A stretch of DNA of 36,865 bases. Source: Corynebacterium phoceense. GTDB lineage: Bacteria; Actinomycetota; Actinomycetes; Mycobacteriales; Mycobacteriaceae. Shown here in pieces: positions 1 through 36,865 of this stretch. The DNA lies in assembly GCF_900092335.1 (NCBI RefSeq), contig NZ_LT596208.1:1274170-1311034 (forward strand). Reading direction: 5' to 3'. Numbering within the stretch: position 1 is the first letter of the stretch; each line of letters begins with the position of its first letter. The notes under the pieces are model-generated. The model searched no databases. It had not been told where the DNA came from and was given only the letters and a program-made list of their open reading frames with translations. The position numbers were made by a program, and so were the translations under genes.

Positions 1-1
1 G

Positions 2-253
2 GCAGACGCCAAGGCCGAGGCCCCGGCGCAGGCCGCGGCCTACACTGCGACGGACCTGCCGCTGCCCACAGACACGGCGAGCTCCGCAGACTACGTCACG
101 CAGTTAAACGCACGCACGCAGGAACGCTGGACGCAGGCGGCGACAATCGCGGGCCGGGACGAAGCCACAGCTGCCGCGACCACCGAGGCGACGGATGCGA
201 CCGCGTGGCTGCGCTGGCTCGTGGGGACCGCCGCCTGGGCGCGCACCGTCTAG
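2..253 (+). CDS. C-terminal end of an Ala-rich helical protein, possibly DUF4439 (ferritin-like); 5' part outside window
   Basis: An open frame enters from the left edge and ends at TAG 251-253, giving 83 visible residues. The segment is rich in Ala, Thr and Asp and ends WLRWLVGTAAWARTV, consistent with the last helices of a helical bundle. Actinobacterial genomes commonly carry a DUF4439 ferritin-like gene next to proS and rimP, and proS lies nearby here, so DUF4439 is my best guess. No metal-binding motif is visible in the fragment. The next gene starts 18 nt downstream on the same strand. The assignment rests mostly on gene neighbourhood and is weak. Confidence 0.45.
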   Translation, partial: ADAKAEAPAQAAAYTATDLPLPTDTASSADYVTQLNARTQERWTQAATIAGRDEATAAATTEATDATAWLRWLVGTAAWARTV

Positions 254-271
254 CGGGTAAGGTGGGCGGCT

Positions 272-2248
272 ATGACCGCTTCACGCATGAAGTCCGCCCG
301 CTGGCTCGCTCTCCTCTTACTCATCCTCGGTATCGGGGCGATGTCGCTGGGAGGTGTGGAGCAGCCCAACGCGGGTACTCATTCCCTGCCGAGCGACGCG
401 GAGTCCACCCGCGTCGCCAACATCCAGGCCGAGGTTCAGGAGGCCTCGGGCGCCGGCGAATCTCAGGCGGCCATCGTCTTCTTCAGCAGTGACGTGCGCA
501 CACACATGGACGAGTTGCAGAAACTCGCCGGTGACTTGGGCCCCGTCATTCCGAATGAGGCCGGCGACGGTGCCATCGTGCCCTACAACGTGGAGTCCAC
601 GAGCTCCTCGCAGAACGCCACCGAGGTCGAAGACCTACGCGCGCGCCTCACCGACGGCGCACCGGAGGGCGTGACCGTCCAGGTCACCGGCCCGGCCGCG
701 ATCCGCGCTGACCTCGCCAGCGTCTTCGAAGGCGCCAACTTCCTGCTCCTTGGCGTCACCGCGGCCATCGTCGCGCTCTTGCTCATCGCGACGTATCGCT
801 CCCCCATCCTGTGGATCCTGCCGCTGCTCGTCATCGGCATCGCTGACCGAGTCGCCGCAACCGTTTTCACCTACGTCCTCGACGCCACCGGCCTGTCCTG
901 GAACGAGTCGACCTCCGGCATCCTCTCCGTCCTCGTCTTCGGCGCGGGCACGAACTACGCGTTGCTGCTCATCTCGCGCTACCGCGATGAGCTCACGCGC
1001 CACGAGGACCGCTTCGCCGCCATGGCCGCCGCCTGGCTGCCCACGCTCAAGGCTGTCACCGCCTCGGCGACGACCGTGATCCTCGGCGTGCTCTGTCTGC
1101 TGCTCTCCTCCGTCCCCAACACCCGTGGCCTGGGCCTCGCGTCCGCCACGGGCATCATCATCGCGTGGCTCTTCGCCCTGTTCGTCCTGCCCGGCGTGCT
1201 CGTGACCTTCGGTCGCTGGATCTTCTGGCCCCGCCGCCCCGAAGTCGGCACCGAGCCGAACCACAAGCTCTGGGACCGCGTGGGCGGCCTTGTGGGCGCA
1301 CGCCCCAAGCTCGTCACGGCCGTCTCCCTTCTCCTGCTCGCCGTGTGCGCTTCCGGCTACGCCCACATTTCCACGGGGCTGACCCAATCCGACCAGTTCC
1401 TCGACACCCCGGAATCCATCTCCGCTGGCACCGAGCTCGAAGAGAAATTCCCCGAGCAATCCGCCACTCCGACCATTATCGCCACCCGCGACGCGGACGC
1501 GGTGAAGGAGGCCCTCCCCGACGCTCAAGAGACCGGCGCCGGCAACGGCTGGACGCTCTTCCAGTCTTCCGCCCATTTCTCTGAACTACGCGGGCAGCTG
1601 CCGGGCGAGACCTACGTGGGCGGCTCCGACGCTCAGCTCGCGGACGAAGAATCCGCCGCAGCCGACGATCGCCGCACCATCTTCCCGCTCGTCCTCGCTC
1701 TTGTATGTGGCGCGCTCATCCTCATGCTGCGCTCCCTGCTCGCGCCGCTCATCATGGTCGCCTCCGTCTTACTCACCAATGTCGCCGCCCTGGGCCTGGG
1801 CTGGTGGGTAAGCTACTACATCTTCGGCTTCGACCGCTTCGCCTCCACGACGCCGCTTTTCGCGTTCGTCTTCCTCGTCGCCCTCGGCATCGACTACACG
1901 ATCTTCCTCATCACCCGTGCCCGCGAGGACGCCCGCAGTGTTGGCACCCGCCGCGGCGTGCTCACCGCGCTCTCGGCCACCGGCGGCGTCATCACCTCAG
2001 CCGGCATCCTGCTGGCCGCCGTCTTCGCCGCACTCGGCGTCCTCCCCCTCGTCGTCCTCGCGCAGCTGGGCATCACGGTCTTCATCGGTGTCCTCCTCGA
2101 CACTCTTATCGTGCGTACCGTCCTCGTGCCCGCCCTCGTCCAGCTCCTCGGCGAGAAATTCTGGTGGCCCGCCCACCCGGCCGGAAAATCCGACTCGGAA
2201 ACGGTTTCCCTTAAATCTGCCGAATCCCCCGCTGCACAGCGCTCCTGA
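272..2248 (+). CDS. MMPL/RND-family membrane transporter
   Basis: This 658-residue protein has the MMPL layout of two halves. A first membrane helix (about residues 10-28) is followed by an extracytoplasmic domain and five more helices (about 152-335). The second half has a helix near 345-365, a second extracytoplasmic domain and a last helix bundle (about 470-635). The helix-4 motif of the first half reads GAGTNYALLLISRYRDE (N228-Y229), and that of the second half LGIDYTIFLITRARE (D541-Y542). In MmpL proteins the paired Asp-Tyr residues belong to the proton relay, so only the second half keeps the Asp. Family members export lipids or drugs using the proton gradient; the substrate cannot be read from sequence. 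It is shorter than MmpL3-type mycolate exporters (about 900 residues), so it is more likely a YdfJ-like member. ATG 272 is preceded by a purine-rich GGTGGGCGG. A hairpin follows the stop. Confidence 0.88.
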   Translation: MTASRMKSARWLALLLLILGIGAMSLGGVEQPNAGTHSLPSDAESTRVANIQAEVQEASGAGESQAAIVFFSSDVRTHMDELQKLAGDLGPVIPNEAGDGAIVPYNVESTSSSQNATEVEDLRARLTDGAPEGVTVQVTGPAAIRADLASVFEGANFLLLGVTAAIVALLLIATYRSPILWILPLLVIGIADRVAATVFTYVLDATGLSWNESTSGILSVLVFGAGTNYALLLISRYRDELTRHEDRFAAMAAAWLPTLKAVTASATTVILGVLCLLLSSVPNTRGLGLASATGIIIAWLFALFVLPGVLVTFGRWIFWPRRPEVGTEPNHKLWDRVGGLVGARPKLVTAVSLLLLAVCASGYAHISTGLTQSDQFLDTPESISAGTELEEKFPEQSATPTIIATRDADAVKEALPDAQETGAGNGWTLFQSSAHFSELRGQLPGETYVGGSDAQLADEESAAADDRRTIFPLVLALVCGALILMLRSLLAPLIMVASVLLTNVAALGLGWWVSYYIFGFDRFASTTPLFAFVFLVALGIDYTIFLITRAREDARSVGTRRGVLTALSATGGVITSAGILLAAVFAALGVLPLVVLAQLGITVFIGVLLDTLIVRTVLVPALVQLLGEKFWWPAHPAGKSDSETVSLKSAESPAAQRS

Positions 2249-2254
2249 TAGAAG

Positions 2255-2282
2255 CCTGTCCTCCGCTCAGCGGAAGGACAGG
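2255..2282 (+). terminator. Hairpin after the MMPL gene
   Basis: CCTGTCC-TCCGCT pairs with AGCGG-AAGGACAGG, one base bulged, starting 6 nt after the transporter stop codon. No clear T-run follows, so termination efficiency is uncertain. Confidence 0.5.
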
Positions 2283-2285
2283 TAA

Positions 2286-2741
<456 letters not shown>

Positions 2742-2744
2742 CCG

Positions 2745-3119
2745 CTAGCGCGTGAGCCGATAGGCCGCACGCATCATGAGCAGCTGCGCCGGAAGGCGCA
2801 GCGCGTGATAGGCCTTCTTCCCCCACCCCGCGCCGGTCTTCAAATCGCGCGCGGCGTGATAGAAGTTCGCCGGCCACACGGCCGCGAGCAACCCGAGCGC
2901 TGACCACCCGCCCACAGGGCGGGTTTTCTTATTGATTACTGCGGCACCCGTCCCCAACTCCCACACGCCCGAGACGTAGTTGTACAACCGCGCCGTGCCC
3001 GGCAACTGCGGCGGCACGATGGACTCAAACTCCTCCTTCTTTACGAAGTGGAGGGTGCCCATGGTGAGCATGACCGAACCGAACGCCAACGCGCGGGCTT
3101 CATTCCAATCGATGTTCAT
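2745..3119 (-). CDS. DoxX-like small membrane protein
   Basis: A 124-residue protein with three to four predicted membrane helices. The stretch MGTLHFVKKEEFESIVPPQL, followed by YNYVSGVWELGTG, is characteristic of DoxX/DUF-type small membrane proteins widespread in actinobacteria. In mycobacteria a DoxX protein partners SodA and a sulfurtransferase in redox defence; no such partner is adjacent here, so the role is unknown. A TAGGCT hexamer at 3126-3131 ends 6 nt before the ATG, suggesting a leaderless transcript. The upstream region carries nested inverted repeats (3160-3226). Confidence 0.7.
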   Translation of the reverse strand: MNIDWNEARALAFGSVMLTMGTLHFVKKEEFESIVPPQLPGTARLYNYVSGVWELGTGAAVINKKTRPVGGWSALGLLAAVWPANFYHAARDLKTGAGWGKKAYHALRLPAQLLMMRAAYRLTR

Positions 3120-3125
3120 ACCTCG

Positions 3126-3131
3126 AGCCTA
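3126..3131 (-). promoter_or_regulatory. -10 element (TAGGCT) of the DoxX-like gene
   Basis: TAGGCT on the minus strand lies 6 nt before the ATG, the spacing expected for transcription starting at or next to the start codon. Confidence 0.45.
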
Positions 3132-3159
3132 GCCCCACCAACCGTGGTGACGCACGCAC

Positions 3160-3226
3160 AAGGAAACCACCAAAGGTAAACCACACATCTCCCAGACCCG
3201 CTCGGTTTACTTCCTCTGGTTTCCTT
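3160..3226. repeat. Nested inverted repeats upstream of the DoxX-like gene
   Basis: The outer arms AAGGAAACCA (3160-3169) and TGGTTTCCTT (3217-3226) match perfectly. The inner arms GGTAAACC (3175-3182) and GGTTTAC (3204-3210) match over seven bases. They lie in the 222-bp gap between the DoxX-like gene and proS. A further 6-bp pair (AAGGGA 3254-3259, TCCCTT 3271-3276) follows. The first pair could be an operator upstream of the DoxX-like promoter. Confidence 0.5.
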
Positions 3227-3298
3227 TTACATAGTCGTTACACAGTCGAACAAAAGGGAGCCTCACAAGATCCCTTCTGTCCCTCCACAATCACGAAC

Positions 3299-3324
3299 GC
3301 CCCACCGACACACGTCGATGGGGC
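3299..3324 (-). terminator. proS terminator hairpin
   Basis: On the minus strand GCCCCATCGAC pairs with GTCGGTGGGGC around a 4-nt loop, 17 nt after the proS stop codon. The following GTTCGTGATT is only moderately T-rich. Confidence 0.55.
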
Positions 3325-3341
3325 GCCTCGCGCAACGAAAA

Positions 3342-5111
3342 CTAACCGCGCACGAGCGAGGTGAGCTTCTCCACAATCTCCGCAGCCGGGACCTCGAGGG
3401 TCTCGCCTCCGCGGATACGCAGCTCAATAATGCCATCCTTGAAGGAGCGGCCCAGGATCGCGATGAACGGCATGCCCAGCAGCTCGGCGTCCTTGAATTT
3501 CACACCCGGGGAGACCTTCGGGCGGTCGTCGAAGAGGACCTCGATACCGGAAGCATCCAGGTCAGCCACGAGCTTGTCGCCCGCCTCGAGAGCCGCCTGA
3601 TCCTTGTTCGCAACGACCACGTGCACCTGGTACGGCGCGACGTCAATGGGCCAGTTGAGGCCCTTCTCGTCCGAGCGCTGCTCGGCGAGAACAGCCATCA
3701 TGCGGGAGACGCCGATGCCGTAGGAACCCATGGTCGGGACGGCGCGCTTGCCGTTCTCGTCGAGGATCTGGACGTCAAAGGCCTTCGTGTACTTGCGGCC
3801 CAGCTGGAAGATGTGGCCCAGCTCGATGCCGCGCTCCAGCGTCAGCGTGCCCTGCCCCTCCGGAGCCGGGTCGCCTTCCTTGATCTCCGCTGCCTCGATG
3901 AACTCGTCGACAGTGAAGTCACGGCCAGCCACGCACCCCACCACGTGGCGGTTCTTCGCATCCGCGCCCGTGATCCAGGAGGAGCCGTTGACCACGCGCG
4001 GGTCAGCGTAAACCTTGACGCCATTGGCATTAAGGGCACGCGGCCCCACGTAGCCCTTGACCAGGAACGGGTATTTCTTAAAGTCGGCATCCGACGCCAG
4101 CTCAAACTCGACCGGCTCCAGCGACGCCTCGAGACGCTTCTCGTCCAGCGCGCGATCGCCCGGGATGAGAACCGCAGCGAGCTCCCATTCCTTCTCTTCT
4201 TCCGATGCCGCCGGCGCGGCAGTCTTGATGACCATGCACTTGAGCGTGTCTGCGCCCGTCACGGCGCGACCATCGATCTCGATGCCCTCGCCATTCGCCC
4301 AGTCCACGAGGGTGTCGATGGTCTCTGCATCCGGGGTCGTGTACTCGGTCGCCTCCGGCTGGCCCTCGATGGGGGTCTCCGTCGGAACCGGGGTGACAAC
4401 GGCCTCGACGTTCGCCGCGTAGTCGCCATCAGTCGCGCGCACGAAGGTATCCTCGCCCGCAGGCGACACGGCCAGGAACTCCTCCGACGCAGAGCCGCCC
4501 ATGGCACCCGAGGTGGCCTTGCAGATGGCGTAATCGATCTTCAAGCGGTTAAAGATGTTTTGGTACGCCTTTCGGTGACGCATGTAGGACTCGTCCAAGC
4601 CCTCATCCGTCATGTCGAAAGAATAGGAATCCTTCATCACGAACTCGCGGCCACGCAGAATGCCCGCACGCGGACGCTCCTCGTCGCGGTACTTGGTCTG
4701 AATCTGGTACAGGGTGACCGGGAAGTCCTTGTACGAGGAGTACATGTCCTTGACGGCAGAGGCGAACATTTCCTCGTGCGTCGGGCCCAGCAACATGTCT
4801 GCGCCCTTGCGGTCCTGGAGACGGAAGAGGTTATCCCCGTACTCGGTCCAGCGGTCCGTGAGCTCGTAGGGCTCGCGCGGCAGCAGCGCCGGGAAGAGCA
4901 TTTCCTGGCCGCCGATGGCATTCATCTCCTGGCGGACAACATCCTCAATCTTGCGCAGCGTGCGCAGACCCAGCGGCAGCCAGGTGTACACACCAGGCGC
5001 GGCACGGCGCACGTACCCCGCGCGGACCAAGAGCTTGTGGCTGGTGACTTCGGCGTCGGCCGGATCCTCGCGCAGAGTGCGCAGGAAGAGCGTAGAAAGG
5101 CGTGTAATCAT
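3342..5111 (-). CDS. proS: Prolyl-tRNA synthetase, bacterial type with editing domain
   Basis: Class II aminoacyl-tRNA synthetase that charges tRNA-Pro in the cytoplasm; 589 residues, normal for the bacterial type. Class II motif 2 is [12 protein letters not shown] followed by [13 protein letters not shown]. The cis-editing (INS) domain lies between motifs 2 and 3, with the typical TLKCMVIKT and GSSWITGAD segments. Motif 3 is the [18 protein letters not shown] region. The anticodon-binding domain is at the C-terminus ([17 protein letters not shown] onward, [19 protein letters not shown]). The ATG at 5111 matches the family N-terminus [21 protein letters not shown]; a TTG nine bases further upstream is less likely. 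The promoter region is shared with the divergent yaaA. Confidence 0.97.
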
Positions 5112-5143
5112 GGTTCCCAACTTTACCCCGCTGGGCCGGGCGC

Positions 5144-5150
5144 TACGCTA
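5144..5150. promoter_or_regulatory. Overlapping divergent -10 elements of proS and yaaA
   Basis: TACGCT (5144-5149, plus) ends 6 nt before the yaaA ATG. The same bases on the minus strand read TAGCGT (5150-5145), a possible -10 for proS with a leader of roughly 25-30 nt. One near-symmetric 7-bp element may therefore serve both directions. Confidence 0.5.
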
Positions 5151-5155
5151 GTGGC

Positions 5156-5875
5156 ATGCTCATCGTCCTCCCACCTTCTGAAACCAAGGCGCCCGGAGGC
5201 ACCGGCGCCCCGCTTGACCTGGACTCTTTGTCCTTCCCGGAACTTAACCCGGCGCGCCGCGAAATCGCGGAAGTCTTAAGCTCCCTGGACCCCGACGAGG
5301 CGCTCAGCATCCTCAAGATTTCGCAGAAGCTGCGTGGGGAGGCCGTCGCCAACACGGAGCTCTCTACCTCCCCCACCATGCCCGCCCTTGAGCGCTACAC
5401 CGGCGTCCTCTACGACGCTTTGGACGCTCCCTCGCTTTCCGATGCCGCCCGCTCCCGCCTCGCCGTCGGCTCCGCCCTCTTCGGACTCGTCCGCGCAGGC
5501 GATCTCATTCCCCACTACCGACTGTCCGGCGGCACGAAACTCGAGGGCCGCACCATGAAATCGCGCTGGGGCTCGCTCATCACAGACGCGCTCACAAAGG
5601 TCCAGGATGAAGAACTCGTGGTCGACCTGCGCTCCGGCACGTACCAGCAGCTCGGCCGGCTCCAAGGCGCTGTGACCGCCCGCGTCGAGTCCGTGCAGGA
5701 GGACGGCTCCCGCAAGGTAGTCTCCCACTTCAATAAGCACTACAAGGGCCAGCTTGCCCGCGTGCTCGCGACCGCACCCTCGGAGGCCTACTCCATCGAC
5801 GACGTCGCCGCCCTTGCCCAGGCCGCAGGACTCACCACCGAAACCCGTCGAAACGAGCTCGTCCTCGTCATCTAA
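5156..5875 (+). CDS. yaaA: YaaA/DUF328 (UPF0246) family protein
   Basis: The 239-residue protein begins with the family hallmark MLIVLPPSETKAPGG. It carries the conserved core SALFGLVRAGDLIPHYRLSG and, near the C-terminus, HFNKHYKGQLARVLA. E. coli YaaA binds DNA and limits oxidative DNA damage by lowering free iron during peroxide stress; that role is carried over by homology only. The start is set by the N-terminal match and by the -10 six bases upstream, implying a leaderless mRNA. It diverges from proS. Confidence 0.88.
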   Translation: MLIVLPPSETKAPGGTGAPLDLDSLSFPELNPARREIAEVLSSLDPDEALSILKISQKLRGEAVANTELSTSPTMPALERYTGVLYDALDAPSLSDAARSRLAVGSALFGLVRAGDLIPHYRLSGGTKLEGRTMKSRWGSLITDALTKVQDEELVVDLRSGTYQQLGRLQGAVTARVESVQEDGSRKVVSHFNKHYKGQLARVLATAPSEAYSIDDVAALAQAAGLTTETRRNELVLVI

Positions 5876-5924
5876 CGCACACCGCCATTTACCCCATTGC
5901 GCTGCGCTTTCACCATCCAGTGAA

Positions 5925-5930
5925 TAAAAT
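5925..5930 (+). promoter_or_regulatory. -10 element TAAAAT, likely leaderless
   Basis: TAAAAT lies 7 nt before ATG 5938, so transcription should begin at or next to the start codon. It also argues against the in-frame GTG at 5920. Confidence 0.55.
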
Positions 5931-5937
5931 TAATGGT

Positions 5938-6882
5938 ATGACACGGCGTAAGAAATCTCTGGTGTGGCTCAGTTCGATCCTCGCGGTGCTCGTAGTCATC
6001 GCGCTTCTCGCAGGGTACTTCTCCGCGCGGATCATCCTGCACTTTCTCTTCGCCCCGCAGCACGACATTGACGTCTACACTTCCCCTGCGCTGAAGGCCG
6101 CCCACACCCGCATCACTACCGAAGACGGGCTCGGTCTCGACGCCTGGGAGCTCGCACCGGACACCGACCCAAAGGGCGGCGTTGTCATCCTTTCCGGCCT
6201 CCAAGGCCCAAGTGTGACGCACCTCCACGAGTTCGGCGAGTTTCTCCAGGACCAGGGCTACACCGCGCTGCTGCTGGAGATGCGCGGCATCGCCGGCTCC
6301 GAGGGCGACCACGAGGAGGGCGGCCTCGGCGAAATCCGGGATCTCAAGGCGGGGCTCACCTACCTCCGCTCCGAGCACCCGGATCTTCCGCTGGGTGTGT
6401 GGGGCACGTCCATGGGCGGCTTCGTCACCCTCGCGAGCCTCGACTATCTCGACGCGGACACCATGCCCGCCGCCGTGGTCGCCACGAGTTCGTATACCAA
6501 TTTTCCTTCCATTTTCGCTGATACCGCGATTGCCTACGGCCTCCCCGAGAGCCAGCGCACCGCCGTGGAAGAAGGAATCACCGAAGAACTCGGCGACCGC
6601 TACGGCGAGTACACCACCGCCAGCGCCCTGCACGCCGTCCAGAACACGGACACCAAGATCATGCTCGCCTACGCCGAAGGCGACGTCCAAGTCCCCTCGC
6701 GCCACTCCAAGGAACTCATCGCCGCCGCCCGCGCCGCGGGCAAGGACCCTGAAGTCTTCGCCGTCGAAGGCAAGGAACACTTCATCGTCCCCGCCAACGA
6801 AGAAGGTCTCACCGAGTACGTCGGCGACACCTCCTACGGCCGCGCCGTCGCTGACTTCTTTGCACGCAACCTGCGCCGATAA
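5938..6882 (+). CDS. Membrane-anchored alpha/beta hydrolase
   Basis: A 314-residue protein with a positively charged N-terminus (MTRRKKS) and one membrane helix (about residues 8-30), then an extracytoplasmic alpha/beta-hydrolase domain. The nucleophile elbow is GTSMGG with S158; a likely acid is D249 in YAEGDVQVPS, and the base H281 in GKEHFIVP, in the canonical order Ser-Asp-His. The oxyanion-region strand VVILSGLQGPSVTHLHEFG fits the fold. The substrate is unknown; related proteins include esterases and peptidase S9-like hydrolases. ATG 5938 is preferred to the upstream GTG because the -10 overlaps that GTG. Confidence 0.82.
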   Translation: MTRRKKSLVWLSSILAVLVVIALLAGYFSARIILHFLFAPQHDIDVYTSPALKAAHTRITTEDGLGLDAWELAPDTDPKGGVVILSGLQGPSVTHLHEFGEFLQDQGYTALLLEMRGIAGSEGDHEEGGLGEIRDLKAGLTYLRSEHPDLPLGVWGTSMGGFVTLASLDYLDADTMPAAVVATSSYTNFPSIFADTAIAYGLPESQRTAVEEGITEELGDRYGEYTTASALHAVQNTDTKIMLAYAEGDVQVPSRHSKELIAAARAAGKDPEVFAVEGKEHFIVPANEEGLTEYVGDTSYGRAVADFFARNLRR

Positions 6883-6954
6883 CGCACCTTCCTTAAACCT
6901 AAACTCATCCCGCGCACCAACGAGGGCCGCACAGCGCAACGAAGATATGCCGAG

Positions 6955-8265
6955 CTACAGCAGCGGGTTGTACCGCAGACTGTTGCGCCGCGGCTCGCAT
7001 TCCGTTGCAATGCGAATAGACCGCGCCACGCGTCCCTCATCGCGCGCCTTATAGAGCGGATCCACAATCCGGTCCCGCAGATTCCACGGGGAAATCGTAT
7101 TGATGTAAATCTTCGTGCCGCCCTCAAAGCCCGCGAGCGTGGACACGCGCAGCTTGATCATTACGCGCCACGGCGCCGGCGTCGCGGTGGACGGCGGACG
7201 GTGGTGCCACTCCTCGTTACACGCGACCTGCGGCCCCACAGCCACGTGCGCGGCATGGATGAGGTCGCTCATCGCGTCGCGTTCCTCGCTCGACTGCAGC
7301 CACGGCTCACACGTCGCGGACTTGGAGTAGATCTCCAGCGTCGGATAGCGGTGGCCAAAACCGGCAAAGAGCACGGCGTGGTCGTTCTCAGCGATGATGA
7401 GGTTGTGCTGCATCGCGTAGTCCACGGCCCACTCGTTGTACATGTTGGGATGCGCACGCAGAATCTCGAGCTCATGCCCCGCCGCCATGCCGCGGTCATC
7501 GATGGCCACGAGCTGCTTGTGCAGGTGGTCAAAGGACGCGCCCGCCGGCGCCAACCAGTTCTGGAACGCAACGACATACGACGCATACCGATTGTGCTCA
7601 TACAGGTCGCGCATACTATCGGCCGTAAACTGCACGAACAACCGGTGTTCTTCCGGCGTAAGCGTGCCCGAAGACGCCAGCCGGTCATCCGTCGTCGCAC
7701 CCGGCACATAGTGATTGCGTCCCACGATGACGTCGTGTCCGCCGCCAAAGAAACAGTGCGACTGCGCCAGCAACGCCTCGTCGTCCGCGTCCGGCTGTCC
7801 GGAGGCCGCGCGCTTCGTCCGCACCGTGCGAAGAACATGCTCGCGCCCCGCCGGATCTGCGAGATAGGCATCCATGCGCGCCTGTGTCGCCGCGTCGAGC
7901 TGGTAGCCGTAGTTCTGCTCCCAGTAGTCGAAGGAGACAATCTCAAAAAGGTTCGGCACGCGCCGGAACAGCGGCTCCGTCGCATCGAGCGCCCCCGCCG
8001 ACACACCGCGCAGAATCTCCCCAGTAGCCAGAATGCGGGATTTCTCCGGCGGCGTCTCCAGCCGGCGCTCCGCACAAAACGCACACGTTGCCACGTGTGC
8101 CTGCGCGTCAATATCGTGTACGGCAGACGCAGGCGTCGAGAAAGGCCGGTTTCCACGGCCCGGCACGGTCCATACCTCGGTGCCGGAGAAGGGATTGAGT
8201 TGTTTGACGGTGCCGTCCGCCATGCGCAGAATGGGCTCGGGGCGGCTGTAGAGGGACTGGGTCAT
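6955..8265 (-). CDS. DUF4921 family protein, GalT/HIT-like fold
   Basis: This 436-residue protein resembles the DUF4921 family and has a layout recalling galactose-1-phosphate uridylyltransferase. A CxxC pair (C61, C64) is followed by SHCFFGGGHDVIVGRNHY (about 169-186) and FDHLHKQL with H247 and H249. In GalT a CxxC and two histidines bind zinc, and an HxH segment holds the nucleotidylated histidine; here HLH occupies that place. A nucleotidyl-transfer or hydrolase role is therefore plausible but unproven. The start ATG lies 7 nt after TAGTCT (8278-8273), again suggesting a leaderless transcript. It diverges from phzF with only 36 bp between the start codons. Confidence 0.72.
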   Translation of the reverse strand: MTQSLYSRPEPILRMADGTVKQLNPFSGTEVWTVPGRGNRPFSTPASAVHDIDAQAHVATCAFCAERRLETPPEKSRILATGEILRGVSAGALDATEPLFRRVPNLFEIVSFDYWEQNYGYQLDAATQARMDAYLADPAGREHVLRTVRTKRAASGQPDADDEALLAQSHCFFGGGHDVIVGRNHYVPGATTDDRLASSGTLTPEEHRLFVQFTADSMRDLYEHNRYASYVVAFQNWLAPAGASFDHLHKQLVAIDDRGMAAGHELEILRAHPNMYNEWAVDYAMQHNLIIAENDHAVLFAGFGHRYPTLEIYSKSATCEPWLQSSEERDAMSDLIHAAHVAVGPQVACNEEWHHRPPSTATPAPWRVMIKLRVSTLAGFEGGTKIYINTISPWNLRDRIVDPLYKARDEGRVARSIRIATECEPRRNSLRYNPLL

Positions 8266-8272
8266 ACCGTTT

Positions 8273-8293
8273 AGACTATCGCGCCTCTACACT
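8273..8293. promoter_or_regulatory. Closely spaced divergent promoters of the DUF4921 gene and phzF
   Basis: TAGTCT on the minus strand (8278-8273) ends 7 nt before the DUF4921 ATG. TACACT on the plus strand (8288-8293) ends 8 nt before the PhzF ATG. The two -10 elements are only 9 bp apart, so polymerases bound to them would interfere. Confidence 0.5.
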
Positions 8294-8301
8294 GGTGTCC
8301 C

Positions 8302-9111
8302 ATGCAGCACGAGTATTTTGAGGTCGACGTTTTCGCCACTGCACCTTTCAGCGGTAACCCCCTGGGCGTCATCACGGGCGCAGATTCGCTCACCACCGCG
8401 CAGATGCAGAAAATCGCCAACTGGACGAATTTTTCAGAGACCACCTTCCTGCTCGAGCCCCACCACCCAGAGGCTGACTACCGCGTGCGCATTTTCACTC
8501 CCACAGAGGAGTTCGACTTCGCCGGCCACCCCACGCTAGGCACCGCCCGCGTCTTCAGCGAACTCACCGGCACACGCCGCGCCCTTGTCCAGGAATGCGG
8601 CGTGGGCTTGGTCCACCTGCGCGAGGAGGGCGGCGTCTATTCCTTCGCCACCCCACCTCTGCGCCGCGAAGGCGCTCTGAGCCCCGAAGAGCTCGAGGAG
8701 ACGTGCCGCTTCCTTAACATCACTCCCGCCGACGTCGTCGATTCCGGCTGGGTCGACAACGGCCCCGGCTGGCGGCTCATCCAGCTTGCCGATGCAGCCT
8801 CCGTCCGCGCCCTGCAGCCGTCCCCCATCCCCGGGGTCAAGGTCGGCGTCGTGGGCCTCGAAGCCTCCGGAAGCGAGACCACCTATGAGGTTCGCGCATT
8901 CACGTCCGCATTCGAAGACCCCGTCACCGGCTCGTTCAACGGCGGCGCCGCGCAGTTCCTCCGCGGCCGCGGCCTCGTGCCCAATACCTATGTCGCGGCG
9001 CAAGGCTCGCAGCTCGGTCGCGCCGGCCGCGTCCACATCCATGACGACGGCACCGATATCTGGGTCGGCGGCGCAGTCGCCATCCGCGTGCGCGGCACGC
9101 TGGAATCCTAA
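8302..9111 (+). CDS. PhzF family isomerase-like protein
   Basis: The 269-residue protein has the PhzF start motif YFEVDVFATAPFSGNPLGVI and the active-site segment WTNFSETTFLL, where E46 corresponds to the catalytic Glu of PhzF. The second domain contains EVRAFTSAFEDPVTGSFNG, matching the conserved repeat half of this diaminopimelate-epimerase fold. Family members isomerise small acids; only some make phenazines, and no other phenazine genes are present, so phenazine synthesis is not implied. The stop overlaps the ribosome-binding site of selO, which starts 8 nt later, so the two are probably one operon. Confidence 0.88.
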   Translation: MQHEYFEVDVFATAPFSGNPLGVITGADSLTTAQMQKIANWTNFSETTFLLEPHHPEADYRVRIFTPTEEFDFAGHPTLGTARVFSELTGTRRALVQECGVGLVHLREEGGVYSFATPPLRREGALSPEELEETCRFLNITPADVVDSGWVDNGPGWRLIQLADAASVRALQPSPIPGVKVGVVGLEASGSETTYEVRAFTSAFEDPVTGSFNGGAAQFLRGRGLVPNTYVAAQGSQLGRAGRVHIHDDGTDIWVGGAVAIRVRGTLES

Positions 9112-9119
9112 GGAGCACC

Positions 9120-10493
9120 ATGCACCCCTCCATCGAGCACAGCTACGCCAGAGCACTTCCGGACCTCGTCGCGGCCGCGCGCGGCGAAAGCCATCCCGAC
9201 GCCCGTCTCGTGCTGCTCAACGAGGAACTCGCCACCGAGCTCGGCTTCGACGCGGAGTGGCTGCGTTCGCCCGAGGGCATCGAGTTTCTCCTCGGCCACG
9301 GCGAAGAGTTCTACGCCATGGCGTACGCGGGCTACCAATTCGGCCAGTTCAATCCCCGCATGGGCGATGGCCGCGCACTGCTTCTCGGCGAGGTCGTCGA
9401 CGGCGACGGCGCCCGTTGGGATCTCCACGCCAAAGGCACCGGTCGCACGCCGTTTTCTCGTCCGGGCTCGGACGGCCGCGGCACGCTGCGTTCCATGCTG
9501 CGCGAATACCTCGTCTCCTCGGCGCTTCACGCACTTGGCGTGCCTACCACCCGACCGCTGGCGGTACTCTCCACCGGTCGCAAGATTCAACGCCAGATGG
9601 TCGAGCCCGCCGGCGTCATCGTGCGCGTCGCCGCCAGCCATATCCGTGTGGGCACGGTCCACTACGCGCAGATGGTCGGTGAAGACACGCTGCGCACCCT
9701 CGCCAACGTTGCTATCGAGCGCCACTATCCCGACCTTGCCGCAGGCGACTACACGGGACTCTACGAATCAGTCATGGCATCCCAAATCCGTACCGTCGCC
9801 GCGTGGCAGCGCCTCGGCTTCCTCCACGGCGTCATGAACACGGATAACACGACGCTTACCGGCGAGACCATCGACTTCGGCCCTTGCGCCTTCGTCGAAA
9901 CCTTCGATCACGACACGGTGTACTCCTCCATCGACACGCAGGGCCGCTACCGCTTCGGCCACCAGCCCGGCATCCTCGGATGGAACCTCGCGCGCCTCGC
10001 CGAGTCCATGCTGCCGCTCTTCGACGCCGATCCCAACGAGGCCGTCTCCTTCGCGCAGGAGACCATCAACGGTTTCTACAACGCCTTCGAGACCGAACAC
10101 CACGCTCAACTCGCCCAGGCGCTCGGTCTCAAACCGGAGACCTCCCGCGAGCTCACCACGGATCTTCTCGCAGCGCTGCCTGACCACGAACTCACGCGGA
10201 CTCTCGCCGCGCTCCGCTACGGCGGCGATGTCCCGGCCGGAGCTTTGGCAGAATGGCAGCAGCGCTACGCGGCGGCAGCCCCCGCCGCGCCCTCGGAGAC
10301 CGGACCACGCGTCCCGGTTGTTATTCCCCGCAACCTCGCCGTCGAAGCCGCGCTGCGCGACGCGCCTACCGACATGAGCCAGTTTCTCCGATTACTCGAT
10401 GCCGTCACGCACCCGTTCACGCCGAACGACGAATTCGAGGCGCCCAGCGCCCCCGCACAGCTGGAGATGTACCGCACCTACTGCGGAACCTAA
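9120..10493 (+). CDS. selO: Protein adenylyltransferase SelO (YdiU/UPF0061)
   Basis: SelO is a pseudokinase that binds ATP inverted and AMPylates protein Ser, Thr or Tyr residues, linked to redox control in E. coli and mitochondria. The 457 residues include the glycine-rich segment DLHAKGTGRTPFSR (K105 in the expected lysine region), RSMLREYLVSSALHALGVPT, the catalytic-loop equivalent HGVMNTDN (236-243), and DFGP (252-255) in place of the kinase DFG. The length is close to E. coli YdiU (478). ATG 9120 is preceded by TAAGGAGCACC. It is downstream of phzF in a likely operon. Eukaryotic SelO has a terminal Cys/Sec near the C-terminus; this protein also ends in Cys-Gly-Thr (YRTYCGT), matching that redox-active position. 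Confidence 0.94.
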   Translation: MHPSIEHSYARALPDLVAAARGESHPDARLVLLNEELATELGFDAEWLRSPEGIEFLLGHGEEFYAMAYAGYQFGQFNPRMGDGRALLLGEVVDGDGARWDLHAKGTGRTPFSRPGSDGRGTLRSMLREYLVSSALHALGVPTTRPLAVLSTGRKIQRQMVEPAGVIVRVAASHIRVGTVHYAQMVGEDTLRTLANVAIERHYPDLAAGDYTGLYESVMASQIRTVAAWQRLGFLHGVMNTDNTTLTGETIDFGPCAFVETFDHDTVYSSIDTQGRYRFGHQPGILGWNLARLAESMLPLFDADPNEAVSFAQETINGFYNAFETEHHAQLAQALGLKPETSRELTTDLLAALPDHELTRTLAALRYGGDVPAGALAEWQQRYAAAAPAAPSETGPRVPVVIPRNLAVEAALRDAPTDMSQFLRLLDAVTHPFTPNDEFEAPSAPAQLEMYRTYCGT

Positions 10494-10590
10494 ACGGGCT
10501 CCAGCAGAAGACGCACGTATCGTCCCCGAACCTCCGGCGACGTCTACACGACGATACCCCGCATCTCATAAGATTTTCTTCCTCTATTAC

Positions 10591-10692
10591 CGCGAATCGG
10601 CGAGAACAACTACGCGAATCGGCGAAGGAATAGTCGCAAAACGGCGAAAGTGGTACCGCGAATCGGCGAAGGAATAGTCGCAAAACGGCGAA
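10591..10692. repeat. Five-copy array of a 14-bp motif at exact 22-bp spacing
   Basis: The motif CGCGAATCGGCGAA or its variant CGCAAAACGGCGAA begins at 10591, 10613, 10635, 10657 and 10679, so every step is exactly 22 bp, about two helical turns. Copies 1, 2 and 4 are the GAATC type (copy 1 ends GAG rather than GAA); copies 3 and 5 the AAAAC type. Copies 2+3 and 4+5 form a perfect 36-bp direct repeat (10613-10648 and 10657-10692). A degenerate GAATCG at 10705-10710 may be a sixth half-copy. The array ends about 28 bp before the -10 element of the following ATPase gene. Regular helical phasing suggests binding sites for an oligomeric protein. The rest of the 241-bp gap holds only an 8-bp inverted repeat (GTATCGTC 10517-10524, GACGATAC 10550-10557). 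Confidence 0.85.
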
Positions 10693-10720
10693 GACTATCA
10701 CTTTGAATCGCATTTTGCAC

Positions 10721-10726
10721 TAAAAT
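10721..10726 (+). promoter_or_regulatory. -10 element (TAAAAT) of the DUF4143 ATPase gene
   Basis: TAAAAT lies 8 nt before ATG 10735 in an AT-richer stretch, immediately downstream of the 22-bp array. The transcript would have almost no leader. Confidence 0.5.
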
Positions 10727-10734
10727 ACGAGCTC

Positions 10735-12021
10735 ATGAGCGGTTACGTCATCCAACGCAATATCATGCCCCGGGCGAAGGAAATCCTCGCTTTTAGCCCC
10801 GTGACTGTTATCTCGGGCGGACGTCAGACGGGCAAGAGCACCCTCGCCCAAGAGCTCGTACGAGATACCGATGCAGTCGTCGCCAATCTCGACGTTGAGG
10901 CGTACCGCGAGGCCGCAGATGCTGATCCTGACGGATTCATTCGCCAGTTCAGCGACCGGCCCCTCGTCATCGACGAGATCCAACGCGTTCCGAAGCTCTT
11001 TCTCGCCATCAAGGCGGCCGTCGACGCTGACCGTCGGCCGGGACGCTTCGTCGTGACTGGGTCGTCCAACTTCTTTAGCCTGTCCGGGACCGAGGAAAGC
11101 CTCGCAGGACGAGCCATCACCATCCCCATGCGCGGACTCAGCCAAGGCGAGCTACGCGGTATCACTGACGATTTTGCAGCATGGGCATGGAAGCTGCCGG
11201 AGAATCCGTCGCCACAGCTCGACCTCCCGGAACTCAGCCGTCGTGACTATCTCACTACCGTCGTGCAGAGCAGCTTCCCGGAGATCCACAATGCACCCGC
11301 CGCCCTGGCTGAGGCCTGGCTCGACGCCTATGTCGAGAGGGTGACCAACCTTGATGCACGCCTGGTCCGCCGAGTTCAGCACCCCGACCGTTTGGGGCGA
11401 TTGTTGCGACTGCTCGCCGCGGAACCAGCCATGGAGTTTGTCGCAGCCAAAGCCGGTCGCAGTCTCGGCGTTCCGGCACGCAGCATCCCCGCGTACTTAG
11501 ACACGCTTCGCGATGTCTATCTCATCGACGAACTGGATCCCTGGGGACGCAACCTCTCGTCACGCGTGGCGGGGCGAAAGAAGGTGATGTTTAACGACAC
11601 CGCGATCGCGAGCATCCTGACCGGCACGGACGTGGAAAGCCTTGAATACGACATCGCGGGGCAGCTCACCGGCGGCCTCGTTGAGAATTTCGTTGCCACC
11701 GAATTAGCGAAACAACGCGCCTGGTCTTCGGTGAAATTCAATATCATGCACTACCGACATCGCGATGGCGAAGAGGTCGACCTCATCCTGGAAAACCGCC
11801 GCCACCAGATCGTCGCCATCGAAGTGAAGACGACCACCACCGTTCGTGCCCAGCATGTACGCAACCTTCGTTCGGTGAGGGACAAGGTAGGTGACGCATT
11901 TATCGCAGGAATTGTGCTCTACACGGGCACAAAAATACTGCCGTTCGGCGACAATATCTGGGCCGTGCCGATCAATGCTCTCTGGGAAACCGGAGAGGCC
12001 CACTCCCCGACCGAGGGTTAA
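10735..12021 (+). CDS. ATP-binding protein of the AAA / DUF4143 family
   Basis: The 428-residue protein has an N-terminal AAA-type ATPase domain: Walker A GGRQTGKST (G28-T36), Walker B LVIDEIQRVP (D80-E81) and a sensor-like FVVTGSSNF segment. The C-terminal DUF4143 region has a restriction-nuclease-like signature, EEVDLIL (D349) followed by VAIEVKTT (E363, K365), the D...ExK pattern. Such proteins are common and patchily distributed in bacteria; their function is unknown, and toxin, defence or DNA-maintenance roles have been proposed. Its placement beside a truncated trpB and behind a regular repeat array suggests a recently acquired or rearranged patch. It converges with the trpB remnant, 14 bp apart, with no terminator between them. 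Confidence 0.88.
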   Translation: MSGYVIQRNIMPRAKEILAFSPVTVISGGRQTGKSTLAQELVRDTDAVVANLDVEAYREAADADPDGFIRQFSDRPLVIDEIQRVPKLFLAIKAAVDADRRPGRFVVTGSSNFFSLSGTEESLAGRAITIPMRGLSQGELRGITDDFAAWAWKLPENPSPQLDLPELSRRDYLTTVVQSSFPEIHNAPAALAEAWLDAYVERVTNLDARLVRRVQHPDRLGRLLRLLAAEPAMEFVAAKAGRSLGVPARSIPAYLDTLRDVYLIDELDPWGRNLSSRVAGRKKVMFNDTAIASILTGTDVESLEYDIAGQLTGGLVENFVATELAKQRAWSSVKFNIMHYRHRDGEEVDLILENRRHQIVAIEVKTTTTVRAQHVRNLRSVRDKVGDAFIAGIVLYTGTKILPFGDNIWAVPINALWETGEAHSPTEG

Positions 12022-12035
12022 AGCTCGGCCGCGGT

Positions 12036-12731
12036 TTAGAGTCCCTCGCGCGCGTTGGACTCGGCAGTCATCTCCGCGAGCACGCCCTCGATGTTGAGAT
12101 TGACTACCGGATGAGTGGCCGGGTCTTCGGCTGCCAAGTCGCCTTGGATGCGGCGGACGTAGTCCACGTCCTTATCGCCGCGACCGGAGAGAGTGACCAA
12201 GATGTTCATCTCCTCGCCGGTCTCCTCGCACTGCTGGGCGAGCTTGAGAGCATACGCCAGCGCGTGCGAGGACTCGAGCGCCGGGATGATGCCCTCGTAG
12301 CGTGAGAACATGCGGAAGGCATCGAGGGCCTCCGCGTCCGTGACGGCCGGGTACGCCGCGCGGCCGGTGTCCTTGAGGTAGGAGTGTTCCGGGCCGATAC
12401 CCGGGTAGTCCAGGCCCGCAGACACCGAATGCGGATGCAGGATCTCGCCGTCCTTGAGCAACGCATACGAGCAAGATCCGTGCAGGATGCCCACCACACC
12501 CTTGTTGAGCGGCGCGCCGTGCTTGTCCGTGTCAAGGCCCTCGCCTGCCGGCTCGACACCGATGAGGCGGACATTGTCGTTGCCTGCATACTGCTCGCCG
12601 TCCTCCATGCCGAGCAGGTACTCGGCGAAGGTGCCAATGGCGTTGGAGCCGCCTCCGGCGCAGGCCACGACGGCATCGGGAAGCGCACCGGTGCGCTCAA
12701 GCATCTGCGGACGCGACTCGCGGGACCAGGC
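12036..12731 (-). pseudogene. trpB: 5'-truncated tryptophan synthase beta subunit (trpB remnant)
   Basis: The frame encodes about 230 residues that match only the C-terminal half of TrpB. It begins at [20 protein letters not shown] and includes the phosphate-binding [30 protein letters not shown], and [16 protein letters not shown] close to the end. The N-terminal half with the PLP-binding lysine (HKxN motif) is absent, so the product cannot be a working synthase. The open frame continues upstream through the mqo terminator into the mqo 3' end, but that part has no TrpB character and no sensible start. The remaining frame has no stops, so the truncation looks recent. The break lies within about 10 bp of the end of the mqo terminator T-run, as if a deletion or recombination joined the two. 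Confidence 0.82.
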
Positions 12732-12737
12732 GGGGTG

Positions 12738-12782
12738 AAGAAAAATGACCAACGGCCCCCTCGCCGAAGCGAAAAGGGCCGT
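12738..12782 (-). terminator. mqo: mqo terminator
   Basis: On the minus strand ACGGCCCTTTTCGC pairs, with several G-U pairs, with GCGAGGGGGCCGT around TTCG. ATTTTTCTTC follows within a few bases. It begins 17 nt after the mqo stop. Confidence 0.85.
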
Positions 12783-12799
12783 GTATCCAGCGCGAGGAT

Positions 12800-14299
12800 T
12801 TACTGCTCGAGCTTGAGGGTCTTCTGGGTGTACTCCCACATCTCGTCGTAAAGCTTGACGTTCTTGGCGAGCGTCTCACCGTAGGACGGGATCATCTCCT
12901 GCAGCTTCGGGCCCCACTGGATCATGTGCTCACCGAAGCAACGCTCGATGAGTTCGACCATGACGGCCGGGGCGATGGAAGCTCCCGGGGAAGCGCCGAG
13001 CAGGCCGGCGATGTTGCCCTCCGGGTTGTTGATGAGCGTCGTACCGAACTCGAGGGAACCGAAGCGCGGTGCAGCGGCCGGCTTGATGACCTGGACGCGC
13101 TGGCCAGCGATGACGGTCTCCCAGTCAGCCGGGTCTGCGGACGGGACGTACTCCTTAAGGGTCTCAACGCGCTGCTCGAAGTCCTTGAGGACCTCGGAAA
13201 CCAGGTACTTGGTAAGGCCGAACTCCTGGGCGGCAACGCCGAGGTAGGACGGGATGTTGTCCGGACGTATGGACTTGAACAGGTCGAGGTAGGAACCCTT
13301 CTTCAGGAACTTCGGCGACCAACCACCGTACGGACCGAACAGCAGGCCCTTCTCGCCGTCGATGACGCGGGTGTCGAGGTGCGGCACGGACATCGGCGGA
13401 GCGCCCACAGCAGCCTTGCCGTAGACCTTGGCCTGGTGCTGGGAGATGAGCTCCGGGTTCTTGGCGCGCAGCCACAGACCAGAGACCGGGAAGCCAGCGT
13501 AGCCAGCAACTTCCTTGACGCCTGCCTTGCGCAGCAGGTCGAGGGCGTAGCCGCCTGCGCCGACGAAGACGAACTTCGCACGGATGACGGAGTAATCACC
13601 GGTGTGCACGTTCTTGGCGTACACCTTCCAGTTCGCACCATCGCGCTTGATGTCGATGACCTCGGAACCGTAGCGGATTTCGGTGCCGGATGCCTTGGCA
13701 GCAGTAAAGAACTGCTTCGCCAGGGCACCGAAGTTCACGTCGGTACCGGCATCGGTCCAGGAGATGGCGACCTTCTTAGAGTTGAAGTCGCGGCCCTTTG
13801 ACATGAGCGGCAGCTTCTCCTGGAAGACTGCGTCATCGTCGGAGAACTCCAGGCTCGGGAACATGTGGTTGTCCTTGAGCAGCTCGTAGCGGCGCTTCAG
13901 GTAATCGACCTGAATGGAGCCCTGAGCGAAGGACACGTGCGGAACCTGGTTGATGAAGGCCTTGGGATCCGTGAGGATGCCGTTGTTGAGCTGGTGTGCC
14001 CAGAACTGGCGGGAAACCTGGAACTTCTCGTTGACGCCGAAGGCCTTGGTCGCGTCAATGCGGCCGTTCTTCTCCGGGGTGTAGTTGAGCTCGCAGAGCG
14101 CGGAGTGGCCGGTACCGGCGTTGTTCCACGGAGAGGAGGACTCCAGAGCCGGACCGTCGAGGCGCTCGAACACCATCTGCGTCCAGCTCGGCTCTAGCTC
14201 ACGGAGCATGGCGCCGAGGGTAGCGGACATGATGCCGCCGCCGACGAGGGCTACATCAACTTCTTCAGTGACCTGTGCGGTCTTCTTTGCGGAGGACAC
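12800..14299 (-). CDS. mqo: Malate:quinone oxidoreductase
   Basis: Peripheral-membrane FAD enzyme that oxidises malate to oxaloacetate and reduces the quinone pool; in corynebacteria it is the main malate-oxidising step of the TCA cycle. The 499 residues match the usual length of about 500. The FAD-binding start is [16 protein letters not shown], followed by [20 protein letters not shown], a family hallmark. Later segments are [34 protein letters not shown] and the C-terminal [15 protein letters not shown] 14299 is chosen because AAAGAGG lies 9 nt upstream and the N-terminus then matches the family length; an upstream ATG at 14359 would add an uncharacteristic basic segment. I see no convincing promoter in the 348-bp gap before the divergent hydrolase gene. 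Confidence 0.96.
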
Positions 14300-14647
14300 G
14301 GTGTTAAACCTCTTTGACTTTCGCTTGATCGTGCACGTCTTATAAAGCTGTGCGCTCATACCGCGCCGCGTGCAGGACCTAAGCTCTCCGATCAACCTGC
14401 GGTGTACGCATGTAAAGGCAGTCTCCTCGCGACTACCCAAGCCCACCAAAGACCTCAGTCACATCCGCGGCGCAAGCACTCAACGCATTACTTATCAACC
14501 TTACGCCTTTACCCACTCGCACAAATATCAGCCCAGCAGAACGCACGTACTGCCCATTTTGCGCACCATTCCCTACCCCCGTTCGTGCTCTCCAGCTCAC
14601 GGCGTACCCTCAAGCGGCCCCACTCGGCTATGGATAAGCTGGTCCAC
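14300..14647. other. Intergenic gap between mqo and the divergent hydrolase gene
   Basis: This gap should hold the promoters of both divergent genes. A TATAAG hexamer on the minus strand near 14338-14343 and TATGGA (14629-14634) on the plus strand are the best -10 candidates; neither fits the consensus well. I found no convincing operator, RNA gene or small coding region. Confidence 0.4.
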
Positions 14648-15634
14648 ATGAGCACTGAACTTCATTGGACCGAGGATATGCTGGGCCCCGACTTCACCCA
14701 GGCAACGCTTCCGCTGGGGCCGGACCCTGACGGCCAAGGCGATGTCTCCGCCACCCTCGTCGCCTACAAGCGTGACACCCCCGATTTCTCGCAGCGCCCT
14801 GCCCTCCTTTGGGTCCACGGCATGACGGACTATTTCTTTGATGCTCATGTCGCGCAGCATTATCAGGAGCTGGGCTACGCTTTCTATGCCGTCGACCTCC
14901 GCAAGTGTGGCCGCTCGCGCCGCGAGGGCCACACCTGGCACTACATTTCGGATCTCACGCTCTATTACCAGGATCTTGATGCCGCTCTCGCGGCCATCCC
15001 TAACTCCCGCGTCGTCCCCATGGGTCACTCCACGGGTGGGCTCATTTGCGCGCTGTGGCTCGACGCCGAACACCCTGAGCAGGTTCCTGGTCTTATCCTC
15101 AACGGTCCCTGGCTCGACATGATGAGCGTGCCCCGCCCGGTGGTCAAGGCGCTCTCCCCTGTCATCGACCGCGCTGGCAAACGCTTTCCGATGCTCGCCT
15201 TCCCCGGCGGTAACCTCACAGCCTTCGGCGATTCCATGCATGCCAGCAAGTATGGCGAGTGGGACTACGACCTCACCCTCAAGCCGCTGGGCGGTCACCG
15301 CAAGTACGTAGGCTGGCTGCGCGCCATCTTCGGTGGCTTTGCAAAGCTGCACCGCGGCGTCGACGTAGGCGTTCCCTACCTCACTATCTGCTCGACTCGC
15401 TCCATCCTGGGCAAGCCCTACTCGGAGGAAATCAACTACGTCGACTGCGTCGTCGACGTCACCCAAACCATGCACTGGGCACCCACCCTCGGCAAGGAGT
15501 GCACGCTGCGTCCCATCCATGGCGCACGCCACGAGGCTTTCGCCTCCCGCCCCGAAATCCGTCCCGAAGTCTTCCGCACGGTCGATGATTGGCTCGCCAC
15601 CCATCTCCCGGCCGAGCCGACGCCCAGTCACTAG
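14648..15634 (+). CDS. Alpha/beta hydrolase, monoglyceride-lipase-like
   Basis: A 328-residue cytoplasmic protein of the alpha/beta hydrolase (serine aminopeptidase S33 / lysophospholipase-like) class. The oxyanion strand is LLWVHGMTDYFFDAHVAQHY, the nucleophile elbow is GHSTGG with S128, and the base is probably H295 in HGARHEAFASRPEIR. The segment FYAVDLRKCGRSRREGHTW is the typical post-strand-4 DLRxxGxS motif. The substrate may be a lipid ester, but this is inferred from family only. An in-frame ATG at 14630 is possible. I prefer 14648 because a TATGGA hexamer at 14629-14634 would initiate transcription close to it, and STELHW is the plausible N-terminus. It lies upstream of mtr on the same strand, 205 bp apart. 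Confidence 0.82.
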   Translation: MSTELHWTEDMLGPDFTQATLPLGPDPDGQGDVSATLVAYKRDTPDFSQRPALLWVHGMTDYFFDAHVAQHYQELGYAFYAVDLRKCGRSRREGHTWHYISDLTLYYQDLDAALAAIPNSRVVPMGHSTGGLICALWLDAEHPEQVPGLILNGPWLDMMSVPRPVVKALSPVIDRAGKRFPMLAFPGGNLTAFGDSMHASKYGEWDYDLTLKPLGGHRKYVGWLRAIFGGFAKLHRGVDVGVPYLTICSTRSILGKPYSEEINYVDCVVDVTQTMHWAPTLGKECTLRPIHGARHEAFASRPEIRPEVFRTVDDWLATHLPAEPTPSH

Positions 15635-15699
15635 CCATCCATCGCCGACGTCCGCATCCGGCACAACCCAATCAGAAATAAAGATGTAGTCTGGGCTGT

Positions 15700-15778
15700 T
15701 TCCGCGAATATGCACGCCACGTAACAGCAGCGACAGTCTCCATTGCCGTTCAGCGGTCACATAGTTACTTCCGCGAAT
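15700..15778 (+). repeat. Two direct copies of TTCCGCGAAT upstream of mtr
   Basis: Identical 10-mers occur at 15700-15709 and 15769-15778, 69 bp apart, upstream of the mtr -10 element. They may be regulatory sites or chance. Confidence 0.3.
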
Positions 15779-15796
15779 CCGGCCAGCAGGCTTAGG

Positions 15797-15802
15797 TAAA
15801 AT
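15797..15802 (+). promoter_or_regulatory. mtr: -10 element (TAAAAT) of mtr
   Basis: TAAAAT lies 37 nt before the mtr TTG start and would give a leader of about 30 nt containing AAAGGAG. Confidence 0.55.
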
Positions 15803-15839
15803 ACACAACTTATTCCTATATATATTAAAGGAGAATACA

Positions 15840-17240
15840 TTGAACACCTCGAATACCAGCTCCCCCGCAACTCCGTCGGCGCATTACGACCTCATCATCA
15901 TCGGTACGGGCTCGGGAAATTCCATCCCCACCCCGGAGTACGACGATGTCTCCATCGCCATTATCGAGGAAGGCACGTTCGGCGGTACCTGCCTCAACGT
16001 CGGCTGCATCCCCACCAAGATGTATGTCTATGCCGCAGACGTCGCCCTTGCTGCACGCGAGGCAGGTCGTCTCGGACTCGATGCTCAGGTCAATAGCGTG
16101 GACTGGGACTCCATCGTTGACCGCGTCTTTACCAACCGCATCGACCGCATCGCGCAGGGCGGCGAAGCCTACCGCCGCGGCGACGAGACCCCGAACATCA
16201 CGGTCTATGACCAGCACGCCCGTTTCGTCGGCCCGAAGACCATCGAGGTCGGCGGCGAAGTCATCACCGGCGACCAGATCGTCATCGCCGCGGGCTCTCG
16301 CCCCACCATTCCGCCGGTCTACCGCAACTCTGGCGTGAAGTTCTACACCAACGAAGATGTCATGCGCATGCCCACACAGCCAAAGAGCCTCATCATCGTC
16401 GGCGGCGGCTACATCGCGATGGAGTTTGCCCACGTCTTCGACGGCCTGGGCACCAAGGTCACCATCGTCAACCGCTCAGAAAAGCTCTTGCGCTTCCTCG
16501 ATGAAGACCTTGTCACCCGTTTCAACGCCATCGCCCGGGAGCGCTTCGATATCCGCATCGGCAACGGCACTCTCCTCGAACAAACCGAGAACGGCGTCAA
16601 GCTCACCCTCGACAACGGCGAGACCGTTGAGGCCGACGCCATCCTCGTCGCCACCGGTCGCACCCCCAACGGCGATCTCATGGACGTGGACACCGCCGGC
16701 ATTGAAATGCACGAGGACGGTCGCATCAAGGTCGACGAGTACGGACGCACTACCGCCGAGGGCGTGTGGGCCCTGGGCGACGTCTCGTCGCCTTATATGC
16801 TCAAGCACGTCGCTAACGCTGAGACCCGTGCCATCTCGCACAACCTCCTGCACCACGACGACCTTCGCCCGATGCCGCACGAGCACGTCCCGTCTGCAAT
16901 CTTCACTCACCCGCAAATCGCCACCGTAGGCATGACCGAGGCTCAGGCTCGCGAGGCTGGCTACGACGTCACCGTCAAGGTCCAGAACTACGGCGACGTT
17001 GCCTACGGCTGGGCAATGGAGGACCACACCGGAATTGTGAAGCTCATCGCAGAACGCACCACCGGCAAACTCCTTGGCGCGCACTACTTCGGCCCTCAGG
17101 CATCCACGCTCATCCAGCAAATGATTACTGTGATGACATATGACCTCGATCTTCGCGACTTCGCGCGTAACCAGTACTGGATCCATCCGGCCCTTGCCGA
17201 GGTGACCGAGAACGCGATTTTAAGCCTCGAATTTGCCTAA
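15840..17240 (+). CDS. mtr: Mycothione reductase
   Basis: NADPH-dependent flavoenzyme that reduces mycothiol disulfide (mycothione), the actinobacterial counterpart of glutathione reductase. The 466 residues show the FAD-binding YDLIIIGTGSGNSIP (about 16-30), the redox-active GGTCLNVGC (C51 and C56), the NAD(P)H-binding SLIIVGGGYIAMEFAHVF, the ATGRTPNGD flavin motif and GVWALGDVSSPYMLKHVAN. The C-terminal dimer-interface motif YWIHPALAEVTENA contributes the His-Glu catalytic pair. The NSIP after the glycine motif is characteristic of mycothione reductases rather than other disulfide reductases. TTG is used as start, with AAAGGAG placed 7 nt upstream. Just after the stop lies a CRP/GlxR-like palindrome (17250-17265). 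Confidence 0.96.
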   Translation: MNTSNTSSPATPSAHYDLIIIGTGSGNSIPTPEYDDVSIAIIEEGTFGGTCLNVGCIPTKMYVYAADVALAAREAGRLGLDAQVNSVDWDSIVDRVFTNRIDRIAQGGEAYRRGDETPNITVYDQHARFVGPKTIEVGGEVITGDQIVIAAGSRPTIPPVYRNSGVKFYTNEDVMRMPTQPKSLIIVGGGYIAMEFAHVFDGLGTKVTIVNRSEKLLRFLDEDLVTRFNAIARERFDIRIGNGTLLEQTENGVKLTLDNGETVEADAILVATGRTPNGDLMDVDTAGIEMHEDGRIKVDEYGRTTAEGVWALGDVSSPYMLKHVANAETRAISHNLLHHDDLRPMPHEHVPSAIFTHPQIATVGMTEAQAREAGYDVTVKVQNYGDVAYGWAMEDHTGIVKLIAERTTGKLLGAHYFGPQASTLIQQMITVMTYDLDLRDFARNQYWIHPALAEVTENAILSLEFA

Positions 17241-17423
17241 TTAGCGTTACGTGACATAAATCACCCCCACCCCCTCTTGCCTAGTCACATGAGTAACATT
17301 CGTTACCTAACCTTGGGATTTAGAGAACGTCGCTGCCATGAACTTGACAGGATTATGGGGTGGATTTTTGCTTAACAGGCACTTAAACGCGCCGCCCGAC
17401 GTGCATATTCAGAATCGAACAGC
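17241..17423. other. Regulatory-looking gap upstream of the first secreted-protein cassette
   Basis: The 316-bp gap between mtr and the first A gene contains a CRP/GlxR-like palindrome, neighbouring C-tracts, an inverted repeat GTAAC-ATTC-GTTAC (17293-17306), a TTGACA hexamer (17344-17349) without a well-spaced -10, the TAGAGT promoter and a structured leader. I see no small coding region. Confidence 0.5.
17250..17265. promoter_or_regulatory. Putative GlxR (CRP-type) binding site
   Basis: The site reads CGTGACATAAATCACC. It matches the GlxR consensus TGTGA-N2-TA-N2-TCACA at every core base (GTGA, TA, TCAC) and differs only in the outermost pair. It lies 10 nt after mtr and about 170 bp upstream of the promoter of the first secreted-protein gene. 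Right beside it (17262-17275) two ACCCCC tracts resemble RamA half-sites. Confidence 0.5.
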
Positions 17424-17429
17424 TAGAGT
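17424..17429 (+). promoter_or_regulatory. -10 element (TAGAGT) of the A1-B1 cassette
   Basis: GCTAGAGTTC fits the corynebacterial GNTANANTN pattern. Transcription from here would give a leader of about 120 nt. Confidence 0.45.
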
Positions 17430-17479
17430 TCCCCAATGACACCGGCTCAAGCCGTAACACCGGCGACCGCGTGTTTCTG

Positions 17480-17526
17480 GAATTCCCCTGGGAATCCAAT
17501 AACACTTAGGTTTCCACCTGGAAGCC
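17480..17526 (+). promoter_or_regulatory. Two stem-loops in the leader of A1
   Basis: The first, about 17480-17498, is GGAATTCC-CCTG-GGAATCC with one bulged base. The second pairs GGTTTCC (17509-17515) with GGAAGCC (17520-17526). The second and the sequence TTAAGGA before the ATG recur upstream of A2. Confidence 0.5.
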
Positions 17527-17556
17527 TTGCAAGTACGACATTTAAGGACATTTGAT

Positions 17557-17961
17557 ATGCGTATCCGCAATGCAGCCATCGCCGGCGCAACCGCTCTCGC
17601 AGTCGCTTTCGGCGGCACCACCGTTGCTTCCGCTGAGGACACCGCCGCTCCGAAGCAGGAGCAGTCCTCCACCGCTAACGGCTCCTCCACCTCGGACAAC
17701 AAGGGTGAGTCCACCCCGGACGAGAAGGATGCCGCAAAGGGCGCTTCCCTCTCCTCCAAGATCAACACCGGCCTGAAGCTCGAGGGCGACAAGGAAGCTG
17801 ACGGCCAGAAGATCTTCGGCTCCTCCAAGGACCTGTCTGAGCAGCCGAAGTGGGCCAAGGTCCTGTACGGCACCACCATCGCCACCGCTATTGCCACCCT
17901 CATCGGCATGGTTGTCGGCCCGCTGGCTAACTTCGTTCAGTTCGGTCCCTTCTCCCGCTAA
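17557..17961 (+). CDS. Small secreted protein A1, first cassette (unknown function)
   Basis: The 134-residue precursor has a Sec signal peptide ending TTVASA (residue 26). A hydrophilic Ser/Thr/Lys/Glu-rich stretch (27-75) follows, then EADGQKIFG, SEQPKWAKVLYG and a hydrophobic helix (about 104-127) ending NFVQFGPFSR. The mature protein is probably exported and held by its C-terminal helix in the inner membrane or mycomembrane. I do not recognise a characterised family. It is paralogous to A2 at 18756 and more distantly to B1 and B2. TTAAGGA lies 9 nt before the ATG. B1 follows after 45 nt without a terminator, so A1 and B1 are likely co-transcribed. From memory, unverified, C. glutamicum has small secreted-protein genes in the same mtr-map interval. 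Confidence 0.85.
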   Translation: MRIRNAAIAGATALAVAFGGTTVASAEDTAAPKQEQSSTANGSSTSDNKGESTPDEKDAAKGASLSSKINTGLKLEGDKEADGQKIFGSSKDLSEQPKWAKVLYGTTIATAIATLIGMVVGPLANFVQFGPFSR

Positions 17962-18006
17962 ACGCAGCTCACCGGCTCACACCACTTTCGAAAGGTAAAA
18001 CACACA

Positions 18007-18441
18007 ATGCGTAACTTCCGCACCGCAGCCGTTGCTGCTGCCACCGCCGTCACCGTCGCTTTCGGCGGCACCGCTATCGCTTCCGCTGAGACGGGCGAGA
18101 AGCCGGCCAACAACGAGACCATCACCGAGAACCAGGACGTCACCAAGGACGCTACCGCCTCCGAGATTTTTGATGCTCTCTCCTCCAAGGACGAGAACTA
18201 CCCGACTGGGTCCTCTAAGGTTGGCGCTGTCACCGACAACAAGGTAAAAGCCAAGGGTACTGACCTCGTCGGCAAAGAGGTTAATGACGAGGCTAACCCG
18301 CAGTGGTCCAAGATCTGGCGCGACGGCACCTACGCCCTCATCGGCACCACCATTGCTGGCGCCCTGATCGCTGCCTACAACTTCGCTGTGTACAACCACA
18401 TCCTGCCGAACCACATCCTTGACCCGATCTTCAACCGCTAA
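18007..18441 (+). CDS. Small secreted protein B1, first cassette (unknown function)
   Basis: The 144-residue precursor has a Sec signal peptide ending TAIASA (residue 27). A polar linker is followed by the conserved block NPQWSKIWRDGTY and a hydrophobic helix (about 111-135) containing AAYNFAVYN, ending DPIFNR. It is paralogous to B2: the first 20 residues are nearly identical, and a 23-nt stretch coding for the YNFAVYN segment is identical in both (18374-18396 and 19464-19486). The layout of signal peptide, polar linker, PxW motif and terminal helix equals that of A1. The RBS is GAAAGG, about 11 nt before the ATG. A strong terminator follows at 18471. Function unknown. Confidence 0.85.
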   Translation: MRNFRTAAVAAATAVTVAFGGTAIASAETGEKPANNETITENQDVTKDATASEIFDALSSKDENYPTGSSKVGAVTDNKVKAKGTDLVGKEVNDEANPQWSKIWRDGTYALIGTTIAGALIAAYNFAVYNHILPNHILDPIFNR

Positions 18442-18470
18442 GCCACTCGCTTAGACGAAGACGTCTGGAT

Positions 18471-18502
18471 GAAGACCCGCACATTGTGCGGGTCTTCTTT
18501 TT
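18471..18502 (+). terminator. Terminator of the A1-B1 cassette
   Basis: GAAGACCCGCA pairs perfectly with TGCGGGTCTTC around CATTG and is followed directly by TTTTT. Confidence 0.93.
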
Positions 18503-18615
18503 GTCTTGATTCACCCAAATTTCATTCAGGCAGATAAATGGGGCTAACGCAGTAAATATTTATCTACCTGTAGGCGAATTGTTACCCCCATGCCCCTTTG
18601 CTGTGCGTAATGCTC
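18503..18615. other. Region upstream of the second cassette promoter
   Basis: Part of the 314-bp gap between B1 and A2. It is more AT-rich than the surrounding genes and contains a 13-bp imperfect inverted repeat (18527-18570). I see no coding region in it. Confidence 0.5.
18527..18570. repeat. 13-bp inverted repeat upstream of the A2 promoter
   Basis: CAGGCAGATAAAT (18527-18539) pairs with ATTTATCTACCTG (18558-18570) at 12 of 13 positions around an 18-nt centre. It ends 45 bp before the TATACT -10 element, a typical operator or activator position. Confidence 0.55.
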
Positions 18616-18621
18616 TATACT
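18616..18621 (+). promoter_or_regulatory. -10 element (TATACT) of the A2-B2 cassette
   Basis: TATACT is a strong corynebacterial -10 match. It would give a leader of about 128 nt, similar in length to that of A1. Confidence 0.55.
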
Positions 18622-18678
18622 TGCTAGCGCAACATCGACCGTCCGTTACATTTCCGTAATCGGACTCGAGATGCTCGA

Positions 18679-18725
18679 GAATCTCTTCGTGAGATTCACA
18701 CATGGGTTTCCTTCCCCCGGAAGCC
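18679..18725 (+). promoter_or_regulatory. Two stem-loops in the leader of A2
   Basis: GAATCTC-TTCGT-GAGATTC (18679-18697) is a perfect 7-bp stem. GGTTTCC (18705-18711) pairs with GGAAGCC (18719-18725), the same stem as upstream of A1 but with a different loop. TTAAGGA follows before the ATG. Confidence 0.55.
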
Positions 18726-18755
18726 GCGCACAGACAACTCTTAAGGATTTTTGAT

Positions 18756-19097
18756 ATGCGTATTCGCAAGGCCGCCATCGCTGGCGCAACCGCCCTCGCC
18801 GTCGCTTTCTCCGGCGCTTCCATCGCCACTGCGGCTGAGGCTCCTTCTGACCAGAACACCACCTCCTCCAACCAGACCGAGAACAAGGGTGGCTCCTCCA
18901 AGATCGGCGACGCTCTGGACGCCAACACGAACGCCGATGGCCGTAAAGTCTTCGGCCAGGACGCCGACGTTTCGTCCCAGCCGGCTTGGGCACAGGCTCT
19001 GTACGGCATCGGAATCGCTTCCGCCGTCGTCACCGTCATCGGTGGCCTCGTCGGTCCGGCCCTGAACTTCATCAAGTTCGGCCCCATCAAGTTCTAG
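18756..19097 (+). CDS. Small secreted protein A2, second cassette (unknown function)
   Basis: The 113-residue precursor has a Sec signal peptide ending ASIATA (residue 26), a shorter polar linker than A1, then NADGRKVFG, SSQPAWAQALYG and a hydrophobic helix (about 83-106) ending NFIKFGPIKF. The conserved A-type pattern shared with A1 is ADGxKxFG, then QPxWAxxLYG, then VGPxxNFxxFGP. The signal-peptide coding sequence is nearly identical to A1, while the linker has diverged in length and composition, as expected for an exposed region. ATG 18756 is preceded by TTAAGGA, as in A1. B2 follows after 50 nt. Confidence 0.85.
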   Translation: MRIRKAAIAGATALAVAFSGASIATAAEAPSDQNTTSSNQTENKGGSSKIGDALDANTNADGRKVFGQDADVSSQPAWAQALYGIGIASAVVTVIGGLVGPALNFIKFGPIKF

Positions 19098-19147
19098 TAA
19101 CGGCCTTACAGCCCCTACCAAAATCTTTTTGAAAGGTATTCACTTCA

Positions 19148-19540
19148 ATGCGTAACTTCCGCACTGCCGCCGTTGCTCTTGCAACCGCCACCACCGTCGC
19201 TTTCGGCGGCGTTTCCGCTGCTACCGCTGCCGAGACCGAGAACACCGGCGCTCTGTCTGCCGCCGCTAAGGGCGCTTCCTCCGAGGGCGAGGGTTCGCTG
19301 TCCTCCAAGGCTGGCGATGCTACCGGCAAAGACACCCCTGCCAACGGCCGCGACCTGCTCGGCTCTTCCGTCGACGACGATAAGAACCCGCAGTGGGCTC
19401 AGCTGTGGCGCGACACCACCTACGTCGGTGTTGCCGCTGCTGCTGTCTCCGTTGCCGTCGCAACCTACAACTTCGCTGTGTACAACGGCGTTATCCCTGA
19501 CTACGTTGCTCAGGCAATGAACGGTCAGCTGAAGTTCTAA
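19148..19540 (+). CDS. Small secreted protein B2, second cassette (unknown function)
   Basis: The 130-residue precursor has a Sec signal peptide ending VSAATA (residue 27). A polar linker rich in Ser, Gly and Lys is followed by NPQWAQLWRDTTY and a hydrophobic helix (about 98-121) with ATYNFAVYNGVIP, ending NGQLKF. It is paralogous to B1. The order A-B-A-B with matching leaders shows duplication of a whole two-gene unit. The RBS is GAAAGG, with the ATG about 12 nt downstream. Two hairpins follow, the first a clear terminator. Confidence 0.85.
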   Translation: MRNFRTAAVALATATTVAFGGVSAATAAETENTGALSAAAKGASSEGEGSLSSKAGDATGKDTPANGRDLLGSSVDDDKNPQWAQLWRDTTYVGVAAAAVSVAVATYNFAVYNGVIPDYVAQAMNGQLKF

Positions 19541-19561
19541 TGTAGAACCTTCACGCCTTCA

Positions 19562-19588
19562 AGCGCTCCGCACTGCGGGGCGCTTTTT
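19562..19588 (+). terminator. Terminator of the A2-B2 cassette
   Basis: AGCGCTCCGC pairs with GCGGGGCGCT (one G-U pair) around a 3-nt loop and runs into TTTTT. Confidence 0.9.
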
Positions 19589-19640
19589 CATCTCTCAAAT
19601 AGGACTGAGCTTAAGGCGTAGGGATGAACAGTAGGCACAG

Positions 19641-19683
19641 AGAAGCGCCCGTTCCACCGCACAGTGGTGGGACGGGCGCTTCT
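19641..19683. terminator. Long hairpin between B2 and map
   Basis: AGAAGCGCCCGTTCCACC (19641-19658) pairs with GGTGGGACGGGCGCTTCT (19666-19683) with a single G-U/A-C position. It is probably the map terminator, 47 nt after the map stop, although neither strand has a proper T-run. Confidence 0.6.
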
Positions 19684-19729
19684 GTTCGCTCTGTGAGTCG
19701 CTATGAGGTTCGTTGAGCGACTGTTTCGA

Positions 19730-20602
19730 TTAGTCTTCGTCGGGAAGAGTGAGGATTTCCGGCTCGCCCTCTTCCTGGATGACGAGGGTGTGCTCGAACT
19801 GAGCGGTGAACTTTCCGTCCTTGTTCTGGACGGTCCAGTCGTTATCCCAGATCTCGTAGTCGAGGCCTCCGAGGTTAATCATCGGCTCGATGGTGAGCGT
19901 CATGCCCGGCTCCAGTACGTTTCGGTAGGCCATGGAGTCGTAATGCAGGACAACGAGGCCGTTGTGGAACGTGGGCCCCACACCGTGGCCGGTGAAGTCG
20001 GTAACGACGTTGTAGCCGAAGCGGTGTGCGTAGGACTCGATAACGCGGCCGATGACGTTAATCTCGCGACCAGCCTTGGCGACCTTGATGCCGCGCATCA
20101 TAGCTTCCTTGGTGCGTTCGACAAGCAGCCGGTGCTCTTCGGAGACGTTGCCAGCGAGGAAGGTGGCGTTGGTGTCGCCGTGGACGCCGTTCTTGTAGGC
20201 GGTGACGTCAATGTTGACGATGTCGCCGTCCTCGATGACGGTCGTGTCCGGAATGCCGTGGCACACGATCTCATTCAAGGAGACGCAGCAGGACTTCGGG
20301 AAGTTCATGTAGCCCAGGGTCGACGGGTAAGCACCATGGTCGCACATGTACTCGTGCGCAATGCGGTCGATCTCGTCGGTGGTCACGCCGGGGGCGACAG
20401 CCTTGCCCGCTTCTTTGAGGGCGTTGGCGGCAATCTTGGACGACTCGCGCATGGCCTCGATGACCTCAGGGGTCTGAACGAAAGGTTCGCCGATGTTTTC
20501 TTGGACCGAGTCCTTCCACACGTACTCGGGACGCTCGATAGAGTCAGGGACGGTGCGAACGGGGGTGGGCTTTCCTGGGGTAAGTTTTGCGCGATTGCTC
20601 AT
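19730..20602 (-). CDS. map: Methionine aminopeptidase, type I with N-terminal extension
   Basis: Removes the initiator methionine from nascent proteins. The 290 residues carry the five metal ligands of the pita-bread fold: D132 (NIDVTAY), D143 (GDTNATF), H206 (TGHGVG), E239 (IEPMI) and E270 (QFEHTLVI), plus H115 in the substrate site. The first 40 residues form the Pro-rich N-terminal extension ([11 protein letters not shown]) typical of actinobacterial type Ic enzymes, which is thought to contact the ribosome. ATG 20602 is chosen because the extension then has its usual length, and TACCAT (20615-20610) ends 7 nt before it. It follows the PBP gene on the same strand. Confidence 0.96.
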
Positions 20603-20676
20603 GCCGTCTATGGTAGTCCCCCACCCTGCCACCCCGGCGGTCGGGTTGGGCGGCGGCGATGAGGGGCATCGGCAAG

Positions 20677-22488
20677 CTACTCGGCGCCGCCGGTGGCGAC
20701 CTGCTCGGGGTCCTGCTGAGTGCGCAGTTCGTCAAGACGCTTGAAGAAGCTGTCCGTGATGGCGACGGAGGTCTCGGAACCGCCGCCGAGGACGACGAGG
20801 GTGGCAAAGGCAATGTCATCATCGCGGAAGCCGGTGAACCACGCGTGGGAACCGCCGTTGATTTCGGCCTCACCGGTCTTGCCATAGATGGTGCCGCCAG
20901 CGCCCATGCCGCGTGCGGTACCGGACGTGACCGTGGCGCGCATGAGGGTGCGAAGGTTGTCGATGACGACGGGTGACGGGCCATCGGGGTTCTCCGAGAC
21001 GGTCGTCTTCTGCCCCGCGATGAGGGTCGGAGTGGGACGCACGCCTGCGGCGACGGTGGACGAAGCCAGAACCATGCCGAAGGGGCTCACGAGGTCCGCG
21101 CCCTGGCCGTAGCCGGCTTCGGTGCGCTCCAGTGGAGTCTCTCCCTCGGGGATGGAGCCGGTAATCGTGGTCAATCCAGGAATGTCGTAGTCGAGGCCCA
21201 GACCGAAGCGGGAGCCTTCCTCCTTGAGTTCGCCCTCACCGAGGTCGGTCGAGATGTTTGCGAAGGTCGTGTTGCAGGACTGTGCAAAGGCTTCTTCGAG
21301 CGAGACGCTGCCCAGGGAGAAGCCGTTATAGTTCGTGACGGTGCGGCCGTAGATATCCATCGTGCCGGGGCACGGGACGATAGTGCCGGAGTTGAGGCCT
21401 TGCTTGTCCACGCCAGCGGAGGCGGTGATGATCTTGAACACGGAGCCGGGCGGGAACTGACCGGACAGGGCCAGGTCGCCTTTCTTATCGGCGGCATCGG
21501 TCTGCGCGACGGCGAGGATTTCGCCGGTGGAGGGACGCATGGCGACAAGCATGGCCTCGGAGTCCGCGCGGAGATCCACGGCTTGCTCCGCGGCGCGCTG
21601 GACGTTGTAATCAATACCCACGCGGATGGCGGGCGACGGGGTGGCGTCGTGGAATTCGACGTCGCTGAGTGAAGCGCCGTTCTCGTTAACGACGGCGATG
21701 CGCCAGCCATTCGTGCCGTCCAGCTTGTCCGCGACGATGGAACGCACACGGGACATGATGTCGGTGGCAAAGCCCGTCTCTTTGGTGATGAGCGCCGGCT
21801 CTTCATTGAAGCGGACTCCGGGAAGGTTGGCGCCTTGGATGGCGTTGCGGTCTCCCTCGTTGTAGAGACCCACGGAGTAGGTCTCCCCTGCCTCTTCAAG
21901 GTTCGTGGCGAGCTCGCCCGCGTCCTGGTTGACGAGGGGCGCGAGCTGGCCCGCGAGCGCGCGCATATCGCCGGAGGAGGTGTCGACGAGAAGGCGGTAT
22001 TGAACGCCCGGGCTCATAAGCTCGACGCCGTCGGAACTCACGACGGAGGCTCGGTCGGCGACAACGGGGCGCAGCTCGAGGTGCTGGTGGGCGCCGAGCT
22101 TGGGGTGCAGCGCCGTGGATTCCCAATTAACGGTCCACGTTTTATCGACCTTGGTGAGTACGGCCTTGGCGTCGTAGGTGAGTTCGCGGTCCTTGGGCAG
22201 GTCCCACGTCACGGAGTAGTTGGCGGTAGCGACGGAGTCTTGTTGGTCGATAGAGGTGAGCTCAACGTCGAGGCCCTCGGCTTGGAGGCCGGAGTACGTT
22301 TCCCCGTACTGTTCCGCGGCAATGTCAGGGTCGTCGACGACGCTTTTGAGTGCGTCGACGTCGTGGTTTTCAAGCGCCGCAATGAAGTCCTCAGCGACCG
22401 GATCCGCCGCGACCGGTTTGGGCGTACACGCAGCCAGCGAGGTGCCCATAATCCCCGCTACGCAAAGAAAAGCCGCCGTCCGTTTCAT
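20677..22488 (-). CDS. Class B penicillin-binding lipoprotein (PBP-lipo type)
   Basis: D,D-transpeptidase that cross-links peptidoglycan. The 603-residue precursor has a lipoprotein signal peptide with lipobox LAAC (C21). An NTF2-like MecA-N domain (about 30-140), a PBP dimer domain and a transpeptidase domain follow. Active-site motifs are SVFK (S349-K352), SCN (S404-N406) and KTG (K537-G539). The lipoprotein anchor instead of a membrane helix and the position close to ispG and map match mycobacterial Rv2864c (PBP-lipo). The MecA-N domain is also found in beta-lactam-tolerant PBPs, so reduced beta-lactam affinity is possible but not shown. ATG 22488 fits the signal peptide; a GTG 12 nt upstream is an alternative. 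Confidence 0.95.
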
Positions 22489-22538
22489 GTCTTTCAACAC
22501 TACTGGGACGGCGGCACAACGCGGGTTAGGCGCGCGGT

Positions 22539-23702
22539 TTAGCGGGTAACGCGAACCTCGGCCTTGGCGCCTTCGACGGCCTCAAGGCCCTGCTCATCGG
22601 CAATGCGCATGGCTTCTTCAATGAGGGTTTCCACAATCTGGGACTCAGGTACGGTCTTGACCACTTCGCCCTTGACGAAGATCTGGCCCTTGCCGTTGCC
22701 AGAAGCAACACCAAGGTCAGCGTCGCGGGCCTCGCCCGGACCGTTGACGACGCAGCCCATGACGGCCACGCGGATGGGGAACTCCATGCCCTCGAGGCCA
22801 GCGGTGACTTCCTCGGCGAGCTTGTACACGTCGACCTGGGCGCGGCCGCAGGACGGGCAAGAGACGATCTCCAGCTTGCGCGGGCGCAGGTTGAGCGACT
22901 GCAGGATCTGGTCACCGACCTTAATCTCCTCGACCGGGTCTGCGGACAGGGAGACGCGGATGGTGTCGCCGATGCCCTGCGAGAGCAGAGCGCCGAAGGC
23001 GACGGAGGACTTGATGGTGCCCATGAACTTCGGGCCAGCCTCGGTCACGCCGAGGTGGAGCGGGTAGTCCGTCTTCTCTGCGAGCTGGCGGTAGGCCTCG
23101 ACCATGAGGACCGGATCCGAGTGCTTGACGGAGATGGCAATATCGCCAAAGCCGTGCTCCTCGAACAAGCCAGCCTCCCAGATGGCGGACTCGACGAGGG
23201 CCTCCGGGGTGGCCTTGCCGTACTTTTCGAGCATGCGCTTGTCCAGGGAGCCACCGTTGACGCCGATGCGGATCGGGATACCAGCGTCCGAAGCCGCCTT
23301 AGCGACCTCCTTAACGCGGCCGTCGAACTCCTTGATGTTGCCCGGGTTAACGCGGATAGCAGCGCAGCCAGCGTCGATAGCCTGGAAGATGTACTTCGGC
23401 TGGAAGTGGATGTCCGCGATGACCGGGATGGGAGACTTCTTGGCGATGGCCGGCAGAGCCTCCGCATCGATCGGCTTCGGGCACGCCACGCGCACGATGT
23501 CACAGCCGGAAGCCGTGAGCTGAGCGATCTGCTGGAGGGTCGCATTGACGTCATGAGTCTTGGTGGTCGTCATCGACTGCACCGAGATCGGGTGCTCGGA
23601 GCCAACGCCCACGGGGCCGACGAAGAGCTGACGCGTTTTACGACGCGGCGCCAAAGTCGGGGCAGGTCCGTCCGGCATTCCGAGTCCGATGGGGGTTGAC
23701 AT
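22539..23702 (-). CDS. ispG: 4-hydroxy-3-methylbut-2-enyl diphosphate synthase (GcpE/IspG)
   Basis: Iron-sulfur enzyme of the MEP isoprenoid pathway that converts MEcPP to HMBPP. The 387 residues form a TIM-barrel domain (start [20 protein letters not shown]) and a C-terminal [4Fe-4S] domain with C282 and C285 (CPSCGR) and C317 ([16 protein letters not shown]). ATG 23702 has AGGAGAACGT just upstream. It is in the order dxr-rip1-ispG, but a 162-bp gap after rip1 with possible -10 hexamers (TAGAGT on the minus strand near 23760) suggests its own promoter. Confidence 0.97.
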
Positions 23703-23864
23703 ACGTTCTCCTATTTACTGGAAAAAAGATGGGTACACGGGGGTTTAGATGCAAACCACTCTACGCTATCCATACAGTCTAATGACTATGGCAAATGGGC
23801 AGAGCTGGAGGTTCTGAGTTTCACCATCGGTGCAGTCAGTGACACGTCCTACACCACGTGGCGT

Positions 23865-25073
23865 TTAGCCAAAGAGACGAATCGGGTTCACCACATCCGC
23901 GATGATGACGAGCGCGCCGAAGGTCATGAGAATGGCCGCCATGACGTAGGTGACCGGCATGAGGCGCGTGTAGTCGGCCGGACCCTTGGCTGCCAGGCCG
24001 CGGGCGCGGCGCAGGGAGTCGCGGATTTTCTCGTACGCGATCACCGCAATGTGGCCGCCGTCGAAGGGCGGCAACGGGATGAGGTTAAACAGCGCAAGGA
24101 AGTAGTTGAGCGAGGCCAGCATCATGAAGAAGGAGGACCACAGGCTATTCTCCACGAGCTCGCCGCCCACGCGGGAGGCACCGACGACGGACATGGGCGA
24201 ATCATCGGCGCGGTTGTGGCCGAAGATGGACGCGACGATGCCGGGGACCTTCTCCGGCATGTGGATGATGGCGTCGACGGTGGACTTGGCCAGGTACCAC
24301 GAGTAATCCGCGGTCGCCGGGACAGCGGTGGCGGCATTGTATTTCTTGACGATATCGAGCGGCGCGTTGGTGAGACCGATGGAGCCGGCCTCGACCGTCT
24401 GCCCGTCCGTGGTGAGACGCTTGACGGTGTCGAGGTGGACTTCAAAGTCGCGGGGCTGGCCGTCGCGTTCGACGGTGAGCGTGACGGTCTCCCCCGGCTT
24501 GGCGATGACCGCCTCGCGCAGTGCGTTGAAGTCCGCAAGCTCCTCACCGTCGAGGGCGACGATGATATCGCCGGGCTCAACGCCGGCCGCGCCGGCAGGA
24601 CCGGTGCCGGTGCAGTCTTCGTAGGTGCTTTCGTCGATCTGGTCGGCGGAGCACACCACCTCGCCGACTTTGGGACGCACGTCCGCGTGGACGTCGGGCA
24701 GGCCTGTGGTCACGGCGACGCAGAAAAGAATAGAGAAGCCCAGCACGATGTTGACGAGGATGCCGGCGGCCATGACGAGGACGCGCTGCCAGGCTGGCTT
24801 CTTGTACATCGCATACGGCTCTTCCTCGTCGGTGAGGAATTCGTCGTTGGCGGTCATGCCCGCGATGTCGCAAAAGCCGCCCACGGGCAGGGCCGCGAAT
24901 CCGTACTCGGTGCGGCCTTTCTTCTTCGCCCATATCTTGGGGCCGAAACCGATGTAGTAGCGGCGTACCCACATGCCAAACGAACGGGCGGTGAGCATAT
25001 GGCCCGCCTCGTGCAGGGCGATGGTGATGCCGATGCCTAGGGCGAAGAGAAGAATGCCCAGAATATAGGCCAT
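23865..25073 (-). CDS. rip1: Site-2 intramembrane zinc metalloprotease (RseP/Rip1, M50)
   Basis: Cleaves membrane proteins such as anti-sigma factors within the bilayer. The 402 residues carry HEAGH (H21, E22, H25) in the first helix and the third zinc ligand D338 in LIPLPPFDGGHI. A PDZ domain lies near the middle (GAAGVEPGDIIVALDGEELAD). There are about four membrane helices. The gene lies 12 nt downstream of dxr and is probably co-transcribed with it, an arrangement conserved with mycobacterial dxr-rip1-gcpE. The anti-sigma substrate is not encoded in this window. Confidence 0.95.
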   Translation of the reverse strand: MAYILGILLFALGIGITIALHEAGHMLTARSFGMWVRRYYIGFGPKIWAKKKGRTEYGFAALPVGGFCDIAGMTANDEFLTDEEEPYAMYKKPAWQRVLVMAAGILVNIVLGFSILFCVAVTTGLPDVHADVRPKVGEVVCSADQIDESTYEDCTGTGPAGAAGVEPGDIIVALDGEELADFNALREAVIAKPGETVTLTVERDGQPRDFEVHLDTVKRLTTDGQTVEAGSIGLTNAPLDIVKKYNAATAVPATADYSWYLAKSTVDAIIHMPEKVPGIVASIFGHNRADDSPMSVVGASRVGGELVENSLWSSFFMMLASLNYFLALFNLIPLPPFDGGHIAVIAYEKIRDSLRRARGLAAKGPADYTRLMPVTYVMAAILMTFGALVIIADVVNPIRLFG

Positions 25074-25085
25074 AGGTGAAGTGTC

Positions 25086-26282
25086 CTAGCGTGCGATCTG
25101 TTCAATTCGCGCGTCCGCCTTGGCGCGCGCCTCGCGCTCCACGGCGAGGATGTCATCGACGCTAGAGAGTACACCAGCCAACTGAGAATACTGGCCCATC
25201 ACGTGCGCGACTGTGTCCACTATCTCTGGGAAGTGGATGCGACCAGCAAGGAAGGCGGCGGCGGCCTGCTCGTTCGCCGCGTTGTAGACCACGCCTGAGC
25301 TGTTTTGTGCGGCCTCGCGGGCGAGCTGGACGGCCGGGAAGGCGGCATCGTCAAGCGGCTCAAAGTGCCAGTCCAAAACCTGGCTGAAGTCGAGCTGCGG
25401 TTGCGCGTCCGGCACACGTCGCGGCCAGTAGAGCGCGTGGGAAATGGGAAGCTTCATCGACGGCGGAGAGGCCTGCGCGATGGTGGCGCCGTCCACAAAC
25501 GTCGCCATGGAATGAATGATGGACTGCGGGTGGACGGTGACGTCAATGCGCTCGGGCTCGATGTCGAAGAGCAGGGTGGCCTCGATGAGCTCCAGGCCCT
25601 TATTGATCATCGTCGCGGAGTTCAGCGTATTCATCTGCCCCATGGACCACGTGGGGTGCTTCGCGGCCTGCTCAGGCGTGACGTCCCACATCTGCTCGCG
25701 GGTCCAGCCACGGAAGGGGCCTCCCGATGCCGTCAGCACCAGCTTGTCGAGTTCGCCACGCTCGCCGGAGCGCAGGCACTGCGCCATGGCGGAGTGCTCC
25801 GAGTCCACCGGAATAATCTGGCCCGGCTTGGCCAGGTTGATGGCCAGCTTTCCGCCGGCGACGAGGGATTCCTTGTTGGCGAGGGCGAGGTACTCCCCCA
25901 TCTCGATGGTCGCGAGGGTGGCTGCAAGCCCCATGGAGCCCACGAGTCCGTTGAGGACCGTGTCGGCTTCCACCTCACGGGTGAGCCGCTCCGCGGCGTC
26001 TGGCCCCTCGAGGACCGCGCCGCCAAGAGCCGCGCTCACCTTATCCGCGGCGTGCGTGTTGGCGACGGCGACGTGGTTAGCCGAAAGGTTGAGGGCCTTC
26101 GCCTGATCGATGACGAGGTCCGGGTGTCCGCCGCCAGCCGCGATGCCGACGACGACAAACTTATCGGGATTATCCGCGATGACTTCCAAAGCCTGGGTGC
26201 CAATGGAACCTGTGGAGCCGAGGATAAGGACGCGTTGTGCAGTCTCTGGCGCATGCTGCGCTGCAATGTCGGGATGAGTCAC
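25086..26282 (-). CDS. dxr: 1-deoxy-D-xylulose-5-phosphate reductoisomerase
   Basis: First committed step of the MEP isoprenoid pathway, NADPH-dependent, target of fosmidomycin. The 398 residues show the dinucleotide-binding [25 protein letters not shown], the metal/substrate motif [22 protein letters not shown], and [19 protein letters not shown] in the catalytic region. GTG 26282 is the start. TACAGT on the minus strand (26296-26291) ends 8 nt before it and lies within a perfect palindrome. rip1 follows 12 nt after the stop. Confidence 0.97.
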
Positions 26283-26287
26283 GAGCC

Positions 26288-26301
26288 CCTACTGTAGTAG
26301 G
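26288..26301. promoter_or_regulatory. 14-bp perfect palindrome over the dxr -10 element
   Basis: CCTACT-GT-AGTAGG is self-complementary. It covers the TACAGT -10 hexamer of dxr, an ideal place for a repressor. Confidence 0.5.
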
Positions 26302-26450
26302 TCGCTCGGGACGCCCCTCCACCCACGCGGGTGTGACGTAGTTTACTTCCTCGCGTGGAGCTCGAAATCTCGGGGGTAAGTGCCACGTTCCGGCGGGCCA
26401 TGGACTATTCTATTGGGGACAAATAGGCACGTACACGCGAAGGAGAACAA

Positions 26451-26888
26451 GTGTCTTCCCACAAAGTGACCTCTGAGGTCTACAACGGCGTTTCCACCGA
26501 CGACGTCCCGTCTGCAGCGTTCGGCTGGTCCAAGACCCCGCGCAGCGGCATCCAGATTGCCGGTTGGTTCTCCGTCTTCATGCTCTTGATGTTCAACTTC
26601 GGTAACCACAAGGGCCACGTGGAGACCATCTTCCTTATTCTTTTGGCTGTCGTTATTGCGCTTCTGCTGCTCATCCACCTCTTCCAGCCGAAGCTCGCCA
26701 ACGTGCGAACCCTTACCGCCCGCAACCAGCCGCTCGGCCACGCCGAGCCGGAGTGGGCATACGAACAGAAGACCCTGGGCCACACCTACGCCGAGCTGAC
26801 CGATGATGAGCTTCGTGCCCTCAACATCGACCCGGCCCGCGTAACCCACCTGCGCGCCGTTACCGAGGGCAAGCACGCCGCTCACTAA
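26451..26888 (+). CDS. DUF2631 membrane protein
   Basis: A 145-residue protein with two membrane helices (about 41-58 and 62-82) separated by NFGNHKGHVE. A soluble C-terminal tail contains AEPEWAYEQKTLGHTYAELTDDELRALNIDP. This layout matches the actinobacterial DUF2631 family, which has no known function. The GTG start has AAGGAGAACAA upstream, and TATTCT (26406-26411) could be its -10. It diverges from dxr and is followed by a clear terminator. Confidence 0.8.
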   Translation: MSSHKVTSEVYNGVSTDDVPSAAFGWSKTPRSGIQIAGWFSVFMLLMFNFGNHKGHVETIFLILLAVVIALLLLIHLFQPKLANVRTLTARNQPLGHAEPEWAYEQKTLGHTYAELTDDELRALNIDPARVTHLRAVTEGKHAAH

Positions 26889-26911
26889 GCGCTGCTGCTT
26901 CTCACGGCTTT

Positions 26912-26945
26912 AAGCCTCCGCCTGGTGCGGAGGCTTTCGTTGTTT
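26912..26945 (+). terminator. Terminator of the DUF2631 gene
   Basis: AAGCCTCCGC pairs with GCGGAGGCTT around a 5-nt loop, followed by TCGTTGTTTT. The rest of the gap to 27121 shows no gene. Confidence 0.9.
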
Positions 26946-27121
26946 TCGCGCTACGTACTCTGCGTGACCGCCCCCTCTCCCCACGACGTGCACATGAGGT
27001 GCATTGAGGTCAAGTCCTGGGGAGTCAAGAAATTGCGCGTCGTGGTGGTCCACCTTGGCCATCGCAAGAACTTCTATTCTGGATTTTCACCTTCAGCCGA
27101 AAGTTATTCGCCGTTGCGCTA

Positions 27122-28699
27122 TCACGACACGTACGTGCGCACCTTCGCATAGATCTCCGGCATCTGAGCGTCGACGCGGCGGGAGGCCAGCCACAGCGCA
27201 AGGACGTAAATGGCGGCGGGGACGACGAGTCCGACGGCGGCGCCAGCGAACTTGAGACCGGAGTCGGCGCCGAGGATCACCATGATGATGCCCGGAGCGG
27301 CGGGTAGCCAACCGAAGAAGAAGCACACGATTGCAGCGATGAAGGCACCGGCGGAGTATCCGGACTTATCCGTCCATGGGTTGGTGCCGGGCGGAGAGAC
27401 GGGATACGGGTTGAACGCGGAGAGCAGCGCGGCGAAGCTGCCGGAGGAGAGCACCATGCCCACGGCAAGGGCTGCTATGCAGGCGGCGAAGGCGCGGTCC
27501 GGTGCCAGGAGGAGAAGGACGACCGCGCCGAGCGCGATGACCACGGCGGTGGTTGTGAGGTGCGCCCAGTGCCGCGCGCGGAAGAGGACCGAGGCGCGCA
27601 CGGGAGCGAGCATCTTCACCCACAGGGAAGGTCCGTCGTAACCACAGTCGTTGATGGCCACGATGCCGCCGAGAACACCCAGGTAGCCCACGAAGAAGTA
27701 CCCGAGGACCTCCTCGCCGCGCCAGAGCTGGTACAAGGCGAAGGCGAGGAAGACGGGCAGCATGACGAGCGTCATGGTGAGCCGCGAGTCGCGGAAGAAG
27801 TAGCGCAGGGAACGAGAGTACTCCATCCACGCGGGGCTGCGGTAGGCCAGACCGCCGAGCGAAAGGGCCGTGACACCCTCGGCGCGTGGGGCGGCGCTCG
27901 GGGCGTTGCCGTGGACGGGGCTTTCGAAGGTTTGGCGCGCGGTGAGGTCCCAGCCCCAGGCGAGGAGGGCGAGGGTCACCAGGCCGATGAGCAGCTGCGC
28001 CAGCGCCGGGGCGAGGGCACCGTCGGCCAGCGAGGCCACCCATCCGGTGAGCGCGGACAGCGGCGTCCAGGCGAGGACCCCGCCCACGGTGCCCAGCGGC
28101 ACGATGTTGTTCAGGATGCCCTGCAGGTTCGTGAAGATGAAGAGGAGCGCCACGCCGCCCAGGCCCATGACGAGGTTCGCCTTGTCCTTGCTCAGCGCGG
28201 CCGAGCCGAGGGCGCCCACGAGGTCTGCGGCAAAGACTGTGAGCGCGAGCGAGAACGCCATGGAGACTACGAACGCGGCCGCGAGCAGGGGACGGCCGTG
28301 CGTGGTGAGAAAGACCGCGCCGCCCACGGCGAAGATGACAGTGAAGAGGGTCGCAATGATGGAGCGGGTGGTGAGAAACAGGGACCACGCGAGCGCGGGG
28401 CGTACCTCGCGGTAACTCAGCGGGAAAGTCCCCAGTTCGGCAGGGGTGAGCTGCTTCTCCCCCGCCGGCATCATGACGGACAGCAGAATATACATGGCGA
28501 CGCCGAGACCGTTGATGACGGTGAGGACGTGAAAGCTGTGGGTAGCATCGGCAAAATCCATGTAGCCCGCCAGGCTGAGCGAGACCAGGCCGAGAAGTCC
28601 GTAAAACCCGATGAGGAAGGCCAGGATGAACTGCTGCGGGTTGGAGTGCAGCGCGCGGGTCCACAATGTGCGGTGAAGTGTGATGAGGGTGCGGGTCAT
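27122..28699 (-). CDS. ABC exporter permease, large two-part membrane protein
   Basis: A 525-residue, strongly hydrophobic protein with about 12 predicted helices in two similar halves separated by a polar loop (around residues 270-300). It begins MTRTLITLHRTLWTRALHSN. The start codon overlaps the stop of the preceding ATPase gene by 4 nt (ATGA), so the two are translationally coupled and form one exporter. The fold resembles ABC-2-type permeases for drugs, lipids or peptides; the substrate is unknown. It converges with the DUF2631 gene. Confidence 0.85.
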   Translation of the reverse strand: MTRTLITLHRTLWTRALHSNPQQFILAFLIGFYGLLGLVSLSLAGYMDFADATHSFHVLTVINGLGVAMYILLSVMMPAGEKQLTPAELGTFPLSYREVRPALAWSLFLTTRSIIATLFTVIFAVGGAVFLTTHGRPLLAAAFVVSMAFSLALTVFAADLVGALGSAALSKDKANLVMGLGGVALLFIFTNLQGILNNIVPLGTVGGVLAWTPLSALTGWVASLADGALAPALAQLLIGLVTLALLAWGWDLTARQTFESPVHGNAPSAAPRAEGVTALSLGGLAYRSPAWMEYSRSLRYFFRDSRLTMTLVMLPVFLAFALYQLWRGEEVLGYFFVGYLGVLGGIVAINDCGYDGPSLWVKMLAPVRASVLFRARHWAHLTTTAVVIALGAVVLLLLAPDRAFAACIAALAVGMVLSSGSFAALLSAFNPYPVSPPGTNPWTDKSGYSAGAFIAAIVCFFFGWLPAAPGIIMVILGADSGLKFAGAAVGLVVPAAIYVLALWLASRRVDAQMPEIYAKVRTYVS

Positions 28700-29499
28700 C
28701 GCGAGCCCTCCCCCAGCCAGTCGAGCGAGGCCTCGTCGAAGTCGCCGCCACCCACGAGGTCCACGAAGACGTCGGTGAGGCTGCGCCCGTCGCGCACCTC
28801 GTCCACGTGACCGGACGCGACGACGCGACCTTGGTCGATGATCGCCACGTGATCACACAGTCCCTCCACGAGGCTCATGACGTGGGAAGATAACACGACG
28901 GTGCCACCGCGTGCAGCAAAGGAACGCAGCATCTGTTGGATAAGGCGTCCGGAGACAGGGTCAACGGCCTCGAGCGGCTCGTCCAGGACGAGCACCTCCG
29001 GCGAATGGAGCAGTGCGCCGGCGAGCAAGATCTTCTTCGTCATGCCGGCCGAGTAATCGGCGATGGGCTTGGAGGCGGCATCGGAAAGCCCGAGAGCCTG
29101 GAGGAGCTGCGCGGCGCGGCGGGTGGACTCCTCCTCCGGGAGGCGGCGCAGAGCGCCCAAGTAGTAGAGATATTCCGCGCCGGTAAGCCGGTCGAAGACG
29201 GAAGCGCCGTCCATGAGCAAGCCGACGGCGGCCTTGGCGGGCAGTGGATCCTCCCAGACGGAGTGCCCCGCGATAAAGGACGCGCCGTGGTCCGGGCGCA
29301 ACAAGCCGCACGCCATGGTGAGCATGGTGGTCTTGCCTGCGCCGTTGGGCCCCACCACGCCGTACATGGCGCCGCGGGGGACGTCGAGGCTCAAGCCTTG
29401 GACAGCGGGGCGGCCGTCAAAGGCCTTGGCGAGGTCGCGCACCGCAAAGGCGCACTCGCGCGGGTCGGGTACTAACGCAGAAAGGTGTGGAGACGTCAT
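28696..29499 (-). CDS. ABC transporter ATP-binding protein
   Basis: The 267-residue ATPase carries Walker A GPNGAGKTT (50-58), a signature YSAGMTKKI (about 148-156), Walker B VLVLDEPLEAVDP (about 168-180) and the switch His in SSHVMSLVEG. It partners the permease whose start overlaps its stop. ATG 29499 has GGTGTGGAG upstream, but the whole initiation region lies in a perfect 13-bp inverted repeat with the start codon in the loop. A later GTG (about residue 20) would remove part of the conserved A-loop region and is less likely. It lies 31 bp after rlmN on the same strand. Confidence 0.93.
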   Translation of the reverse strand: MTSPHLSALVPDPRECAFAVRDLAKAFDGRPAVQGLSLDVPRGAMYGVVGPNGAGKTTMLTMACGLLRPDHGASFIAGHSVWEDPLPAKAAVGLLMDGASVFDRLTGAEYLYYLGALRRLPEEESTRRAAQLLQALGLSDAASKPIADYSAGMTKKILLAGALLHSPEVLVLDEPLEAVDPVSGRLIQQMLRSFAARGGTVVLSSHVMSLVEGLCDHVAIIDQGRVVASGHVDEVRDGRSLTDVFVDLVGGGDFDEASLDWLGEGSR

Positions 29500-29512
29500 G
29501 TCTCCACACCTT
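29482..29512. promoter_or_regulatory. Perfect 13-bp inverted repeat enclosing the ABC ATPase start codon
   Basis: AAGGTGTGGAGAC (29482-29494) and GTCTCCACACCTT (29500-29512) are exact reverse complements around a 5-nt centre. In the minus-strand mRNA the ribosome-binding site is in the 5' arm, the AUG is in the loop, and codons 2-6 form the 3' arm. TTTCTGCG follows. It could hide the RBS, bind a dimeric regulator in DNA, or act as the rlmN terminator or attenuator. Confidence 0.75.
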
Positions 29513-29530
29513 AACTAAAAATGGTCTGCT

Positions 29531-30637
29531 TTACGCGGACTCGCGCTCGTCGGCGGCGAGCTGGCCGCAGGCCGCGGCGATCTCGTCGCCCTTGGTGTCG
29601 CGCACCGTGCACGGCACGCCCTGCGCGATGACCCGGCGGACGAACTCGTCCTGGCGGGCCTTCGGTGCTGCGTCCCATTCGGACCCCGGGGTCGGGTTAA
29701 GCGGAATGACGTTGACGTGGACCTTGGAGCCCAGCGCCTGGTGCAGCTTGCGGCCGAGCATGTCCGCGCGGAAGCCCTGGTCATTCTTATCGCGGATGAG
29801 CGCGTATTCAATGGAGACGCGGCGGCCTGACTTGTCGGCGTAGTAACGCGCGGCGTCGAGGACCTCGGAGACCGGCCAGCGGTTGTTCACCGGCACGAGG
29901 CTATCGCGCAGCTCATCATCCGGCGTGTGGAGCGAGACAGCCAGGGTGCAGGCCAGCCCCTCGTCCGCGAACTTGCGGATGGCCGGCGCCAGACCCACCG
30001 TGGACACGGTGACGTTGCGCTGGGAGAGGCCAAAGCCTTCGCCGTCCTGGCCGGTGATCTGGCGTACCGCGTGCATCACGCGCTTGTAGTTGGCCAGCGG
30101 CTCGCCCATGCCCATGAACACGACGTTGGACAGGCGACCGCCCTCGGCCTCCATCTGCGCGGACGCGTTACGGAATTGCTCCACGATCTCCGCGGTGGAC
30201 AGGTTGCGGTCGAGGCCGCCCTGGCCGGTGGCACAGAACGGGCAGGCCATGCCGCAGCCCGCCTGGGACGAAATGCACAGGGTGGCGCGGCCCGGGTAGC
30301 GCATAAGCACGGACTCGAGCAGCGTGCCATCGTGGAGGCGCCACAGGGACTTCGTGGTCGAGCCATCGTCCGTCGAGGTCTGGCGGATGGGCGTCATGAG
30401 TTCCGGAAAGAGGGCTTCCTGCACGGCCGCACGCTTCTCGGCCGGGATATCCGTCATCTTCTCAACGTCGTTGGTGAGGTGCTGGTAGTAATGCTTCGCC
30501 AGCTGCTTGGCGCGGAACTTGGGCAGTCCCAGCTCGGCGAGCTTCGCAACGCGCTCGTCGACAGTAAAGTCCGCAAAGTGCTTCGGCGGCAAGCCACGCC
30601 GCGGGGCGGAGAAATTCAGTTTCAAAGGTTCAGCCAT
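29531..30637 (-). CDS. rlmN: 23S rRNA (adenine2503-C2) methyltransferase RlmN
   Basis: Radical-SAM enzyme that methylates A2503 of 23S rRNA and A37 of some tRNAs. The 368 residues hold the CxxxCxxC cluster motif C128-C132-C135 (GCGMACPFC), the upstream C121 (TLCIS) and the methyl-carrying C357 (AAACGQL), at spacings equal to E. coli Rlm[14 protein letters not shown] is the SAM-binding GGE-like segment. ATG 30637 (MAEPLKLNF) gives the family length; a TTG 33 nt upstream is unlikely. The ABC exporter genes follow closely on the same strand. Confidence 0.96.
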
Positions 30638-30717
30638 GGTGCTCGCTATTGTCCCACTCTCGGCGCTCAACGGCTAATTAAAAGGAACCTAAAGTGATGA
30701 AGTCAACGCCGCGCCGG

Positions 30718-30723
30718 TATCTT
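30718..30723 (+). promoter_or_regulatory. -10 element (TATCTT) of the LapA-like gene
   Basis: TATCTT lies 7 nt before ATG 30731, indicating a leaderless transcript. Confidence 0.45.
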
Positions 30724-30730
30724 GGTATCC

Positions 30731-31165
30731 ATGACTTCCAAGGACCCCCGTAACGTTCAGCCCGACCCCTCCGCTGAGCTTGCCGATGCCCCCTCCGCTA
30801 CGCCCGACTCCACCCCAGCGTCTGCTCCCGCTCCGGTTCCTGCCGCTCAGGACTCGTTCTCTGCGGAGGACCGCGTCGCCTTCGCCGAGTTTCAAAAGGA
30901 GCAGTCCAAGGTGAAGGGGTCCTTTGCTGCCAGCACGTGGGCCGCGCTCATCGTGGGCTTCCTGCTGCTAATTCTGCTCATCATCTTTATCTTGCAGAAT
31001 CAGCAGCCGGCCGAGCTCAACTTCTTCAATTGGTCCGGCCAGCTGCCCGCAGGCATCGCGTTCCTCATCTTCGCCATCGCCGGCGCGCTCATCATGGCGC
31101 TTGTGGGCGGCTGGCGCATGTTCGAGCTGCGCCGCCAGGTGCGCAAGCAGGCCCAGCGCCACTAA
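30731..31165 (+). CDS. LapA (DUF1049) domain membrane protein
   Basis: A 144-residue protein with a Pro/Ala/Ser-rich acidic N-terminus (1-55) and two membrane helices (about 69-90 and 104-125) joined by the family hallmark NQQPAELNFFNWSGQLPAG. A basic end, MFELRRQVRKQAQRH, follows. The LapA/YciS family acts in LPS assembly in enterobacteria; its role in actinobacteria is unknown. It diverges from rlmN and is followed by a strong bidirectional terminator shared with the convergent cdsA. Confidence 0.85.
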   Translation: MTSKDPRNVQPDPSAELADAPSATPDSTPASAPAPVPAAQDSFSAEDRVAFAEFQKEQSKVKGSFAASTWAALIVGFLLLILLIIFILQNQQPAELNFFNWSGQLPAGIAFLIFAIAGALIMALVGGWRMFELRRQVRKQAQRH

Positions 31166-31182
31166 CGCTTCACCGCATAATG

Positions 31183-31212
31183 AAAAGCCGCGTCCTCGTG
31201 GACGCGGCTTTT
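31183..31212. terminator. Bidirectional terminator between the LapA-like gene and cdsA
   Basis: AAAAGCCGCGTCC and GGACGCGGCTTTT form a perfect 13-bp stem with a 4-nt loop. The A and T runs at the ends serve both strands. Confidence 0.93.
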
Positions 31213-31225
31213 GTGTGCGTGGTGG

Positions 31226-32119
31226 CTACGGCAACGGCACGAAGCCGGTGGCGAGGGCGTTCATCGCCACCCAGGTCACCATGGCCGACGGCAACATGCC
31301 GTCGAGGCGGTCCATGAGTCCGCCGTGGCCGGGCAGGATATGCGACATGTCCTTGATGCCCAGCTCGCGCTTAAATTGGGATTCCACGAGATCACCCAGC
31401 GTCGCGCAAAAGACGAGCAGCAAGCCCATGATGGCGCCGACCCAGGCGTCGTGATGGAGCAAGAGCTTCACCGCCAGCGCGCCGGTGAGCGTGCCAAAGA
31501 CGATGGAGCCCACGAAGCCCTCCCAGGACTTCTTCGGCGAGACAGCCGGGGCCATGGGATGCGAGCCGAACATAACGCCAGCGACGTAACCACCGGTATC
31601 GGACGCGACGACGCAGAGCATAAAGACGATAATCGACGCGGCACCCGAGGCCAATGGCGTATCGATGTACGACAACATCGCCGCGAACGAGCCGAAGAGT
31701 GGAATCCACGTGAGCACGAACAACCCGACGGACATATCGCGCAGGTAGTTAATGGGCGGACGGTGCCGACCGTTGTGGAAGAGTCGGCCAAACATGAGCG
31801 CCAGGACGCTCAACACGTAGACCGCCACGAGGCCTGACGCCCCTGCCACCCACGAGGCCCAAATCATGGCCTGGCACAAAACGATCAGCAACGTGCGCGG
31901 CACTTGGTAGGAATGCTCACGCAGTCGCGTGGTGACCTCCCACATGGAAAATCCCAGCGCGGCCGCCACCACGATATACCACGCGAGCGGACCCGCCCAC
32001 ACGGCAAAGACGACGAGTGCGCCCAACCCCACGCCCACGCCGATGGCTGCCGGTAGGTTGCGGCCGGCGCCATTCTTCGGCTTAGGCAGGTGGCGATTCT
32101 GGGAGGCGGTATCGGGCAC
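31226..32119 (-). CDS. cdsA: Phosphatidate cytidylyltransferase (CDP-diglyceride synthase)
   Basis: Integral membrane enzyme that makes CDP-diacylglycerol from phosphatidate and CTP, the precursor of phosphatidylinositol, cardiolipin and related lipids. The 297 residues have about eight membrane helices and end with the CDP-DAG synthase signature SQFKRELGIKDMS then HILPGHGGLMDRLDG. GTG 32119 is preferred because AAAGGA lies 9 nt upstream. An in-frame ATG at 32149 lacks a ribosome-binding site and lies almost against the frr hairpin. It is downstream of frr. Confidence 0.94.
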   Translation of the reverse strand: MPDTASQNRHLPKPKNGAGRNLPAAIGVGVGLGALVVFAVWAGPLAWYIVVAAALGFSMWEVTTRLREHSYQVPRTLLIVLCQAMIWASWVAGASGLVAVYVLSVLALMFGRLFHNGRHRPPINYLRDMSVGLFVLTWIPLFGSFAAMLSYIDTPLASGAASIIVFMLCVVASDTGGYVAGVMFGSHPMAPAVSPKKSWEGFVGSIVFGTLTGALAVKLLLHHDAWVGAIMGLLLVFCATLGDLVESQFKRELGIKDMSHILPGHGGLMDRLDGMLPSAMVTWVAMNALATGFVPLP

Positions 32120-32155
32120 GACCAGACATCCTTTCGCGGGGTAGGGCATGAAACG

Positions 32156-32186
32156 AGCCGCCGAAGCGTGAATGCGTCCGACGGCT
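32156..32186 (-). terminator. Hairpin between frr and cdsA
   Basis: On the minus strand AGCCGTCG pairs with CGGCGGCT (G-U pairs), extended by inner GC pairs. A weak TTTC follows. It is probably a partial terminator or attenuator. Confidence 0.5.
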
Positions 32187-32212
32187 TGTTGTGTACATGT
32201 GGTGCGGAGGGT

Positions 32213-32770
32213 CTAGACCTCCATCAACTCGTCTTCCTTAGCGGCGACGAGCTTGTCCACCTGGTCGATGTAGGAGGCGGTGATCTTCTCCATCTCCTTT
32301 TCTGCGGCGACGACCTCGTCCTCGCCCGCGTCGCCATCCTTCTGCAGCTTCTTCAGCTGCTCCATGGCCTTGCGGCGCAGGTTACGGATGGCCACCTTGC
32401 CATCCTCGCCCTTGGACTTGGCGAGCTTGACCATGTCACGGCGACGCTCCTCGGTCAGCTGCGGAATGGTCACACGCAGAACCTGACCGTCGTTGGTCGG
32501 GTTGACGCCCAGGTCCGAGTTACGGATAGCGTTCTCGATCTCGTTCATCATGGACTGCTCGTAGGGCTTGATGAGCAGCATGCGTGGCTCCGGAACCGAG
32601 ATGGTCGCCATCTGGGTAATGGGGGTCATCACGCCGTAGTACTCGGCCACGAGACCGTTGAACATGGCCGGGTTGGCACGGCCTGTGCGGATGGTCACCA
32701 ACTGCTCGCGGGTGTGCTCCACCGAGGCGGTCATGTGCTCTTCGGCGTCGAGCTGAATCTCATCAATCAT
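32213..32770 (-). CDS. frr: Ribosome recycling factor
   Basis: Splits post-termination ribosomes together with EF-G. At 185 residues it has the exact family length. It shows the conserved [42 protein letters not shown] (two conserved blocks joined) and the three-helix-bundle C-terminus. AAGGAA lies upstream of the ATG. The 91-bp gap to pyrH contains TAGATT on the minus strand (32819-32814), a likely own promoter, and a small CCCGC-AA-GCGG hairpin that may end pyrH transcription. Confidence 0.97.
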
Positions 32771-32861
32771 GAGGAAGAATGTTCCTTCTGTGTGTCGTAG
32801 GTGCTGGGTAGAAAATCTAGCAGGTTTTTCGCCGCTTGCGGGTCATATTCCCCGGCGGGGC

Positions 32862-33593
32862 TTACTTCGACTGAACGAGGGTACCGATAGGCTCGCCCTT
32901 GACGGCGCGCTCGATATTGCCCTCAGTGAGCAGGTTGAAGACCAGGATGGGCATGTTGTTGTCCATGCACAGGCTAAACGCGGTGGCGTCTGCAACCTTC
33001 AGGCCCTTCTCGATGACCTCGCGCGGCGTGATTTCCGTGTAGAGCTCCGCGTCCGGGTTGGTGCGCGGGTCGTCCGAATAGACACCGTCCACGGCCTTGG
33101 CGAGGAAAAGGACCTCGGCGCCAATCTCCAAGGCACGCTGTGCCGCGGTCGTGTCCGTGGAGAAGTACGGCATACCCATGCCAGCGCCGAAGATAACCAC
33201 GCGGCCCTTCTCCAGGTGGCGGTCAGCGCGCAGCGGCAGGTACGGCTCCGCGATCTGCGCCATGTTGATGGCGGTCTGCACGCGGCAATCCACGCCCTGC
33301 TGCTGCAGGAAGTCCTGGAGGGCCAGGCAGTTCATAACGGTGCCGAGCATGCCCATGTAGTCCGAGCGCGCACGGTCCATGCCGCGCTGGGAGAGCTCCG
33401 CGCCACGGAAGAAGTTGCCGCCACCGATGACCACGGCGACCTCGGTACCCTGCTTGGAAATGTCCGCGATCTGGCGGGCGACGTTTTCGACGACGTCCGG
33501 ATCGATGCCGACCTTGCCGCCGCCAAACATTTCACCACCCAGCTTGAGCATCACTCGCTTGTACGCAGTTCGCTTGGAATCCGGGGTAGTCAC
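32862..33593 (-). CDS. pyrH: Uridylate kinase (UMP kinase)
   Basis: Phosphorylates UMP to UDP in pyrimidine synthesis; a hexameric enzyme of the amino-acid-kinase fold. The 243 residues include the phosphate-binding [61 protein letters not shown] and [17 protein letters not shown] 33593 is chosen because AAGGA lies 10 nt upstream and the length then equals that of corynebacterial orthologues; another GTG 18 nt upstream is in frame. TAAGAT (33643-33638) is the likely -10, bordered by an inverted repeat. Confidence 0.97.
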
Positions 33594-33637
33594 CTGGAGA
33601 CGTCCTTCCACTTAAAGGGGCACAATTTTCTCCGACC

Positions 33638-33670
33638 ATCTTACCTGTTAGGACGCCCCGCTACCTAACA
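33638..33670 (-). promoter_or_regulatory. pyrH promoter with inverted repeat
   Basis: The minus-strand -10 TAAGAT (33643-33638) is followed upstream by TGTTAGG (33646-33652) and CCTAACA (33664-33670), perfect 7-bp inverted arms around 11 nt. They cover the spacer and -35 region. Confidence 0.5.
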
Positions 33671-33692
33671 CCGCGCCTCGCCGGCGGCACGC

Positions 33693-33728
33693 AAAAGCCC
33701 ACGTCCCCGCGGAAGCGGAGCGTGGGCT
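33693..33728 (-). terminator. tsf terminator
   Basis: On the minus strand AGCCCACGCTCCGC pairs with GCGGGGACGTGGGCT around TTCC, followed by TTTG. Confidence 0.88.
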
Positions 33729-33788
33729 GATTTTCGAGCGAAAGTTCGCCCTCACGCAGCAGCAGTAACCCTGCCGCGGGAGTGAGAC

Positions 33789-34601
33789 TTAGGCACCGAT
33801 CTCGAAACGCTTGAAGGCGGTGATGGTGGTGCCAGCCTCGTCAAGAACCTGCTTGACGGTCTTCTTGTGGTCCTCCAGTGCGGCCTGCTCGAGCAGGACA
33901 ACGTTCTTGAAGAAGCCACCCAGGCGGCCTTCCACGATCTTCGGGATAGCCTTCTCCGGCTTACCCTCTTCGCGGGTGGTGGCCTCAGCGATTTCGCGCT
34001 CCTTCTCGACGACCTCAGCCGGAACCTCTTCGCGGGTGAGGTACTCAGCCTTCATCGCGGCGATCTGCAGAGCAGCCTGGTGTGCGGCCTCAGCGTTGCC
34101 CTCGTAGGCAACGAGAACGCCCACTGCCGGCGGCAGGTCTGCGGAACGCTGGTGGAGGTAAACGGCGACGTTGTCGCCCTCGATGGTGGCAGCGCGGGCA
34201 GCCTGCAGCTTCTCACCGGTCTTTGCGGACTCTTCGGTCACAATGTCGGCGACGGTCTTGCCGTCGATCTCGAGAGCATTGAGCTCCTCAGCGGAGTTGA
34301 CCTTAGCCTCGCCTGCGGCCTCAGCGATCTTGGCTGCGAAGGACTTGAAGGCGTCGTTCTTTGCCACGAAGTCGGTCTCGCAGTTGATCTCGACCATGGT
34401 GTTGCCGGAGACGGCGATGAGACCCTCAGAAGCCTCGCGGTCCGCACGCTTGGAGACGGACTTTGCGCCCTTGATGCGCAGGATCTCAACAGCCTTGTCG
34501 TAGTCGCCGTTGGACTCTTCCAGGGCCTTCTTGCAATCGAGCATGCCAGAGCCGGTAGCTTCGCGCAGGGCCTTGACGTCTGCAGCAGTGTAGTTCGCCA
34601 T
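33789..34601 (-). CDS. tsf: Translation elongation factor Ts
   Basis: Guanine-nucleotide exchange factor for EF-Tu. The 270 residues start with the family signature [20 protein letters not shown] and [20 protein letters not shown], then contain [18 protein letters not shown], the TDFV segment that contacts EF-Tu. AAGGAGG lies upstream of the ATG. It is downstream of rpsB, separated by a 232-bp gap with hairpins. Confidence 0.97.
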
Positions 34602-34680
34602 AGTTGGGGCGATCCTCCTTGTTGATCAAACAATGTTCGTTGAAACAGCGTAGTCGACGCACGCGCCGCGCGCCGCTCTA

Positions 34681-34701
34681 GGGGGCTAGAAAAATGCCCC
34701 C
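34681..34701 (-). terminator. Hairpin upstream of tsf
   Basis: GGGGGC (34681-34686) pairs with GCCCCC (34696-34701) around a 9-nt loop that contains ATTTTT on the minus strand. It lies in the rpsB-tsf gap, about 80 nt before tsf, and may be an attenuator or part of the leader. Confidence 0.4.
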
Positions 34702-34769
34702 GCGCCGTCGAAATACCGTGCCACGGCTCCACACGCGCGCGATGCACGTGAGACACGTCGTGTCACGAC

Positions 34770-34805
34770 AAACCCCCGTGGCCTTAGTCGGCACAACGGG
34801 GGTTT
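34770..34805 (-). terminator. rpsB terminator
   Basis: AAACCCCCGT and ACGGGGGTTT are perfect 10-bp arms around a 16-nt loop that can pair further, just after the rpsB stop. A second small palindrome lies at about 34748-34770 (GACAC-GTC-GTGTC). Confidence 0.8.
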
Positions 34806-34833
34806 AAAAGTCAGCCACAGAAATTAATCTGTA

Positions 34834-35640
34834 TTACTCAGCGGACTCGGCAGAAGCCGGGTCGGATGCAGCAGCGGCCTCAGCGGCGTCGCGCTGCTCC
34901 TTTTCTGCGGAGTCGCCAGCGGCTTCCTTAGCAGCGGCAAGCTGGCGCTCTTCGCGAGCCTTCTTGCCCTCTTCCACAGCGGTGGAGATGATGCCGGTGA
35001 GCAGCTTGGTGGCGCGGATGGCGTCGTCGTTGCCCGGAATCGGGAAGTCGACCTCGTCCGGATCGCAGTTGGTGTCAAGGATGGCAACAACCGGGATGTT
35101 GAGCTTGTGAGCTTCCTTGACCGCGATGTGCTCCTTGTTGGTGTCAACAATCCACAGGGCGGACGGAGCCTTGGACATGTCAGAGATGCCGCCCAGGACG
35201 CGCTCCAGCTTGGTGCGCTCGCGGGTGAGCATGAGAACTTCCTTCTTGGTGCGGCCCTTGTAGCCGTCCTCAGCGGCGTCCATGGCCTGAAGCTCCTTCA
35301 TGCGCTTCAGACGCTTGGACACGGTCTGGAAGTTGGTGAGCATGCCGCCCAGCCAGCGGTGGTTGACGTACGGCATACCCACGCGGGTAGCTTCCTCAGC
35401 CACGGCTTCCTGAGCCTGCTTCTTCGTACCCACGAACAGGATGGTGCCGCCGTGTGCGACGGTCTCCTTGACGAACTCGAAAGCCTCGTCAATGTAAGTC
35501 AGCGTCTGCTGCAGGTCGATGATGTAGATGCCATTACGGTCAGTGAAGATGAAACGACGCATCTTCGGATTCCAGCGACGGGTCTGGTGACCGAAGTGGA
35601 CACCGGCGTCGAGGAGCTCGCGCATGGTTACAACTGCCAT
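34834..35640 (-). CDS. rpsB: 30S ribosomal protein S2
   Basis: Small-subunit protein S2. The 268 residues begin [20 protein letters not shown], with [36 protein letters not shown], and [20 protein letters not shown] typical of the family. The C-terminal tail (about 230-268) is rich in Ala, Glu and Lys. ATG 35640 gives the family start; the frame is open 36 nt further upstream without a family match. A TTGACA lies on the minus strand (35730-35725) but I see no well-spaced -10. Confidence 0.98.
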
Positions 35641-35935
35641 GATTCGCTCGCTTTCTATTTTCTTTAGGTTTTCCAATACGTGTTGTGCGGGCTTTTATCC
35701 CACACCCTGGCTGCAAGTCCTAGCTGTCAACACCCAAGTCATGAACAGATTCGGGACCACGTTGACTGCGTCATTGTTCTTGCCGCGCGTAGTCAATGAG
35801 TCCAAAGGACACACTGCTGCCGGATAGCTTATATGCTTCGCCACGCTTTGCCAAAACGGCGCGCACGCGAACTGCCTGCAAAATCCCACCAACACAACCT
35901 AGCGCTCTGCCCCAAAATCCGGCATGGTGGAGACC
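35641..35935. other. Divergent gap between rpsB and the M23 gene
   Basis: The 295-bp gap must contain the rpsB promoter and that of the M23 gene. TTGACA (minus, 35730-35725) and CAAAAT (plus, 35913-35918) are candidate elements. I see no coding region or RNA gene in it. Confidence 0.4.
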
Positions 35936-36448
35936 ATGAAACTCTCTCGCCTCATTTTTAGTTCTCTCCTTATTACTGCAACCACTTTCGCCACAGGCGC
36001 TACGCTTCCGGCCGCCGCCGCACCATCGCCCACCGCCGCGCAGCCCTCCGCCCGCGGCTATTCGCCACCCGTTCCACTCCGCGTTATCCGCGCCTTCGAT
36101 AATCCGGACCACAATTGGCTGCCGGGACACCGCGGCGTCGATCTTGCGGCAGACGTTGGCCAGCCCATTGCCGCCGCGGGCCCCGGGACCGTCGCCTTCG
36201 CAGGCGTTGTCGCCGGCACCCCGTCGGTTTCCGTCGAGCACGCGGACGGACTGCGCACCACTTACTCCCCCGTCTACGCCCACGTCCAGGTCGGGCAGAC
36301 AGTCGCCGCCGGAGACGTACTCGGCACGCTCGCGCCTACCTTCGACGGCTATCCCGGCCTGCATTGGGGCGCACTCGACGGCCCGGATTCTTATCTCAAT
36401 CCACTCGAGCTTCTTGATGCCCCCACGATCCGCCTGAAGCCCGTCTAG
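35936..36448 (+). CDS. Secreted M23 (LytM) peptidase-domain protein
   Basis: The 170-residue precursor has a signal peptide ending LPAAAA (about residue 25), followed by a short Ala/Pro/Ser linker and an M23 domain. The domain shows HRGVDLAADVGQPIAAAGPG, which supplies the His and Asp zinc ligands, and LHWGAL, the expected third-ligand HxG-type motif. The usual first His of the HxH/HLH segment is not obvious (YSPVYAHVQVG contains one His), so whether it is an active endopeptidase or an amidase activator is open. An in-frame ATG at 35924 is an alternative start. It is divergent from rpsB, an arrangement also seen in mycobacteria. Confidence 0.85.
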   Translation: MKLSRLIFSSLLITATTFATGATLPAAAAPSPTAAQPSARGYSPPVPLRVIRAFDNPDHNWLPGHRGVDLAADVGQPIAAAGPGTVAFAGVVAGTPSVSVEHADGLRTTYSPVYAHVQVGQTVAAGDVLGTLAPTFDGYPGLHWGALDGPDSYLNPLELLDAPTIRLKPV

Positions 36449-36458
36449 GTCTGCGTCC

Positions 36459-36865
36459 TTAAGCCCGCGGGTGCGCCTGCTCGTAAATCTTCTTCAGGCG
36501 TGCCGCGGAGACGTGGGTATAGACCTGCGTTGTCTGGAGCGAGGCGTGTCCCAGCACTTCCTGGACCACGCGGAGGTCGGCGCCGCCCTCGAGCAGGTGT
36601 GTCGCCGCCGAGTGCCGCAGCCCGTGTGGTGTTAGTCCCGTCGTCCCGGTGACCTGGCTGGCGCGCTCCACAACGCGGCGCACCTGACGCTGGTCGATCC
36701 TCTTGCCGCGCGTGCCGAGAAAAAGCGCGTTCTCGTCTGCTGCGGGTGGAAACTCGCCGCGCACGTCGAGCCACGCGGCAATCGCGTCTGCGGCGGCATG
36801 TCCGAAGGGCACGACGCGTTGCTTATTGCCTTTACCGGTCACGCGCGCGGTGCGGCGTGACAAGT
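36459..36865 (-). CDS. xerC: Tyrosine recombinase XerC-type, C-terminal part; 5' end outside window
   Basis: The visible 135 residues form most of the catalytic domain of a tyrosine recombinase. The beta-hairpin [14 protein letters not shown] carries the catalytic Lys. [15 protein letters not shown] contains the His-x-x-Arg pair, [13 protein letters not shown] the second His, and [21 protein letters not shown] the nucleophilic Tyr. The first catalytic Arg lies beyond the window edge. XerC resolves chromosome dimers at dif with XerD. Placement next to rpsB and the M23 gene, as in other corynebacteria and mycobacteria, supports housekeeping XerC rather than a phage integrase. Confidence 0.9.

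Follow-up and report, generated by a model that had tools for sequence, protein, structure and literature searches.

PorA and PorH of C. glutamicum are small helical envelope proteins, encoded by adjacent co-transcribed genes and thought to form a two-component complex (available text of PMC12632848 and PMC5310785). The available text of PMC5310785 also describes PorB and PorC, the products of related co-transcribed genes, which are 126 and 123 aa long and have putative Sec signals, Ser-rich ends and evidence of mycoloylation. The S-layer anchor plan of PS2 (CspB) consists of a signal peptide, a disordered region and a C-terminal hydrophobic stretch, about 25 aa long, that ends in F after P or K (available text of PMC12021427). 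Four small genes with partial likeness to these systems are present in the window, that is, the whole stretch of 36,865 nucleotides of Corynebacterium phoceense DNA that was analysed.

The locus and its distribution

The four ORFs occupy positions 17557-19540 between mtr and map in the order A1-B1-A2-B2, and they are adjacent and encode products of 113-144 aa, as an earlier note on this DNA had described. The genes concerned are the following.

15840..17240, + strand: mtr (mycothione reductase), conserved left neighbour
17557..17961, + strand: A1, 134 aa, predicted exported protein with one C-terminal helix; matched by the profile named A2; highest CAI of the 24 window genes
18007..18441, + strand: B1, 144 aa, paralogue of A1 by sequence; starts 45 nt past the A1 stop
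18756..19097, + strand: A2 (the gene), 113 aa, A of the second cassette
19148..19540, + strand: B2, 130 aa, B of the second cassette; starts 50 nt past the A2 stop
19730..20632, - strand: map (methionine aminopeptidase), conserved right neighbour

A single mature-domain profile matched both A and B. It was found in 122 of 242 Corynebacterium genomes and in no other genus of a 298-genome sample of the order. Within this sample the family thus appears confined to Corynebacterium, and a spread over Corynebacteriales, the group in which the earlier note proposed to search, was not observed. Since matches occur in 121 other Corynebacterium genomes and all four genes are codon-adapted, chance ORFs are excluded. 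At least two matches were present in 117 of the 122 matching genomes. Two or four members were found at 90 of 94 loci at the 20-bit line, and at 88 of 93 at a stricter 25-bit line. For 88 of the 90 pairs, 28-79 nt separate the first stop from the second start. For this 90-pair set, L072, L097, L103, L123, L125, L129, L167 and L179 were removed by hand, and L135 is without a pair and has stops in its B gene. A lone B-like gene occurs in one genome (G023), and several genomes have a third, distant family match.

The proposed retention of A and B as a pair is borne out by these counts: lone A or B genes in large numbers were looked for and not seen, and the libraries searched held no characterised family for either. 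In Pfam and NCBIfam no family exceeded its curated cut-off, the lowest E-value being that of GDT1 for A1 (19.1 of 27 bits), and PDB profile searches gave no convincing match. A and B very likely work as a pair.

The surroundings are also conserved. Gene mtr lies upstream in the fetched stretch at 68 of 94 loci (within 600 nt at 64 of 93), and both mtr and map flank the members in the fetched stretch at 65 of 94, at times with an extra gene between. In C. glutamicum (G194) the order is mtr, A, B, membrane protein, map, with one cassette as against two here. The C. glutamicum Mtr is NCgl1928 (cg2194), and because the pair follows mtr, A is NCgl1929 (cg2195); cg2195 and cg2196 are orthologues of A and B by profile and place. 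The literature found on cg2195/cg2196 treats them only as promoter source and transcript, and our search returned no protein study.

The duplication of the cassette agrees with trees of 31 of the 90 pairs, picked around doubled species, whose open inner branches number 12 for A and 8 for B. Second-copy A genes formed one clade (96/83), as did second-copy B genes (93/80, or 98/92 when L178 was included), and A2 and B2 of this window cluster with the second-copy A and B genes, respectively, of four other genomes. L178 retains only a second-cassette-type pair, while L096 and L118 have one cassette, yet are nested among doubled species. The first pair of L091 is nearest to L064/L113 for both A (74/68%) and B (76/82%), and for the second pair of L091 the likeness to L069/L108 is 89% and 93-94%. 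On sequence, these trees fit a single duplication of the whole cassette, after which entire cassettes were lost or exchanged. The doubled cassette would provide two diverged versions of an A-B complex.

Architecture of the A and B proteins

Both proteins have a signal peptide, a polar linker that varies but contains conserved Ser-Ser motifs, an FG...P.W motif and, at the C terminus, a single helix bearing a stripe of small residues. The parts located in the first cassette are listed below.

17557..17634, + strand: A1 signal peptide, most conserved family region; presumed cleavage site, placed by eye, after residue 26
17848..17943, + strand: predicted A1 C-terminal helix, mature residues 72-103 (AlphaFold2)
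18301..18393, + strand: predicted B1 C-terminal helix, mature residues 72-102 (AlphaFold2); small-residue stripe similar to that of A1

Over the 90 pairs from this and related genomes, conservation in A and B was 3.2 and 3.0 bits per column for the signal peptide, 2.6 and 2.2 for the helix, and 1.1 for the linkers. This bears out the description of signal peptides that are alike and of linkers that vary between conserved ends. By sequence comparison, A and B are paralogues rather than unrelated partners (hhalign 99.8%, E 2.5e-30). The signal peptides were judged by eye, and their class matches only six genes in this genome.

In the AlphaFold2 model of A1, the helix covers residues 72-103 of 108, with block pLDDT of 84-96 from residue 61 onward and of 54-68 in the linker. 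Single-chain models reached pTM 0.45 (A) and 0.34 (B), and in both a low-confidence linker precedes the helix. Small residues occupy positions 81, 84, 88, 91 and 95 of the A1 helix, and when columns were permuted, a procedure that ignores relatedness, the small-residue periodicity had a p of 0.038 in A and 0.007 in B. At columns 80-97 of the helix, only 0-2% of A and B rows have a charged or strongly polar residue, except at B columns 81 (5%) and 82 (14%); at the helix start, charged residues are present only in B (columns 78-79, 57% and 65%). Lengths over the 90 pairs are 86-200 aa, mostly 100-200 aa, with gene starts in relatives chosen by script and approximate. One B product (G122) has 640 aa, in which a long Ala/Glu/Lys-rich insert replaces the linker between signal peptide and usual tail; this fits a spacer plus anchor. 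A and B are almost certainly exported with one helix each.

Compared with the described systems, A and B would resemble PorA/PorH in pairing, as two adjacent genes kept together, and be set apart from them by size, signal peptide and gene place. PorA and PorH have 45 and 57 residues and no signal sequence in the available text of PMC5310785, whereas the proteins encoded here are 113-144 aa long with a conserved signal peptide. The C. glutamicum genome (G194) has the PorH gene at 2.89 Mb and the A/B pair at 2.12 Mb. PorB/PorC would share with A/B co-transcribed related genes, putative signal sequences and Ser-rich parts. However, PorB is a domain of four helices that contains a disulfide (available text of PMC5310785), whereas A and B have one long helix and Cys is present in only 10 of 180 rows. 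PorB was absent from the PDB matches up to E 10 of profiles A2 and A3 and of the C. glutamicum A protein, in a copy for which the presence of PorB was unconfirmed. The only PDB match of the A profile was PS2, over the signal peptide and linker start alone (E 0.12). PS2 also has a disordered region before a hydrophobic segment near the C terminus, a plan that the 640-aa B product resembles more closely. It differs in its large surface domain, which A and B lack, and in its invariant terminal Phe, since among 90 A and 90 B proteins only 22 and 20, respectively, end in F.

Expression signals

The earlier note had given each pair its own promoter, leader and terminator. Candidates for these elements are as follows.

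17424-17429, + strand: candidate -10 element TAGAGT of cassette 1, by eye against TANANT; missed by the scan
17438..17556, + strand: probable 5' leader of cassette 1; hairpin 17508-17527; fold z -2.2
18471-18497, + strand: intrinsic terminator after B1, 12 bp stem, then TTTTT
18616-18621, + strand: candidate -10 element TATACT of cassette 2, by eye against TANANT; missed by the scan
18629..18755, + strand: probable 5' leader of cassette 2; hairpin 18705-18725; fold z -2.8
19561-19585, + strand: intrinsic terminator after B2, 11 bp stem, then T-run

The terminators stood, as + strand stems with T-runs. The promoters are plausible by eye, and the consensus promoter scan found no site on the + strand. 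TANANT is the consensus of the -10 element; the two candidates imply leaders of about 120-130 nt, with a hairpin near the start codon in both. The terminator scan gave 5 terminator-like sites where shuffled sequence gave 4.0 +/- 2.0, and weight is therefore given only to the length and place of the B1 and B2 terminators. The cassette 1 leader hairpin was not recovered by RNAalifold on a MAFFT alignment (8 pairs, none compensated). GC/AU and UA/CG exchanges were seen in the leader stem among 16 leaders with a TTGC...TACGA anchor, which are anchor-selected and related, and a few of which fold otherwise. For the leaders and ends, all seven RNA-family matches up to E 1 were under gathering scores, and assignment to a known family was rejected.

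The four cassette genes rank 1, 4, 5 and 6 in CAI among the 24 window genes, and their codon bias matches that of tsf/rpsB. NCgl1929 (cg2195) is the source of the strong P180 promoter. It is also reported as the top transcript of a C. glutamicum RNA-seq set (available text of PMC7268698). From codon bias and this transcript, the A and B proteins look abundant, as the earlier note had supposed.

Possible place and role in the cell envelope

The chances seem about even that the two genes of each A-B cassette form an operon and encode the paralogous subunits of an abundant, Corynebacterium-specific cell-envelope complex. After export, the variable polar linker would lie within the wall zone or outside it, and the A and B helices would pack through their shared Gly/Ala/Ser/Thr stripe into a hetero-oligomer, which the sequences make probable. 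Two further steps are less sure. The membrane would be the mycomembrane, where A and B are rather likely to sit, and the conserved LSS/GSS serines would be sites of O-mycoloylation by Cmt1/MytC, as is the case for PorA/PorH and PorB/PorC. Of 64 A rows, 55 have LSS or GSS in the stretch of 45 aa that precedes the Trp, as have 52 of 63 B rows, against shuffled means of 6.9 and 5.0. (Profiles A6 and A7 were built on 64 and 63 of the 90 rows, and A4 on 60 of 119 dereplicated rows.) Mapped O-mycoloylation sites are Ser/Gly-rich without a strict consensus in the available text of PMC11066868, and the LSS/GSS context of A and B resembles them. In the 27-protein O-mycoloylome table of that source, as available, no entry was tied to cg2195/cg2196, whose Cgl numbers were not matched. 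O-mycoloylation of A and B might occur, though slightly against expectation; what fits it is the sequence context.

A plain type I location in the plasma membrane, with the C-terminal helix as stop-transfer anchor, the linker on the wall side and the pair serving secretion, wall synthesis or envelope sensing, is rather unlikely. It is also compatible with the mean net charge, which is positive in the tails and negative before the helix, and with 19-residue KD medians of 2.03 (A) and 1.91 (B). However, the C-terminal segments are marginally hydrophobic, chiefly in B (median dG +0.74 for A and +2.14 for B). By comparison, 23 segments from four membrane proteins of the window, themselves chosen for low dG, gave -1.08, and an anchor from an exported enzyme encoded in this genome gave -0.86; such values do not discriminate between the two membranes. 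The family was also found in none of 12 genomes more than 80% complete without a Pks13 match better than 1e-20, a count that ignores relatedness and may represent one clade. As 120 of 242 genomes are without the family and nearly all have Pks13, the family is not essential to a mycomembrane.

Formation of a pore by A and B is improbable. A hetero-oligomeric mycomembrane channel, equally improbable as an overall reading, would agree with small paired helical proteins, conserved gene order, high codon adaptation and the precedent of PorA/PorH, thought to be a two-component porin (available text of PMC12632848), but charged or strongly polar residues are nearly absent from the helix core and C. 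glutamicum has PorH as well as the A/B family. A helix core without a polar face favours a packed anchor or scaffold, either an envelope coat or a wall-to-mycomembrane link, over an ion-conducting pore. Small secreted proteins with Gly/Ala-rich helices, encoded by two genes in tandem, also recall two-peptide bacteriocins or other antagonistic peptides. This is highly improbable, given the mtr/map flanks, the ribosomal-protein-like codon bias and lengths of mostly 100-200 aa; the 189 nt between B2 and map leave no room for an immunity gene in this window, and the bacteriocin was set low on the fixed flanks and this lack of space.

The fullest form of the envelope-complex reading is tentative and rather doubtful as a whole: a Corynebacterium-specific two-subunit mycomembrane scaffold made of paralogous exported tail-helix proteins, in C. 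glutamicum the products of its top-transcribed gene and the adjacent one, locked by their stripes, with mycolic acids on the linkers and a dedicated signal-peptide class common to another small pair encoded at a different place in the genome. The paired inheritance of A and B points to an obligate partnership, in a pair that is also found in several human-associated species and is a top-expressed gene pair of the industrial workhorse C. glutamicum. If the scaffold reading is true, the scaffold would be the mycomembrane's counterpart to Lpp or OmpA of the outer membrane in Gram-negative bacteria.

The mtr-map locus and the pairing of A and B

In G000, the 2.79-Mb Corynebacterium genome that holds the window, the four genes A1, B1, A2 and B2 lie on the forward strand between mtr and map:

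15840-17240, forward strand: mtr, left flank of the four-gene block
19730-20632, reverse strand: map, right flank of the four-gene block

They encode proteins of 134, 144, 113 and 130 aa, and are separated by 45 nt (A1-B1), 314 nt (B1-A2) and 50 nt (A2-B2). An earlier note had described this block as a duplicated cassette whose products may work as a stoichiometric pair, each pair with its own promoter, long leader and strong terminator. A stem-loop followed by a T-run is indeed present 3' of B1 and again 3' of B2. The promoter scan found no forward-strand promoter in the window; the -10-like TANANT elements at 17424 and 18616 were picked out by eye alone. The sequence GTGACATAAATCAC (17251-17264), between mtr and the A1 leader, is close to the GlxR site TGTGA-N6-TCACA.

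The two-gene cassette proved real and conserved. Among 94 loci selected for having matches (the window plus 75 and 18 loci), 90 carry two or four members when the line is drawn at 20 bits. When 25 bits and a recognisable start were required, 88 of 93 loci did so; L072, L097, L103, L129 and L135 did not. In 88 of 90 complete pairs the second gene starts 28-79 nt after the stop of the first; in the other two this spacing is 207 and 211 nt. Members are flanked by both mtr and map at 65 of the 94 loci; mtr is upstream at 68 of 94, and within 600 nt at 64 of 93. In diverged species the profile labels read A-A, B-B or B-A (15 of 94 loci, including two mtr-B-B-map), and the labels are blurred there, so that "A" means the first gene and "B" the second. 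Very probably, A and B work as a pair. One B gene, from genome G122, is unusually long:

L125:3011-4933, reverse strand: 640-aa B variant, signal peptide and tail as in other members

Where other members have the linker, this protein has a long stretch rich in Ala, Glu and Lys that looks, by eye, prone to form helix. The arrangement resembles the stalk and anchor described for PS2.

The ABAB order was found at 5 of the 94 loci. In trees of 31 chosen pairs, whose backbone is poorly resolved, the A genes of second copies group together in a clade (96/83), as do the B genes of second copies (93/80); a single duplication of the cassette therefore suffices, in line with the duplication that had been claimed. 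Locus L178 (genome G214) has only a pair, placed within the second-copy clade with support of 100/99 (A) and 98/92 (B), and L096 and L118 have one cassette each, yet nest with the first copies of doubled species. This pattern agrees with loss of the cassette as a unit. At L091, both genes of the first pair resemble the L064/L113 first pair, while the second pair shares 89% (A) and 93-94% (B) identity with L069/L108; from these sequences it looks as if a first cassette had been exchanged whole.

Relationship and distribution of the family

Judged by their sequences, A and B are paralogues of each other. All four proteins can be aligned over their full length, and the A and B profiles (33 proteins each) matched with an hhalign probability of 99.8% (E 2.5e-30, 116 columns), a match that owes part to the signal peptide. 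A single profile restricted to the mature C-terminal portions likewise detects the two members of the pairs. The common plan consists of a signal peptide, a variable linker, G..(I/L)FG, P.W(A) and a long helix, with a near-invariant Asn close to the helix end (63/64 A rows, 63/63 B rows). Neither Pfam nor NCBIfam gave an A or B match over a cut-off. Against the PDB, profile A matched only PS2 (E 0.12, limited to the signal peptide and the start of the linker), profile B gave three matches only (E 0.37 to 1.4, one being PS2), and the C. glutamicum A protein gave none up to E 10.

Of 242 Corynebacterium genomes, 122 have a match to the mature profile, which was built from 60 rows; 117 of the 122 have at least two matches and five have one. 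In an order sample of 298 genomes from 76 genera, three genomes matched, all Corynebacterium. The single matches are a lone B-like gene (G023), a 62-codon relic between mtr and map (G118), a 69-codon frame (G237), a weak match (G150) and a contig that stops within B (G131). In G142 (L135), B is broken by internal stops; in G074 (L103), A is in pieces, with similar pieces in G256, and the partner gene is still matched. G194 (C1:3217524-3217700) and ten further genomes have a third, distant match apart from the pair, which spans about model positions 4-71 (6-66 in G194) and lacks the tail end.

The signal peptide is the best-conserved part of the proteins. Its profile picked six genes in G000, namely the four of the window and two small exported proteins of the same signal-peptide class at a second locus:

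L137:4916-5266 and 5416-5661 (G000:C2, about 1107.9-1108.7 kb): second small exported pair

This pair has a C-terminal EIRDWI helix, lies downstream of a peptidyl-prolyl isomerase-like gene and has similar proteins in L138-L140; a PDB search with its first protein gave nothing below E 0.5. At L137:6564-8462 (reverse strand) is a protein, 5'-nucleotidase-like by eye, whose Ser/Gly-rich stretch and hydrophobic C-terminal segment resemble PS2-type anchored proteins (PMC12021427).

Marks of high expression

The abundance suggested by the earlier note agrees with codon usage. When codon adaptation is scored against tsf and rpsB, A1 comes first among 24 window genes (0.835), and B2 (0.752), B1 (0.743) and A2 (0.706) rank fourth to sixth; the flanking map and mtr reach 0.562 and 0.554. 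The probable leaders of A1 (17438-17556) and A2 (18629-18755) have fold z-scores of -2.2 and -2.8. Across 67 mtr-linked leaders, a 62-nt segment whose 3' end lies 18 nt ahead of the start gives a mean z of -1.55 against mononucleotide shuffles. The last leader hairpin is GGTTTCC/GGAAGCC, with other paired forms in relatives, such as GCCTCC/GGAGGC; 3' of it, ahead of the ribosome site, is a conserved TTGCA.GTACGAC stretch.

In G194, whose PorH is identical over 57 residues to that of C. glutamicum, the gene order is mtr, A, B, membrane protein, map. The C. glutamicum Mtr is given as NCgl1928, cg2194, in two papers (PMC4935862, PMC3489674), and A, being next to mtr, is NCgl1929 by place. Equating NCgl1929 with cg2195 fits the description of the P180 promoter as a 180 bp intergenic fragment of cg2195 (PMC6303301). 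With a TPM of 27617, NCgl1929 is reported to head the transcripts of one RNA-seq set in its test group (PMC7268698). No protein study of cg2195/cg2196 (NCgl1929/NCgl1930) was found in the open-licence literature searched by locus tags.

The C-terminal helix and a possible role in the mycomembrane

For mature A1, AlphaFold2 predicted a helix at residues 72-103, with block pLDDT values up to 96; the linker before it has low confidence, at 54-68. For mature B1 it predicted a helix at 72-102, with blocks up to 92 and lower values elsewhere. Small residues occupy columns 81, 84, 88, 91 and 95 in both A and B (75-100% of rows), as well as 85 (in A) and 87, with a helical periodicity of p 0.038 (A) and 0.007 (B) when columns were permuted, a test that takes no account of relatedness. 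Columns 80-97 contain hardly any charged or strongly polar residues; in B, Arg/Lys and Asp occupy columns 78-79, where the helix starts. Such a near-apolar core with small residues favours packing and speaks against a water-filled pore.

A serine pair, as LSS or GSS, precedes the helix in 55/64 A rows and 52/63 B rows; shuffling gives means of 6.9 and 5.0, with maxima of 13 and 12. Mapped O-mycoloylation sites are described as Ser, less often Thr, amid Ser/Gly/Ala with no strict consensus (PMC11066868). The curated table of 27 proteins in that paper has no entry that we could identify as A or B, and the method is, per its authors, not ideal for small proteins (PMC11066868).

Pks13, searched with NF040607 at a 1e-20 line that we drew ourselves, is missing in 14 of the 242 genomes. 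Twelve of these are more than 80% complete and none of the twelve has A/B; of the other two, A/B is present in G078 (77% complete) and absent from G119 (53%). The absence of A/B from the twelve, which may be one clade, fits a role in the mycomembrane. Segment energies and tail charge point to neither membrane over the other. The reading that we consider best, at about an even chance, is that A and B form a hetero-oligomer of the mycomembrane.
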